In this document: in pieces, positions 1-64,000 of the stretch | Layout: the number at the start of each line of letters is the position of its first letter | Position numbering within the stretch: position 1 is the stretch's first letter | Origin: Arthrobacter agilis | GTDB lineage: Bacteria > Actinomycetota > Actinomycetes > Actinomycetales > Micrococcaceae | Direction: 5' to 3' | DNA: 64,000 nt | Assembly (NCBI RefSeq): GCF_006494655.1 | Contig: NZ_VHIM01000001.1 | Span: 1 to 64,000, forward strand | Position numbers and translations under genes: made by a program | Notes under the pieces: model-generated | Told to the model about the DNA's origin: nothing | What the model saw: only the letters and a program-made list of their open reading frames with translations | Databases searched by the model: none

Positions 1-340
1 ACTTGGCACACTATTGAGTTCTCAAACAACAGGAGCTACCGGCACCAAACACAACCAAACCGCTGTATTCTCGCTCCGAAGCAACTTTTCAAGCTTACCC
101 ACACCAACCCCGAATCTCCAAATCCGCTTCCGTTAGCATTTCCTGTCCTAGAACAGTTCCTGCAACCGATCGATGGATTCCGATTATCGGCGCGAAGCAA
201 CATCCTCATCCGATTCCGTGCGCTGCACACACCGGATGATCTGTACTTCTCGGGGGGTTTGTCGCCCTCACCGGGGCAACTCCATAACTATAGGACCATC
301 CTGCCCGCGGCCGCAAATCGACGCCGGCCTCCCCCGATAC
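1..340 (-). promoter_or_regulatory. rRNA operon leader; 16S gene off the left edge
   Basis: No gene is visible here. Read on the minus strand, the last 33 bases contain GTTTGAGAACTCAATAGTG, which I recognise as the conserved leader sequence a short way upstream of 16S rRNA in Arthrobacter-like actinobacteria. It includes the small palindrome TTGAG-TT-CTCAA at 15-26. The gene order tyrS followed by an rRNA operon on the same strand fits. The 16S gene itself would lie beyond base 1 and is inferred, not seen. The rest of the interval (about 93-340) is AT-richer than its surroundings and probably holds the operon's promoters, but only one candidate is clear enough to list. An alternative is a 16S-23S spacer, which carries a related motif. 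Confidence 0.6.
64..92 (-). promoter_or_regulatory. Candidate rRNA operon promoter
   Basis: On the minus strand TTGAAA (87-92) is followed after 17 bases by AATACA (64-69). It faces the conserved rRNA leader and is followed by about 60 bases of leader before the window ends. The -35 is good and the -10 is only fair. Confidence 0.35.
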
Positions 341-382
341 GACAAGGGCCGGCGCCCCCCGGGAGGAGGTGCCGGCCCTGTC
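341..382 (-). terminator. Hairpin terminator after tyrS
   Basis: GACAAGGGCCGGC (341-353) pairs with GCCGGCCCTGTC (371-382) with one bulged base, 11 bases past the tyrS stop. There is no U-tract, as is common for actinobacterial terminators. It would separate tyrS from the rRNA operon leader. Confidence 0.6.
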
Positions 383-392
383 GATCCCGTGG

Positions 393-1715
393 TCAGCCGA
401 CGTCGATCATGGCGAGATTGCGCTTGCCGCGGCGGATCAGCAGGTACCGCCCGTGCAGCAGATCCTTTTCGCCCGCCGCCTGCTCGGCATCCGTGATCTT
501 CACGTTGTTGATGTACGCCCCGCCCTCGGCCACGGTTCGCCGGGCCGCCGAGTTGCTCGCCGAGAGGCCGGTGGCCACCAGCAGGTCGACGATCCCGAGG
601 CGGTCGGGGCCCAGGGCAACCGAGTCGAGCTCCGCCGTCGCGGCCTGCAGGGTACCGAGATCCAGCGACGTGAGATCGCCCTGCCCGAACAGGGCCGCGG
701 AGGCCGCGATCACCTTCTCCGTCGCATCGGTGCCGTGCACGAGCGAGGTCACGTCGTAGGCCAGTGCGCGCTGGGCCTCCCGTGCGTGCGGACGTTCCGC
801 CGTCGCCCGTTCCAGCGCCTCGATCTCCGACCGCGAACGGAAGGTGAAGATCTTCAGCCGCTCCACCACGTCGGCATCGGAGGTGTTGAGCCAGAACTGG
901 AACATGGCGTACGGACTCGTCATCGAGGCGTCCAGCCAGACGGCGTTGCCCTCGCTCTTGCCGAACTTCGTGCCGTCGGAGTTCGTGATCAGCGGCGTGC
1001 CGATGGCGTGGACGCCCCTGCCCTCGACCTTGCGGACCAGCTCGGTTCCACTGGTGAGGTTGCCCCACTGGTCCGACCCTCCGGTCTGCAGCACGCAGTC
1101 GTAGTCGCGGTACAGCTGGAGGTAGTCCATTCCCTGCAGGATCTGGTAGCTGAACTCCGTGTAGCTGATGCCCTCGTCGGAGTTCAGCCGCTTCGCGACG
1201 GTCTCCTTCTTGATCATCGTGCCGACCCGGAAGTACTTGCCGACGTCGCGCAGGAAGTCGATGACGGACATGGGGCCCGTCCAGTCGAGGTTGTCGACCA
1301 TCCGGGCTGCATTCACGCCGTCGAACGCGAGGAACTTCTGGACCTGCCCCTGGAGGTAGCCGACCCACTCGGCAACGGTCTCCTTGGTGTTCATCGTGCG
1401 CTCAGCCGTCGGGCGCGGGTCTCCCACGAGGCCCGTCGACCCGCCCACCAGGCCGAGCGGGCGGTGGCCCGCCAGCTGGAGGCGCCGCATGGTCAGCAGC
1501 TGGACCAGGTTTCCCAGGTGCAGGCTCGGTGCCGTCGGGTCGAAGCCGCAGTAGAACGTGATGGGCGCGCCTGACAGCAGGTCCCTCAGTTCACCCTCGT
1601 CGGTGGACACATAGATCAGTCCACGCCAGACGAGCTCGTCGTACACGCCGTCGAAGGACGGATCGTTGCGCTGGCCCGCGAGGCCACTGACCGGGGTATC
1701 TGTTTGCTGGGACAC
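393..1715 (-). CDS. tyrS: Tyrosyl-tRNA synthetase
   Basis: Cytosolic class I aminoacyl-tRNA synthetase that charges tRNA-Tyr with tyrosine using ATP. At 440 aa it has normal family length. The HIGH-like motif is HLGN at residues 66-69 and the KMSKS-like loop is KFGKS at 250-254. GGSDQWGN near 212-219 is the tyrosine-site signature. A C-terminal S4-type RNA-binding domain (about 370-430) ends the protein. The start is GTG at 1713-1715. A TAATTT hexamer sits six bases before it (1722-1727), directly behind the helD stop, so tyrS probably has its own leaderless promoter. I see no T-box leader. It is followed by a hairpin and then the rRNA leader. Confidence 0.97.
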   Translation of the reverse strand: MSQQTDTPVSGLAGQRNDPSFDGVYDELVWRGLIYVSTDEGELRDLLSGAPITFYCGFDPTAPSLHLGNLVQLLTMRRLQLAGHRPLGLVGGSTGLVGDPRPTAERTMNTKETVAEWVGYLQGQVQKFLAFDGVNAARMVDNLDWTGPMSVIDFLRDVGKYFRVGTMIKKETVAKRLNSDEGISYTEFSYQILQGMDYLQLYRDYDCVLQTGGSDQWGNLTSGTELVRKVEGRGVHAIGTPLITNSDGTKFGKSEGNAVWLDASMTSPYAMFQFWLNTSDADVVERLKIFTFRSRSEIEALERATAERPHAREAQRALAYDVTSLVHGTDATEKVIAASAALFGQGDLTSLDLGTLQAATAELDSVALGPDRLGIVDLLVATGLSASNSAARRTVAEGGAYINNVKITDAEQAAGEKDLLHGRYLLIRRGKRNLAMIDVG

Positions 1716-1727
1716 CCCACCAAATTA

Positions 1728-3980
1728 TCAGCCGGCAATACCAGCGGGAATTCGGCCGGACGAGATGACGCGCAGCCGCTGGGTGGGCCGCGTCATCGCG
1801 ACGTAGAGATCACCGACCCGGGCCGTCGCGGAGTCGAGCATCTCCTGCGGTTCGAGGATGATCACGCCGTCGAACTCCAGGCCCTTCGATTCCCGCGGGC
1901 TGATGACCACGATGTCCTGGCCCGGTCCTCCCGCGCCCGTTCCGACGCGCTCCCGGTAGTCCGGAGCGAGGGCGGCGCGCGTGGCGGCGAGCAGGTGGTC
2001 AGGAGCGACCACCGCCAGGAGTCCGCCGTCGATCGCGGCGAGCTCCTCCGGCATGACGCGCACCAGCGCGGGAACGGGGTCCTGCCCGGAGTCGAGGATG
2101 GGCGAGAACCGGCCTTCCCGCACCGCCTTCGGCGCGGAGACCACGAGACCCGCAGCATTCGCCATGCGGACGGCGGCCTCGGCGATCTGGGACGGCGTCC
2201 GGTAGTTGACGGTCAGTTCCTCGAGCTGCCACCGCTCGCCCACGAAGGGCTCGAGGGCCTGCTGCCAGGATCGGGAACCGGCGGCGGAACTCGTCTGGGC
2301 GATGTCGCCGACGATCGTGAACGACTTCAGGGGGCATCGGCGCATGAGCAGTCGCCACTGCATCGGGGACAGTTCCTGCGCTTCGTCGACGACGATGTGC
2401 CCGTAGGCCCAGGTGCGGTCCCCGGAGGCGCGGTCCGCCGCCGAGAGACGCGACGCCGACACGGCATTGTGCTGGGCGAGGTCCTCCGCCGTCAGCACGC
2501 CGTCGACACCCGAATCCTCGAGCGAGGCGTTGACGTTCTCGAGGGCACGCTCCGCATTGGCGAGGTCTCGCTTCTGCTCCTGCTCCCGCGCGGCGGTGTC
2601 ACGGCCGGCCGAGGCGTCGAGGTCCCCGAGCAGCTCGGCCGCTTCATCGAGCAGCGGGACATCCGCCTCCGTCCATGGTGCGTCGACGGCCCGCACCAGC
2701 GCGGCCTGCTCGGCATCACTGAGCATGGGCGCCGCGGCACGCAGGAGCTCGGGCCGGGCGAAGAGCTCGGCGACGAGCTTCTGCGGGGTGAGCGGCATCC
2801 AGGCGAGGTTCAGTGCGATCCGCACGTCCCGCGAACTCCGGACGTCCTCCGCGAGATAGGAACGGTCGGCGTTGTTGCCTCCGCCCGAGGACTCCTCGAG
2901 CTTGTCGAGGAGCTGCTCCGTGAGTTCCCGCAGCAGGATCTTGACGAAGGTCACGCGGGCCTCGTTGTGCGGTTTGCCGGTGGCCCTCGCCCGTTCGCGC
3001 GCGCGCGCCACCTGGCGCGGCGTGAGGGTCAGCATGGTTCCCTCGACGTTCAGCCGCTTGTTCTCCGCGGGTACGCGTTCGCGGTTGGCCACGGCGTTCC
3101 GGATGACCTCCACCATCGCGAGGCGGCCCTTGATGGCTGCTACCTCCTCGCTCGACTCCTGCACCGTCGCCACACCGGGCATGAGGGTACCGATCCCGGC
3201 CATGACGACGCCGGTCTCGCCGAGGGAGGGGAGCACGCGCTCGATGTACTTCATGAAGGCGTCCGTGGGACCGACCAGCAGGACCCCTGCCGACTTGAGC
3301 CGCTCCCGATGTGTGTAGAGCAGGTAGGCCGCGCGGTGCAGGGCGACGGCGGTCTTGCCCGTACCCGGACCGCCCTGGACCACGGTGACTCCCGGCAGGG
3401 GCGCGCGGATGATGCGATCCTGCTCCGCCTGGATGGTGCCGACGATGTCCGACATCTGGCCCGTGCGCCGTGAGTTCAGGGCGGCGAGCAGCGCGCCTTC
3501 GCCCTGGAGCGACTCGTCGTCGCCGAGGAGCTCGGCGTCCAGGACGTCGTCCTCGATCGCGACGACGTCGCGCCGCGACAGGATGAGGTGCCGACGACGT
3601 CGGACACCCATGCGCTCGAAGGCCGTGGCCTGGTAGAAGGTGCCTGCCTCCGGTGCCCGCCAGTCGACCATGAGCTGCCGGAGGTCCTCGTCGGAGAGGC
3701 CGATGCGGCCGATGTACCGGTTGTCGCCGCTGTCCAGGTCGAGGCGGCCGAACACGAGGCGGTCGTCGACGGCGTTCAGCTGGGCGAGGCGATCCTCGTA
3801 CATGGTGGCGAAGGCGTCGCGTTCCGAGCGGTTCTGGTGCGAGCCGGCGGCCTGGGTGCGGCGCACCTCGGCGAGCTGCTGCGCCTTCTCCGACCGGAGG
3901 TCATCGAGGCGCCGGTACAGGCCGTCGACGTAGTCGCGCTCGTGCTCCAGCTCGGCTTTCGCCTGGGATGTCTCCTGCAT
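1728..3980 (-). CDS. helD: HelD/HelR-type RNA polymerase motor ATPase
   Basis: Superfamily 1 (UvrD/Rep-like) ATPase of 750 aa. HelD-family proteins bind stalled RNA polymerase and pry it off DNA; some actinobacterial members also protect against rifamycins. The N-terminus is a charged coiled coil (about residues 5-60), the part that enters the polymerase secondary channel in HelD. Walker A GGPGTGKT lies near residue 205, the DEAQE Walker B near 530 and the VAMTRPTQRL C-terminal helicase motif near 730. The ATG at 3980 was chosen because AAGGAAG stands six bases before it and the open frame further upstream overlaps apt. Whether it belongs to the rifamycin-inducible HelR subgroup cannot be decided; I found no rifamycin-associated inverted repeat upstream. 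Confidence 0.88.
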   Translation of the reverse strand: MQETSQAKAELEHERDYVDGLYRRLDDLRSEKAQQLAEVRRTQAAGSHQNRSERDAFATMYEDRLAQLNAVDDRLVFGRLDLDSGDNRYIGRIGLSDEDLRQLMVDWRAPEAGTFYQATAFERMGVRRRRHLILSRRDVVAIEDDVLDAELLGDDESLQGEGALLAALNSRRTGQMSDIVGTIQAEQDRIIRAPLPGVTVVQGGPGTGKTAVALHRAAYLLYTHRERLKSAGVLLVGPTDAFMKYIERVLPSLGETGVVMAGIGTLMPGVATVQESSEEVAAIKGRLAMVEVIRNAVANRERVPAENKRLNVEGTMLTLTPRQVARARERARATGKPHNEARVTFVKILLRELTEQLLDKLEESSGGGNNADRSYLAEDVRSSRDVRIALNLAWMPLTPQKLVAELFARPELLRAAAPMLSDAEQAALVRAVDAPWTEADVPLLDEAAELLGDLDASAGRDTAAREQEQKRDLANAERALENVNASLEDSGVDGVLTAEDLAQHNAVSASRLSAADRASGDRTWAYGHIVVDEAQELSPMQWRLLMRRCPLKSFTIVGDIAQTSSAAGSRSWQQALEPFVGERWQLEELTVNYRTPSQIAEAAVRMANAAGLVVSAPKAVREGRFSPILDSGQDPVPALVRVMPEELAAIDGGLLAVVAPDHLLAATRAALAPDYRERVGTGAGGPGQDIVVISPRESKGLEFDGVIILEPQEMLDSATARVGDLYVAMTRPTQRLRVISSGRIPAGIAG

Positions 3981-4014
3981 CGGCAACTTCCTTTTCTCAC
4001 ACGGCGGACCGTCA

Positions 4015-4020
4015 AGTCTA
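4015..4020 (-). promoter_or_regulatory. -10 element for helD (TAGACT)
   Basis: TAGACTTGAC on the minus strand lies between apt and helD. A start about 7 bases downstream would give a leader near 28 nt that contains the helD ribosome-binding site. No convincing -35 is visible. The same TAGACTTGA string precedes pheS and hisB. Confidence 0.4.
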
Positions 4021-4032
4021 GCGCGGTCGCAG

Positions 4033-4647
4033 CTACACGATGTCCAGGGCTCGCACCGTGCGGCCCGCGAGGAGCTGCCGTCCCCCGAGTGCTCCGAGCT
4101 CGAGCACCACGGCGCAGCCCACGACCGTCGCTTCCGCCCTTTCGAGCAACGCACACGCCGCGGCCAGTGTTCCGCCGGTGGCGAGGACGTCGTCGAGGAC
4201 GAGGACGCGGGTCCCGGCGGGGAGGTCCGACTGGTGGATCTCGAGCGCCGCCTGCCCGTATTCGAGGTCGTAGGACTCCCGGTGGACGGCCCGCGGCAGC
4301 TTGCCCGCCTTGCGGACGGTGACGACGCCGGTGCCCGTGGCGTAGGCGACGGCGGCGGCCAGCAGGAATCCTCGGGCCTCCACTCCGGCCACGGCATCGA
4401 AGGTTCCGGCGAAAGGCTCGGCGAGCGCGTCCACCACGGCGCGGAAGGCGACCGCGTCGGAGAAGACGGGAGTGAGATCGCGGAACAGGATGCCCGGGGA
4501 GGGGAAGTCGGGAACGACGGCGGTCAGGCGGTCGAGAGCGCTCCTGGCCGTGTCGGTGAGTGCCGTCGTGGCGGACGGCGGTCCTGAGGATCCTGCGCCA
4601 GATCCTGCCGGGGAGGTGGTGCCGGAGTCCGGTCCGCTGTTCTTCAC
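4033..4647 (-). CDS. apt: Adenine phosphoribosyltransferase
   Basis: Purine salvage enzyme that makes AMP and pyrophosphate from adenine and PRPP. The PRPP-binding loop VLVLDDVLATGGT is around residues 143-155, and FPSPGILFRDLTP near residue 48 is the APT N-terminal signature. The annotated GTG start (4645-4647) overlaps the mpg stop by four bases. It gives a 204-aa protein with a Ser/Gly/Pro-rich first 28 residues that the family lacks, so an internal start is possible. It is translationally coupled to mpg and followed by helD. The pairing of base salvage with a base-releasing glycosylase is suggestive, but that is inference. Confidence 0.93.
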   Translation of the reverse strand: MKNSGPDSGTTSPAGSGAGSSGPPSATTALTDTARSALDRLTAVVPDFPSPGILFRDLTPVFSDAVAFRAVVDALAEPFAGTFDAVAGVEARGFLLAAAVAYATGTGVVTVRKAGKLPRAVHRESYDLEYGQAALEIHQSDLPAGTRVLVLDDVLATGGTLAAACALLERAEATVVGCAVVLELGALGGRQLLAGRTVRALDIV

Positions 4648-5288
4648 GGATCCACCTTACGGGCTGTGCGCGGCTTGCCCGGCCGGTAGCGCGATACCGT
4701 CGGTTCGCCGGGTGACCAGAACCGCCAGGGGTACTCCCCGGTGCCGGCGATGCCGCTCACGCCCACGCGGGGTCCGCTGGCGACGGATGCCGCAGGCAGT
4801 CGGGGCAGGACCAGCTGGAAGGGATCGGCGAGCGCGTCGGCGCCGTCGTACCGCCGGTCGAGTCCCAGCGCCTGGGCGAGCCTGGCGGGTCCGCGGGCCA
4901 GATCCAGGTCCGACGCGGGCCGGGAGCGTCGTTCGCGTGCACGGTCGATGCCGTCGACGATCTCCCCGGCGCGGACCAGGAGGCCCGTGGCCCAGCCCTC
5001 GGTGCCGCAGACGATGTTGGCGCAGTAGTGCATGCCGTACGTGAAGTAGACGTAGAGGTGGCCTGCGGGTCCGAACATCGTCGCATTGCGCGGTGTCCTG
5101 CCGCGATAGGCGTGCGAGCCGGGATCGACGTCGCCCAGATACGCCTCCACCTCGGTGATGCGGACCGTCACGGGACCGTCGTCGGACCGGTGGGTCAGGT
5201 GTGCTCCGAGGAGCCAGGGGGCGACGTCGAGAGCGCTCCCGGCCAGCAGTGCGCGCACCTCCGCGCCGGTCCTGTTCTGCTCGATCAC
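4644..5288 (-). CDS. mpg: 3-methyladenine DNA glycosylase (AAG/MPG family)
   Basis: Monofunctional base-excision glycosylase of 214 aa, related to human AAG, that removes alkylated purines. Characteristic stretches are ITEVEAYLG (about 45-53), DPGSHAYRGRTPRN and the HLYVYFTYGMHYCAN segment that forms the active-site wall. The start is GTG at 5288; a TACGGT hexamer ends six bases upstream, so the transcript may be leaderless. The gene is divergent from the Ada/AlkA fusion across a 93-bp gap and overlaps apt by 4 bp. With alkA and ogt it makes a compact alkylation-repair locus. Confidence 0.93.
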   Translation of the reverse strand: MIEQNRTGAEVRALLAGSALDVAPWLLGAHLTHRSDDGPVTVRITEVEAYLGDVDPGSHAYRGRTPRNATMFGPAGHLYVYFTYGMHYCANIVCGTEGWATGLLVRAGEIVDGIDRARERRSRPASDLDLARGPARLAQALGLDRRYDGADALADPFQLVLPRLPAASVASGPRVGVSGIAGTGEYPWRFWSPGEPTVSRYRPGKPRTARKVDP

Positions 5289-5381
5289 GCATCGACCGTA
5301 GCAAACCGCTGATCCTGCCCCGCCGCCGTCGTGTCCGAATCCCGCCAGTGCGCACTCCTGCCGGATGGCAGGATGGCCGGT

Positions 5382-6977
5382 ATGGACTTCTGGCAGCAGT
5401 ACCGGGCGATCGACGCCCGTGATGTGCGGTTCGACGGCCAGTTCGTGACGGGCGTCTCGAGCACGGGAATCTACTGCCGCCCCTCCTGCCCGGCGCGGAC
5501 ACCCAAGCCGGCCAATGTGACCTTCTTCCGGACCTCGGCGGCGGCCCACGATGCCGGCTACCGCGCCTGCAAGCGGTGCCTGCCCGAGGCCGTACCCGGT
5601 GACCCCGGGTGGAACCTCCGCAACGACGTCGCCGGGAGGGCCATGCGCCTCATCGCCGACGGCGAGGTGGAGCGCACCGGGGTGCCGGGGCTCGCGGCGA
5701 AGCTCGGGTACTCCGCCCGCCACCTGAACCGGATCCTGAAGGACGAGCTCGGTGCCGCTGCCCTCGCCCTGGCCCGGGCGCACCGCGCACAGACGGCGAG
5801 GACCCTGCTCACAGCGTCGCCGCTTCGCCTGGCGGACATCGCGTTCGCAGCAGGCTTCGGCAGCATCCGCCAGTTCAACGACACCGTCCAGCAGGTCTTC
5901 GACCTGACGCCGGGACAGCTCCGGGATGCCGCGCGGCGCACGCCCGCCTCCCCCGCGTCCGGCAGGACGGACGGCAGGCCTGTCCCCGTGCAGCTGACGC
6001 TGCCGGTCCGCCTGCCCTACGACAACGGCATCTTCCGGTTCCTGGCCGAGCGGGCGGTGGACGGTGTGGAGCGGGCGACCGGCTCGTCCTACGAGCGGCT
6101 GCTCCTGCTCCCGGGCGGCCCGGCCTGGTTCAGGGCGCACAGCGTCGAACCACGCGCGGGCGGGAGGGCCGTCCTGCCCGTGACCGTCTCTGTCACCGCC
6201 CTCGGAGACCTGCCGGCCCTGCTCTCACGGATCCGGCGCCTCTTCGACCTCGACGCGGACCCCACGGCCGCGGACACGGCGCTCGGCCGTCATCCCGTCT
6301 TCGCGGAGCTGGCCGCGGCCGTGCCGGGCCTTCGCCTCCCCGGTTCGCCCGATCCGCACGAGATCCTCGTCCGGGCTGTGGTCGGGCAGGAGGTCGACCT
6401 GGCCGCGGCGACGCGGACCCTCGGCCGGCTGGCCGCGTCGGGACCGCGCCTCGACGTCCCCGGAACGGACCTGACGAGGGTCTTCCCGCCGGCGCAGGAG
6501 CTCGGCCGGCTCCCCGACCCGCTGCTGCGGGGGCTGCGGCGCCGCAACGACGCCCTGCGGGCCGTGGCGGAGCAGCTCGCGGACGGACGGCTGTGCTTCG
6601 ACCTCGGCTCCGCAGCGGACACTCTCCGGGCGGACCTCCTCGCGCTCGACGGGGTAGGGGCCTGGACGGCCGACTACGTGACCATGCGCGTCCTCGGCGC
6701 TCCCGACATCCAGCTGCCCTCCGATGCTGCCGTCCGGAACGGGTGGCAGCGACAGCGCGAAAAGCCGACGACGGCCTCGCCTCGACGGCGGGATGCGCCG
6801 GAAGACGGCCTCGCCGCGGCGATGGATGCTGTCCGGCCGTGGCGGTCCTACGCGACACTGCACCTGTGGCGCGTCGCCGCCGGTCCGGCGTCTGGCCCCC
6901 TATCCGGACCGGCAGCCGCGCTCTCCCCGGGCGCTCATCCCGGCTCCCGCCCTGCACCAGACCCCGTACCCTGCTGA
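5382..6977 (+). CDS. alkA: Ada-domain/AlkA fusion: DNA-3-methyladenine glycosylase II
   Basis: Fusion protein of 531 aa combining an alkylation sensor and a glycosylase. The first ~80 residues are an Ada-type zinc domain with the four Cys ligands seen in GIYCRPSC and ACKRC. An AraC-type helix-turn-helix follows (about 85-185, with SIRQFNDTVQQVF). Residues about 205-500 are the AlkA core, with the helix-hairpin-helix LDGVGAWTADYV and the catalytic Asp in LPSDAAVR. ATG 5382 was chosen because DFWQQYRAID begins the Ada domain; ATG 5373 is also in frame. This fusion is known in actinobacteria and probably also activates its own operon. ogt follows after 24 bases. Confidence 0.93.
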   Translation: MDFWQQYRAIDARDVRFDGQFVTGVSSTGIYCRPSCPARTPKPANVTFFRTSAAAHDAGYRACKRCLPEAVPGDPGWNLRNDVAGRAMRLIADGEVERTGVPGLAAKLGYSARHLNRILKDELGAAALALARAHRAQTARTLLTASPLRLADIAFAAGFGSIRQFNDTVQQVFDLTPGQLRDAARRTPASPASGRTDGRPVPVQLTLPVRLPYDNGIFRFLAERAVDGVERATGSSYERLLLLPGGPAWFRAHSVEPRAGGRAVLPVTVSVTALGDLPALLSRIRRLFDLDADPTAADTALGRHPVFAELAAAVPGLRLPGSPDPHEILVRAVVGQEVDLAAATRTLGRLAASGPRLDVPGTDLTRVFPPAQELGRLPDPLLRGLRRRNDALRAVAEQLADGRLCFDLGSAADTLRADLLALDGVGAWTADYVTMRVLGAPDIQLPSDAAVRNGWQRQREKPTTASPRRRDAPEDGLAAAMDAVRPWRSYATLHLWRVAAGPASGPLSGPAAALSPGAHPGSRPAPDPVPC

Positions 6978-7001
6978 TACCCACCGAACGGACCCGCAAC
7001 C

Positions 7002-7556
7002 ATGGACCTCGCCCTCCCGACGCCCGGCACTCCCCCGCCTCCGGCCGGTGCCGCCACGACGACGATCGACACCCCCGACGGCGCCTTCACCATCATCGAG
7101 GCGGAGGGCGCGGTGCTCTCCTCGGGGTGGACGGATGCCCCGGAGGATCTGACCGGGCAGATCCATCCCAGCATCCGGGCGAGGGCCTTCGACCCGGCGG
7201 CTTCCGCACTGGATCCGATCCTCGATGCCGTGCAGCGCTACTACGACGGCGACTTCGCGGCCATCCGGTCGGTGCGGGTGGACCAGGCGTCCGGTCCGTT
7301 CCGGGTCCACGCGTGGGACGTCCTGCGGATGGTCGAGCCGGGCGAACCGGTCACCTACCTGCAGTACGCCGAACGGGCCGGCAAGGCCTCCGCGGTCCGC
7401 GCAGCAGCCGGCGCATGTGCGAAGAACGCCGCCGCCCTCTTCGTCCCGTGCCACCGCATCATCCGCACCGACGGCACTCTCGGCGGCTTCCGGTGGGGCG
7501 TGGAGGTCAAGCAGCGGCTGCTCGACCGCGAGGCAGGACGCGCCGTACCGGCCTGA
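7002..7556 (+). CDS. ogt: Methylated-DNA--protein-cysteine methyltransferase
   Basis: Suicide repair enzyme of 184 aa that moves the alkyl group from O6-alkylguanine to its own cysteine. The active site is VPCHRII near residues 148-154 (family form PCHRV). The preceding helix AVRAAAGACAKN holds the arginine-finger and DNA-recognition residues, and GGFRWGVEVKQRLL is the typical C-terminal stretch. The first 20 residues are Pro/Ala-rich and may be an unstructured extension. It lies 24 bases after alkA on the same strand, so it is co-transcribed and probably co-induced by methylation of the Ada domain. The convergent 86-bp gap to the next gene shows no clear terminator. Confidence 0.95.
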   Translation: MDLALPTPGTPPPPAGAATTTIDTPDGAFTIIEAEGAVLSSGWTDAPEDLTGQIHPSIRARAFDPAASALDPILDAVQRYYDGDFAAIRSVRVDQASGPFRVHAWDVLRMVEPGEPVTYLQYAERAGKASAVRAAAGACAKNAAALFVPCHRIIRTDGTLGGFRWGVEVKQRLLDREAGRAVPA

Positions 7557-7642
7557 GCGGCGGCACCCGGGTCCGCGCCGTCGTCAGCTGCCGGCCGCGG
7601 TAGTGCCCGACGCCGGGACGCTCCTCGGTCGGCAGGCTGACC

Positions 7643-9562
7643 TCAGGCATGCGTGACGAGGCGCTGGCGCGCCGCCATGTCCCGGTACAGCTCGCTCGTG
7701 CCGAGGAGTTCGTCGTGCGTCCCGATCGCGGACACCCGCCCCTGGTCCAGGACCACGATCTGGTCGAAGTCTGCGACGGTGGACAGGCGATGGGCGACGA
7801 CCACCACCGTGCGATCGCGTGACGCCTCCCCCAGGGTCTGCTGCAGCAGCTGTTCCGTGCGTGAATCGACGGCGGACGTCGGTTCGTCCATCAGCAGGAC
7901 AGGCCGGTCGGCGAGGATCACGCGCGCCCAGGCAAGGCGCTGCCGCTGCCCCCCGGACAGCCGGATGCCGTCCTCCCCTAGATTGAGCTCGAGGCCGTCG
8001 TCAGACCGGTCACCCAGCGCATCGAGCCCGACGGCCGCCAGCACCCGCCGGAGCTGGTCATCGCCCGCGCCGGGTGCAGCGAGACGCAGATTGTCCGCCA
8101 GGGTCCCGCTGAGCACCGGAGCCTCCTGCTCCACGAGGCCGATCCGCTCACGGAGATCCGACCGGGCGATCTGCGGGAGCGGGACACCGCCGAGGCTGAT
8201 CCCTCCGCCGGTCGGCTCGTAGAAGCGCTCGAGCAGTGCGAGCACGGTGGACTTCCCGGCCCCCGAGGGCCCCACGAGTGCCGTGCGGCTCCCGGCAGGC
8301 ACCGTGAAGCTGACGCCGTCGAGGACCAGCGGGCCGCCGTCGTCCGAGGGATCGACCCGTGCCGCGTCAGCGTTCGCCGCGGCCGCGCCCGACGTCCCGC
8401 GGCCACTGTCCGCGGAGCTGCCCTCAGCGGCCGCGGCCGTCGCGTCGTCCTCGGCCGAGGCGTACCGGAAACTGACGTCGCGCACGTCGATGGCGCTACC
8501 GGACCTCGGGTCGGGGAGGCCGCTAGCCGTGTCGGTGATCCGGGGCGCGTGCTCCGCGACGGCGTCCGGTGACCCGGTGAGGTGCCGCTCATCGATGCGT
8601 TCCGGCGCGAGCCGTGCGATCTCCTGGATGCGATCGAGCGCCGCGAGTCCCGACTGGATCTGCACGAAAGCGCCCATCGCGGAGCCGATCGGCATCACGA
8701 GGAGGAACAGGTAGAGGATGAAGGCGATGAGGTCCCCGAGCTGCAGCTCGCCCGCCGCGACCCTGATACCGCCGACGGCCAGCACGACGATGAAGGCGCC
8801 CTGGATGCAGATGGACATGATCGGCTGGACCGCCGCCTGGAGGCGCGCCATGGCGATGCCCGCACGGAAGGCCTTGGTGGCCTCGACGTCGATGACCGCT
8901 GCCTCGCGCTCCTCGGCGACGGATGCCTTGATGGTCCGGATGCCGGACAGCCCGCGCTCCACGGCGGCGGTCATGGAGCCGACGGCGTCCTGCACGTCGC
9001 GGCTGCGCGTCCGGATAAGACGTCCGAGGAACAGGACGCCGCCCGCCCCCAGCACCACCGCGGTGAGCGTGATGCCGAAGAGCAGTGGGTCGATGATTAC
9101 CATGAGGACCACGGCGGCGCAGAACATGAGGATCGAGGAGACGATCTCGAACAGGCCCGAGGTGATGACGCTCCGCATGAGCGTGGTGTCGGAGCCCACC
9201 CGGGACATGAGGTCACCGACGCGGCGCCGGTCGAACTCGCGGATCGGCAGGGCCAGCAGCTGCCCCACGAGCGAACGCCGGACTCCGAGGACCACGGACT
9301 CCGCCGTCCTCTGCAGCAGGTAGGACTGAGCGGCTCCGAAGACCGCACCGCCGAGTGTGATGGCGACGAGGAACCAGACGAACACCGTGGCCGGCTCGCT
9401 CGCCGAGACGGCGTTGACCAGCTGCTGCACCATCAGCGGCTGGGCGATCGACAGGCCCGTCGAGACCAGGGAGACGACGGCGACCAGGACGAGGACGCGG
9501 ACGTGTCCCCGCAGGTAGGGGAAGAACTCCCGGAGGGTGGCGCGCTGGGTGGTGGTCTTCAT
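7643..9562 (-). CDS. ABC exporter, fused membrane and ATPase domains
   Basis: Half-transporter of the MsbA/LmrA exporter type, 639 aa, expected to work as a homodimer; substrate unknown. Residues about 25-310 hold six membrane helices. The ATPase domain follows: Walker A GPSGAGKST near 430, signature LSGGQRQRL near 540, Walker B VLLMDEPTSAVD, and the switch His in VAHRLSTV. Unusually, about 45 Ala/Asp/Ser-rich residues are inserted between the A-loop strand DVSFRYAS and the next strand PLVLDGVSF. ATG 9562 (MKTTTQRATLREFF) was preferred over an upstream start with no homology-like sequence. No ribosome-binding site is obvious. A multidrug or lipid export role is only a guess. Confidence 0.9.
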   Translation of the reverse strand: MKTTTQRATLREFFPYLRGHVRVLVLVAVVSLVSTGLSIAQPLMVQQLVNAVSASEPATVFVWFLVAITLGGAVFGAAQSYLLQRTAESVVLGVRRSLVGQLLALPIREFDRRRVGDLMSRVGSDTTLMRSVITSGLFEIVSSILMFCAAVVLMVIIDPLLFGITLTAVVLGAGGVLFLGRLIRTRSRDVQDAVGSMTAAVERGLSGIRTIKASVAEEREAAVIDVEATKAFRAGIAMARLQAAVQPIMSICIQGAFIVVLAVGGIRVAAGELQLGDLIAFILYLFLLVMPIGSAMGAFVQIQSGLAALDRIQEIARLAPERIDERHLTGSPDAVAEHAPRITDTASGLPDPRSGSAIDVRDVSFRYASAEDDATAAAAEGSSADSGRGTSGAAAANADAARVDPSDDGGPLVLDGVSFTVPAGSRTALVGPSGAGKSTVLALLERFYEPTGGGISLGGVPLPQIARSDLRERIGLVEQEAPVLSGTLADNLRLAAPGAGDDQLRRVLAAVGLDALGDRSDDGLELNLGEDGIRLSGGQRQRLAWARVILADRPVLLMDEPTSAVDSRTEQLLQQTLGEASRDRTVVVVAHRLSTVADFDQIVVLDQGRVSAIGTHDELLGTSELYRDMAARQRLVTHA

Positions 9563-9783
9563 AGCCACACAGTGCGCCGGGGCGTCCCGCGAGTCAAAGC
9601 ACTTCGCGACGGGCGTAGCAGTGCCCTCGCTGCCGCACGCCGACCGGTTCCGCAAGGCTGCAGGCTCGCGAAGAAAGATCCCATCGGCTCCGGGCCCCTG
9701 CCTAGCGTGGACACCGCGGCGAAGGAACGGACAGCCACGTCCGGTACCGCGCAGGACCCACCAGCCCCCGAAGGAGTATCCGC
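9563..9783. promoter_or_regulatory. Divergent intergenic region, ABC exporter / SDR gene
   Basis: This 221-bp gap must carry promoters for both neighbours. On the plus strand TAGCGT at about 9703-9708 is a possible -10 for the oxidoreductase gene. No operator or repeat was recognised. Confidence 0.3.
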
Positions 9784-10683
9784 GTGAGTGACCAGTACAC
9801 GATGCAGGATCCGACCACCCAGTACCCGAAGCCGGACGACAGCTTCCGCCAGTCCCAGGACGGCCCGGGACTCGAGCAGGACATGCACCCCAGACCGGAC
9901 GCCGGGGAGACCAGCTACCGGGGATCCGAGCGCCTCGTGGGACGGAAGGCCGTGGTGACCGGCGCCGACAGCGGGATCGGCCGGGCCACCGCCATCGCGT
10001 TCGCCCGCGAGGGCGCCGATGTGGTGCTGTCCTACCTGCCCGAGGAGGAGGCGGACGCCCAGGAAGTGGTGGAACTCATCGAGAAGGCCGGGAGGAAGGC
10101 AGTTCCTCTCCCGGGCGATGTGACGGACGAGGGCTACTGCACGCGTCTCATCGACACGGCGGTCTCGGAGCTCGGCGGGATCGACATCCTGGCGAACATC
10201 GCCGGCAAGCAGCAGTTCGTGGAGGACATCGCGGACCTCACCACGGATCAGTTCGACACGACCTACAAGACCAACGTCTACTCCATGTTCTGGCTCTGCA
10301 AGGCTGCCCTGGCCCACATGCCACCGGGCTCCACGATCATCAACACGGCGTCGGTCGAGGCGTATCAGCCCCAACCGATCCTGCTGGACTACGCCTCCAC
10401 GAAGTGGGCGATCAACGGCTTCAGCAAGGCGCTGGCCCAGCAGGTGGCACCCCGGGGCATCCGCGTGAACGTGGTGGCCCCGGGGCCGGTGTGGACTCCG
10501 CTGCAGGTGGCCGGCGGTCAGCCGACCGAAGCCCTCGACCAGTTCGGCGCGGCCCAGTCACCGATCGGCCGGCCGGGCCAGCCCGCCGAGATGGCGCCCG
10601 CGTACGTGTTCCTCGCCTCACCGGAATCGAGCTACATCAGCGGCGACACCATCACCGCGAGCGGCGGCATGCCCACTCCGTAG
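9784..10683 (+). CDS. Short-chain dehydrogenase/reductase
   Basis: NAD(P)-dependent oxidoreductase of 299 aa, classical SDR fold. The cofactor motif TGADSGIGRA is near residues 59-68, NIAGKQ takes the place of NNAG near 139, the catalytic Ser lies in NTASVEAY and the catalytic Tyr/Lys in YASTK near 200. A polar 45-residue N-terminal extension (DQYTMQDPTTQYPKPD) is shared with the YghA/general-stress SDR subgroup found in many Gram-positives. The start is GTG at 9784, with GAAGGAG seven bases upstream. It stands alone, with a strong terminator behind it. The substrate is unknown; a stress-related aldehyde or sugar reductase role is inference. Confidence 0.9.
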   Translation: MSDQYTMQDPTTQYPKPDDSFRQSQDGPGLEQDMHPRPDAGETSYRGSERLVGRKAVVTGADSGIGRATAIAFAREGADVVLSYLPEEEADAQEVVELIEKAGRKAVPLPGDVTDEGYCTRLIDTAVSELGGIDILANIAGKQQFVEDIADLTTDQFDTTYKTNVYSMFWLCKAALAHMPPGSTIINTASVEAYQPQPILLDYASTKWAINGFSKALAQQVAPRGIRVNVVAPGPVWTPLQVAGGQPTEALDQFGAAQSPIGRPGQPAEMAPAYVFLASPESSYISGDTITASGGMPTP

Positions 10684-10694
10684 GTGTAACCGTC

Positions 10695-10725
10695 CCGGCG
10701 TGCGCCCCTGACGGGCGCACGCCGG
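10695..10725. terminator. Bidirectional terminator between SDR gene and argH
   Basis: A perfect 13-bp stem, CCGGCGTGCGCCC (10695-10707) with GGGCGCACGCCGG (10713-10725), and a 5-base loop. It sits between two convergent genes, so it can serve both. Confidence 0.8.
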
Positions 10726-10734
10726 AGCTGCAGG

Positions 10735-13385
<2,651 letters not shown>

Positions 13386-13492
13386 GTGGATGTGCTCCTT
13401 CGGTTGTCCGGGCGGGCCCGGAGGTTCAGGGGTCGTGTGGGTGGTCTGTGCCGCTGGTGCCAGCGTAGCTGTGGGTGATCGGTGTGGCCGGG

Positions 13493-16303
<2,811 letters not shown>

Positions 16304-16307
<4 letters not shown>

Positions 16308-17334
16308 GCCTGTGCTCCTGCGCGTAGCGGGGTCGTTTGCGGGGTGGGGGTCGGCGTCTCGTCGGGGACCACCTGCGTGCCGATGCCGGCCGTGGTGAAG
16401 GTCTCCAGGAGCATCGAGTGCGCGAGCCGCCCGTCCACGATGTGCGCTCGTTCGACGCCACCCTCGACGGCCAGCAGGCAGGCCGTCATCTTGGGGATCA
16501 TCCCGGACTGCAGGCCGGGCAGGAGCTCGCGGAGCTGCGTCGCGGACAGGGAGGAGATCAGCGAGTCGCGGTCGGGCCAGTCGGCGTAGAGACCCTCGAC
16601 ATCGGTGAGGATCACGAGCTTCGACGCGCCGAGCGCCGCGGCGAGCGCGGCCGCCGCCGAATCCGCGTTGACGTTGAGGACCTGCTGTGTCGCCTCCCCG
16701 TCGGCGTCGTACTCGGGGGCGACCGTCGAGATCACCGGGATGCGCCCGGCCTGCAAGATGTCGAGGATCGCGCCGGGGTGCACCGAGGTGACCTCCCCGA
16801 CGAGGCCGAGGTCCACGGGCTCGCCGTCGACGACGGTGCCGGTGCGCACGGCACGGAGCAGCCCGCCGTCCTCCCCGGAGAGCCCGACGGCGTAGGGGCC
16901 GTGCGAGTTGATCAGGCCCACGAGCTCCCGGCCCACCTGGCCGGTGAGCACCATGCGGACCACGTCCATGGCTTCGGGCGTCGTCACGCGCAGGCCGCCC
17001 TTGAACTCGGACTCGATGCCCAGCTTCTGCAGCATGGCGTTGATCTGCGGGCCGCCGCCGTGCACGACCACGGGGCGGATGCCCACGTGGTGCAGGAACA
17101 CGATGTCCTCGGCGAAGGCGCGCCGCATGTCGTCGTCCACCATGGCATTGCCGCCGTACTTGATCACCATGGTGGTCCCTGCAAACCGCTGGATCCAGGG
17201 CAGCGCCTCCATGAGGGTCGCGGCCTTGTCCTGCGCCCGCAGCGTCGAGGCGGAGGGCGCACCGGCGCCGGCCGTCGGCTTGGTCAGCTCAACCGGGTCG
17301 GTCGGGTCGGTCACATCGGTCATGGCGTCTCCCA

Positions 17335-17335
<1 letters not shown>
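16304..17335 (-). CDS. argB: Acetylglutamate kinase
   Basis: Phosphorylates N-acetylglutamate, normally the arginine-inhibited step of the pathway. The 343-aa protein has the amino-acid-kinase motifs VIKYGGNAM near residue 57, [11 protein letters not shown] near 89 and the nucleotide-site [10 protein letters not shown] near 240. Its N-terminal helix ([14 protein letters not shown]) is the type that forms the hexamer and arginine site in feedback-inhibited kinases, so inhibition by arginine is likely. ATG 17335 shares one base with the argJ stop. ATG 17323 is an alternative with GGGAGA just upstream. About 20 extra residues at each end look disordered. Confidence 0.96.
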
Positions 17336-19535
<2,200 letters not shown>

Positions 19536-19538
19536 TCA

Positions 19539-19544
19539 ACCCTA
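19539..19544 (-). promoter_or_regulatory. -10 element for argC, leaderless type
   Basis: TAGGGT on the minus strand, then TGAGGA and the argC ATG at 19532. With a normal 6-7 base distance, transcription begins at the start codon. The -35 region is weak. Confidence 0.6.
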
Positions 19545-19546
19545 CA

Positions 19547-19580
19547 GCAAAGATATGCGGTCCACCACATAGTTATGCAG
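19547..19580. promoter_or_regulatory. Tandem ARG boxes (ArgR operator)
   Basis: Two imperfect palindromes, GCAAAGATATGC (19547-19558) and CATAGTTATG within 19566-19580, have centres 20 bp apart, close to two helical turns. ArgR hexamers normally bind two such boxes. The first lies within the -35/-10 spacer of argC and the second covers the -35 position, as expected for repression by arginine. The divergent oxidoreductase gene starts 58 bp away and could also be affected. Confidence 0.65.
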
Positions 19581-19637
19581 CCCTGCGGAGGGAGCCGCGG
19601 CCATAGCATGGGGGCACCCACCGAAAGGATTCCCCCC

Positions 19638-20603
19638 ATGCCCTCAGCCATCGTCGTCCGGCAAGCCGGCGGACCGGAGGTCCTCACCCTCGCAACCACC
19701 GACCGGCCGGAACCGGGCCCCGGCCAGCTCCTCGTCAGGGTCGCCGCCGCGGGAGTCAACTTCATCGAGACCTACCAGCGCAGCGGGGCCTACGCCGTCG
19801 AGCGCCCCTTCACCCCGGGCGCCGAGGCCGCCGGAACCGTCGAGGCCCTCGGTGCCGGCACGCAGGGCTTCGTGGTCGGCGACCGGGTCGCCTTCGCCGA
19901 GGGCAGCGGCACCTATGCCGACTACGCCCTGGTCGACGCGGACCGCGCGCTGCCCGTGCCGGACGGCGTGGACCTCGAGACCGCCGCGGCGCTCCCCCTG
20001 CAGGGCATGACCGCGCACTACCTGATGAACTCCACGTTCCCCGTGCAGCAGGACCAGACGGTGCTCGTGCATGCGGGGGCAGGAGGCGTGGGCCTCCTCC
20101 TGATCCAGCTCCTGAAGGCCAGGGGTGCACGCGTCATCACCACGGTCTCCACGCCGCAGAAGGAGGACCTCGCGCGCGGAGCCGGGGCTGACGAGGTGCT
20201 GCGCTACGACGGCTTCGCCGACGCCGTCCGCACCCTGACGGACGGCTCGGGCGCGGACGTGGTGTTCGACGGCGTGGGGAAGGCGACGTTCGACGAGTCG
20301 CTGCGCTCGCTGCGCGTGCGGGGCACCCTCGTGCTCTACGGAGCGGCCTCCGGCCCCGTACCGCCCCTGGAACTCCAGCGCCTGAACAGCGGCGGATCGC
20401 TCTTCGTCACGCGTCCTACGCTCGTGCACTACCTGCGCACTCCCGAGGAGCGGCGGTGGCGGTCCGAGGAACTCTTCGGTGCCGTCGCCGCGGGCCAGCT
20501 CGACGTCCGGATCGGCGCACGGTACGCGCTCGCCGACGCTGCCCGGGCGCACGAGGACCTGCAGGGCAGAAGGACCACGGGAAAGGTCCTGCTCATCCCC
20601 TGA
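19638..20603 (+). CDS. Quinone oxidoreductase (zinc-free MDR family)
   Basis: NADPH-dependent quinone reductase of 321 aa in the medium-chain dehydrogenase superfamily. It lacks the catalytic and structural zinc cysteines of alcohol dehydrogenases. GVNFIETYQRSGAY near residue 40 is the QOR1 signature. The nucleotide-binding fold is VLVHAGAGGVGLLLIQLLK near 144-162, and the TTGKVLL ending is typical. ATG 19638 follows GAAAGGAT by seven bases. It is divergent from argC and ends in a strong terminator. Detoxification of quinones by one-electron reduction is the family role; the physiological substrate is unknown. Confidence 0.93.
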   Translation: MPSAIVVRQAGGPEVLTLATTDRPEPGPGQLLVRVAAAGVNFIETYQRSGAYAVERPFTPGAEAAGTVEALGAGTQGFVVGDRVAFAEGSGTYADYALVDADRALPVPDGVDLETAAALPLQGMTAHYLMNSTFPVQQDQTVLVHAGAGGVGLLLIQLLKARGARVITTVSTPQKEDLARGAGADEVLRYDGFADAVRTLTDGSGADVVFDGVGKATFDESLRSLRVRGTLVLYGAASGPVPPLELQRLNSGGSLFVTRPTLVHYLRTPEERRWRSEELFGAVAAGQLDVRIGARYALADAARAHEDLQGRRTTGKVLLIP

Positions 20604-20617
20604 GGATCCCCGCCCCT

Positions 20618-20666
20618 CACGGCACAGGACCCGCCCACGCCTCCGCGGACGGGTCCTGTGCCCGTG
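20618..20666. terminator. Bidirectional terminator between oxidoreductase gene and pheT
   Basis: CACGGCACAGGACCCG (20618-20633) pairs with CGGGTCCTGTGCCCGTG (20650-20666), a 16-bp stem with one bulge. The flanking genes converge. Confidence 0.8.
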
Positions 20667-20682
20667 GCCTTCGTCCCGGGGG

Positions 20683-23235
20683 TCAGCGCTGGACGGCCCC
20701 GAAACGCGCGGCCGCGACGGCGACGGCGGTGTCCCGCGCGGCGCTCGCCTCGTCGGCGGTCAGGGTCCGGTCGGGAGCCCGGAAGCGCAGCGCGAACGCC
20801 AGTGACTTCCGGCCCTCCTCGATGCCCTGGCCCGTGTACACGTCGAACAGGCTCACCTCCTCGAGGAGCTCGCCCGCTCCCTCCCGCAGCGCCTCGAGCA
20901 CGTCCCCCGCGACGACCGCGGAGTCGACGACGAGCGCCACGTCCTGCGTCGCGGCAGGGTAGGTGGACAGCGGCCGGGCCACGATGACGTCGGCCGCGGC
21001 GTCGAACAGCACATCGGTGTCGACCTCGAACGCCACGGTGCGCGCCGGGAGATCCTCCGCCGCGATCACCTTCGGATGCAGCTCGCCGGCGAAGCCCAGC
21101 AGCTCGCCGCTGCGCAGCGAGAATTCCGCCGTGCGGCCCGGATGGAACGCCTGATGGCTGCCCTGCCGCACCACGACGTCGACGCCGGTGACCTGCGCCA
21201 TGAACTGCACGATGTCGACGGCGTCGGCCCAGTCCCAGGCCCGGGGCGGTACCCCGGCCGACGGCGCGACCTCGTGCCCGGTGAACAGGCCCGCGACCAT
21301 CTGCGGCTGGTCCGGGATGCCGGCGTACAGCGCGTCGAGGACGGCGTCGTCGGGCTTGATGCCGAGCGGCGGGATCGACCCCGTCCCCAGAGTGTCACCC
21401 GGCAGGAAGACCGCGCCCGCCTCGAACAGGGCGAGGTCACGGAAGCCGCGTGACTGATTCCGCTTCGCGAGCTCCACGAGGCCCGGCAGCACCGACCGGC
21501 GGAGGAACCCGAGCTCGGCGCTCAGCGGGTTGGCGAGCTTCACCGATGGCACGGCAGCACCTTCCTCCGGCGAGCCGAACACGGTGTTGGCCCTCGCGCC
21601 GACGAACGGGTAGGACAGCACCTCCGTGAGACCCGCCGCCGCAAGGGCGTTCAGGAGTCGCCGCCGCTGCTGCTGGACGCGCGTCAGGCCGCGGCCCGGA
21701 GGCGCCACGGGCAGGCTCGACGGGATGGTGTCGTACCCGAGCAGGCGGATGATCTCCTCGGTGAGGTCCTCGCGGGTCGCGAGGTCGGAGCGCCAGCTCG
21801 GGGCCGTGACGCGGTAGCCGCGTTCCGCCCCGTCGACGCGTTCGACCGTCGCACCGAGGTCGGTGAGCGTCCCGGTGATCTGCTCGTCGCTGAACTCGCG
21901 TCCGATGAGGCGCTCCGGGAAGTCGGCGGCCAGCTCGATGACGCGGGGCTCCGGCGCCCGGCCGACATCGGTCACGGCGTCGTCCACCGTCCCGCCGGAG
22001 AGCTCGAGGAGGAGGTCGACGGCGCGCTGCGCGGCGATGTCCGCCACGTGCCAGTCCACACCGCGCTCGAAGCGCTTGGACGCCTCGGAGGGGAGCTTGT
22101 GGCGGCGGCGCGAGCGGCCGATGCTGACGTCGTCGAAGTGCGCCGACTCGATCAGGACGTTGCGGGTGCCGTCGGTGACCTCGGTGGAGGCGCCGCCCAT
22201 GACGCCCGCGATCCCGATGGGTCCCGACGCGTCCGTGATCAGGAGATCCCCGGCGTCGAGCGTGCGCACCCTGTCGTCGAGTGTGCGCAGCGTCTCGCCC
22301 TCGGCAGCCCTGCGGACCACGATCTCGCCCGAGAGCCGGTCGAGGTCGTAGAAGTGCAGCGGCTGGCCGAGTTCGAGCATCACGTAGTTGGAGATGTCGA
22401 CCACGAGCGAGATGGAACGGATACCGGCCAGTCGCAGGCGCGCGGACATCCACGGCGGCGTGGGTCGGGTGGGATCGACGCCGCGGACCGTCCGGGCCAC
22501 GAAACGGTCGCAGCCGGGGACACCGTAGACGGGCGCACCGTCGTCGAGCCGCACCGGATAGCCCTCGCCCCTGGCCGGCGGCACGACGACGGCGGCCGCC
22601 GGATCCGTGAAGGCGGTTCCGGTGGCGTGGGCGTACTCCCGGGCCACACCGCGGAGGGAGAAGCAGTACCCGCGATCCGGGGTCACGTTGATCTCCGCAG
22701 CCTCGTCGTACAGCCCGAGCAGCTCCATGGCGTCGGTGCCGACCTCGGGATCGAGCCCCAGCGTCGAGAGCACGAGGATGCCGTCGTGGTCCTCGCCGAT
22801 CCCGAGCTCACGCACGGAGGCGATCATGCCCGCGGACACGTGCCCGTACGTCGTGCGGGGGCCGATCCGGAAGTCGCCCGGCAGCACGGCGCCCGGCAGC
22901 GTGACCACCACCTTGTCGCCCTCGACGAAGTTGTGGGCACCGCAGACGATGCCCTGCACGCCGGAGGGGTCGATCCCGTCACCCGTCAGGGTGTGGTCAG
23001 ATCCCTCGGGGACCACCCGGACGGAACACCAGTTGATGGTCTTGCCGTTGGACTGAGGTTCCTTGACCAGGCTGAGGACCTGCCCCACGACGATCGGCCC
23101 GGACAGGTCGTCGGTGGGACGGTGGACGTCCTCCTCCTCGAGGCCGACCTTCACGAGCTCCGCCATGACGTCTTCCGCGGTCGCATCCGCAGGTACGGCT
23201 GCGTACTCGCGCAGCCAGGAGAGTGGGACTCTCAC
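20683..23235 (-). CDS. pheT: Phenylalanyl-tRNA synthetase beta subunit
   Basis: Large subunit of the (alpha-beta)2 enzyme that charges tRNA-Phe, 850 aa. Domains in order: the bacterial N-terminal and tRNA-binding EMAP-like domain (about 40-160, with CGAHNF), the B3/B4 editing domain that hydrolyses Tyr-tRNA-Phe (about 215-410), the B5 domain (about 415-490), the catalytic-like core (about 500-735), and the C-terminal ferredoxin-like anticodon-binding domain (about 755-850, with SLFDVYTGQGIEEGRKSLAF). The start is GTG at 23235, directly after the pheS TAA. The very long plus-strand open frame here is an antisense shadow. Confidence 0.97.
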   Translation of the reverse strand: MRVPLSWLREYAAVPADATAEDVMAELVKVGLEEEDVHRPTDDLSGPIVVGQVLSLVKEPQSNGKTINWCSVRVVPEGSDHTLTGDGIDPSGVQGIVCGAHNFVEGDKVVVTLPGAVLPGDFRIGPRTTYGHVSAGMIASVRELGIGEDHDGILVLSTLGLDPEVGTDAMELLGLYDEAAEINVTPDRGYCFSLRGVAREYAHATGTAFTDPAAAVVVPPARGEGYPVRLDDGAPVYGVPGCDRFVARTVRGVDPTRPTPPWMSARLRLAGIRSISLVVDISNYVMLELGQPLHFYDLDRLSGEIVVRRAAEGETLRTLDDRVRTLDAGDLLITDASGPIGIAGVMGGASTEVTDGTRNVLIESAHFDDVSIGRSRRRHKLPSEASKRFERGVDWHVADIAAQRAVDLLLELSGGTVDDAVTDVGRAPEPRVIELAADFPERLIGREFSDEQITGTLTDLGATVERVDGAERGYRVTAPSWRSDLATREDLTEEIIRLLGYDTIPSSLPVAPPGRGLTRVQQQRRRLLNALAAAGLTEVLSYPFVGARANTVFGSPEEGAAVPSVKLANPLSAELGFLRRSVLPGLVELAKRNQSRGFRDLALFEAGAVFLPGDTLGTGSIPPLGIKPDDAVLDALYAGIPDQPQMVAGLFTGHEVAPSAGVPPRAWDWADAVDIVQFMAQVTGVDVVVRQGSHQAFHPGRTAEFSLRSGELLGFAGELHPKVIAAEDLPARTVAFEVDTDVLFDAAADVIVARPLSTYPAATQDVALVVDSAVVAGDVLEALREGAGELLEEVSLFDVYTGQGIEEGRKSLAFALRFRAPDRTLTADEASAARDTAVAVAAARFGAVQR

Positions 23236-24333
23236 TTAGATCTCCATCCCGAAGTGTTCGCTGAAACGTACGTCGCCCTCGATCATGTCGCGCATGTCGC
23301 CGACCTCGTTGCGGAACATGAGCGCCCGCTCGATCCCCATGCCGAAGGCGAACCCGGAGTAGACCTCCGGATCGATGCCGGTGGCGCGGAGCACGTTGGG
23401 GTTGACCATGCCGCAGCCGCCCCACTCGATCCAGCGCGGCCCGCCCTTGGCGCCCGGGTGCCAGATGTCGAGCTCTGCGCTCGGTTCCGTGAAGGGGAAG
23501 TAGTTGGGGCGCAGGCGCACCTTGGCGTCGTCGCCGAAAAGCTGCTGCGTGAAGTGCTCGAGCGTGCCGACGAGATCGGCCATGGTGAGGCCCTTGTCGA
23601 TCGCGAGGCCCTCGAACTGGTGGAACACCGGGGTATGGGTGGCGTCGAGCTCGTCGGTGCGGAACACCTTGCCGGGGCACAGCACGTAGATCGGCAGCTC
23701 GCGCTCGAGCATGGACCGGACCTGCACCGGGGACGTGTGGGTGCGCAGCACGAGGTGCGCCTCGGGCGGCTCGACGAAGAAGGTGTCCTGCATCTCGCGG
23801 GCGGGGTGGTCCGGCTTGAAGTTCAGCGCGTCGAAGTTGAACCACTCCGACTCCAGCTCCGGGCCTTCCGCGATCTCCCAGCCCATCCCGACGAAGACGT
23901 CACTGACGCGCTCCTGCAGCGTGGAGAGCGGATGACAGGCACCGGTGCGACGACGGCGCGGGGCGGCGGTCACGTCGACGGCCTCCTCGACGAGGATGCG
24001 GGCATCGCGCTCGGCCTCGAGCTCGGTGGTGCGGGCCGCGAGCGCCTGATTGATGCGTCCCCGGGCCGGGCCGATGTTCTTGCCCGCGGCCGACTTCTGC
24101 TCCTTCGGCAGCGAGCCGATCCCGCGGTTCGCGAGGCTCAGCGGTGATTTCTCGCCGGAGTGCGCGATCCGCGCGGCCTTGAGTCCGTCGAGGTCTGCCG
24201 CGGCAGCGATGTCGGCGAGCGCGGCGTCGACGGCCGCGGCGACCGATGCGGGGTCCAGCGGATCGGGGACACCAGCATCGGGGGCGTCGGAGCCGGAGGC
24301 GCCGGAGCCGGGGTGCTCTGGGGTTTCGGACAT
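23236..24333 (-). CDS. pheS: Phenylalanyl-tRNA synthetase alpha subunit
   Basis: Catalytic class II subunit, 365 aa. The N-terminal coiled coil (about 25-110) binds tRNA. The class II motifs follow: motif 2 in [20 protein letters not shown] near residue 225-244, and motif 3 in [15 protein letters not shown] near 330. [12 protein letters not shown] near 303 lies in the phenylalanine pocket. ATG 24333 begins a protein with a 25-residue polar leader. It is transcribed with pheT after a leader of roughly 105 nt. Confidence 0.97.
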
Positions 24334-24448
24334 GGGGATTGCTTACCTTGAACTCTCGCGACGAGCGGCGGACAGCCTGCTCGGCATGCCACGCCGTGGA
24401 CAGGAAAACGCCGGCTCGCAGCGTGGGCGCACCGGCGTGTCAAGTCTA
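24334..24448 (-). promoter_or_regulatory. pheST promoter and leader
   Basis: TAGACT (24443-24448) is preceded by TTGCGA 19 bases upstream, a plausible sigma-70-type promoter. It gives a leader of about 105 nt. The leader contains several GC-rich inverted segments, but I see neither a run of Phe codons nor a T-box, so attenuation is not supported. Confidence 0.4.
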
Positions 24449-24557
24449 GGCGACCGGCTCGGCGGGTTCGCAACCGCCGGGAAGCCCGATCCGGCCCGGT
24501 ACCCGCCGGCGTGGGCCACCGCCGGTGGTGGGTACCCGACCGCAGTACCATGACGGG

Positions 24558-25037
24558 ATGAATCGGAGGCTCGTGCCCTTCCTGAACTGGGTCAACCTGT
24601 CGACGCCGTGCGGCCTCGCCGTGGCGGCGCTCTCGGGCTGCAGGATCACCCGCGGACCGCACGGAACACTGCTCGCCGAGGGTTACCGTCGACGACTTCC
24701 CAGGGCGCGTGCCTTCACCGTGGGCAGCGTGGTGCTGGTGCGCGGCAGCGTGCCGCAGGGCGCGCACGCGGGCTTCGACACGTTGCTCGAGCACGAGGCG
24801 CGCCACTGCCGCCAGTACGCAGCGTGCCTCGGACTGCCGTTCCTCCCCGCCTACCTGCTGGCCGCAGGCTACTCGCTGCTGCGCACCGGTGATCCGGCGT
24901 CGCGCAATCCCTTCGAACGGGGCGCGGGGCTGGCCGACGGAGGGTACCGCGAGCAGCCGGCCCGGCCGGTCGCGGGTGCGGTCCGGGCCGCGCTCACCAC
25001 GAGACGTCGACGGCGGCCGGAAGACACCGCGTCCTAG
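24558..25037 (+). CDS. Small HExxH-motif protein, function unknown
   Basis: Unrecognised protein of 159 aa. LEHEARHCRQYAAC near residues 75-88 fits the zinc-metallopeptidase helix HExxH followed by Q-Y/W. The short hydrophobic stretch FLPAYLLAAGYSLL (about 96-109) could be a membrane or packing helix. The N-terminus has FLNWVNLSTPCGLAVAALSGC, and the C-terminus is Arg-rich. Codon use is normal for the window. TACCAT ends six bases before the ATG, so the mRNA may be leaderless. I believe similar small proteins occur in other actinobacteria, but cannot confirm this. Peptidase activity is inference from one motif; it may simply bind metal. Confidence 0.75.
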   Translation: MNRRLVPFLNWVNLSTPCGLAVAALSGCRITRGPHGTLLAEGYRRRLPRARAFTVGSVVLVRGSVPQGAHAGFDTLLEHEARHCRQYAACLGLPFLPAYLLAAGYSLLRTGDPASRNPFERGAGLADGGYREQPARPVAGAVRAALTTRRRRRPEDTAS

Positions 25038-25047
25038 TGCCCGCACC

Positions 25048-25079
25048 CGTGCTAGTGCTCGCGCTCGTGCTAGTGCTCG
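25048..25079. repeat. 18-bp direct repeat, about 1.8 copies
   Basis: CGTGCTAGTGCTCG occurs at 25048-25061 and 25066-25079 with an 18-bp period; a decayed third copy lies just upstream. It fills the gap between two converging genes, and the second copy supplies the pcp stop codon. Confidence 0.8.
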
Positions 25080-25708
25080 GCGCCCGCGGACACCCGCACA
25101 TCGACCGGCGTGCGGGCCGTCGTCGTCGCGATCGCGGCGAGCGCTGCGGCCATGTCCCCGACGGGCAGGCCCGGGGCGCCGTTCGCCTCGGCCTGCTCCG
25201 TCGAGTACGGGACGTGGACGAAGCCGCCCCGCGTCCCGCTGCGTCCCGCGAGACGGTGCATGAGCCCGTAGAAGAGGTGGTTGCAGACGTAGGTCCCGGC
25301 GGTCTGTGAGACCTCCACGGGGACGCCGAGCGCCGCCACGGCCTCGCGGCACGCCTTGATCGGCAGGGTCGAGAAGTAGGCGGCCGGACCGTCGGGCACC
25401 ACCGCGTCATCGACGGGCCGACGCCCCGCGTTGTCCGGGATACGGGCGTCGTCGATATTGATGGCGACACGCTCAACGGAGACGCGCTCGCGTCCGCCGG
25501 CCTGGCCCAGGCAGAGGACGACGTCGGGCCGGTGCCGGTCCATCGCGTCCGTCAGGACATCGACGCTGCGGCCGAAGACGCAGGGCACCTCGACCGCAGC
25601 GGCTTCCAGGCCCTGCGCGCGCAACAGAATCGTCGCCTGCTGCGCCGCGAGCCAGGACGGATTGGTCGTCTCTCCCCCGAAGGGTTCGAAACCGGTGAGG
25701 AGGATCAT
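25070..25708 (-). CDS. pcp: Pyroglutamyl-peptidase I
   Basis: Cytoplasmic cysteine peptidase (family C15, 212 aa) that removes N-terminal pyroglutamate. All three catalytic residues are seen: Glu in GQAGGRERVSVERVAIN (about 68-84), Cys in SQTAGTYVCNHLFY near 143, and His in FVHVPY near 167. ATG 25708 has TAGGCT six bases upstream, so the transcript may be leaderless. The C-terminal residues beyond the family core (about 200-212) are encoded partly by a short tandem repeat. Confidence 0.96.
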   Translation of the reverse strand: MILLTGFEPFGGETTNPSWLAAQQATILLRAQGLEAAAVEVPCVFGRSVDVLTDAMDRHRPDVVLCLGQAGGRERVSVERVAINIDDARIPDNAGRRPVDDAVVPDGPAAYFSTLPIKACREAVAALGVPVEVSQTAGTYVCNHLFYGLMHRLAGRSGTRGGFVHVPYSTEQAEANGAPGLPVGDMAAALAAIATTTARTPVDVRVSAGAEH

Positions 25709-25745
25709 GGGGCAAGCCTAGGCCAGCCGTCGGATGACAGCATAT

Positions 25746-25761
25746 TAGAACGCATGTTCTA
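25746..25761. promoter_or_regulatory. LexA (SOS) box before the radical SAM gene
   Basis: TAGAAC-GCAT-GTTCTA is a perfect palindrome around GAAC-N4-GTTC, the core of the Gram-positive and actinobacterial SOS box. It overlaps a TAATAC hexamer (25760-25765) that lies four bases before the start codon, so LexA binding would block this promoter. Confidence 0.75.
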
Positions 25762-25769
25762 ATACTGGT

Positions 25770-26837
25770 ATGCGGTGGGAGGGACAAAAAGTCACGGAAC
25801 AGGACGGCGGCGCCGTCGCCGAACCGAGCCTCCTGCCGCTCGTGGGTCTCGTCCGGACCGTGCGGACACCGGACTTCGCCGGGATCACCTTCCACGAGGT
25901 CGCCGCGAAGTCGGTGCTGAACAAGGTGCCGCCGACATCGTCCATGCCGTTCTCATGGACCATTAATCCCTTCCGGGGCTGCTCACATGCCTGCGTCTAC
26001 TGCTTCGCCCGCAAGACCCACAGCTACCTGAACCTGGACACGGGCCTGGACTTCGACGCCCAGCTCGTCGTCAAGATCAACGCCGCCGAGGTGCTCGCGC
26101 GGGAGCTCGCCAGGCCGTCCTGGAACCGCGACCACGTGGCGCTCGGCACGAACACCGACCCGTACCAGCGTGCCGAGGGCCGCTACCGCCTGATGCCCGG
26201 GATCATCGCGGCCCTCGCTGAATCGGGGACGCCGTTCTCCATCCTCACCAAGGGGACTCTGCTCGCGCGGGACATCCCGCTCCTCGCAGCAGCCTCGCAC
26301 TCCGTCTCGGTCGGCGTCGGTATCTCGCTCGCCCTGATGGACCCGATCCTCGCGGAATCCATCGAGCCCGGCACGCCCGCGCCGAAGGCGCGCCTCGCGC
26401 TGATCTCGCGGCTGCGCGAATCCGGGCTCCCCTGCGGCGTGATGGCGATGCCGATCCTGCCGTGGCTCACGGACGGCGACGAGTCCCTCGACCAGCTGTT
26501 CGGTGCGCTCGCCGCAGCCGGCGCGACCGGCGTGACCGCCGGCCCCCTGTACCTCAGGCCCGGCTCCCGGGAGTGGTTCATGCAGTGGCTGGGGACGCAC
26601 CACCCACGGCTCGTCCCGAAGTACGAGGCGCTCTACAGCAGCGGGAGCTATGCCTCGAAGGAGTACCGCGACTGGCTGGCCGGACGCATCCGGGTCTTCC
26701 GACGGAAGCACGGCCTCGAGGCCGGCGCGGGGTTCTTCCGGAATCTGACACCGACCGGCGTCCAGGCCCCAGCCGTCCGCGCAGCCTTCGACACCCGGTC
26801 ACCCACCCCGGTCACGGTTCAACCGGCACTCTTCTGA
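25770..26837 (+). CDS. Radical SAM protein, Rv2578c/SplB-like family
   Basis: Iron-sulfur enzyme of 355 aa. The radical SAM cluster ligands are the three cysteines of CSHACVYC near residues 71-78. LGTNTDPYQRAEGRYRLM near 130 is the conserved block of this family, which is related to spore photoproduct lyase. The C-terminal ~70 residues, with FMQWLGTHHP and YASKEYRDWL, match the mycobacterial-type subgroup. The reaction is unknown. Its SOS box and the lyase kinship suggest a role in DNA-damage recovery, as inference. The promoter lies so close to ATG 25770 that the mRNA should be leaderless or nearly so. Confidence 0.88.
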   Translation: MRWEGQKVTEQDGGAVAEPSLLPLVGLVRTVRTPDFAGITFHEVAAKSVLNKVPPTSSMPFSWTINPFRGCSHACVYCFARKTHSYLNLDTGLDFDAQLVVKINAAEVLARELARPSWNRDHVALGTNTDPYQRAEGRYRLMPGIIAALAESGTPFSILTKGTLLARDIPLLAAASHSVSVGVGISLALMDPILAESIEPGTPAPKARLALISRLRESGLPCGVMAMPILPWLTDGDESLDQLFGALAAAGATGVTAGPLYLRPGSREWFMQWLGTHHPRLVPKYEALYSSGSYASKEYRDWLAGRIRVFRRKHGLEAGAGFFRNLTPTGVQAPAVRAAFDTRSPTPVTVQPALF

Positions 26838-26937
26838 CGAGCCCGCTCCGGCCGCTGCCCGGGTCTCGCTGCTCGCGGCATCGCACGGGTCGTGGGTGCC
26901 CGCATGGCCGCTGCCCGGGTGCCCCCTGTCCAGCCTG

Positions 26938-27390
26938 TCAGGTCGCAGCGGGTGCCGTTCCTGCCCGCAGTGCGGTCAGGATCGGCCGGTCGGCCGGAAT
27001 CCAGGGGAGGGCCTCGAGTTCATCGGCGGGTTCCAGGCGGACCCACCGCAGCTCGTCGTGATCCTGCAGGGGCGCGGGCTCTCCTTCCTCGACCTCGGCC
27101 AACCAGACACGCATCGCGGCCGCTGCTGTCAGCGGCCATCCCTGGGCGCCCGGACCGTCGACCTCGGCACCCAGCACGGCGCGGATGCCCAGCTCCTCCG
27201 CGAGCTCTCGCAGCAGGGCAGCTTCGCAGGTCTCCCCCGGTTCCACCTTGCCACCCGGGAACTCCCACATGCCGGCGAACTGCGGCGGCGAGGTGCGTCG
27301 GGCGACAAGGAGCCGGGTCGGGCGGACGAGGGAGTCGACGAGGGCAGCCCCGACGATCTGGCGCAGCGGGGTCGATCTCTGGTGGCTCAC
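26938..27390 (-). CDS. Nudix hydrolase, MutT-like (8-oxo-dGTP diphosphatase family)
   Basis: Nucleotide-sanitising pyrophosphatase of 150 aa. The full Nudix box, GGKVEPGETCEAALLREL followed by AEELGI, lies near residues 46-69, with all metal-binding glutamates present. The fold starts with VGAALVDS, and MWEFPGGK is typical of MutT. GTG 27390 is seven bases after TAGACT (27398-27403), the mark of a leaderless transcript. That promoter lies just before the stop of the upstream acidic ORF. A 100-bp stretch with no feature separates its end from the radical SAM gene. Confidence 0.92.
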   Translation of the reverse strand: MSHQRSTPLRQIVGAALVDSLVRPTRLLVARRTSPPQFAGMWEFPGGKVEPGETCEAALLRELAEELGIRAVLGAEVDGPGAQGWPLTAAAAMRVWLAEVEEGEPAPLQDHDELRWVRLEPADELEALPWIPADRPILTALRAGTAPAAT

Positions 27391-27397
27391 ACGCCCG

Positions 27398-27403
27398 AGT
27401 CTA
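27398..27403 (-). promoter_or_regulatory. -10 element for the Nudix gene, leaderless type
   Basis: TAGACT, then seven bases, then the GTG start. GCTGAC stands 17 bases upstream as a partial -35. Confidence 0.5.
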
Positions 27404-27421
27404 ACCAGCTGTCCCGCGGGG

Positions 27422-27670
27422 TCAGCTCTCCTCGGGAGCCGCGAGCCCGTCCCCCGTCGGTGCAGTCCTGTGTTCCGGGTTCTCACCGCGCCGGTACTCG
27501 CCCTGGGGGCTCAGACCGGGCACCTGCTGGCCGGCGTTGAGCTCCGTCGAGGTGTAGGCCTCCTCGGAGAATTCGGCGGCGCTCTCGTCCTCGGGCTCCT
27601 CGGGGAGGTTGATGTCCTCACGCAGGTGCTCGCTCTGGGGCAGTTCGGAGGGGTGTGGTGTCCAACTCAT
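27422..27670 (-). CDS. Small acidic protein of unknown function
   Basis: An 82-aa ORF that I do not recognise. It is strongly acidic (LPEEPEDES, FSEEAY), lacks cysteines and hydrophobic segments, and is probably disordered. Third codon positions are almost all G or C, like neighbouring genes, which supports real coding. An in-frame TGA six codons before the ATG fixes the start. The ribosome-binding site is weak. It lies 31 bases upstream of the Nudix start. A long Asp/Arg-rich frame in another phase, reaching across the MFS gene, is a shadow. Confidence 0.6.
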   Translation of the reverse strand: MSWTPHPSELPQSEHLREDINLPEEPEDESAAEFSEEAYTSTELNAGQQVPGLSPQGEYRRGENPEHRTAPTGDGLAAPEES

Positions 27671-27896
27671 CCCACAACCCCATCAGCACGGTGTCGGGAC
27701 GTCCAGTCCTTTCGGGGTGCCGTGCGGGTACTTGACGTTCTGCCGGGCCCGGCGGCCGGCACGGGTGACGACCGGGAGGATCGCCTAGGCTGGAAGCGAC
27801 GACGACGTCCGCGTCGCCAGCATCTATTCTCCCTCCCGCCCCGGCGGGTCCGGCGGCCGACCACCACTCCTCGATGATTCCGCCGCTAGGACACCC
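27671..27896. promoter_or_regulatory. Divergent intergenic region, acidic ORF / MFS gene
   Basis: A 226-bp gap. On the plus strand TAGGCT near 27786-27791 with GGTGAC upstream is a possible MFS promoter, giving a leader of about 100 nt. A Gly/Pro-coding-like GC-rich stretch near 27745-27770 (GGGCCCGGCGGCCGG) can fold on itself. Nothing else was recognised. Confidence 0.3.
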
Positions 27897-29180
27897 ATGA
27901 GCATCCTCCCTGCCTCCTCCGACCCGCACCGTCTGTCCGGGCAGCGCCTGGCCCTCGCCATCGGATCGCTGGCCGTCGGCGGATTCGCCATCGGAACCAC
28001 CGAGTTCACCATCATGGGACTGCTCGAGGAGATGCGGGCCGATCTGGGCGTCGACTACGCGGAGGGCGGCCAGGTCATCTCCGCCTACGCGCTCGGCGTG
28101 GTGATCGGAGCTCCCGTGCTCGCGACCATCGGGGCGAAGAAGCCGCAGCGCACCGTTGCCCTGGCCCTGATGCTGGTCATCACCCTCGCCAATCTCTCCT
28201 CCTTCTTCGCCTCGGGATTCGGCTGGATGCTCGCATCGCGTTTCCTGTCCGGGCTGCCGCACGGTGCGTACTTCGGCGTCGCCGCCGTCATCGCAGCCTC
28301 CCTTGCCGATCCCGCGAAGCGCGGCCGCGCCATCGCGATGGTGATGCTGGGACTGAGCATCGCCAACGTGATCGGGGTGCCCTTCGCCACGTGGCTCGGG
28401 CAGCAGTTCGGCTGGCGCTCCATGTTCCTGCTCGTCGGCGTCATCGGCATGGGGACGCTCTTCCTCATCCGGGCCTTCGTCCCCGCCCTCCCGGTCCGCC
28501 CCGGCGCGAGTATCCGGACGGAACTGGGGGCCCTGCGCAGCCCGCAGTTGTGGCTGACGCTGCTCATCGGCATCGTCGGCTTCGGCGGCTTCTTCGCGGT
28601 CTACTCGTACATCTCGCCGATCATGACCGAGGTCGCGGGTCTGGGCGCGGCCCTGCTGCCGCTGGTCGTCGCGCTGTACGGCGTGGGGATGGTCGTCGGT
28701 AACATCCTGGGCGGCCGCCTCGCCGACCGCTCCATCATGGGCAGCATCTACGGGGCCATGGTGACGATCACGGCGGTCCTGCTGCTCTTCCCGCTGGCAG
28801 CGACGATGCCCTGGTCGGCCTGTCTCTTCGTCTTCCTCGTCGGGGCGAGCGGATCCACCCTCATTCCGCCGCTGCAGGCGCGGCTGCTGGATGTCTCGCC
28901 CGACGCTCCCTCGCTCGCCTCGTCGATGAACCATTCCGCCCTCAATACGGCGAATGCGCTCGGAGCTACGGTGGGCGGCGCCGTCATCACCGCTGGATGG
29001 GGATTCACGTCCCCGGCGCTCGTCGGCGCCGTCCTGGCCGTGCTGGGACTCGGTGTCGCCGTCGTGAGCGGGCGGATGGATCGTCGCGCCGGAGGGCAGG
29101 GTGGTCGGCGTGACGGGTCCGTCGTCGCGCCGACCGCGGCCCACGCACAGCAGGCCCACCGCCAGCAGTCGCACTCATAG
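27897..29180 (+). CDS. MFS efflux transporter, AraJ/chloramphenicol-export type
   Basis: Proton-driven inner-membrane exporter of the DHA1 class, 427 aa with about 12 predicted helices. The N-terminal AIGSLAVGGFAIGTTEFTIMG (about 20-40) is the mark of the sugar-efflux/AraJ/Cml subgroup. The central loop (about 195-210) is short, and the C-terminal ~30 residues are polar and Gln/His-rich. It sits alone on the plus strand between a leftward ORF and the leftward translation operon. Substrate is unknown; chloramphenicol or sugar/arabinose export would be a guess. Confidence 0.9.
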   Translation: MSILPASSDPHRLSGQRLALAIGSLAVGGFAIGTTEFTIMGLLEEMRADLGVDYAEGGQVISAYALGVVIGAPVLATIGAKKPQRTVALALMLVITLANLSSFFASGFGWMLASRFLSGLPHGAYFGVAAVIAASLADPAKRGRAIAMVMLGLSIANVIGVPFATWLGQQFGWRSMFLLVGVIGMGTLFLIRAFVPALPVRPGASIRTELGALRSPQLWLTLLIGIVGFGGFFAVYSYISPIMTEVAGLGAALLPLVVALYGVGMVVGNILGGRLADRSIMGSIYGAMVTITAVLLLFPLAATMPWSACLFVFLVGASGSTLIPPLQARLLDVSPDAPSLASSMNHSALNTANALGATVGGAVITAGWGFTSPALVGAVLAVLGLGVAVVSGRMDRRAGGQGGRRDGSVVAPTAAHAQQAHRQQSHS

Positions 29181-29208
29181 CGGGCCCACGTCGACTGACA
29201 GCCGGGCT

Positions 29209-29247
29209 ATCAATCGAGCCGATCAGACGAGGCGATCAGTCGAGGCG
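29209..29247. repeat. Three imperfect 13-bp tandem repeats
   Basis: Units ATCAATCGAGCCG, ATCAGACGAGGCG and ATCAGTCGAGGCG follow without gaps. They fill the convergent gap after the MFS gene and supply the last codons and stop of the methyltransferase gene. Confidence 0.75.
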
Positions 29248-30252
29248 TTGAGCCCGAGCGGACGCGTAGAGGCAGACCGTCGCCGCCGTGCCCACATTGA
29301 GGGATTCGGCGTTGCCGTAGATGGGGACGGCCACCCGGGCGTCGGCGGCCGCGGAGATCTCCGGGGCAAGACCCTGCGCCTCGTTGCCGAACAGCCATGC
29401 TGCCGGATCCTCGAGGCGAACGGATCGTCCCGCCCCCGACTCGGCGTCCGCTCGGTCGAAGGGCACACCGGCGGGAATGCCGGCGGGAATGCCTGCGGCG
29501 GTAACCCCCGACGCCGGCTTCTTCCCGGTGGGTGCGGCTGCATTCCCCTGTCCTCCGGTGGTGAGGCGCCGCGACGCACTCGCGTCCTGGAGGTCGTCGA
29601 GGCTCAGTGGGCCGTAGCCATCGGCGGCGAGAACAGTCAGGCCGGCGGACCGCAGGCGGTCCTGCAGGCCGTCGAGCTCGGCGCCGATGACGAGGGGCAG
29701 ATGGAAGAGGGAGCCCACCGTCGAGCGGACGGTCTTCGGGTTGTAGGGATCCACGCTCGCGCCGGTCAGGATGACGGCGTCGGCGCCCGCAGAGTCGGCG
29801 GCGCGAATGATGGTGCCGGCGTTCCCCGGGTCGCGGACCTCCACGAGCACAGCCACCAGGCGCGGTGCGGTGGAGAGCACGTCGTCCAGGGATCTGTCGA
29901 GGAACCGGCAGACGGCGATGAAACCCTGGGGCGTCACGGTCGACGACATCGCGGCCAGCACGTCCGCCGTCACGCGTCGCACGGCCGGAGCGTCGACGGC
30001 GACCAGCTGCTCGGCGATGTCCGGATGGCGGTCGAGTGCCTCGGCGGTCGCATAGACATCCACCACGACACCACCGTCGTCCTGCCTGTGCCCGTGCAGC
30101 CGGAGTGCCTCGCGGACGGCCTGCGGTCCTTCGGCAAGGAACTCGCGGCGCCTTAACCGCGACGGACGCCCGGCCAGGCGGGCCACCTCCTTCACCCGAT
30201 CAGCCTGGGTGTTGGTCATCAGTGGCGCCTGGGGGCGTCCGTTCACAGTCAT
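29236..30252 (-). CDS. TrmH/SpoU-family RNA 2'-O-methyltransferase
   Basis: SPOUT-fold methyltransferase of 338 aa that uses SAM to methylate a ribose, most likely in 23S rRNA (RlmB/TsnR-type). Motif 1 is VRDPGNAGTIIRAADSAG near residues 145-162, motif 2 LFGNEAQGL near 292 and motif 3 in IYGNAESLNVGTAATV near 315, together forming the trefoil knot. The N-terminal substrate-binding domain has RREFLAEGPQAVREAL. A low-complexity linker (about 220-275), including repeated GIPA units, is inserted before motif 2. ATG 30252 was taken; ATG 30219 is equally possible. It lies 44 bases after rplT. Confidence 0.9.
   Translation of the reverse strand: MTVNGRPQAPLMTNTQADRVKEVARLAGRPSRLRRREFLAEGPQAVREALRLHGHRQDDGGVVVDVYATAEALDRHPDIAEQLVAVDAPAVRRVTADVLAAMSSTVTPQGFIAVCRFLDRSLDDVLSTAPRLVAVLVEVRDPGNAGTIIRAADSAGADAVILTGASVDPYNPKTVRSTVGSLFHLPLVIGAELDGLQDRLRSAGLTVLAADGYGPLSLDDLQDASASRRLTTGGQGNAAAPTGKKPASGVTAAGIPAGIPAGVPFDRADAESGAGRSVRLEDPAAWLFGNEAQGLAPEISAAADARVAVPIYGNAESLNVGTAATVCLYASARAQRLD
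29467..29494. repeat. 12-bp tandem repeat inside the methyltransferase gene
   Basis: GGCGGGAATGCC is repeated head to tail with a partial third unit. It encodes GIPAGIPAG in a linker, so unit gain or loss would keep the frame. Confidence 0.7.
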
Positions 30253-30296
30253 CGTGGACCGGTTGCGCGGGTGGGAGCCCGCCGCAGCCGATGTGC

Positions 30297-30686
30297 CTAG
30301 GCCGAGGCCTTGAGCGGAGCCGACGTATCGGCCGGCAGGGCGTTCTTGGCGATCTGGACGAGCGCGGCGAATGCTGCACCGTCGGTGACGGCAAGATCGG
30401 CGAGCATACGGCGGTCGACCTGGATCTCGGCGGCCTTGAGGCCCTGGATCAGACGGTTGTAGGTCAGGCCGTTGGCGCGGGATGCAGCGTTGATGCGCTG
30501 GATCCACAGGCGACGGAAGTCGCCCTTGCGCTTGCGGCGGTCGCCGTAGCTGTAGACGAACGAGTGGAGCAGCTGCTCCTTGGCCTTGCGGTACAGGCGC
30601 GAACGCTGTCCGCGGTAGCCCTTGGCGCGTTCGAGGATGACGCGACGCTTCTTGTGGGCATTGACTGCCCGCTTCACACGTGCCAC
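30297..30686 (-). CDS. rplT: Ribosomal protein L20
   Basis: Large-subunit protein that binds 23S rRNA early in assembly; 129 aa. It has the typical very basic N-terminus ([20 protein letters not shown]) and the conserved [17 protein letters not shown] block near residues 75-91. The start is GTG at 30686. It is the third gene of infC-rpmI-rplT. In other bacteria L20 represses this operon through the leader; whether that holds here is unknown. An eight-residue C-terminal tail beyond the usual end is variable. Confidence 0.97.
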
Positions 30687-30779
30687 GTGTGTACTCCTTT
30701 GGTTCTTCTTCGGTCACGGCCGCAGCCGCAGCGCTGCACCTGGAGGTGTCGGCGCTTTCCCGAGGGGGTGGATTGGTGG

Positions 30780-30974
30780 TTAGATGCCCAGCATCTTCTT
30801 GATGGCCTTGGTGTCGGCCTTCGACACGATCTGGTCGCTGGCGAGCCGGCGAGTCACGGTCGAGGACTTGTGCTCGAGGTAGTGGCGGCGGTTGGCCTGC
30901 TGGCGCTTGAGCTTTCCGCTACCGGTCAGCTTGAAGCGCTTCTTGGCGCCGCTGTGGGTCTTCATCTTCGGCAT
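30780..30974 (-). CDS. rpmI: Ribosomal protein L35
   Basis: Small basic large-subunit protein, 64 aa, the exact family length. The [14 protein letters not shown] start and [10 protein letters not shown] near residues 31-40 are diagnostic. ATG 30974 is preceded by GAAGGAGA. It lies between infC and rplT in the universal order, with gaps of about 100 bp on each side that show no distinct signal. Confidence 0.97.
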
Positions 30975-31079
30975 GGGAACCGATCTCCTTCTCGTAGCCG
31001 GGGCGGATGCACCCGGAGGTCGGCACCCGGGGGTGCCTGTTGGTTGTCGAACGTACCCGGCAGGGACTGGGCCTGAGCC

Positions 31080-32216
31080 CTAGTCGGTGCTCCCGGGCTT
31101 GGGACGGCTGGCCGGGCTCTTGGAAGGAGCCGTCCTGCCGGCAGGCTTGGGGGTCGCCGAGGGCTTCGGCGCTCCGGGCTTCGGCATCGCCGACGGCTTC
31201 GCAGCCACGGCGGGCTTGGGTGCTTCCGCCGATGCGGGAGCCGGAGCAGCAGCAGACCGCGCGGTCGGCGCCGCAGACGCGGGCCTCGGCGCCGACGATG
31301 CGGGACGCGACGTCGCGGGACGCTCGGCCGATGAACGCGCCGGGGTCGAGCGGGGTGCCGAGGTGGTGCGAGCAGGCGCTGCCTTCGGGGCGGGTGTCGT
31401 CGCCGCGTCGGCCTTCGGTGCCTCCACCTTCGGCGCTGCCTCTGCCGCAGCGGGTGCCTGCTCCGTCGTCGCCTCGGCCGGGGCCGTGGTCACGTCGTCC
31501 GCAGGTGTCTCCACCGCGGGCGCCTCGGGCTCGGTGTTCACCGTGTAACCCTCCGGCAGCAGGTCGGCGAGCGACTGCGTGAACGGCGCGTTGTCGCCCC
31601 CGGAGGTGTCGACGCGACCAGTGTCGCCACCCGACTTGGCAGCCTCGTTGGCGGCCTTCGCTTCCGCGCGCTGGGTTGCGCGCCGCGCTTCGGCCTTCGC
31701 CTCGGCCTTGTTCTTGGTGGGCCCGATGACCATGACCATGTTGCGTCCGTCGATGCGCGGCGAGGACTCGACCACGCCGACCTCGGCGACGTCCTCGGCG
31801 AACTTCTGGAGGAGGCGGATACCCATCTCGGGACGCTGCTGCTCACGCCCACGGAACTGGATCATGGCCTTGACCTTGTCACCGGCGCCCAGGAACCGCA
31901 TCGCGTGACCGCGCTTCGTCTCGTAGTCGTGGGTGTCGATCTTCAGGCGGAACCTGATCTCCTTGAGGACCGTGTTGGTCTGGTTCTTCCGCGCCTCACG
32001 TGCCTTGACGGCCGCTTCGTACTTGTACTTACCAAAATCCATGAGCTTGGCCACCGGCGGCTTGGCCTGCGGTGCTACCTCAACCAGATCCAGGTCGGAC
32101 TCGGCGGCAAGTCGGAGTGCATCCTCGATACGGACGATTCCTACCTGTTCGCCGGCAGGACCGACCAGCCGCACCTCGGGGACGCGGATACGATCATTGA
32201 TTCTTGGCTCGCTAAT
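31080..32216 (-). CDS. infC: Translation initiation factor IF-3, AUU start
   Basis: IF-3 keeps ribosomal subunits apart and checks the start codon and initiator tRNA. The normal protein is residues 1-170: N-domain ([17 protein letters not shown]), linker helix ([16 protein letters not shown]), C-domain ([17 protein letters not shown] to VMVIGPTK). A further ~208 residues, rich in Ala, Pro and Lys, form a disordered tail. No ATG or GTG exists at the expected place. AGGAG stands six bases before an ATT at 32216, which precedes SEPRIND, so initiation at AUU is inferred, as in E. coli infC. Such a codon lets IF-3 limit its own synthesis. Confidence 0.93.
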
Positions 32217-32313
32217 GTGTGACTCCTGTGGGTGCTCAATCCGGAACCGCGTGCAGACGAAAGAAGGCCTCCCATTGCATGCGCAATCGAAGGCCTCGTC
32301 AACCGGTTCCGGA
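32217..32313 (-). promoter_or_regulatory. Structured leader of infC
   Basis: Three nested inverted repeats lie just upstream of the infC ribosome-binding site: outer CCGGAACCG (32241-32249) with CGGTTCCGG (32304-32312), middle AGGCCT (32265-32270) with AGGCCT (32291-32296), inner ATTGC with GCAAT around a 4-base loop (32274-32287). Together they could fold into one long hairpin. A role in autoregulation by IF-3 or L20 is inference. Confidence 0.5.
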
Positions 32314-32512
32314 CGTCGGCAGAAGCGCGAGCTTCCTACACGATCATCTGCAGGACCGACCAGGAACCCGGCTACCTGCAATGCTGCCGAAGGCTGCACC
32401 AGGCAAACGCGGGTGGGAGAGGACTCCGCTTGCAGACCGGTCGGCTCCAGCAGGCCCCTGACGGGGCGCAGCGGGTAACGATGACCGGTTGGTCTATGCC
32501 AAGCTTACCAGT
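32314..32512. promoter_or_regulatory. Promoter region between infC and the DUF1844 gene
   Basis: About 200 bp that must start the leftward translation operon and the rightward DUF1844 gene. On the plus strand CAAGCT (32500-32505) ends seven bases before ATG 32513, a weak leaderless-type -10. The leftward promoter was not pinned down. Confidence 0.3.
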
Positions 32513-32977
32513 ATGGACACGCCACACGACAATCCACAGCACTCCCCCACTGCCGATCCGGCACAGGCGGCCCGGCGCAGCTTCTCGGAGGAGATCGGGC
32601 AGGCCCCCGAGGGACCGGGCGAAAGCCATGCCCAGGCGGAGGATGACGTCCGCCGGCAGATGCGCGACATCTCCGAAGTGGCAGCGGTAGAGGTCATCGT
32701 GACCTCGGCCGTGCACCTCATGAGCGCGGCAGCCGTCAAGTGCGGGCTCGCCCACGAGGAGAACGCCGAGCAGCTCAAGGACCTCGACGAGGCGCGGAAG
32801 CTCATCACGGCACTCGCCGGCTTCGTGACCGCGGCGGCACCCGAGATCGGCTCACAGCATGCCGGCCCGCTGCGCGACGGCCTGCGGTCCCTGCAACTCG
32901 CGTTCCGGGAGGCCTCGATCATTCCCGACCCTCCGGGCAAGGGACCGGGCGAGAAGTACACCGGTCCGGTCAACTGA
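32513..32977 (+). CDS. DUF1844 domain protein
   Basis: Conserved actinobacterial protein of 154 aa with no known function. The DUF1844 core is RDISEVAAVEVIVTSAVHLM followed by SAAAVKCGL and an alpha-helical stretch to about residue 115. The ends are polar and disordered. It is found beside infC in many actinobacteria, here divergent from it. The name rests on the core motif and the context. Confidence 0.85.
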   Translation: MDTPHDNPQHSPTADPAQAARRSFSEEIGQAPEGPGESHAQAEDDVRRQMRDISEVAAVEVIVTSAVHLMSAAAVKCGLAHEENAEQLKDLDEARKLITALAGFVTAAAPEIGSQHAGPLRDGLRSLQLAFREASIIPDPPGKGPGEKYTGPVN

Positions 32978-33017
32978 CGGATCGCCGCACCCCGGCGACC
33001 ACAACAGCCCGAGCAGA

Positions 33018-33050
33018 CAGGGCCCGCACCGTCATCCGGTGCGGGCCCTG
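33018..33050. terminator. Bidirectional terminator, DUF1844 gene / MFS gene
   Basis: Perfect 14-bp stem CAGGGCCCGCACCG (33018-33031) with CGGTGCGGGCCCTG (33037-33050) and a 5-base loop, between converging genes. Confidence 0.85.
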
Positions 33051-33100
33051 CCTGTTCCCGTGGCCTGCGGCTCAGGTCTCCGGTCGAGCGGCCGGAGGTC

Positions 33101-34402
33101 CTAGCGCGTCGGGTGGAGGGCCGCGGTCGGCGCCGGTCGCTGCCGGATGTTGCGGACGGAGAATCCGACGACGCCGAGGATCGAGGAGACCACTGCGACG
33201 GCGGTGAAGCCGCCCCATGGACCCGTCACGTCGATCAGCACACCGGCCAGCGGCGCACCGAGCGCGACGCCCGAGGTGAGCGCCGATCCGTACCAGCCCA
33301 TGGCCTCGCCCCGCCGGTCCTCGGCGACGAGGTCGGCGACCTTCTCCGACGCAGCCGAGAGGACCGGCGCGCACAGCAAGCCGGCGGGGATCGAGAACAG
33401 GGCCAGCTCCAGGGTCGAATCCGCGAAGGCGAGCGGCACCGTCAGCAGTGCCATACCGAGCAGGAGCAGCGACGGCGGGACGGGCCGGTGGAGCGCACCG
33501 TACAGGAGCCCTCCCACCACGGAGGCAGCGCACCAGGCGACGAAGACCAGGCCGAGCTGGCCCTCGTCGCCGGAGATCTCCAGGGCCGCGACGATTCCCA
33601 CCTCGGTGCCCGAGAGGACGAGTCCGGCGCCCGCCGCGATCACCATGACGATCACGAGGGGGAAGGTCAGCCAGGGCAGGGCGCGGCGGACACCCCGCCG
33701 GAGGAGGGTGTGTCGGGCCAGGCGCTCCGTCGGGGCGTCGCGCGTCCCGATGAGATCGGCGGCCGCCTCACCGACGCCTGCGGGCGCTGCCGCCGGCACC
33801 GTGGCCGCGTCGGGTAGCTGTTCGGAGCGCGTCGGCGGGTTGAACCACATGAGGAACAGGCCGGCCGAAGCCGTGGCGACACCCACGAGCGTCAGCCCGA
33901 GGACCGTCGAGACCTGTGTCGCGAGCACCACACCCACGGCCGGACCCGCCATGAAGACCATTTCCGTCGAGATGGCATCGAGGGTGAAGGCGGTCCGACG
34001 CCGGTCTCCCTCGACCAGCACTCCGAGCGCCTGACGGATGACCGAGAACGCCGGGAGGGTGAAGAGCCCGCCCACCAGGGCAGCGACGAGCAGCCAGGGA
34101 TACGGCAGGTGCGGCGCGACGGACCAGATGACCGCCTCGGCGATGACCGACGGGATGAGCGCCCGGCGCAGCCCTGCACTGTCGATGCGCCGGCCACGCC
34201 AGGGCGCGCCGACGGCGATACCGATCGTGACGACGGCGGCCACCGCTCCGGCCTCGGCGTAGCCGCGGTCGAGGGTCTGCACCACGTGCAGGGTCAGGAG
34301 TACTCCGGCGGCAGAGTGGGGGAAGCGCGCGATCATGCCGACGATGAGCAGGGTCCGGACGGAGCGGATGCGCAGCAGGTCCCGGTATACGGCGAAGTTC
34401 AC
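33101..34402 (-). CDS. MFS transporter
   Basis: Membrane transporter of 433 aa with about 12 helices in two bundles. A cytoplasmic loop of ~60 residues lies in the middle (about 200-260, with TRSEQLPDAATVPAAAPAGVG). The first helices carry RTLLIVGMIARFPHSAAGVLL, and the motif-A-like loop is GAPWRGRRIDSAGLRRAL. GTG 34402 has AGGAAG seven bases upstream. It lies 27 bases after the SseB gene and may be the last gene of the his operon extension. Substrate unknown; similar to the YfcJ/efflux group only in broad outline. Confidence 0.88.
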   Translation of the reverse strand: MNFAVYRDLLRIRSVRTLLIVGMIARFPHSAAGVLLTLHVVQTLDRGYAEAGAVAAVVTIGIAVGAPWRGRRIDSAGLRRALIPSVIAEAVIWSVAPHLPYPWLLVAALVGGLFTLPAFSVIRQALGVLVEGDRRRTAFTLDAISTEMVFMAGPAVGVVLATQVSTVLGLTLVGVATASAGLFLMWFNPPTRSEQLPDAATVPAAAPAGVGEAAADLIGTRDAPTERLARHTLLRRGVRRALPWLTFPLVIVMVIAAGAGLVLSGTEVGIVAALEISGDEGQLGLVFVAWCAASVVGGLLYGALHRPVPPSLLLLGMALLTVPLAFADSTLELALFSIPAGLLCAPVLSAASEKVADLVAEDRRGEAMGWYGSALTSGVALGAPLAGVLIDVTGPWGGFTAVAVVSSILGVVGFSVRNIRQRPAPTAALHPTR

Positions 34403-34429
34403 GTGTCGTCTTCCTGGCCGACGCCTCCG

Positions 34430-35377
34430 TCAGCTGATGAGTTTGATGTCGAGCGAGTCGACGCGTTCCACGAAATCCTGACGACCCAGCAGGGTGGCCC
34501 GCAGCGTGGCGACGGCGTCGCGCACGCCCTGGGCGGTGAGGCCCGGGCGGAGCTGCACGTCCATCCGAAGTTCAGGTCCCGGCCCTCCGCCGAAGGCAAT
34601 GCTACCGTCGGCGCTCCTCGTCAGGACGCCCCCTGCGGGCCGCAGCGCGAGGGACAGGATCTCCTCCTGCCCGAGCGCGGCGACCTCCACGAGCGCGGCC
34701 AGGGCGGGGTCCTCGTAGGACGGCGTCCAGGGAACCTGCTGCGCGAGCGCCCAGAGGGCGGGACGCCGGACGACGACGGTGAGGTCGGCTCCGGGGTCGA
34801 GCACCAGCAGTTCCGCGCCGTCGGCCACGGCGGCCAGGGCTGCCCGCGAGGCGTAGGCGGCCACGGGCCGGGCCTCCGGATGCCAGCGCTGGAGGGCCAG
34901 GGTGGACGAGAAGATCGGGAGCGCTTTCCTGCCGTCGGGAGCATCGAGCGTGACGAGGGCCATGTCTGCTTCCTTGTCGGAGTGCAACTCCGACGAGGAA
35001 GCAGACCTGGTCCCGGCCCCCCGGGCCTCCCCCGCGACACCCAGCTGCGCGACGATCGGGATGAAGACCCGCGCCGTCGTCAGGGCGGCAACGATCCCCC
35101 GCTCCCCCGAGCCCGGCCGACCCGCCTGATCCAAGGCGCTGTGGTCCCCGAGCGGCTCGTCGGTCGGCTGCGCCAGGAGTCCCGCCACCGCGGTCGTGAG
35201 GCGTGGGTCCGCCCTGCCGTCGTCGTCGTCGAAGGCGTGGAGCGGATTCTCGGGGCCGGACAGGTCCCGGCCCGCCCATGGTTGCCCGGCGGAATCGGCC
35301 GTGTTGCCTCCCGGGCCCCTGGTCGGCCGTCCCGCCAGGGCTGCTGCGATATGTGCGGGAAGCTGCCGCTCCGTCAC
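34430..35377 (-). CDS. SseB-family protein
   Basis: Protein of 315 aa with an SseB N-terminal domain: [17 protein letters not shown] near residue 45, then [15 protein letters not shown] near 98, and [19 protein letters not shown] near 137. The C-terminal third, ending in [14 protein letters not shown], is shared by actinobacterial SseB proteins encoded next to hisA. The function is not established; the name comes from an E. coli enhancer of serine sensitivity. GTG 35377 overlaps the hisA stop by four bases, so it is coupled to histidine synthesis. A near-perfect 20-bp hairpin lies inside the gene at 34964-35006. Confidence 0.88.
34964..35006. repeat. 20-bp inverted repeat inside the SseB gene
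   Basis: Arms 34964-34983 and 34987-35006 match at 19 of 20 positions with a 3-base loop. In the mRNA the second arm contains AAGGAAG and is followed directly by an in-frame AUG (34961-34963). Confidence 0.9.
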
Positions 35378-36132
35378 GCGTCCGCGCCGGGCATTCCCGC
35401 CACGTCGAGGGCCTGGGGAAGCGTGAACGCGCCGGCGTAGAGCGCCTTTCCCACAATGGCTCCCTCCAGCCCACGTGGCACGAGTTCCCGCAGGGCCGCG
35501 ATGTCGTCGAGGCTGGAGATCCCGCCGGATGCGACCACGGGTCGCGTGGTCCTCGCGAGAACCTCCTCGAGCAGTTGGATGTTGGGGCCGCGAAGGGTCC
35601 CGTCCTTCGTGACGTCGGTGACGACGTACCGCGAGCAGCCGGCGTCCTCGAGGCGCTGCAGGACCTCCCAGAGGTCACCGCCCTCCTCGGTCCAGCCGCG
35701 GGCCGCCAGCGTGGTGCCGCGGACATCGAGGCCGACGGCGATGGCATCCCCGTACCGGGCGATGGCGAGCTGGGTCCATTCGGGGTTCTCGAGGGCGGCA
35801 GTACCGAGGTTCACGCGCGTGGCACCGAGTTCCAGTGCTGCGTCCAGTGACGCGTCGTCCCGGATCCCGCCCGACAGCTCGACCTTGACATCGAGATGCC
35901 GCACGACGCGCTCCAGCAGATCCTTGTTCGACCCGCGCCCGAAGGCGGCGTCGAGATCCACGAGGTGCACCCACTCGGCGCCGGCTTCCTGCCAGGCGAG
36001 GGCGGCGTCGAGCGGGTCGCCGTAGCTGGTCTCGCTGCCCGCTTCTCCCTGGACGAGACGGACGGCCTTTCCATCGGCGACGTCCACCGCGGGGAGGAGT
36101 TCGAGCGTGGGTGATTCGGAGAGGGGGCTCAT
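35374..36132 (-). CDS. hisA: HisA/PriA phosphoribosyl isomerase
   Basis: TIM-barrel isomerase of 252 aa that converts ProFAR to PRFAR in histidine synthesis. Actinobacterial members (PriA) usually also do the TrpF step of tryptophan synthesis. The two phosphate-binding half-barrel motifs are ELSGGIRDD near residue 82 and [11 protein letters not shown] near 200. The catalytic Asp residues are in [10 protein letters not shown] (N-terminal) and [10 protein letters not shown] near 170. The dual PriA role follows from taxonomy and is not proven by the sequence. ATG 36132 has AGGAA upstream. No trpF is seen in the window. Confidence 0.94.
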
Positions 36133-36193
36133 CAGGGTGTTCCTGCTTTCGGACGTGCGGGGGAACCGCTGTGTCGGGTGGTCGGGTAGCCGG

Positions 36194-36352
36194 TCAGTCG
36201 CCGGGCAGGGTGAAGAGATAGGCGGCGACGAGCGAGAGCCCGGCGAGGACGAGGAAGGCGATCCAGACCCAGCGGGGGAACTCCTGGCCGCGCAGCGAGA
36301 ACGCGCCGCCGATCAGGAGGCCCGCGACCCCCATGAGGACGAGGCTCACCAT
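36194..36352 (-). CDS. Two-helix membrane peptide in the his operon
   Basis: A 52-aa protein, almost wholly hydrophobic: helix 1 [17 protein letters not shown], a short polar turn [10 protein letters not shown], helix 2 [19 protein letters not shown]. The ATG at 36352 lies four bases after the hisH stop, so it is cotranscribed between hisH and hisA. I do not recognise the family. A small membrane protein at this place in actinobacterial his operons seems familiar, but its role is unknown. The longer open frame starting inside hisH is not needed. Confidence 0.72.
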
Positions 36353-36356
36353 GCGG

Positions 36357-36995
36357 TCACCGCAGGCCCTCGATCCAGTTCCGCAGGAGCTGAGCGCCCG
36401 CATCCCCCGATTTCTCCGGGTGGAACTGCGTGGCACTGAGCGGACCGTTCTCGACGGCTGCGATGAACGGCCCACCGTGGTCGGACCACGTCACCTGCGG
36501 AGGCTTCATGGCCGGCTGGGTCACGTCGAAGGACCAGTCCTGCACGCCGTAGGAGTGCACGAAGTAGAACCGCTCGTCGCGGATGCCGTCGAACAGGACG
36601 GAGTCCTGCGGCGCATCGACGGTGTTCCAGCCCATGTGGGGCACCACGTCAGCCCTGAGCCGCTCGACGACACCCGGCCATTCGCCCATGCCCGGCGTGC
36701 GCACACCGTGCTCGACGCCTTCATCGAACAGCACCTGCAGCCCGACGCAGATTCCGAGCACCGGCCGGCCACCGGCGACCCGTCGCCCGATCATGCGGAG
36801 GGCGTCGACCTCCTTGAGGCCCTTCATCACGGCCTGGAAGGCGCCGACACCGGGTACCAGGAGGCCGTCCGCGGTGAGCACGTCGTCGGGCTTGGCGCTG
36901 AGCTCGACCCGTGCGCCCACGTGCTCGAGAGCCCGTACGACGGAGCGGACGTTGCCCGAGCCGTAATCGAGGACGGTGACGGTCCGGGCGGTCAC
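36357..36995 (-). CDS. hisH: Imidazole glycerol phosphate synthase, glutaminase subunit
   Basis: Class I glutamine amidotransferase (212 aa) that passes ammonia to HisF, yielding IGP and AICAR from PRFAR. The triad is Cys in [13 protein letters not shown] near residue 83, and His and Glu in [10 protein letters not shown] near 195. VPGVGAF near 50 forms part of the oxyanion region. GTG 36995 overlaps the hisB stop by four bases. The partner hisF is not in the window. Confidence 0.96.
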
Positions 36996-37609
36996 AGGGC
37001 GCCCTTCGTGGACGGGATGCCCTCGACCCGCGGATCGGGCTCGACGGCCGCACGAAGCGCCCGGGCGAGAGCCTTGAACTGCGCTTCGACGATGTGGTGG
37101 GGGTCGCGACCAGCGATGACGGTGACGTGGAGGCAGATCTGGGCGTGCAGCGCCACGGCTTCCAGCACATGGCGCGTCAGGGACCCGGTGAAGTGGCCGC
37201 CGATCAGGTGGTACTCCTGCCCCGCGGGCTCGCCACCGTGCACGAGGAAAGGGCGGCCGGAGATGTCCACGACAGCGTTCGCGAGGGCCTCATCGAGTGG
37301 GACCGTCGCCTCACCGAAGCGGCGGATGCCCGCCTTGTCCCCCAGCGCGAGCCGGAGCGCTTCGCCGATCGCGATGGCGGTGTCCTCGACCGTGTGGTGC
37401 ACGTCGATGTGGGTGTCGCCGGAGGAGCGGATGGTGAGGTCGATCAGCGAGTGCTTGGAGAGGGCCGTCAGCATGTGATCGAAGAACGGCACGGTCGTGT
37501 CGATGGCGGACACGCCCGTCCCGTCGAGGTCGAGCTCCACGAGCACGCTCGACTCACTCGTGACGCGCTCGATCCGGGCTGTGCGCGCGCGGGCTGCCTC
37601 TGCAGTCAT
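36992..37609 (-). CDS. hisB: Imidazoleglycerol-phosphate dehydratase
   Basis: Mn-dependent dehydratase of 205 aa, the monofunctional form without the HisN phosphatase domain found in enterobacteria. The two metal-binding motifs are [10 protein letters not shown] near residues 67-76 and [22 protein letters not shown] near 160-181, with [13 protein letters not shown] near 43. ATG 37609 has AGAAGGA upstream. A 132-bp gap with its own possible promoter separates it from hisC. Confidence 0.97.
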
Positions 37610-37709
37610 GTGATGTCCTTCTGTGGGCTTCGGGATCTCCGGAAGCCGGTCGACGAATCGGGCGGGTTGTGGTCGGTGCGAAAGCGCCCGATCATACGCA
37701 TCAAGTCTA
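37610..37709 (-). promoter_or_regulatory. Possible internal promoter and leader hairpin before hisB
   Basis: TAGACT (37704-37709) would start a leader of about 87 nt. ATCGGGCG (37657-37664) pairs with CGCCCGAT (37685-37692) around a 20-base loop. No His-codon run is seen and no good -35. Confidence 0.35.
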
Positions 37710-37741
37710 GGAGACGAGCCGGGCTGCGCGGGCCGCGTCCG

Positions 37742-38836
37742 CTACAGGAGCGTCCTGAGCGTGGAGAGGAAGACGGTGGTCTCCTCCTCCGTCCCGGCCG
37801 TCACGCGCAGCGACCCCGGGATGCCGACGTCGCGGATCAGTACGCCGGCCGCGAGCAGACCCTCCCAGATACGCCGCGGATCCTCGAGTCCCGAGAAGAA
37901 GACGAAGTTGGCGTCCGAGGGCGCCGGTGACAACCCGAGGGACGTGAGCTCCGCGACGATGCGGTCGCGCTGCACCTTGATCGCCTCGACATTGGAGAGC
38001 AGGGTGTCAGCATGCGTCAGGGCGGCGTTCGCAGCCGCCTGGGTGATCGCGGAGAGGTGGTAGGGCAGGCGCACCAGCCTGAGAGCATCCGAGATCTCGG
38101 GTGCTGCAGCCAGATAGCCGAGCCGGGCACCCGCGAGGGCGAACGCCTTGCTCATGGTCCGGGAGACGAGGAGGCGCGGCCGTCCCGGCAGCAGGGACAG
38201 GGCACTGGGCGTTCCTTCCTGCGCGAACTCGCCGTAGGCCTCGTCGACGACGATGATGGCCCGCGCGTCCTCACCGGCGTCGTAGGCCGCTTCGATCACG
38301 CCGAGCTCCAGCGCGGTGCCGGTGGGATTGTTCGGGGAACAGAGGAACACGATGTTAGCGCCTGACTCCCGCACCGCGCGGGCGGTATCGTCCGGCGTCA
38401 TGGAGAAGGCGGCACCGCGGGGTGCGGTGACGTAGCGGGTCCCCGTGCCACTGGCGAGCAGCGGGTACATGGAGTAGGTCGGCGGGAAGCCGATGGCGGT
38501 GCGGCCGGGTCCGCCGAACGCCTGGAGCACCTGCTGCAGGACCTCGTTCGATCCGTTGGCGGCCCACAGCTGATCAGGGCCCAGTCCGTGACCCAGGTAC
38601 CGGGCGAGATTCGCCCGCAACTCCGTGAACTCCCTGTCCGGGTAACGGTTCAGGCCCTGTGTGGCGGCCGACACCGCCTCGACGATCGCGGAGTGCACGT
38701 CTGCCGGAACGCCGAACGTGTTCTCGTTCACATTGAGGAGGATCGGCACGTCCAGCTGCGGAGCTCCGTAGGGGTGAAGGCCTACGAGATCGTCGCGCAG
38801 CGGCAGGTTGGCTAGGGCGTCCGTTGGAGATGGCAC
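37742..38836 (-). CDS. hisC: Histidinol-phosphate aminotransferase
   Basis: PLP-dependent fold-type I aminotransferase (364 aa) making histidinol phosphate. The PLP lysine is in SRTMSKAFALAGARLGYL near residues 225-242, the pyridine-N Asp in VVDEAYGEF near 197, and LCSPNNPTG near 166 binds PLP. NVNENTFG near 34 is the family start. GTG 38836 follows TAAACT by six bases, so it is probably leaderless and begins the hisC-hisB-hisH-hisA unit. hisD, its usual upstream partner, is absent. The 148 bp before it hold no clear terminator. Confidence 0.96.
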   Translation of the reverse strand: MPSPTDALANLPLRDDLVGLHPYGAPQLDVPILLNVNENTFGVPADVHSAIVEAVSAATQGLNRYPDREFTELRANLARYLGHGLGPDQLWAANGSNEVLQQVLQAFGGPGRTAIGFPPTYSMYPLLASGTGTRYVTAPRGAAFSMTPDDTARAVRESGANIVFLCSPNNPTGTALELGVIEAAYDAGEDARAIIVVDEAYGEFAQEGTPSALSLLPGRPRLLVSRTMSKAFALAGARLGYLAAAPEISDALRLVRLPYHLSAITQAAANAALTHADTLLSNVEAIKVQRDRIVAELTSLGLSPAPSDANFVFFSGLEDPRRIWEGLLAAGVLIRDVGIPGSLRVTAGTEEETTVFLSTLRTLL

Positions 38837-38984
38837 CCCGTCAGTTTATTGGACGAGTTCGATGGGACCGAATGCTCCACCGCCCCGCCCGCTGCCCGGA
38901 CCGGCTCCCCCGAGCCTGGCGACGCGGTGACGGCCGGTGACGCCCCTCGGGTTGCAGGATCACCTCCGACGGGTTCTGCCGATG

Positions 38985-39458
38985 TCATCCCTCCGACGGG
39001 ATGGCGATGCTCTGACCGGCCTGAACCACCGAGGTCCGCAGGCTGTTCAGCTCCACCATCTCGGCGATGACGTCTCGCGGATCCCGCTCGGGTGCATACC
39101 GGACCGCGAGATCCCACAGGGTCTCGCCTGCCACGACATTCACCTCCAGCACCGAGGAGGTGGACGGAATCTCCACGCCGGCCTGCGCCTGGGACGTGAG
39201 GAAGGCGCCGAGCAGGATGAGGGCAGCAACCCCGAGGGCGACCGGTATCCCCACGAACAGCAGCCGCCCGCGCCGGGTGAGGGTCAACGGCTTCTCCGCA
39301 CTCCGCTCAGTGGAGGTGCGGTCGCCACCGCCCCGCGCTGCAACCGGTGCCGATCGGGTCGGGGCGGGGACGAGGTGAAGCCGGCCCGCCGGTCGGTCGG
39401 CTGCGAGCCGTCCCAGGGCCGAGCTGCCGTGCAGTACTGGAACTTCGGTCATCGTCAT
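38985..39458 (-). CDS. LysM membrane protein, SOS division-suppressor-like
   Basis: A 157-aa protein with a cytoplasmic N-terminus (~65 residues, Arg/Ala-rich), one membrane helix (LLFVGIPVALGVAALILLGAFL, about residues 65-86) and an outer LysM domain (VVAGETLWDLAVRYAP to VQAGQSIAI). This layout, and its position divergent from lexA, match ChiZ/Rv2719c, DivS and YneA, which stop cell division during the SOS response. The equivalence is inferred from layout and context. ATG 39458 is preceded by GGGAAGAGGA. A LexA-like box at 39501-39516 lies upstream. Confidence 0.85.
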   Translation of the reverse strand: MTMTEVPVLHGSSALGRLAADRPAGRLHLVPAPTRSAPVAARGGGDRTSTERSAEKPLTLTRRGRLLFVGIPVALGVAALILLGAFLTSQAQAGVEIPSTSSVLEVNVVAGETLWDLAVRYAPERDPRDVIAEMVELNSLRTSVVQAGQSIAIPSEG

Positions 39459-39500
39459 TCCTCTTCCCTTCGAATGTTCATGTCGACCAGCATCCGCCGT

Positions 39501-39516
39501 TCGAACATGTGTACTA
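39501..39516. promoter_or_regulatory. LexA-like box 1 (LysM side)
   Basis: TCGAAC-ATGT-GTACTA matches GAAC-N4-GTTC with one change. It is 43 bp from the LysM start codon and probably controls that gene. Confidence 0.6.
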
Positions 39517-39568
39517 ATTCGTCTAGCTCCAGTTCTAGCACTCACCGACGACACTTGTCGAGACTCGC

Positions 39569-39584
39569 TCGAACATATGTTTGA
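39569..39584. promoter_or_regulatory. LexA-like box 2 (lexA side)
   Basis: TCGAAC-ATAT-GTTTGA is a near-perfect palindrome with one change from the SOS consensus. It overlaps the -35 of lexA, giving negative autoregulation. Confidence 0.75.
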
Positions 39585-39609
39585 AAACGGCCCCTGTCTG
39601 TCCTAGCGT
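39581..39609 (+). promoter_or_regulatory. lexA promoter
   Basis: -35 TTGAAA (39581-39586), 17-base spacer, -10 TAGCGT (39604-39609). The -35 shares four bases with LexA box 2. A start near 39616 gives a leader of about 155 nt. Confidence 0.7.
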
Positions 39610-39770
39610 GGGCAGAACAGGGTATCGACGAGCGGGTCGGTCGCATCCGCGGAACCGCGCCGTCGAACACCCTCAGGCAACCATCCGCCACTGACACAAT
39701 GGCTTCCGGGTCCCCGGTGCCGCGGTCGACGGGCATGACAGGGCAAGCAGCTCCACGCGAAAGGCTCACA

Positions 39771-40571
39771 GTGACGGACTCACGACCGGCAGCACGGCAG
39801 GAATCGAACACCGCCCCGGCCGACGCCCCGCCCACTGCCACCGATCCCATGACCACCGTGCCCGCGGCGGCCGGACGCGGCAGGCCCCGGGGACGGTCGG
39901 TGTCGAAGGGACTGACGGCCCGTCAGCTGACGATCCTCGAGACGATCCAGCGGTCGATCGCCGACAACGGGTATCCGCCGTCCATGCGGGAGATCGGAGA
40001 TGCCGTGGGACTGGCGAGTCTCTCGAGCGTCACCCATCAGCTCGCGCAGCTGGAGCGGCTGGGATATGTGCGTCGGGACCCGAAACGACCGCGCGCCATG
40101 GAGGTCCTTCTGCCCCTGACGCTCGCACCCGATCCGACGGCGGACGACGACGCGTCGGCGGGCTCCCGCTCCGCGACCGAGCATCAGGGGCCCATCGACA
40201 CGGCGCTCGTGCCGCTGGTCGGCAGGATCGCGGCCGGCGGGCCTATCCTCGCCGACCAGGTGGTCGAGGATGTCATGCCGCTCCCCCGCCAGCTCGTCGG
40301 ACACGGCGACCTGTTCATGCTCAGGGTCTCGGGGGATTCGATGGTCGACGCGGCGATCTGCGACGGCGACTGGGTCGTGGTCCGCCGCCAGCAGAATGCC
40401 CAGAACGGTGATATCGTCGCCGCGCTTCTCGACGACGAAGCAACGGTCAAGACCTTCCGGCAGCGCGACGGACACACCTGGCTCCTTCCGCAGAACACGC
40501 GGTACGAGCCGATCCTCGGAGATCACGCGAGCATCATGGGCAAGGTCGTTTCCGTCATGCGAGCCCTGTAG
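39771..40571 (+). CDS. lexA: LexA repressor
   Basis: SOS master repressor, 266 aa. Residues ~47-115 are the winged helix ([39 protein letters not shown]). The rest is the S24-type self-cleavage domain: cleavage site Ala155-Gly156 in GRIAAGGP, catalytic Ser190 (SGDSM) and Lys227 (EATVKTF), 37 residues apart as in E. coli. GTG 39771 was chosen because GAAAGG stands six bases upstream. ATG 39699 would add 24 residues and lacks such a site. The first 45 residues are unstructured and longer than in E. coli. RecA, its co-protease, lies 9 kb away. Confidence 0.96.
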
Positions 40572-40603
40572 GGGCGCACCGCCGGCGTCCTCCCTCTGCT
40601 GCG

Positions 40604-42685
40604 TCAGCGCGCCGAGAGCCGCTCGAGGATTCCCGTGACGGTCGCCCTGTCCGTCGTGGCCCAGAACGGCGGGAGTGCCGATCGCAGGAATCCCCCGTAG
40701 CGGGCCGTGGCGAGCCGACTGTCCAGGACCGCCACCACTCCACGGTCCCCTGCAGCGCGGATGAGGCGGCCCGCACCCTGTGCCAGGCGGACGGCGGCGT
40801 GCGTGGCCGAGACGCTCATGAATCCGTTACCTCCATTGCGGGCCACGTCCCTCGTGCGTGCGGTCATCAGCGGGTCGTCGGGGCGGGGGAACGGGATGCG
40901 GTCGATCACGACGAGGCGGCAGGATGCCCCCGGGACGTCGACGCCCTGCCAGAGCGACATGGTGCCGAACAGGCAGGTGTCGGGCTCGTCCGCGAATTGC
41001 GTGACCAGCGCGGCGAGTGAGGACTCGCCCTGGCACAGGATCTCGAAGTCGACCTTCGGGCGCAGTGCTTCCGCGGCCTCCTCCGCGGCCCGCTTCGACG
41101 AGAAGAGACCGAGCGCGCCTCCGCGGGAGGCCTGCAGGAGCGTCAGGAGTTCCGCGAGCTGCGCGTCCGAGCTGCCTCGCTCCGGTTTCGGCAGGTCCTT
41201 CGCGACATACAGCACGCCCTGCCGCGGATAGTCGAAGGGACTTCCGACGTCGATGCCCGTCCAGGCAGGGGCACCGGGGCCGCTGAGTCCCAGGGACCCC
41301 GCGACGGGCCCGAACTCCGAGCCGATCGCGAGCGTCGCGGAGGTGAGGATGACCGTGTGGTCCTCGAAGAGACCTTCCCGCAACCGGCCCGCTACCGAGA
41401 GGGGTGCGACGTTGAAGGTGGCGGGGGCACTCTCGTCGGGTGGAGCGTAGCCGGAACCAGGGGTGAAGCTGCTGGGACGGGATGCCCAGACCACCTCCCG
41501 GAGGTCGGAGGCGGCGAGGATGCGCTCGGCGAGCTCGAACACGAGCGACGCCCGCGAGCGTGCCATCTGCCGCCCGCCATCGGCGTCAGCCTCCGACTTG
41601 CCCTCCGCTTTCGAATCCGACAACGCCGCGCGCGCTGCGTCACGGACCTGGGCGAGTGCCTGCTCGAGGTCCTCCGGCAGGCCGCCCGGCAGGAGTCCGG
41701 AGGGAACCAGCTCGGAGGCCGCCTCGAAGGCGGTCGCGGCGGAGTCGAGGGCCGTCGTCGCGATGGATGCGTGCCTCCGCAGACCCGTGGCGGCCGCGCT
41801 CACCATCGAGGCGGAGAGTTGCCCCGAGACCGCTCCTGTCACGCGGTCGTGCAGCTCGTGGGCCTCGTCGATGACGACGACGTCGTACTCGGGCAGGACG
41901 GCGAGGCCTTCGAAGGCGCTGATCGCGAGCATCGCGTGGTTCGTGATGATGATGTCGGCGTCTGCGGCGGCGGCACGGGCCTTCTCGCTGAAGCATTCCT
42001 GGGCGACGGGACACCGGGCAGCGCCGAGGCACTCCATGCTGGAGACCGAGACCTGCCGCCAGGCACGATCGCTCACTCCGGGCACCAGGTCGTCGCGGTC
42101 GCCCGTCGCGGTCTCCTCCACCCACTCGCGGAGCCGAACGACTTCCCGGCCGAGGGCGGAGGCGGCACCTCCCGCACCGACGGCGGGTGTGGGATGCGGG
42201 GCGGCGTCCTCGCCGAGACTGAAGAGCGCGTCCGGGGCGTCCTCCTCCGGGAATCCGCCACCGGTCTTGTGCAGGCACGCATAGTTCGAGCGCCCCTTGA
42301 GGAGCGCGACATCGACCGGGCGCGTCAGTGCCGGCCGGACGGCTTCGAGGAGCCGGGGAAGATCGCGGCCGACGATCTGGGCCTGCAGCGCGAGGGTCGC
42401 CGTGGAGACGACCGATGGGCGGTCGCTGTCCATGGCGTGGGCGATGAGCGGCACGAGGTAGGCGAGCGACTTGCCCGTCCCGGTGCCGGCCTGGACGAGG
42501 AGATGGTCGCCGGAGTGGATCGCCTCGCTCACCTGCCGGACCATCTCGTGCTGCCCGGCGCGCATCTCGCCACCCATGGCAGCGACGGCGGCGTCGAGCA
42601 GTTCGAGCGCGTGGCGGGATTCCGGGGAGGCGCGCGCTGCGTCCGGCGCCGCGACGGCGGCGCCGGACCGCGTGCTGTCAGTCAT
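40604..42685 (-). CDS. dinG: DinG/XPD-type ATP-dependent DNA helicase
   Basis: Superfamily 2 helicase of 693 aa. Walker A QAGTGTGKSLAYL is near residue 66 and the DEAH box VVIDEAHELHD near 268. The iron-sulfur domain between them has cysteines in NYACLH, SMECLGAARC and AQECF, as in XPD and DinG. Motif V/VI in GTMSLWQGVDVPG and RLAQGAGRLIR lies near 590 and 650. Such enzymes unwind forked DNA and R-loops. It overlaps hflX by eight bases and lies next to lexA, but I see no SOS box of its own. Confidence 0.93.
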   Translation of the reverse strand: MTDSTRSGAAVAAPDAARASPESRHALELLDAAVAAMGGEMRAGQHEMVRQVSEAIHSGDHLLVQAGTGTGKSLAYLVPLIAHAMDSDRPSVVSTATLALQAQIVGRDLPRLLEAVRPALTRPVDVALLKGRSNYACLHKTGGGFPEEDAPDALFSLGEDAAPHPTPAVGAGGAASALGREVVRLREWVEETATGDRDDLVPGVSDRAWRQVSVSSMECLGAARCPVAQECFSEKARAAAADADIIITNHAMLAISAFEGLAVLPEYDVVVIDEAHELHDRVTGAVSGQLSASMVSAAATGLRRHASIATTALDSAATAFEAASELVPSGLLPGGLPEDLEQALAQVRDAARAALSDSKAEGKSEADADGGRQMARSRASLVFELAERILAASDLREVVWASRPSSFTPGSGYAPPDESAPATFNVAPLSVAGRLREGLFEDHTVILTSATLAIGSEFGPVAGSLGLSGPGAPAWTGIDVGSPFDYPRQGVLYVAKDLPKPERGSSDAQLAELLTLLQASRGGALGLFSSKRAAEEAAEALRPKVDFEILCQGESSLAALVTQFADEPDTCLFGTMSLWQGVDVPGASCRLVVIDRIPFPRPDDPLMTARTRDVARNGGNGFMSVSATHAAVRLAQGAGRLIRAAGDRGVVAVLDSRLATARYGGFLRSALPPFWATTDRATVTGILERLSAR

Positions 42686-44258
42686 GCCGGACGTAGGGCT
42701 CCAGCTCGGCTGCCAGTCCTTCCCGGACCATCACTTCGAGGCGGGTTCCCTCGTCGACGTGCTCCAGACCGAGGATCTCGGCGTCCTCCTCGTGGAGGCG
42801 GCTCACGATCTCGCCGTGCTCGTAGGGCACCATCAGATCGAGCTTCACGCCGGGGCGCGGGATGCTCGTGCTGATCAGCTGGCGGAGTTCGGTCAGTCCG
42901 GCTCCGGTCCGTGCGGACACCACGACCGTGCGCGGCTCCCGCTGGCGCAGCCGCTCGATGACGAACGGATCGGCCGCGTCGGCCTTGTTGAGCACGATGA
43001 TCTCGGGGACGTCCCGCGCGTCGACCTCGGTCAGCACGGTGCGGACCGCAGCGATCTGGCCCTCGGGGTCCGGATGCGAAGCGTCGACGACGTGCAGGAT
43101 GAGGTCCGAGTCCGCCACCTCCTCCAGGGTCGATCTGAACGCCTCGACCAGCTGGGTGGGCAGCGATCGGACGAAGCCGACCGTATCGGCGAGCGTGTAG
43201 CCGATGCCGTCCGGAGTCTCCGCCTTGCGGATCGTCGGATCGAGCGTCGCGAACAGGGCGTTCTCGACGAGGACTCCGGCGTCCGTGAGGCGGTTTAGCA
43301 GTGAGGACTTGCCCGCGTTCGTGTACCCGGCGATAGCGACCGACGGCACCTGGTTCCGGCGGCGGTTGGACCGCTTGGTGTCCCGCGCGGGCTTCATCGC
43401 GGCAATCTCCCGGCGCAGTTTCGCCATGCGGGTGCGGATCTTGCGTCGGTCGAGTTCGATCTTCGTCTCACCCGGACCGCGTGATCCCATGCCGGCGCTG
43501 GCGCTGCCGACCTGGCCACCCGCCTGACGTGACATCGACTCTCCCCAGCCGCGGAGTCGCGGGAGCAGGTACTCCAGCTGAGCCAGTTCGACCTGCGCCT
43601 TGCCCTCGCGGGACTTGGCGTGCTGGGCGAAGATGTCGAGGATCAGGGCCGTCCGGTCGATGACCTTGACCTTGACGATGTCCTCGAGTCCGCGGCGCTG
43701 TGACGGCGACAGTTCGCTGTCCACGATCACCGTGTCAGCTCCCGTCGCCTGAACGATCGTCTTCAGTTCCTGTGCCTTGCCCGATCCGAGGAACGTCCCG
43801 GGGTCCGGTTTGAGCCGACGCTGGACGATTCCGTCGAGGACCTCGGACCCTGCCGTCTCGGCGAGGGCCGCCAGTTCCTGGAGGGAGTTCTCGGCGTCCT
43901 GCGCCGTCCCTTCACTCCAGAGTCCGGCGAGGACGACGCGCTCGAGCCGCAGCTGGCGGTACTCGACCTCGGTGACGTCCTCGAGTTCCGTCGACAGTCC
44001 GGCAACCCGGCGCAGCGCGCGGCGCTCCGCGAGATCCTGCTGATCGCCGTCCGTCGTGTGCAGCTCCTCCTCGCTGGACAGGGCGAGAGCGCGTGAGCGC
44101 CACGTCTTCTCCGTCGGTGCGCCGCCCTGCTCCGGCGTTGTCCCGGTCTGCGTCTTGGCCGCGGCAGCTTCGTCGCTGGCGAGGATTCGATCGATGACGG
44201 CCTGGATTTCCTCCGGGCCCATGTCGGCTCCGGTGGAAGGTCCGTTGTTCGTGGTCAT
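42678..44258 (-). CDS. hflX: GTPase HflX
   Basis: Ribosome-binding GTPase (526 aa) that splits stalled or heat-damaged 70S ribosomes. The N-terminal HflX domain has SEPxPSQRR-like SELSPSQRRGLEDIVKVKV near residue 181-199, and a Gly-rich loop GQVGSASAGMGSRGPGETK near 246-264. The G domain has GYTNAGKSSLLNRL near 310, DTVGF (G3) near 357 and LNKADAAD (G4) near 420. The first ~60 residues are an acidic, Gln/Ala-rich extension. ATG 44258 is preceded by AGGGAGA and, about 26 bases upstream, TAGAAT (44284-44289) as the -10. Confidence 0.96.
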   Translation of the reverse strand: MTTNNGPSTGADMGPEEIQAVIDRILASDEAAAAKTQTGTTPEQGGAPTEKTWRSRALALSSEEELHTTDGDQQDLAERRALRRVAGLSTELEDVTEVEYRQLRLERVVLAGLWSEGTAQDAENSLQELAALAETAGSEVLDGIVQRRLKPDPGTFLGSGKAQELKTIVQATGADTVIVDSELSPSQRRGLEDIVKVKVIDRTALILDIFAQHAKSREGKAQVELAQLEYLLPRLRGWGESMSRQAGGQVGSASAGMGSRGPGETKIELDRRKIRTRMAKLRREIAAMKPARDTKRSNRRRNQVPSVAIAGYTNAGKSSLLNRLTDAGVLVENALFATLDPTIRKAETPDGIGYTLADTVGFVRSLPTQLVEAFRSTLEEVADSDLILHVVDASHPDPEGQIAAVRTVLTEVDARDVPEIIVLNKADAADPFVIERLRQREPRTVVVSARTGAGLTELRQLISTSIPRPGVKLDLMVPYEHGEIVSRLHEEDAEILGLEHVDEGTRLEVMVREGLAAELEPYVRHD

Positions 44259-44283
44259 AGTCTCCCTAGAAGTTGGTAGATCA

Positions 44284-44289
44284 ATTCTA
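44284..44289 (-). promoter_or_regulatory. -10 element for hflX
   Basis: TAGAAT on the minus strand gives a leader near 18 nt with AGGGAGA before the start. The -35 is unclear. Confidence 0.45.
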
Positions 44290-44380
44290 CGTCTCCTCGG
44301 CGGAGGGGAGGCAGCCGCTTCTCCCAGCGCGAAACCGCGGCGGCGCAGCGTGCCCGTCGGCTCCCACTAGGCTTTCCCTC

Positions 44381-44992
44381 ATGGAATCCCAGCACTACTT
44401 CAGCGCGCAGCCGGCAGGACCGGACACGCGCAGACCGCTGTCGGTCGTCCTCGCCGGGGAGCGGCGGGACCTCGTGACGTCGTCGGGCCTCTTCAGCCCG
44501 GACGGCGTGGACAAGGGTACGCGGATCCTGCTGGACGGCGTCCCCGCTCCCGAGGGCCGGCGGATGCTGGACATCGGCAGCGGCTGGGGCCCGATCGCCC
44601 TGACCATGGCGCTCCGTGCGCCGGAGGCCACCGTGCACGCGGTCGACATCAACGAGCGGTGCATCGCGCTCACGCGGGAGAACGCGACGCGTCTGGGCCT
44701 GACGAACGTCAGGGCGTCATTACCGGACGAGGTGGATGCGGCTGTGGAGTTCGACACCATCTGGTCGAATCCGCCGATCCGGATCGGCAAACAGGACCTC
44801 CACGCACTGCTGCTCCGCTGGCTCCCACGCCTGGCTCCCGGCGGTCGGGCATGGCTCGTCGTCCAGAAGAACCTCGGAGCCGACTCGCTGCAGCGCTGGC
44901 TCGGGGATGAACTGCCCAGCGGTTTCGCTGTCCGGCGCGCCGAGACCTCGAAGTCCTTCCGCATCATCGAGGTGAACCGGGAGGCTCGCTGA
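44381..44992 (+). CDS. RsmC-like class I SAM methyltransferase
   Basis: Rossmann-fold methyltransferase of 203 aa. The SAM motif I is MLDIGSGWGPIALTMAL near residues 64-80, the acidic loop end AVDINERC near 91, and the catalytic NPP-type motif IWSNPPIRIG near 128, which marks N-methylation of a base. The latter two features and the SSGLFSPDGVDKGTRILL region match the RsmC/RlmG rRNA guanine N2-methyltransferase family, though this is the short one-domain form. TAGGCT (44368-44373) ends seven bases before ATG 44381, so the mRNA is probably leaderless. The RNA target is not known. Confidence 0.9.
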   Translation: MESQHYFSAQPAGPDTRRPLSVVLAGERRDLVTSSGLFSPDGVDKGTRILLDGVPAPEGRRMLDIGSGWGPIALTMALRAPEATVHAVDINERCIALTRENATRLGLTNVRASLPDEVDAAVEFDTIWSNPPIRIGKQDLHALLLRWLPRLAPGGRAWLVVQKNLGADSLQRWLGDELPSGFAVRRAETSKSFRIIEVNREAR

Positions 44993-45008
44993 GCCGGGCC
45001 GGCGGAGG

Positions 45009-45977
45009 TCAGAACCCCGGCAGGAGGGTGCCGTCGGCCACGAGGACGGCCGGTCCGCTCAGCTGCACGTGTTCGCGGCCCTCCGGGCCGTCGAAGAACG
45101 TCACGCCGACGACGCCGCCGGGCACCGTCACGAGCCACTGCGCCGGCGCGGTCGGTCCGGCCCAGAAGCGCGTGGCGGCGGCAGCGGCGCACGCGCCTGT
45201 TCCGCAGGACTGCGTCTCCCCGACGCCTCGTTCATGGACCCGCATGGTGAGGCGGCCCACCCCGTCCGCCCCGATCAGCGGATCCGACGGGACCACGAGC
45301 TCGACGTTGGTCCCGTGCACGGGCGGCGGATCGACGACCGGCGCGCGGTGCAACTCCACGAGATCCAGCTCCGCCCGCTCTGCCAGCGCCACGACGGTGT
45401 GCGGGTTCCCCATGCTGACGGACAGCGCCGGGCGGTCGACGTCCAGCCCGCCGACGTCGACGAGCGAGTCCATGCCGCGGGAGACAGCGGCCTCGGGCAT
45501 GATGAACTCCCACGGCCCCATGTCCACGGCGTAGCCGCTCCCGGACCGGGTGACGCGCTTGACGCCGGCTCGCGTCCCGATGGCCAATTCGCCGCCCTCC
45601 GGGAGCTCCGCCACCGACGCGGCGAGCAGGAAGTGGGCGAAGACCCGGACCCCGTTCCCGCACATCTCGGACACCGAACCGTCTCCGTTGCGGTAGTCCA
45701 TGAACCATTCCGCGGCGGGTTCGGTCTGCAGCAGGGCCCGACCCTCGGGGAGCGCCGACGATCGCACGGCACGGATGTAACCATCCGCGCCGATACCCCG
45801 ATGCCGGTCGCAGAGCCGTGCGACGAACGCCGGGTCCGTCGGACCGACACCTTCGGGATCGAGCGTCAGGACGAAGTCGTTGCCGGTGCCGTGGCCCTTC
45901 GTGAAGGACAACCCCGCCGGTGCGGAGGCGCCGGTCGACGACGGGGTGGGACGGGTGGTGCTGCGCGATTCGGTCAC
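45009..45977 (-). CDS. dapF: Diaminopimelate epimerase
   Basis: PLP-independent epimerase (322 aa) that makes meso-diaminopimelate for lysine and cell-wall synthesis. The two active-site cysteines are in [13 protein letters not shown] near residue 105 and [15 protein letters not shown] near 262. [12 protein letters not shown] near 24 is the N-terminal substrate loop. GTG 45977 follows TATCCT by six bases; that hexamer overlaps the miaA stop, so dapF may have its own leaderless promoter although it lies 4 bp after miaA. The first 20 residues are Ser/Thr/Pro-rich. Confidence 0.96.
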
Positions 45978-45981
45978 GGTC

Positions 45982-46893
45982 CTAGGATAGGTCCCCGTGG
46001 CCGTGGACCAGGCCGACGGCGGCCTCCGCGAGCCCCGGCATCCGCCCGTCCAGCCAGCGCACGCGGGAATCGCCGCGGAACCAGGTGAGCTGGCGTTTGG
46101 CGAACCTGCGCGTCGCACCGATCGTGTCCTCGACGGCGTCCGCCGCGGTCATCGTCCCGTCGATGACCTGAAGGAACTGGGCGTAACCGAGGGCCCGGGA
46201 CGCCGTCCGCCCCTCGCGCAGCCCGATCGCCGCGAGCTGCTCGACCTCGTGCCGGAGCCCGCCGGAGACCATGGCGTGGACGCGGGCGGAGAGGCGCTCG
46301 CGCAGGATCTCGCGATCGAGGCCCAGGCCGATCTGCACGGCGGGCCGATGGTACTCGCGTGTCGGCATGAACGCGCTGAAGGGGCGGCCGGTGATCGCGT
46401 GGACCTCCAGCGCGCGCACAAGGCGGCGGTCATCCGTGATGCGCTCGGCGGACACCGGGTCCACCAGCCGGAGACGCTCGCGGAAGGAAGGACTGCCGCT
46501 CTCGGCCAGCTCCGCCTCCAGCCCGGCCCGCACGGTGGGGTCGGTCGGGGGGAACTCCAGCCGATCGAGAACCGCTCGGAGGTAGAGCCCGGAGCCACCG
46601 ACGAGGATGGGCAGCCGCCCGCGGCTGCGGATGTCGTCGATGCATCGACGGGCATCCTCCTGATAGGCGGCCACGCTCGCCTCGTCCGTCACGTCGAGCA
46701 CGTCGAGGAGGTGGTGCTCGATCCCCCGCCGGGCCTCGACGTCGAGCTTCGCCGTCCCGATGTCCATTCCACGGTAGAGCTGGAGGGCATCGGCATTGAT
46801 GATCTCACCGCGCAGCTGCTCCGCCAGCGAGACGGCGAGGTCGGACTTGCCCACGCCCGTCGGCCCGACGACGGCGACGACCGGCAGGGTCAC
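45982..46893 (-). CDS. miaA: tRNA dimethylallyltransferase
   Basis: Adds the isopentenyl group to A37 of tRNAs reading UNN codons, the substrate for MiaB. The 303-aa protein has P-loop [13 protein letters not shown] (residues 8-20), the catalytic Asp in [18 protein letters not shown] near 35-52 (family form DSMQVYR; here the usual Ser is Ala), [13 protein letters not shown] near 98 and [15 protein letters not shown] near 270. GTG 46893 overlaps the miaB stop by four bases. Coupling of miaA with miaB joins two consecutive steps of the same modification. Confidence 0.96.
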
Positions 46894-48437
46894 CCGGCGT
46901 TCCCGCGGACGGGCAGTGCCGGCATGCCGAGGGACACGCCGCGGACCGTCCCGTCGGCCGGCGCCGGGACACCGCACGATTCGGCCTGGCTCCTGTCCCA
47001 CGCATCGCCCGCCCGCGATCGGCGGAGGGAGTACTCGGCGATCGTCGGGTCGGACAGGAGGTGGAAGGACGCGGCTTCCGTCACGGGAACCGTCACCACG
47101 TCGCCCGGCCGCGGCACCTCCCCTCCCTGCGGCACCGAGAAGTGCACCAGACGCTGGTCACGTGCCCGCCCGGTCAGCCGATGGGTCTCGCCCCCCTTCC
47201 GGCCCTGCTGGTCGGTGACGAGCACCTCCACCAGCCTGCCGACCTGCCGCGCATTCTCCTCGCGGGCGATCCGGTCCTGGAGCGCGGTCAATCGTTCGAA
47301 GCGCTCCTGGACCACGGCCTTGGGGAGCTGGTCCGGCAGGTCGGCCGCCGGCGTGCCCGGCCGTTTCGAGTACTGGAAGGTGAACGCCGTGGCGAACCGG
47401 GACTGCTCGACGACGTCGAGGGTGGCCTGGAAATCCTCGTCGGTCTCCCCCGGGAAGCCGACGATGATGTCGGTGGAGATCGCGGCGTCCGGCATACGCT
47501 CCCGGACGCGGTCCAGGATGCCGAGGAAGCGCGAGGACCGGTACGAGCGGCGCATGGCTTTGAGCACGCGGTCGGAGCCGGACTGCAGCGGCATGTGCAG
47601 CTGCGGCATGACGTTCGGTGTCTCCGCCATCGCGTCGATGACGTCGTCCGTGAACGCCGCCGGGTGCGGGCTCGTGAAACGCACGCGTTCGAGTCCCTCG
47701 ATGGTGCCGCAGGCACGCAGGAGCTTCGCGAACGCACCCCGGTCACCGAACTCGACCCCGTAGGAGTTGACGTTCTGGCCCAGCAGGGTCACTTCGACGG
47801 CGCCGTCCGCGACGAGCGCCTCGATCTCGGCGAGGATCTCGCCCGGGCGCCTGTCCCGCTCCTTGCCCCGGAGCGACGGGACGATGCAGAAGGTACAGGT
47901 GTTGTTGCAGCCCACCGAGATGGACACCCACCCCGCGTAGACGGACTCGCGCCTGGTCGGCAGCGTCGACGGGAAGACGTCGAGCGACTCGAGGATCTCG
48001 AGTTGCGCGTCCTGATTGTGCCGGGCCCGGTCCAGCAGTGCCGGCAGGGAACCGATGTTGTGGGTGCCGAAGACGGCGTCGACCCACGGAGCCTTCGCGA
48101 GGATGGTGTCCCGATCCTTCTGCGCGAGGCAGCCACCCACGGCGATCTGCATCCCGGGATGCGTCTCCTTGATGGCCTTCAGCATGCCGAGGTTCCCGTA
48201 GAGCTTGTTGTCCGCGTTCTCGCGCACGGCGCACGTGTTGAAGACGACGACATCCGCCTGACCGTGCTCGATGCGGCGGAGCCCCGCGTCCTCGAGGAGA
48301 CCGGAGATGCGTTCGGAGTCGTGGACGTTCATCTGGCAGCCGAAGGTGCGTACCTCGTAGGTGCGGGGTTCGGCGGCAGAAGCCGGGGTCCGCATGCTGC
48401 CGGCGTCATCGAGGGGAACGGGAAGTGTCATGCTCAC
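46890..48437 (-). CDS. miaB: tRNA-2-methylthio-N6-dimethylallyladenosine synthase
   Basis: Radical SAM methylthiotransferase (515 aa) acting on i6A37 of tRNA. The N-terminal UPF0004 domain has cysteines in [12 protein letters not shown] near residue 32, [10 protein letters not shown] near 66 and VGGCLAQK near 103. The radical SAM cluster is CNNTCTFC near 177-184, and the TRAM domain lies at about 395-465. The ~50 residues after TRAM are an extra polar tail. GTG 48437 was chosen because TACGCT (48445-48450) ends seven bases upstream, the leaderless spacing; ATG 48431 is two codons on. Confidence 0.96.
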
Positions 48438-48491
48438 GCCGTCAAGCGTACGACCGGCGCCCCCGACGCCCACAATCGCGGCAGCGGGCGG

Positions 48492-49499
48492 TCACTCCGC
48501 TTCCGCCGAGGTCCGTGCCTCGGCGATGACGTCCTTGACGATGGCGAACGCACTGCCCGGGTTGTACCCCTTCCGCGCCAGCACCCCGACGAGGCGGCGA
48601 ATCTCCTTGTCACGCACCCCGCGGTCGGTCAGGTCGACGCTGCCGCGGAGCTTCCGCCGGATGACAGTGCGCGCCTGCTCGAGCTCCTCCTCGTCGGTGA
48701 GCTGACCGAGAGCATCTTCGGCGAGGTCAGCCGCGATGCCCTTCTCCGCCAGCTCCCGCCGCAGGGACGACCGCGAGAGCGCCTTCGCGGCGACCCGCGT
48801 GCGGACCCACATGCGGGCGAACTCGGCATCGTCGATGAGCTGCACCTCCTCGAAGCGGTCGAGGAGGGCGGACGCTATGCCGGGGGGCACCTCGCGCTCG
48901 GTCAGCTTGCCCTGAAGCTGGTGGCGGCTCCTGGCACCCAGGGCCAGCTGGCGCAGCGCGACCGCCCTGGCGAGCGAGGACCAGTCCTCGTCACTCTTCG
49001 CTGCTGGGGGCTCGGAGGACCCGGCTTCGGCATCCGCACCCGACCGACCGGCCCGGGCTCCCGCCCCTGTCCGTCGGGTCGTCGACGAGCGCCGTCCGGT
49101 ACCGCCGCGCCCGCCACTCCTGCCGCTGGTCAGCCCGTCGTCGGTGGCGGCAGCGTCGCCCTGATCGGCGTCGCCGGCAGAGGACCCGACCACAGGTCCG
49201 AACGGATCCTCGAAGGTCCGGGCACCCGGGCCCGACCGATCACGGCGCTGCGTCCGCCCCGCCTCCGACGTCCGCCCGCGGGCGCTTCCTCTCCCCGCCG
49301 CACCGGCACCGGTGCGGCGGGGAGAGGGCTTGCCGAAGGAGGATGTCGGGCCGAACCCCGATCTCGACCGCTGGAGCCCCTTGCGCGTGGGCTTCGCCTG
49401 CTCGTCCACGGTGTCGGGGGACGCGGCAGAGCTGTCGGTGCCGAAGCGATCGAAGGACGTTCCCCAGCCGACGGAATCGGCACCGGCGTCTCCTGGCAT
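48492..49499 (-). CDS. recX: Regulatory protein RecX with long N-terminal extension
   Basis: RecX binds RecA filaments and inhibits them. The RecX domain is residues about 165-335: ALRQLALGARSRHQLQGKL, then EVQLIDDAEFARMWVRTRVAAKALSRSS in three-helix repeats, and the closing RLVGVLARKGYNPGSAF. The first ~165 residues are Ser/Gly/Arg/Thr-rich and disordered, about doubling the usual length. ATG 49499 lies five bases after the recA stop, so both are cotranscribed and SOS-controlled together. Some of the extension could be untranslated if an internal start is used. Confidence 0.93.
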   Translation of the reverse strand: MPGDAGADSVGWGTSFDRFGTDSSAASPDTVDEQAKPTRKGLQRSRSGFGPTSSFGKPSPRRTGAGAAGRGSARGRTSEAGRTQRRDRSGPGARTFEDPFGPVVGSSAGDADQGDAAATDDGLTSGRSGGRGGTGRRSSTTRRTGAGARAGRSGADAEAGSSEPPAAKSDEDWSSLARAVALRQLALGARSRHQLQGKLTEREVPPGIASALLDRFEEVQLIDDAEFARMWVRTRVAAKALSRSSLRRELAEKGIAADLAEDALGQLTDEEELEQARTVIRRKLRGSVDLTDRGVRDKEIRRLVGVLARKGYNPGSAFAIVKDVIAEARTSAEAE

Positions 49500-49504
49500 G
49501 GCGG

Positions 49505-50548
49505 TTACTCGCCGCTGACGGCCTTGAGCTTGGGCGCCTCGGGCTCCTCGACCTGGACACCGATACCCAGCTTGACCCGGATCTTCTGCTCCAGCTCATC
49601 CGCGAGATCCGGGTTGTCGATCAGGAACTTCCGGGCGTTCTCCTTGCCCTGACCCAGCTGGTCGCCGTCGTAGGTGAACCAGGCACCGGACTTCTTGACC
49701 AGGGCGTTCTCCACGCCGACGTCGATCAGCCCGCCCTCGCGGGAGATGCCGTGACCGTAGAGGATGTCGAATTCGGCCTGCTTGAACGGCGGAGCCATCT
49801 TGTTCTTGACGATCTTCGCCCGTGTCCTGTTGCCCACGGGGTTGACGCCTTCCTTCAGCGTCTCGATGCGGCGGACGTCGATGCGGACCGACGCGTAGAA
49901 CTTCAGCGCCTTGCCACCCGTGGTGGTCTCGGGGCTGCCGAAGAACACACCGATCTTCTCCCGCAGCTGGTTGATGAAGATGGCCGTGGTCTTGGTCTGG
50001 CTGAGGCGTCCCGTGATCTTGCGGAGCGCCTGGCTCATGAGACGGGCCTGCAGGCCGACGTGGCTGTCGCCCATCTCGCCCTCGATCTCGGCACGCGGCA
50101 CGAGCGCCGCGACCGAGTCGATGACGACGATGTCGATGGAACCCGAGCCCACGAGCATGTCCATGATCTCCAGCGCCTGCTCGCCGGTGTCCGGCTGCGA
50201 GACGAGGAGCGCATCCGTGTCGACGCCGAGCCGCTTGGCGTACTCGGGGTCCAGGGCGTGCTCGGCATCGATGAAGGCGGCGATACCACCATTGCGCTGG
50301 GCGCTGGCGACGGCATGCAGGGCCACGGTGGTCTTGCCCGAGGACTCGGGCCCGTAGATCTCGACGACCCTGCCGCGGGGAAGTCCACCGATACCCAGCG
50401 CGGCGTCCAGGGCGATGGAGCTCGTGGAGATGGTCTCGATGGGCGCACGGGTCTCGTCGCCGAGCCGCATGATGGAGCCTTTGCCATACTGCTTGTCGAT
50501 CTGGGCGAGAGCTGCTTCAAGTGCTTTCTCGCGGTCTGGAGCGGCCAT
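49505..50548 (-). CDS. recA: Recombinase RecA
   Basis: Strand-exchange ATPase and LexA co-protease, 347 aa. Walker A GPESSGKT is at residues 66-73, the Walker B region VVIDSVAAL near 140, DNA loop L1 in [22 protein letters not shown] near 154, and loop L2 in [23 protein letters not shown] near 193. No intein is present, unlike some mycobacteria. ATG 50548 has GAGGTGAAG upstream. An SOS box lies about 140 bp upstream. The C-terminus ([13 protein letters not shown]) is acidic as usual. Confidence 0.98.
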
Positions 50549-50673
50549 TCTTCACCTCGGTTATCCATGGCCATCCGGCCGGTGTACGTGTTCTTCTCGA
50601 CTGTATGGGGCTGCGCCGACAGTTTGTGGTGGGCCTGCCGCTATGTGCACAAGAGCGCTCCGCCTCACGCCCC

Positions 50674-50702
50674 ATCATATCCCCGACCGAACAGATATTC
50701 GA
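50674..50702 (-). promoter_or_regulatory. recA promoter with SOS box
   Basis: -10 TATGAT (50674-50679) is 17 bases from a poor -35 TCGAAT (50697-50702). GAAT-ATCT-GTTC (50689-50700) matches the SOS core with one change and lies across the -35. The leader is about 120 nt. The rest of the 200-bp gap shows nothing more. Confidence 0.6.
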
Positions 50703-50748
50703 TTATTCGCTGTCACCTGCGCGTGTTCGGCTCGTGCTCCCGCGGGTG

Positions 50749-50967
50749 TCAGTGCGGCTTCACATCGCGCCCGAGCCAGCGTTCGCGCGGGACGTCCTGC
50801 GCGCGGCATACCGCCTCCCAGACCGCCTTCGGGTCCGCACCCGAGGACAGCGCCTCCGACGCGGTCCGGTCACCCAGCCCGTCGACGACGAGGTCGCGGG
50901 CCAGGGTGCGCGAATACCGCTCCCCGAACTCGTCGTCCATCAATCGCCAGAAGTCGCTCAACCGCAT
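50749..50967 (-). CDS. DUF3046 protein
   Basis: Small actinobacterial protein of 72 aa. MRLSDFWRLMDDEFGERYSR at the start and VCRAQDVPRERWLGRD near the end define DUF3046. Function unknown; it is typically encoded just upstream of recA, as here. ATG 50967 has AGGAAC upstream. It lacks transmembrane segments. Confidence 0.88.
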   Translation of the reverse strand: MRLSDFWRLMDDEFGERYSRTLARDLVVDGLGDRTASEALSSGADPKAVWEAVCRAQDVPRERWLGRDVKPH

Positions 50968-51187
50968 GGTGTGTTCCTGTTCTCGTCGTCTTCCGGCTCC
51001 TGCTCGGCCGCCACTCCCCATTGTCCGCACAACTCGGGGTCGCGCGCAGGATGGCGTCCCCCGACTGAGCTCCGCCCCGCGGACAGGGCGCCGGCGGACG
51101 GCGGGAAGGGCACCGACGGGGGTGGTGCAGGCCCTGCAGGAGGGTGGCGCATGGTGGACCCGGCGCGCGGAACCCTACAATTGCCCC
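50968..51187. promoter_or_regulatory. Divergent gap, DUF3046 / MarR genes; MarR promoter
   Basis: TACAAT (51176-51181) ends six bases before the MarR ATG, a leaderless-type promoter. No palindromic operator for MarR autoregulation was found in the remaining ~200 bp. Confidence 0.5.
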
Positions 51188-51697
51188 ATGAACGCGAAGC
51201 CGAGCACTACCGACTCCGGCCCGGGCCTCATGCCCTCTCCCGGCGACGACGCCGATACGGACGCCGCCATCGAGGCCCTGGAGCAACAGTTGAGCATGCT
51301 GTGGCGCAGGGCCCGGTCGAATTCCTACAAGGTGGCCCGGCGTGTGCATCCGGACATGGAACCGGCTGCCTACGGCTTGCTCGTGATCCTCCAGCGCGAG
51401 GGCTCGATGCGCCTGACGGACATCGCGGCCAGCGTCGGCGTGGGGAAGCCCTCCGTGAGCCGTCAGATCGCGATGCTCGAACAGCTCGGGCTGGTGCGCA
51501 AGGAAGCGGACCCGCTGGACGGACGGGCCCAGTCCATCTCCCTGACCGATGCCGGGACGCGACAGCTCGTGGCCGCACAGACCGCCCGCAAACAGGCGTT
51601 CCACCAGCTCATGGAGGACTGGGAGGTCGAGGACCTCACGCGGCTGGGCACGCTGATCGCACAGCTGAACAGCACCTACACCAAGGACAACTGGTAG
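51188..51697 (+). CDS. MarR-family transcriptional regulator
   Basis: Dimeric winged-helix regulator of 169 aa. The DNA-binding part is MRLTDIAASVGVGKPSVSRQIAMLEQLGLVRKE near residues 75-107, followed by the wing DPLDGRAQSISLT. Flanking helices (EQQLSMLWRRARSNSYK and QAFHQLMEDWEVEDLTRL) form the dimer. The target and ligand are unknown; no obvious target gene is adjacent, since it stands alone with a terminator behind it. The transcript is probably leaderless. Confidence 0.92.
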   Translation: MNAKPSTTDSGPGLMPSPGDDADTDAAIEALEQQLSMLWRRARSNSYKVARRVHPDMEPAAYGLLVILQREGSMRLTDIAASVGVGKPSVSRQIAMLEQLGLVRKEADPLDGRAQSISLTDAGTRQLVAAQTARKQAFHQLMEDWEVEDLTRLGTLIAQLNSTYTKDNW

Positions 51698-51705
51698 TCG
51701 ACAGC

Positions 51706-51741
51706 AGGAAGGCCCGGTCCCTTGCGGGGCCGGGCCTTCCT
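51706..51741. terminator. Bidirectional terminator, MarR gene / clgR
   Basis: AGGAAGGCCCGG (51706-51717) pairs perfectly with CCGGGCCTTCCT (51730-51741), followed on the plus strand by TTG. The flanking genes converge. Confidence 0.85.
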
Positions 51742-51754
51742 TGTCGTGGGGTGA

Positions 51755-52102
51755 CTAGCGGTTCGTGGCCGCGAGTCCCCGACGGAAGTCGTCGTTCAGT
51801 TCGTCGGTCAGGTCGTCCCCAAATTCGCGGGAGAACTCCTGGGGGACGGTATCCGGGATGGATACGCCTTCTGCTTCTGCCAGGCGGTCGCTGACTTCCC
51901 GCAGCATCGAGGAGAGCGGCACCTCGAGTGCACTGCAGATTGATGAGAGGAGTTCAGAGGATGCTTCCTTCTGTCCACGCTCCACCTCGCTGAGGTATCC
52001 GAGGGAAACCCTCGCACTGTGCGATACCTCACGCAGGGTTCGTCCCTGGCGCTGGCGGACGTCGCGGAGGACGTCGCCGATCTCATGGCAAAGAACTACC
52101 AT
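51755..52102 (-). CDS. clgR: ClgR-type transcriptional regulator
   Basis: XRE-type helix-turn-helix regulator of 115 aa. [20 protein letters not shown] and [20 protein letters not shown] (about 7-50) are nearly diagnostic of ClgR, the actinobacterial activator of clpP/clpC proteolysis genes and often a Clp substrate itself. The C-terminal half is acidic ([13 protein letters not shown]). ATG 52102 was chosen because AAGGAG lies six bases upstream; an in-frame upstream extension begins in a tandem repeat. The position next to cinA-pgsA-ftsK fits other actinobacteria. Confidence 0.92.
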
Positions 52103-52187
52103 TTTGCGCTCCTTGGGCTTGCGTTGTGCATCATCTGCCAACCCCACATCGCGCCAACGGACCACGCCGTTTACGGATACGGGCTGC

Positions 52188-52217
52188 TTTACCATCTGTT
52201 TCTTTACCATCTGTTTC
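52188..52217. repeat. 15-bp perfect tandem repeat upstream of clgR
   Basis: TTTACCATCTGTTTC occurs twice head to tail (52188-52202, 52203-52217), 86 bp before the clgR start. On the minus strand each unit contains GAAACAGATGGTAAA, including an ATG in the clgR frame. Confidence 0.9.
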
Positions 52218-52327
52218 GCCTTGCTCCCTCATAGATGCGGCGCCCCTGCGGACGGCTGCCCCGATGATGATGACCTGCCCGATCTGCTTGAGCCTTAGTC
52301 GCCAACCCTATCAACGGCCGGCAGTGT

Positions 52328-52846
52328 TTATAACTCGTCCGGTCGGGTGTTTGTTCCCCGGCCGAGTACCTCGAGGAGCTCGACGAGGACGGCGTCGCGG
52401 CTCGCTCTCCGAATCTCGTCGCGACCGCCGGTGAAGTGGTGCGCGTAGGTCTCGGTGTGCGAGGCGGTCGAGATCGCCGTGAAGACGGTGCCCACGGCTT
52501 TCCCCTGGTGGGGTGTGGGCCCGGCGACCCCTGTGGTCGCGACACCGATATCGGCCCCGAGGGCACGGCGTGCGCCCTCCGCCATGGCCGCTGCCACCCG
52601 CGGATCGACTGCGCCGGCGCTGGAGAGCAGTTCCGCGTCGACGTCGAGGAGTTTGTGCTTGACGTCCGCCTGGTAGGCGACTATGCCGCCCTGCAGCACG
52701 GACGAGGCGCCCGGTACATCGGCGAGTGCCGAGGCCACCAGTCCGGCGGTCAGGGACTCGGCTGTCGCCACCGTCAGCCCGAGCCTGACGGCGAGGGCGA
52801 CGACGTCGGCGGCGTCCGCGATGGCGGTGGTCCGGGCCCGGTTCAC
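52328..52846 (-). CDS. CinA C-terminal domain protein (NMN amidase type)
   Basis: Stand-alone C-terminal domain of CinA, 172 aa. Known relatives deamidate nicotinamide mononucleotide. TAESLTAGLVASALADVPGAS near residues 28-48 holds the nucleophilic Ser, and VATTGVAGP near 102 with KAVGTVF near 115 are the other family motifs. The N-terminal MoCF-like half is absent, as is normal for this form. GTG 52846 lies 37 bases after pgsA. The last ~15 residues are variable. The 225 bp between this gene and clgR hold only the 15-bp repeat. Confidence 0.92.
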   Translation of the reverse strand: MNRARTTAIADAADVVALAVRLGLTVATAESLTAGLVASALADVPGASSVLQGGIVAYQADVKHKLLDVDAELLSSAGAVDPRVAAAMAEGARRALGADIGVATTGVAGPTPHQGKAVGTVFTAISTASHTETYAHHFTGGRDEIRRASRDAVLVELLEVLGRGTNTRPDEL

Positions 52847-52883
52847 TGCCTGCCAACCGCTTCCCCGGCGTGCGTCGCGCCCA

Positions 52884-53471
52884 TCACCGTCGGGCGGTCG
52901 CGCGGAGCCGGAGCGCCTGGACGACGTAGTCGACGCCCGTCACGACGGTGATGACCACGGCCGCTGCCATCACGACGGCTGCCGGCCACCACGCCCACGC
53001 GCCGGCGATGGCCTGCAGGGGCACGAGGAACAGCAGGATCGCCACGGTCTGGATCACGGTCTTGAGCTTCCCGCCGCGCGAGGCGGGCATGACGCCGTAC
53101 CGGATGACGGCGAAACGCAACAGGGTGATGCCGAGCTCCCTGACGAGGATCACGAGGGTGACCCACCACCACAGCTCGCCGAGGACGGACAGCAGGATCA
53201 GCGCGGAGCCGATGAGCAGCTTGTCCGCGATGGGGTCGGCGATCTTCCCGAAGTCGGTGATGAGACCCCTGCTCCGGGCGAGGTCACCGTCGAGCTTGTC
53301 CGTGTAGATGGCGATGACGAACGTCGCGACCGCCAGCCACCGGTACAGGCCGGCCCTCCCGTCGTCGAGCAGGAGGAACCAGATGAAGAACGGGACGAGG
53401 AGGATGCGCACGACCGTGAGGACGTTCGCGATGTTCAGCACCGGCACGGCCGGAGTCGGAGAGCTGGTCAC
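52884..53471 (-). CDS. pgsA: CDP-diacylglycerol--glycerol-3-phosphate 3-phosphatidyltransferase
   Basis: Integral membrane enzyme (195 aa) that commits CDP-diacylglycerol to phosphatidylglycerol. The CDP-alcohol phosphotransferase motif DxxDGxxARx8Gx3Dx3D is intact in TDKLDGDLARSRG and DFGKIADPIADK (about residues 57-83). Five or six membrane helices are predicted. GTG 53471 lies six bases after TAGCCT, whose TAG is also the ftsK stop codon, so pgsA may have its own leaderless promoter. Confidence 0.94.
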   Translation of the reverse strand: MTSSPTPAVPVLNIANVLTVVRILLVPFFIWFLLLDDGRAGLYRWLAVATFVIAIYTDKLDGDLARSRGLITDFGKIADPIADKLLIGSALILLSVLGELWWWVTLVILVRELGITLLRFAVIRYGVMPASRGGKLKTVIQTVAILLFLVPLQAIAGAWAWWPAAVVMAAAVVITVVTGVDYVVQALRLRATARR

Positions 53472-53480
53472 GGTGTCAGG

Positions 53481-56357
53481 CTACCTGCCGGTCAGGTTCC
53501 AGGCGTCGGTGTCGCCGTCGTCGTCGGCACCGGGGCCGTCCGCACCATCGTGGTAGTCGACGGCCTGGGCGCGTGAGGCGAGGTCGTCGGCGACGAGGTC
53601 GATGGGCGGCTGGCCGGAGGCCGACGCGGCAGCGGGCTGCGCTGCGGGCTCGTCACCGCGCATCGCGGCCAGCACCGGCTCGAGGTCATCAGGTTTGACC
53701 AGCACGTCGCGGGCCTTGGAACCCTCGGACGGCCCGACGACACCGCGGGACTCGAGCAGATCCATCAGCCTGCCCGCCTTCGCGAAGCCGACCCGCAGCT
53801 TGCGCTGCAGCATGGAGGTGGAGCCGAACTGCGTGGTCACCACGAGCTCGGTGGCCTGCAGGAGGACGTCGAGGTCGTCCCCGATGTCGTCGTCGATCTG
53901 CTTCTTCGGGGCATCGACGGCCACGTCCTCGCGGTAGACGGCCTGCAGCTGGCCCTTGACGTGCTCGACCACGCGATGGATCTCCGACTCGGTGACCCAG
54001 GCGCCCTGCACGCGCATGGGCTTCGAGGCGCCCATGGGCAGGAACAGGGCATCACCCTGGCCGATGAGCTTCTCGGCACCCGGCTGGTCGAGGACCACGC
54101 GCGAGTCCGTGACCGACGAGGTCGCGAACGCCATGCGGGACGGCACGTTGGCCTTGATGAGGCCCGTCACGACGTCGACCGACGGACGCTGCGTGGCCAG
54201 CACGAGGTGGATGCCGGCCGCGCGCGCGAGCTGCGTGATGCGCACGATCGAATCCTCGACGTCGCGCGGGGCCACCATCATGAGGTCGGCGAGCTCGTCC
54301 ACGATCACGAGGAGATACGGGTAGGGCCGCACGACGCGTTTGGAACCCTCGGGCGGAACGACTTTCCCGTTGCGCACGGCCTTGTTGAAGTCGTCGATGT
54401 GCTTGAAGCCGTAGTTGGCGAGATCGTCGTAGCGCGTGTCCATCTCGCGGACCACCCACTGCAGCGCCTCGGCCGCCTTCTTCGGGCTCGTGATGATCGG
54501 GGTGATGAGGTGCGGTACGCCCTCGTACGCCGTGAGCTCCACGCGTTTGGGATCCACCATGACCATGCGCACCTCGTCGGGCGTGGAGCGCATGAGGATC
54601 GACGTGATCATGGAGTTGACGAAGGACGACTTTCCGGCGCCCGTGGCTCCTGCGACGAGGAGGTGGGGCATCTTCGCGAGGTTCGCGACGACGAAGCCTC
54701 CCTCGACGTCCTTCCCGACACCCATGACCATCGGGTGGTCCGTCTTCCGGGCATTGCCGGACCGCAGGACGTCACCGAGGGAGACGGTCTCGCGGTCCGT
54801 GTTCGGGATCTCGATACCGATCGCCGACTTACCCGGGATAGGCGAGAGGATCCGGACGTCCGAACTGGCGACGGCGTAGGAGATGTTCTTGGAGAGGGCC
54901 GTGACGCGTTCCACCTTGGTGCCGGGAGCGAGTTCGATCTCGTAGCGCGTGACGGTCGGGCCGCGGGAGAAGCCCGTGACCTTCGCATCCACGTTGAACT
55001 GGTCCATGGTGTGTGTCAGGGCGGCGACGACGGCGTCGTTCGCCTCGGAGCGTTCCTTGGGCGGAGTGCCGGCAGGCAGGTAGTCCGACGGCGGCAGGGT
55101 GTACGCGACGTCGCCCGCGAGCTGCAGTTGCTCGGTGCGCTGCGGGATGGGTGTCGGCGGTGCCTGCGGCTGGACCGGGGTCGACGGGACGATCATGGCC
55201 TTTGCCGCCGGGACGACGTCGATCGCCTCGGTGGCGCCCTCGGGAGCACGGTCGCGCGACTCGGGTGTCGGGACCCGGGCAGCGCTCGAGCGCTTCAGCT
55301 CCTCCGCTGCGAGCTCCTGCTTCGTGGGCCGGCGCACGCCCGGGGGCACGGCTGCCTCCGCCTCCCGCGCCCGGCGCTCCTCGTCCTCGATGACCGCGCG
55401 CTCGAACGCCTCGTCGCCGACGTAGCCGTCCGCGTCGCCGTGCTCGCCCTCCGTGGGGCGTGGGTCCTTGTCCTTGCCGAACAGTCGCTTGCGCTTCCTC
55501 GGTTCCGCTGCGGCCGTGGCGCCGTGCGTCTCGTAGAGGTAGCTCTGGTCGTGGCCGTCCTCGCGCCTGTGGTCCGCCGCATCCGGGTCCTGGCCCATCA
55601 GGTGCTCGTAGAGGGCGCGGAGCCGCGTCGGGATGTGACGGAACGGGGTCGCGGTGACGATCAGCAGACCGAGGAAGATCGCGACGGACAGGACGACGGC
55701 GACCGGCCAGGCCGTGAGGATGCTGCTCAGCGGGCCGGCGACGAGGAATCCCACGACTCCCCCGGCCCGCCACAGTGCCTCGAGGCCGTCCGCGAGGTCC
55801 GGCCTGCCGCCCACGAGGTGCGCGATCCCGGAGCCCGCGAAGAGGACGACGAGCTGCCCGATGGCGATGCGGTTGTTGGCCCGGTGGCGCTCGGGGTAGC
55901 GGAAGAGCCGCACCGCGCCGACGCCGAGCATGAAGGGCAGGAGCAGGGCCATCCAGCCGAAGGTCCCGCCGGCGCCGGCGTGCACGATGTCCGCGGGCAG
56001 GCCGGTCAAGGCCCACCACTCGACGGCGGCGACGGCAAGGGCGAGCAGGAGCAGGAAGAATCCCGTGCCGTCACGGCGGATCTCCCGCTCGGGGTCGACC
56101 TGGTGACCGAAGGTGCGGACCCCCGAGCCGGCGATGCGCGCCATCGCCATCCAGACTGCGCGCACGGCGCGCAGCGGGAAGGCCGGGCGCTCGTCGTGCT
56201 GGGGTTCCGGGGAGACCGGCACCTGCCGCGTCTTCGCCGGAGCTCGCTGTGCATCCTTGGCGGGCGCCTTGCCGCGACCCGTTCCTGCAGCGGCGGACGC
56301 TCCCTTGCTGCGGGTCTGGTGCTGGCCCCGCGGGGCAGGGGACGTTCGAGTGGCCAT
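53481..56357 (-). CDS. ftsK: DNA translocase FtsK/SpoIIIE
   Basis: Septal DNA pump of 958 aa that clears the chromosome terminus. The N-terminal ~90 residues are basic and disordered, four or five membrane helices lie at about 100-285, and a polar linker reaches ~460. The motor follows: Walker A VAGATGAGKSSF near residue 565, Walker B LLVIVDELADLMM near 685. The C-terminal gamma winged helix that reads KOPS/SRS sites is at about 840-900 (SMLQRKLRVGFAKAGRLMDLLE). A 55-residue acidic tail ends the protein. ATG 56357 lies seven bases after TACCGT, so it may be leaderless. Confidence 0.95.
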   Translation of the reverse strand: MATRTSPAPRGQHQTRSKGASAAAGTGRGKAPAKDAQRAPAKTRQVPVSPEPQHDERPAFPLRAVRAVWMAMARIAGSGVRTFGHQVDPEREIRRDGTGFFLLLLALAVAAVEWWALTGLPADIVHAGAGGTFGWMALLLPFMLGVGAVRLFRYPERHRANNRIAIGQLVVLFAGSGIAHLVGGRPDLADGLEALWRAGGVVGFLVAGPLSSILTAWPVAVVLSVAIFLGLLIVTATPFRHIPTRLRALYEHLMGQDPDAADHRREDGHDQSYLYETHGATAAAEPRKRKRLFGKDKDPRPTEGEHGDADGYVGDEAFERAVIEDEERRAREAEAAVPPGVRRPTKQELAAEELKRSSAARVPTPESRDRAPEGATEAIDVVPAAKAMIVPSTPVQPQAPPTPIPQRTEQLQLAGDVAYTLPPSDYLPAGTPPKERSEANDAVVAALTHTMDQFNVDAKVTGFSRGPTVTRYEIELAPGTKVERVTALSKNISYAVASSDVRILSPIPGKSAIGIEIPNTDRETVSLGDVLRSGNARKTDHPMVMGVGKDVEGGFVVANLAKMPHLLVAGATGAGKSSFVNSMITSILMRSTPDEVRMVMVDPKRVELTAYEGVPHLITPIITSPKKAAEALQWVVREMDTRYDDLANYGFKHIDDFNKAVRNGKVVPPEGSKRVVRPYPYLLVIVDELADLMMVAPRDVEDSIVRITQLARAAGIHLVLATQRPSVDVVTGLIKANVPSRMAFATSSVTDSRVVLDQPGAEKLIGQGDALFLPMGASKPMRVQGAWVTESEIHRVVEHVKGQLQAVYREDVAVDAPKKQIDDDIGDDLDVLLQATELVVTTQFGSTSMLQRKLRVGFAKAGRLMDLLESRGVVGPSEGSKARDVLVKPDDLEPVLAAMRGDEPAAQPAAASASGQPPIDLVADDLASRAQAVDYHDGADGPGADDDGDTDAWNLTGR

Positions 56358-56455
56358 GGTCCTCACGGTACCGGACGCGCCCCCCGAATCGTCGGATCTC
56401 CTCCTCCGGAGGGCTCCCTGGAGGTGGCGGGACCGAGCGGCCCCGCCGACCGGGG

Positions 56456-58156
56456 TCAGGCTTCGAGGACCACGGGGATGATCATCGGCCGGCGGCGGTA
56501 CCGCCGGTTCACCCAGGTCCCGACGATGCGTCGGACCACCTGCTGCAGTTGGTAGGTGGTGTGGTCCTTGTTGTTCATCACCGCCTCTTCGAGGGCCGCG
56601 TTGATCGTCGGCGTGATCTCGTCGAACACGGAGTCGTCCTCGGCGAACCCGCGCGCGTGGATGTCCGGACCGGAGACGATCTTCCCGGTGGTGCGGTTCA
56701 CGACGGTGATGATGGAGATGAAGCCTTCCTCTCCGAGGATCCGGCGGTCCTTGAGATCGGCGTCGGTGATCTCGCCGACGCTGGAACCGTCCACGTAGAC
56801 GAACCCGCATTCGACGGCCCCGACCACGCGCGCCCGGCCGTCCACGAGATCGATCACGGAGCCGTCGTCTGCCAGGAGCACGTTCGCGGCCGGGACGCCG
56901 GTCTGCTGGGCGAGCTTCCCGTTCGCGATCAGGTGACGTGTCTCGCCGTGCACGGGCATGACGTTCTTCGGCCGGAGGATGTTGTAGCAGTAGAGCAGCT
57001 CCCCCGCCGAGGCATGGCCGGAGACGTGCACCTTGGCGTTGCCCTTGTGGACGACGTCGGCGCCGAGCTTCAGCAGGCCGTTGATGACGCGGTATACGGC
57101 GTTCTCGTTCCCGGGGATGAGTGAGGACGCGAGGATCACCGTGTCACCCTTGCCGACGGTGATGCGGTGGTCTCCGTTGGCCATCCGCGAGAGCGCGGCC
57201 ATGGGCTCGCCCTGGGAGCCCGTGGACATGAGGACCACGCGGTCGTCAGGGAGGTCGTCGACGTTCTTGATGTCCACGAGGATGCCGTCCGGCACCTTGA
57301 GGTAGCCGAGCTTCGCGGCGATGGCCATGTTGCGGACCATGGACCGGCCGGCGAAGCAGACGAGCCGCCCGTGGGCGTGCGCGGCGTCGAGCACCTGCTG
57401 CACGCGGTGCACGTGCGAGGAGAAGGAGGCGACGATGATGCGCTTGCGGACCTGGCCGAAGAGGGCCTCGAGCACCGGCCCGATCTCGCGTTCCGCGGTC
57501 GTGAAGCCGGGCACGTCCGCATTGGTGGAATCGACCATGAACAGGTCCACCCCCTCCTCGCCGAGGCGGGCGAAGGCGCGCAGGTCGGTGATGCGGCCGT
57601 CGAGCGGCAGCTGGTCCATCTTGAAGTCACCAGTGTGCAGGACGTTGCCGGCCTCGGTGCGGATGAACACCGCGAGGGCGTCCGGGATCGAGTGGTTGAC
57701 GGCGACGAACTCGCACTCGAAGGGGCCGAACTGCTCGATCTGCCCTTCGGACACGGTGAGGGTATAGGGGCGGATGCGGTGCTCCTGCAGCTTCGCCTCG
57801 ACGAGCGCAAGGGTCAGTTGCGAGCCGATGACCGGGATGTCGGCCTTGAGGCGCAGCAGGTACGGCACCGCGCCGATGTGGTCCTCATGGCCATGCGTCA
57901 GGACCAGCCCGACGACGTCGTCGAGCCTGTCCTCGAGGTAGGAGAAATCGGGCAGGATCAGGTCGACGCCGGGCTGGGTCTCCTCGGGGAACAGGATACC
58001 GCAGTCGACGATCAGGAGTTTGCCGCCGATCTCGAAGACCGCCATGTTGCGGCCGATCTCCCCCAGCCCACCGAGCGGGACCACGCGCAGGGTGCCCGGT
58101 TCGAGGGCCGGCGGCAGGGTGCGCAGCGCGGGCCCGACACCGGCGGTGTCGCTCAT
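56456..58156 (-). CDS. rnj: Ribonuclease J
   Basis: Metallo-beta-lactamase ribonuclease with 5'-exonuclease and endonuclease activity, 566 aa. The zinc motif HGHEDH is at residues 88-93, further metal ligands occur in VNHSIPDA and LHTGDFKMD, and the beta-CASP motifs are in STNAD near 220, ASFSSHVHRVQQ near 255 and SGHASAGELL near 385. The C-terminal domain is near 470-560. Matures rRNA and degrades mRNA in actinobacteria, where RNase E is also usual. ATG 58156 overlaps the dapA stop by four bases. Confidence 0.96.
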   Translation of the reverse strand: MSDTAGVGPALRTLPPALEPGTLRVVPLGGLGEIGRNMAVFEIGGKLLIVDCGILFPEETQPGVDLILPDFSYLEDRLDDVVGLVLTHGHEDHIGAVPYLLRLKADIPVIGSQLTLALVEAKLQEHRIRPYTLTVSEGQIEQFGPFECEFVAVNHSIPDALAVFIRTEAGNVLHTGDFKMDQLPLDGRITDLRAFARLGEEGVDLFMVDSTNADVPGFTTAEREIGPVLEALFGQVRKRIIVASFSSHVHRVQQVLDAAHAHGRLVCFAGRSMVRNMAIAAKLGYLKVPDGILVDIKNVDDLPDDRVVLMSTGSQGEPMAALSRMANGDHRITVGKGDTVILASSLIPGNENAVYRVINGLLKLGADVVHKGNAKVHVSGHASAGELLYCYNILRPKNVMPVHGETRHLIANGKLAQQTGVPAANVLLADDGSVIDLVDGRARVVGAVECGFVYVDGSSVGEITDADLKDRRILGEEGFISIITVVNRTTGKIVSGPDIHARGFAEDDSVFDEITPTINAALEEAVMNNKDHTTYQLQQVVRRIVGTWVNRRYRRRPMIIPVVLEA

Positions 58157-59091
58157 GCGCCCGTGCTACTGCGCGTACCGACGGGGGGAAGCTCCCACCC
58201 CGCCTCGGCGAGATCCGCGCGGAGCGCGGCGATCTCGTGCTCGTCGGCTCCGACGAGCGGCAGCCGCACGACGTCGTTCGGCAGGACTCCCTGCAGGTGC
58301 AGGATGTGCTTGGCGGAGACGGCACCGGGGATGTGGGTCATCACGGCGCGGATGACGGGGTCGAGCTGGAAGTGGATGCGGCGCGCCTCGGCGAAGTCCC
58401 CTGCGGCCGCGGCATCGACGAGCGCGCGGAAGGCCGCGGTCGCGACGTGGGCGCTGACGCTGACGACGCCGACGGCTCCCGCCGCCATCCACGGCAGCGT
58501 GAGACCGTCGTCGCCCGAGTAGACGTCGAGGTCGGTGGACGCGAGGACCCGGGTGACGGCGGCGAAATCGGCCTTCGCGTCCTTCAGCGCGACGATCTTC
58601 GGGTTCTCCGCGAGGCGCAGCATGGTCTCCGTGGCGATGGGGATGCCGGAACGTCCCGGGATGTCGTAGATCATGATCGGCAGGTCGCTCGCGTCGGCGA
58701 CCGCGTCGAAGTGCGCCAGGACACCCGACTGCGTGGGCTTGTTGTAGTACGGCGTCACGACGAGTTGCGCGTGGGCGCCCGCGCGTTCGGCCCGCCGGGC
58801 CATCTCGATCGAGTGCGAGGTGTGATTGGTCCCGGTACCGGCGATCACCCGGGCGCGGTCCCCGACGGTCTCCGCCACCACGCGGTACAGGTCCTCCTTC
58901 TCGGAGTCCTCCAGCGTCGAGGTCTCCCCCGTGGTGCCCGAGACCACCAGCCCGTCGCAGCCGTCGTCCACTAGCCTGGCAGCGAGGGCTGCGGTGGCCT
59001 CGAAGTCGACGGCGCCGTCGGCGGTGAAGGGCGTGACCATCGCGGCCACGAGGGTGCCGAACGGAAGGGAGCGGGAGGGGGTGTCAGCCAT
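58153..59091 (-). CDS. dapA: 4-hydroxy-tetrahydrodipicolinate synthase
   Basis: Condenses pyruvate with aspartate semialdehyde, the first step of the lysine/DAP branch. The 312-aa TIM barrel has the Schiff-base lysine in IVALKDAKAD near residue 172, the catalytic tyrosine in VTPYYNKPTQSG near 143 and VSGTTGETSTL near 51. ATG 59091 lies seven bases after TAACGT (59099-59104), the leaderless spacing. A TTG two codons upstream is unlikely. Coupling with rnj by a 4-base overlap is common in actinobacteria. Confidence 0.97.
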   Translation of the reverse strand: MADTPSRSLPFGTLVAAMVTPFTADGAVDFEATAALAARLVDDGCDGLVVSGTTGETSTLEDSEKEDLYRVVAETVGDRARVIAGTGTNHTSHSIEMARRAERAGAHAQLVVTPYYNKPTQSGVLAHFDAVADASDLPIMIYDIPGRSGIPIATETMLRLAENPKIVALKDAKADFAAVTRVLASTDLDVYSGDDGLTLPWMAAGAVGVVSVSAHVATAAFRALVDAAAAGDFAEARRIHFQLDPVIRAVMTHIPGAVSAKHILHLQGVLPNDVVRLPLVGADEHEIAALRADLAEAGWELPPVGTRSSTGA

Positions 59092-59201
59092 GGACAAAAC
59101 GTTACCCGCTCGGGCGGCTGCCGGGGGGACGGGCAGTCACCGCCCTGCAGCCCTGCCGGGTCCGCCCGGGAGTGCCCGGATGCCTGTGGGACCATGGCTG
59201 G

Positions 59202-60383
59202 ATGCAGACGAAGCCCGCCGCCCGGCGGTTGACCGGGATCGATGCCGCCCGCGGTGTGGCGCTCTTCGGCATGATGAGCACCCACGTCCTCCCGCTCTAC
59301 GTCGCCGGCACCTCCGATGCCTCCTGGACGGCCCTGCTCTTCTCCGGTCGCGCATCGGGCCTCTTCGCCGTCGTCGCCGGTATCGGCCTGGCTCTGCTGA
59401 CCGGCGGCAGGTCCCCCCACCGGGACGCCACACTGTCCGCCGACCGCTCGGGGATCGCCGTCCGGGCGGTGATCATCGCCCTGATCGGCCTGGTCCTCGG
59501 CGGCGTCGAGACGAACATCGCGATCATCCTCTTCCACTACGGCGTGCTCTTCCTGGTCGCTCTCCCGTTCGTGGGCCTCCGCCTGCGGTCCCTGGCCGCG
59601 TGGGCTGCGGGCTGGCTCGTGCTGGCGCCCGCCGCGGCCTACCTCCTGAGGCCTGTCGTCGCGTCCGCCGTCGAACCCGCGAGCCTGGGCGCGAACCCGA
59701 TCTTCGAGCACTTCCTCGTCCCGCAGACGCTCGCCGCGGATGTCTTCCTCACCGGCTATTATCCCGTGCTGCAGTGGCTCGGGTTCATCCTGGTGGGCCT
59801 GGCCATCGGGCGGCTCGATCTCCGACGGCTGCCGGTGCAGCTCGGCCTCCTCGGCGCCGGGCTCGTCGCCGCGGTCGGCGCCAGGCTGCTCAGCGCCTGG
59901 CTGCTCGGCCCCGGCGGGGGCCTGGCGGCGATCCTCCGGACACCCGACGGTGCGAGGTATCCGCTGGAGGCGATGCTCGATGTCGGACTCGCGGGTGTCG
60001 ACCAGTCCGGCTCGTGGTGGTGGCTCGCGGTCAGCGCGCCCCACTCCGGCTCGACGCTGGACCTCGTGCACGTCTCCGGGTGCGCCGGCGCCGTGATCGC
60101 CCTGTGCCTCGTCCTCACGAGGCACTACCCGCAGGCTCTCCTGCCGCTCTCCGCGCCGGGCGCCATGACGCTGACGCTCTACAGCCTGCACGTCTGTGTG
60201 ATGAGCTGGGCCGACCAGCTGGTCCCGCTGCCCGACCCCGTCCAGCTCCTCTGGCTGCAGGTGATCGCCGCGGTGGCCATCGGGATCCTCTTCCAGCGGT
60301 TCCGGTCCCGGGGTCCGCTGGAACTCCTGACCTCAGGGGCCGCCAACGCGGCGCGCGAGGGTCGGGCGGACGCGAGACGCTGA
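59202..60383 (+). CDS. DUF418/acyltransferase-like polytopic membrane protein
   Basis: Membrane protein of 393 aa with about nine or ten hydrophobic segments. The start RRLTGIDAARGVALFGMMSTHV is the hallmark of the DUF1624/YeiB (heparan-glucosaminide acetyltransferase-like) superfamily, and the C-terminal TLTLYSLHVCVMSW belongs to the DUF418-type region. The activity is unknown; acyl transfer to a cell-envelope sugar is a family-level guess. ATG 59202 was selected over an upstream in-frame ATG because it precedes the conserved start. It lies on the opposite strand to the dap genes around it and could be an insertion. Confidence 0.85.
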   Translation: MQTKPAARRLTGIDAARGVALFGMMSTHVLPLYVAGTSDASWTALLFSGRASGLFAVVAGIGLALLTGGRSPHRDATLSADRSGIAVRAVIIALIGLVLGGVETNIAIILFHYGVLFLVALPFVGLRLRSLAAWAAGWLVLAPAAAYLLRPVVASAVEPASLGANPIFEHFLVPQTLAADVFLTGYYPVLQWLGFILVGLAIGRLDLRRLPVQLGLLGAGLVAAVGARLLSAWLLGPGGGLAAILRTPDGARYPLEAMLDVGLAGVDQSGSWWWLAVSAPHSGSTLDLVHVSGCAGAVIALCLVLTRHYPQALLPLSAPGAMTLTLYSLHVCVMSWADQLVPLPDPVQLLWLQVIAAVAIGILFQRFRSRGPLELLTSGAANAAREGRADARR

Positions 60384-60407
60384 CCTCGTGGACCCCCGCG
60401 CGGCGGC

Positions 60408-60896
60408 TCAGCCTCCGGTGGTGTCGCCCGCGCCCCGCTTGTGGAGCGCGGCGGCGTCACGCATGGCACGTCGGGCACGCTTGCGGTCCCCGGCCGCGTC
60501 GTACGCGCAGGAGAGCCTGAACCAGCTGCGCCAATTGTCCGGGTCGGCTTCCACCGCGGCCTGGTAGGCGGGGAAGGCCTGGTCGGCGGCAGAGCGGACA
60601 ATGCGACCGGCGGGCGTCCGCGGAAGATCGTCGACGGGCAGTCCGCCCTCGCTGTCGAGCTGCCGTGCCATCCGCTGGGTCTGTGCGCCGAAGAACAGTT
60701 CGCGGATGAGCGCCCAGGCACCGATGCACGGCAGCAGGAGGTAGCCGGCGCCGATGGCCTTGGCGACGGGCTCGGGATCGCCGAGCAGCAGGAAGCTCCG
60801 CTGGAAGGCGACCACGAGCCAGAAGACGAGCAGGGTGGTCACCAGCAGTACGCCGAGCTTGACCCGGTGGGTCCGGTAGAAGTCGACGACGTTCAC
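60408..60896 (-). CDS. Membrane-anchored TPR-like protein
   Basis: Unrecognised protein of 162 aa. Two hydrophobic helices (VKLGVLLVTTLLVFWLVVAF, about 12-31, and AIGAGYLLLPCIGAWALI, about 47-64) are followed by a soluble part with one TPR-like unit, AYQAAVEADPDNWRSWFRLSCAYDAAGD near residues 110-138. GTG 60896 overlaps the dapB stop by four bases (GTGA), so it is translationally coupled to dapB. I recall similar small TPR proteins next to dapB in Arthrobacter relatives, but no function is known. Confidence 0.8.
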   Translation of the reverse strand: MNVVDFYRTHRVKLGVLLVTTLLVFWLVVAFQRSFLLLGDPEPVAKAIGAGYLLLPCIGAWALIRELFFGAQTQRMARQLDSEGGLPVDDLPRTPAGRIVRSAADQAFPAYQAAVEADPDNWRSWFRLSCAYDAAGDRKRARRAMRDAAALHKRGAGDTTGG

Positions 60897-61663
60897 GGGC
60901 GCGGGCCCGCCTGCAGGTCGAGATAGCCGTCGAGGCCGACGGTCAGGCCCGGGTGATGCGACACCGAGCGGATACCGAGGAGGACACCCGGCATGAAGGA
61001 GGCACGGTCGAAGGAGTCGTGGCGGATGGTCAGCTGCTCGCCGGGACCGCCGAGGAGTACCTCCTGGTGTGCCGTGAGTCCCCGCAGCCGCACCGAGTGC
61101 ACGGGCACGCCGTCCACGCGTGCGCCCCTCGCCCCGTCGAGCTGGTCGCGGGTGGCGTCCGGCGCGTCGGGCACCCCCGCGGCCGAACGCTCGGCGGCGA
61201 TGAGCTGCGCAGTCCTCGCGGCCGTGCCGGAGGGGGCATCCACCTTGTCGGGGTGATGCAGTTCGATGATCTCCACCGATTCGAAGTAGCGTGCCGCCGT
61301 CGCGGCGAAGGCCGTGGCGAGGACGGAGCCGAGGGCGAAGTTCGGGGCGATCAGAACGCCGGTCGACGGCGTGCTGCCCAGCAGGGACCGGAGGTCCGCG
61401 AGGCGCTCCACCGTCCAGCCCGTGGTGCCGACCACGGCGTGCATGCCGTGCTCGACGGCGAAGCGGACGTTGTCCGCCGTCGCGTCGGGAACGGTGAGGT
61501 CGACGACGACGGCCGCACCGGCGGACACCAGCGTGTCGAGGGGATCGCTGCGGCCGAGGGCCGCGACGAGATCGAGGTCGGCCGCGGCGCCGATGGACCG
61601 CACGGCCTCGGCTCCCATGCGGCCGCGAGCACCCAGGACGGCCACGGGGAGGAGTTCGGTCAT
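60893..61663 (-). CDS. dapB: 4-hydroxy-tetrahydrodipicolinate reductase
   Basis: Second step of the DAP branch, NAD(P)H-dependent; 256 aa. The nucleotide fold is VAVLGARGRMGAEAVRSI (residues 7-24). The catalytic His-His-Lys region is ELHHPDKVDAPSGTA near 135-149. ATG 61663 is preceded by both GGAGGG and TAGGCT (61671-61676, seven bases upstream), so either a usual or a leaderless start is possible. dapA lies 1.5 kb away across the DUF418 gene. Confidence 0.96.
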   Translation of the reverse strand: MTELLPVAVLGARGRMGAEAVRSIGAAADLDLVAALGRSDPLDTLVSAGAAVVVDLTVPDATADNVRFAVEHGMHAVVGTTGWTVERLADLRSLLGSTPSTGVLIAPNFALGSVLATAFAATAARYFESVEIIELHHPDKVDAPSGTAARTAQLIAAERSAAGVPDAPDATRDQLDGARGARVDGVPVHSVRLRGLTAHQEVLLGGPGEQLTIRHDSFDRASFMPGVLLGIRSVSHHPGLTVGLDGYLDLQAGPRP

Positions 61664-61679
61664 GCCCTCCAGCCTACTG

Positions 61680-62111
61680 TCACGCCCCGGCGCCCACCCA
61701 TTCCACGCTGCCGTCGGCGAAGAACTGCTCCTTCCAGATGGGCACGCGCTCCTTCACGAGGTCCACGAGGTCCGAGCAGGCCCGGAAGGCCTCGCCGCGG
61801 TGCGCCGCCCCGACGGCGGCGACGAGGGCCTGGTCGCCGATCGCGAGCGGACCCACGCGGTGCGCCACCCAGATCCGGATGCCGTCGTGGCGGGCGGCGA
61901 TCTCCTCGGCCACCTCACGGATGATGCGCTCCGCGCTGGGGTGCGCGGAATAGCTCAGGGACGAGACGTCACGTCCGCCGTCGTGGTTGCGCACCACGCC
62001 GCTGAAACCGACCACGGCGCCGCAGTGCGGTGCGTCGACTCCGGCATGGGCCTCCTCGGGCGTGATCGGGGCGTCCGCGACGGCTGCGTGGACGACTTCA
62101 CCGGTGGTCAT
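61680..62111 (-). CDS. moaE: Molybdopterin synthase catalytic subunit
   Basis: Large subunit (143 aa) that builds the dithiolene of molybdopterin with thiocarboxylated MoaD. GAVVGFSGVVRNHDGGRDVSSLSYSAH near residues 31-57 and the active-site region AHRVGPLAIGDQALV and PIWKEQFFADGSVEW near 124-138, with its catalytic Lys, are clear. ATG 62111 has GGAAGG upstream and overlaps the mog gene by 14 bases. moaD is not in the window. Confidence 0.96.
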   Translation of the reverse strand: MTTGEVVHAAVADAPITPEEAHAGVDAPHCGAVVGFSGVVRNHDGGRDVSSLSYSAHPSAERIIREVAEEIAARHDGIRIWVAHRVGPLAIGDQALVAAVGAAHRGEAFRACSDLVDLVKERVPIWKEQFFADGSVEWVGAGA

Positions 62112-62583
62112 TGGTGCCTTCCAGTTGCGAACAGATGTGGTGGATGAGCGGTGAGAGGACGGCGAGCCCGTCGCGCACCCCGCCGGGCGAGCCGGGCAGG
62201 TTGAGGACGAAGGTCGTCCCGGCCGTTCCTGCGAGCCCGCGGCTGAGGACGGCCGTCGGGATGGTGGCTGCGCCGGCGCTGCGGATGGCCTCGACGATCC
62301 CCGGGAGGCTGCGCGTGAGGTATGGGGCGGTCTGCTCGGGGGTGGCGTCGTCGGGGCTGAGGCCCGTCCCGCCGCTCGTGATGAGCACGGCGGGGCGTGC
62401 TTCGAGGGCCCGGCCGATGGCCGCACCCACCGCGTCGCCGTCGGGCACGATGACGGCGTCCGCGACAGCGAATCCGTGGTCGTAGAGCCAGGCGGCGATG
62501 GCAGGGCCGCATTCGTCCTCGTAGGTCCCGGCGGCAGCCCTGGTGGAGGCGATGACGACCGCTGCGGCGCGCAGGGGTGTCAT
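62098..62583 (-). CDS. MogA/MoaB-family molybdopterin adenylyltransferase
   Basis: A 161-aa protein that activates molybdopterin by adenylation before metal insertion. The MoCF signature is [20 protein letters not shown] near residues 69-88, and [16 protein letters not shown] near 128 is the second motif. The nucleotide-binding start is [24 protein letters not shown] 62583 overlaps the moaC stop by four bases. MogA and MoaB cannot be separated from sequence alone. Confidence 0.94.
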
Positions 62584-63092
62584 GCGGTCCAGTCCCCACT
62601 CTTGCCACCGGACTTGGACATCACACGCGTCCCGTTGATCACGGCCCGCTTGTCCACGGCCTTGATCATGTCGTAGAGGGTGAGCGCGGCGACGGAGGCG
62701 GCCGTCAGGGCCTCCATCTCGACGCCCGTCAGGGCCGTGGTCCGGACCAGCGCCACCACCCGCACCGAACCGCCCCGGGGCTCGAAATCGACGGTCACCT
62801 TCGAGATCGGGAGGGGATGGCACAGCGGGATGAGCGTGGAGGTCTGCTTGGCGGCCATGATGCCGGCCACCCTCGCGACGGCGAGGGCGTCACCCTTCGG
62901 CAGGGCACCCTCGGCGATGAGCGCGACGACGTCGGCCGTGGTCTCCAGGGTGGATTCGGCGACCGCCTCGCGGACGGTCGGCTGCTTGCCCGAGACGTCG
63001 ACCATCTGGGCGGTGCCGTCCGCCCTGACGTGGGACAGGCCGGGGGCCGGGCCCTGCGGCGGACCGTCGACCGGGACTGCTGGTGTTCTCAC
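62580..63092 (-). CDS. moaC: Cyclic pyranopterin monophosphate synthase
   Basis: Completes the first step of molybdenum-cofactor synthesis with MoaA; 170 aa. The motifs [13 protein letters not shown] near residue 88, [19 protein letters not shown] near 125 and GGKSG at the end are diagnostic. GTG 63092 was chosen because AAAGGA stands seven bases upstream; the longer frame would need a TTG start inside moeA's end. MoaA is not in the window. Confidence 0.95.
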
Positions 63093-63118
63093 GAGGAGGT
63101 CCTTTCTGCGGATTCCAT

Positions 63119-64000
63119 TCAATCAGGTCGGCGGGCGCCGGTGTCGTCCAGGACGAGGACGTCCTCGACGGCGAACGGGTCGGCTGGGACGGGACCGATC
63201 AGGGTGACCGTCACGGTGTCCCCCGCCTGCAGGGCGGTCACGCCCACGGGCACGTGGACGAGGCAGTTGGAGGCGGCGAGGGCGTGCAGGAGATGCGAGT
63301 CCGGTCCGCCGACCAGCGTCACCTTCCCGCCGCGGAACAGTCCGCGCCGCACCTGGTGCTTGGCTGCGGGACTGTCGAGGGCCTCCAGCAGGACGGCGTC
63401 GAGGTCCGGGCGGGGCGCCGGCACCCCGGTCAGCTGCTGGAGTGCCGGCCGCAGGAACATCTCGAAGGAGACGATGGCACTCACGGGATTGCCGGGAAAC
63501 CCGAGGAAGGGAATTCCCGAGATGGTCCCGTGCGCCTGCGGTCCGCCCGGCTGCAGCGCGACCGAGGAGAACTCCACACTGCTGCCGGCCAGCGCCTGCT
63601 TGACCACCTCGTAGGCGCCCTGGCTGATGCCTCCGGTACTGAGCACGAGGTTCGTGCTGCCCGCGGTGATGGCGGCGAAGGCGCGTTGGAGGACGGCGGG
63701 GTCGTCACCGAGGAGCCGGTGACGCTCGACGTCGGCACCGGCCTCGACCAGGGCGGCCTCGAGGAGGGTCGTGTTGGCGTCGTAGATCGTCCCGGGCGCG
63801 AGCGGCGCCCCGGGTTCGGCCACCTCGTCCCCCGTGGACAGCAGGAGAACGCGGAAACGGGGCCGCACCGGGACGGTTCCGACGCCGCAGGCCGCCAGCA
63901 GCCCGAGCTGCGCGGGTCCGAGGATCGTGCCTGCGACGAGCGCTGCCTCCCCCGCGGCGATGTCGCTGCCGGCCCGCCGCACGAACCTGCCGTGCTCGGT
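63119..64000 (-). CDS. moeA: Molybdopterin molybdenumtransferase, 5' end missing
   Basis: C-terminal 293 or so residues of MoeA, which inserts molybdenum into adenylated molybdopterin. The frame remains open to the right edge, so the start is outside the window. Visible: [18 protein letters not shown] of domain II, the MoCF domain with LLLSTGDEV and [23 protein letters not shown], and the C-terminal beta domain with VHVPVG. It is the first known gene of the leftward moeA-moaC-mog-moaE cluster, with 26 bases to moaC. Confidence 0.95.

Follow-up and report, generated by a model that had tools for sequence, protein, structure and literature searches.

What does a radical SAM enzyme do when its gene is placed under the SOS response? 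This question is raised by a locus of Arthrobacter agilis, within a stretch of 64,000 nucleotides (hereafter the window), where a gene encoding a radical SAM protein of 355 amino acids (25770–26837, plus strand) starts just downstream of a palindrome that a first-pass annotation had read as an SOS box. The protein was called Rv2578c-like from the sequence alone, and its score now bears this out: it reaches 510 bits against the family model NF038135, above the curated cut-off of 430 and over model positions 1–316 of 317, and 49.9 bits against the Pfam model Radical_SAM (PF04055, cut-off 29.5). With 210.9 bits against NF033668, the model of the PA0069 family (cut-off 360), it is not a member of that family by model. 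The CX3CX2C iron-sulphur/AdoMet motif, CSHACVYC, occupies residues 71–78 (25980–26003, plus strand); C71, C75 and C78 are cysteine in 100% of 229 aligned sequences, a count that omits genes with inserts, and an N-terminal MRW is common to several relatives.

We found members above the NF038135 cut-off in 34 of 296 genomes sampled from the phylum and in 87 of 198 genomes of the order, the other 111 of these 198 giving no match over the cut-off; named relatives include Arthrobacter, Mycobacterium, Nocardia, Gordonia, Kribbella and Streptomyces. Two sets of relatives were used. S1 comprises 164 loci, 30 from the phylum survey, 28 new ones from the order survey and 106 that were fetched (52 from the phylum, 54 from the order), and takes in all 87 over-cut-off genomes of the order survey. 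Four matches of the phylum survey that exceed 280 bits but are truncated or broken (G287, G231, G117 and G269) were left aside, as were nearly all weaker ones; of the survey's about 17 PA0069-like matches, 13 were taken (L165–L177) and L178 was set aside. S2, made up of the 80 best of 598 stretches, is weighted towards close relatives, and the two sets overlap in places (L215 is the contig of L008). Twenty plasmid records were taken, among 60 of the 72 matches listed, and L270 was left out for a stop codon within its matched stretch. Phage or viral copies were limited to 8 of 50,697 phage records and two IMG/VR loci, all of them distant or cut by a contig end. An insert (match span above 1250 nt) is seen in 28 of the 164 S1 genes, for example L026, L036 and L057; the three that were checked match intein parts (Hint, Intein_splicing or LAGLIDADG), some below the Pfam cut-off, and these intein-like inserts begin near the iron-sulphur cysteines. 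Intein-containing Rv2578c members are already covered by an NCBIfam model.

The gene is dispensable. Loss of a Rv2578c-family gene, SVEN_6313 in Streptomyces venezuelae, is described as having no significant fitness effect in the Samy phage paper, whose authors termed a DNA-repair link of the gene speculative (PMC12924846), and Rv2578c is disrupted in an outbreak strain of M. tuberculosis (PMC3031603). Taken together, the phage insertion, the disrupted copy and the patchy distribution fit a conditional repair role without proving one.

The first-pass annotation had also related the protein to spore photoproduct lyase (SPL). As far as the fold is concerned this stands, SPL being the nearest solved fold (VIA Z 15.5–16.1 for six SPL entries), followed by the lipoyl synthase family (Z 13.8), and a profile of our 17-sequence alignment A1 finds SPL chains at E values of 0.0007–0.0014; the fold comparison used a predicted model in which the iron-sulphur loop is of low confidence. 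The catalytic cysteine, however, does not follow the fold. In SPL a second catalytic cysteine (C140/C141) is the hydrogen donor. The only invariant cysteines in the 229 sequences are the three of the cluster; C222 is found in 58%, and cysteine does not exceed 16% in any other well-filled column outside the cluster motif. The hydrogen-donor cysteine thus has no conserved counterpart, which makes spore photoproduct an unlikely substrate, and judging from these sequences the substrate is probably different from that of SPL. This comparison rests on the family alignment, without a residue-by-residue alignment to SPL. One could still suppose that the gene encodes a plain SPL orthologue for the repair, in dry or dormant cells, of the 5-thyminyl-5,6-dihydrothymine that UV produces, the box conferring UV inducibility and the C-terminal tail being unimportant. 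We consider this unlikely: the nearest fold, the profile matches and the annotation as SplB in several strains (PMC12924846) speak for it, but the absence of a conserved equivalent of C140, an identity of just 12–17% in the structural alignments and the conservation of the tail in the Rv2578c family all speak against it.

That tail, in our view, says more about function than the features noted in the first-pass annotation. The protein ends in QPALF (residues 351–355; 26820–26834, plus strand), a pentapeptide resembling β-clamp-binding motifs that the first-pass annotation did not mention. It follows a variable linker (residues 328–350; 26751–26819, plus strand) that is predicted to be disordered from AlphaFold pLDDT and the alignment. 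The pLDDT is below 50 for residues 328–355, as would be expected of a flexible, accessible tail; model confidence is also low at residues 1–26 and in the iron-sulphur loop (70–91). Q351 and L354 are each conserved in at least 90% of alignment A1. Published definitions of the β-clamp motif are Q-aliphatic-x-[L/M]-[F/L] or Q-aliphatic-x-[L/M]-x-[F/L] (PMC11139829) and a C-terminal QL(S/D)LF (PMC9690074); according to the former, a review, loss of the Gln weakens clamp binding.

Many relatives end in QLxLF, QLxLL or QLxLxL. The strict definition of the review is met by 65 of the 164 S1 tails and 31 of the 80 S2 tails (shuffle means 0.98 and 0.76), that is by under half of the family, and the QPALF of the window, with Pro at position 2, falls outside its aliphatic class. 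Allowing Pro at this position raises the counts to 92/164 and 50/80 (shuffle means 1.5 and 1.07). Wider classes (Q-containing or xxxLF), which are our own and broader than the published definition, take in 162/164 S1 and 80/80 S2 tails, while shuffled S1 tails remain unclassed in 157 of 164 cases on average. By class, S1 contains 94 pentapeptides, 18 hexapeptides, 22 looser Q forms, 28 xxxLF ends without Q and two unclassed tails, EQLSIP and EQLALP; S2 contains 58 pentapeptides, no hexapeptides, nine looser Q forms, 13 xxxLF ends without Q and no unclassed tail. The Gln is accordingly missing from 28/164 and 13/80 tails. Over the last five places of the 244 loci, position −5 is Q in 169, −2 is L in 208 and −1 is F or L in 190; Ala, Pro and Glu predominate at −12 to −8. 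The pentapeptide is exactly C-terminal in 139 of 152 cases. In six S1 loci where a terminal motif seems to be missing, EQMSLDLG or another hexapeptide form like it is followed by about 15–20 residues.

Controls were drawn from the relatives' own genes, 28 of 30 loci each being used for lipoyl synthase (LipA) and NucS after two weak ones were dropped, and 28 of 30 being readable for DinB. None of the 28 genes for LipA, another radical SAM enzyme, fell into any tail class; a looser pattern, L[FL] near the end, matched 12/28 of them through SLLAG-type ends and supports no claim. The clamp enhances the activity of NucS, which in Streptomyces has the C-terminal motif KLRLF (PMC11109965). NucS ends in xxLF in 28/28 (the xxxLF class) and satisfies the strict Q pattern in 0/28; as its tails have no Gln, its support is confined to the xxxLF class. 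In two relatives the DinB-like proteins show QPTLF and QQDLF beyond the catalytic region, so that Pro at position 2 is not foreign to the phylum, although this control is thin, only 4 of the 28 readable DinB-like tails containing the pattern Q..[LIM][FLWIM]. In mycobacteria, the motif QLPLWG of ImuB is needed for clamp foci (PMC10421592). In the literature searched we found no report of a clamp interaction, an enzymatic activity or a DNA substrate for any member of the family, and none of the titles and abstract beginnings among the matches listed joined SplB or the Rv2578c family to the sliding clamp. As far as that literature shows, the clamp-binding-like tail of the family is new.

Could the hydrophobic tail be something other than a clamp motif? 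If the SOS link is real, the tail might act as a C-degron through which the protein is removed after damage. A short lifetime is frequent among SOS proteins, and the pentapeptide is, as said, mostly placed at the very C-terminus. A degron would sit poorly, however, with the residues that follow the motif in QPSLFD, QLALFA, QLDLFAGIV and the EQMSLDLG tails with their 15–20 further residues, and in our judgement it would not be expected to begin with Gln. The hexapeptide form is also present, and penta- and hexapeptide are the two known forms of clamp ligands (PMC11139829). We therefore give the degron little weight.

The same kind of tail is found outside the Rv2578c family. The PA0069-like genes of the same phylum (L165–L177, which belong to another class of the phylum) all end in Q-P/A/Q-x-L-F/L followed by zero to three residues (13/13). 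In Pseudomonadota the PA0069-family tails read GDQLSLF, GQLDLF and similar, with GQLDLFAGIV in a Legionella relative. Nine loci on plasmids or secondary replicons (L262–L269 and L276) end in QLSLF, QLTMF, QLRLF, QLSLL, QYSLF, QGELF or QLSLGI. L265, L276 and L382 are annotated as PA0069 family; of seven unannotated loci that were scanned, six passed NF033668, and L264, from Gemmatimonadota, lies below both cut-offs. A relative in Acetoanaerobium, with scores far below both cut-offs, has EQLSFF at its end. The tail is absent from two haloarchaea, Paenibacillus, Runella and 3/3 proteins annotated as 'radical SAM mobile pair protein B'. An archaeal PCNA-box version of the tail was considered and was not seen in the two haloarchaeal relatives (L272 and L273).

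We now turn to the box. The 18-mer TTAGAACGCATGTTCTAA (25745–25762) is made of the arms TTAGAAC and GTTCTAA around GCAT, with the core GAAC-N4-GTTC at 25748–25759. Its arms are perfect inverted repeats of 7 bp that can be extended to 9 bp each, giving a predicted LexA operator, TATTAGAAC-GCAT-GTTCTAATA, at 25743–25764 (no strand assigned), supported by the sequence, by shuffles and by conservation in orthologues. It had been described as a perfect 18-base palindrome at 25745–25770. The box is real and the arms are perfect, but the central GCAT is not itself palindromic, so that the structure is 7+4+7, and the 18-mer stops at 25762, position 25770 being the first base of the ATG. The observation of a perfect SOS box is confirmed (0 mismatches to the 18-mer), as is its superiority to the boxes of lexA (39699–40571) and recA (49505–50548, minus strand), two genes identified here by family models: one core mismatch is present in each of the lexA sites GAACATGTGTAC and GAACATATGTTT and in the recA site GAACAGATATTC, and none in the radical SAM box. 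The two one-mismatch boxes upstream of lexA lie at 39501–39516 and 39569–39584.

The exact core occurs only once in the window. Shuffling yields 0.59 exact cores on average, with at least one in 48 of 100 shuffles, and the bare core is consequently not significant at this scale; the 18-mer is beyond chance, with 0 mismatches in the window versus 0.11 matches per shuffle even when three mismatches are allowed. Across the 3.24-Mb genome, TNGAACN4GTTCNA occurs seven times (reversed-pattern control, 0). The six other occurrences comprise one before ruvA-ruvB, four within genes that have Pfam domains and an unresolved one (L279). The ruvA-ruvB site, TAGAACGTATGTTCGA (G000:C47:4623-4638, L282), lies 51 nt before these genes and is the second promoter-like exact SOS box of the genome. 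A divergent gene for pyroglutamyl-peptidase I (25070–25708, minus strand) has its ATG, at 25708, about 35 bp from the box of the radical SAM gene, and LexA may therefore also affect its promoter.

The first-pass annotation had proposed to check whether the box is conserved before orthologues; we ran this check, and it is. With at most one core mismatch the box precedes 154 of 160 actinobacterial S1 loci, L115, L118, L123 and L161 having been excluded for less than 150 nt of upstream sequence; dinucleotide-shuffled upstream stretches give a mean of 13.65. The core is exact at 122/160 (shuffle mean 0.4). Gene interiors contain it in 16/160 cases with at most one mismatch and never exactly, and downstream stretches in 21/158, once exactly. 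The six S1 misses are L026, L029, L078, L106 and L107, with two mismatches, and L131, with three. For the 80 best named loci (S2) the upstream counts are 74 with at most one mismatch and 49 exact. Because S1 and S2 overlap and their members are related, the count over cluster representatives at 65% identity (n = 31) is safer: 30 have the core with at most one mismatch and 25 have it exactly.

The position of the box is conserved as well, and agrees with the earlier claim that it overlaps the promoter. A −35-like hexamer, ATGACA (25734–25739, plus strand), stands 18 bp before a −10-like hexamer, TCTAAT (25758–25763, plus strand), which is overlapped by the right arm of the box, so that the box sits in the spacer in a register that is constant in relatives. 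The N-terminal match is full at 189 loci, of which 178 carry the box no further than 110 nt away. In these 178 the hexamer overlapping the right arm is mostly TC[GT]A.T (sixth place T in 154, fourth place A in 155), and TTG is found at the place of a 17-bp spacer in 92, against 19 one base earlier and 3 one base later. A strict sigma-70 scan of the region reported no site, and TCTAAT lacks the A at position 2 of a −10; the promoter of the window gene is thus predicted by comparison only. The first in-frame start codon follows GTTC by 9–12 nt in 120 of the 178 loci, and in the window the ATG at 25770 begins 7 nt after the final T of the −10. As the start codon stands where transcription should begin, we infer that the mRNA is probably leaderless. 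By its position and conservation, the box before the radical SAM gene is, we submit, a LexA operator inside a promoter, pending direct evidence of binding at this site.

For a relative, LexA binding and induction are in print. In S. venezuelae, vnz_31145, a 'Radical SAM protein', was enriched in LexA ChIP-seq and rose 19.97-fold with mitomycin C, its box being given as TCGACCGTTCGCTC at −61 (PMC9380542, Table 1); the main text of that article makes no mention of a clamp. The printed box has no dyad. We searched 392 Streptomyces genomes for this 14-mer within 16 nt of GAAC-N4-GTTC and found it in six, directly before a Rv2578c-family gene in 6/6, on which ground we assign vnz_31145 to the family. 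The dyad beside the 14-mer is no independent result, as the search pattern required it. In these six loci (L343–L348) a proper GAAC-N4-GTTC dyad lies a few bases off, and the printed box may be out of register; we conclude that the likely operator of vnz_31145 is the neighbouring dyad rather than the printed 14-mer. In L348 the 14-mer is about 25–38 nt upstream of the conserved start, and its distance is similarly short in the other five genomes, versus the published −61, a mismatch that a different annotated start could explain.

As to a DNA-damage link of the family, which the first-pass annotation had put forward as uncharacterised, SOS control is supported by the conserved box and its place in the promoter but is not new. 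Rv2578c itself is said to be among the LexA-regulated genes of M. tuberculosis (reportedly in Davis 2002 and Smollett 2012); our literature search found no paper pairing Rv2578c with LexA. SOS control has been published for SplB-like genes of alpha- and beta-Proteobacteria (PMC3323433) and of Bacteroidetes (PMC8565304), and SplB-like genes have been associated with other repair genes (PMC3765255). We infer that the SOS-regulated splB genes described in alpha- and beta-Proteobacteria are PA0069 members. An alpha-type LexA box, GTTC-N7-GTTC, is present within 450 nt upstream of the matched stretch in 7/7 alphaproteobacterial loci (shuffle mean 0.035), and the Aeromonas locus has CTGTATATATAAACA upstream. 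None of the LexA patterns sought was found at the Gemmatimonadota and Legionella loci, and the actinobacterial-type box precedes 0/13 of the PA0069-like genes of the phylum. From these comparisons, the tail appears as a mark of the PA0069/Rv2578c branch, in which SOS-type boxes recur with different LexA patterns.

A further alternative is that the enzyme modifies a target other than DNA, such as a tRNA, a nucleotide or a protein, its SOS control meeting a general stress need. Lipoyl synthase, NifB and RlmN are radical SAM enzymes with a similar fold, and we found no known substrate for the family; yet SOS-type boxes in two sister families of different phyla, together with the clamp-like tail, point to DNA, and we find a non-DNA target improbable. 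A chance palindrome before a gene that LexA does not control can be set aside as an explanation, for although the bare core is expected 0.59 times in the window, conservation in 154 of 160 orthologues, the fixed promoter register and the published LexA ChIP and RNA-seq data for a relative (PMC9380542) reject it.

With SOS control and a clamp-like tail in the same gene, the best reading is that the clamp brings this radical SAM enzyme to damaged DNA. We propose, with a probability of about 0.72, that the gene encodes a LexA-repressed, SOS-induced SplB-like radical SAM protein of the Rv2578c/PA0069 type that acts there; clamp binding, DNA as the substrate and direct reversal or modification of a lesion are inferred. 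LexA bound to the box would cover the spacer and the −10 and block RNA polymerase. RecA would trigger LexA cleavage and the gene would be transcribed, probably as a leaderless mRNA. The product, a predicted radical SAM barrel followed by a disordered tail ending in a putative β-sliding-clamp-binding motif, would be brought by this tail to clamps that remain at stalled forks, in gaps or at repair patches, and there its 5'-deoxyadenosyl radical may act on a damaged base or cross-link.

A wider proposal, which we advance tentatively and at somewhat less than even odds, is that Rv2578c and PA0069 together form an unrecognised, widespread class of replisome-linked repair proteins: SOS-induced, clamp-tethered radical SAM enzymes that reverse or remodel a lesion, other than spore photoproduct, at forks or gaps in growing cells, the tether being older than the local LexA box or independent of it. 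To our knowledge, direct-reversal DNA repair by radical SAM chemistry is known only for SPL in spores. If the proposal is true, a new repair activity would exist in growing cells of mycobacteria, streptomycetes, rhizobia and others. Such an activity could also explain why a 'SplB' gene is found in several SOS regulons, and the clamp tail would offer a concrete route to finding the lesion acted on.

The protein can be set beside several known systems. SplB has a radical SAM barrel like that of the window protein, but the identity is low and the family lacks a further invariant cysteine; we know of no clamp motif or clamp use for SPL. The NF038135 model, 317 positions long, ends before the tail motif, and the name of the family gives no biochemical function. 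The PA0069 family (NF033668) is the sister of the Rv2578c family, and the C-terminal motif is common to both. NucS/EndoMS and ImuB, clamp-bound repair factors of Actinobacteria, are different proteins with which the likeness is one of working only, and it is their clamp-binding motifs that the putative motif of the tail resembles.
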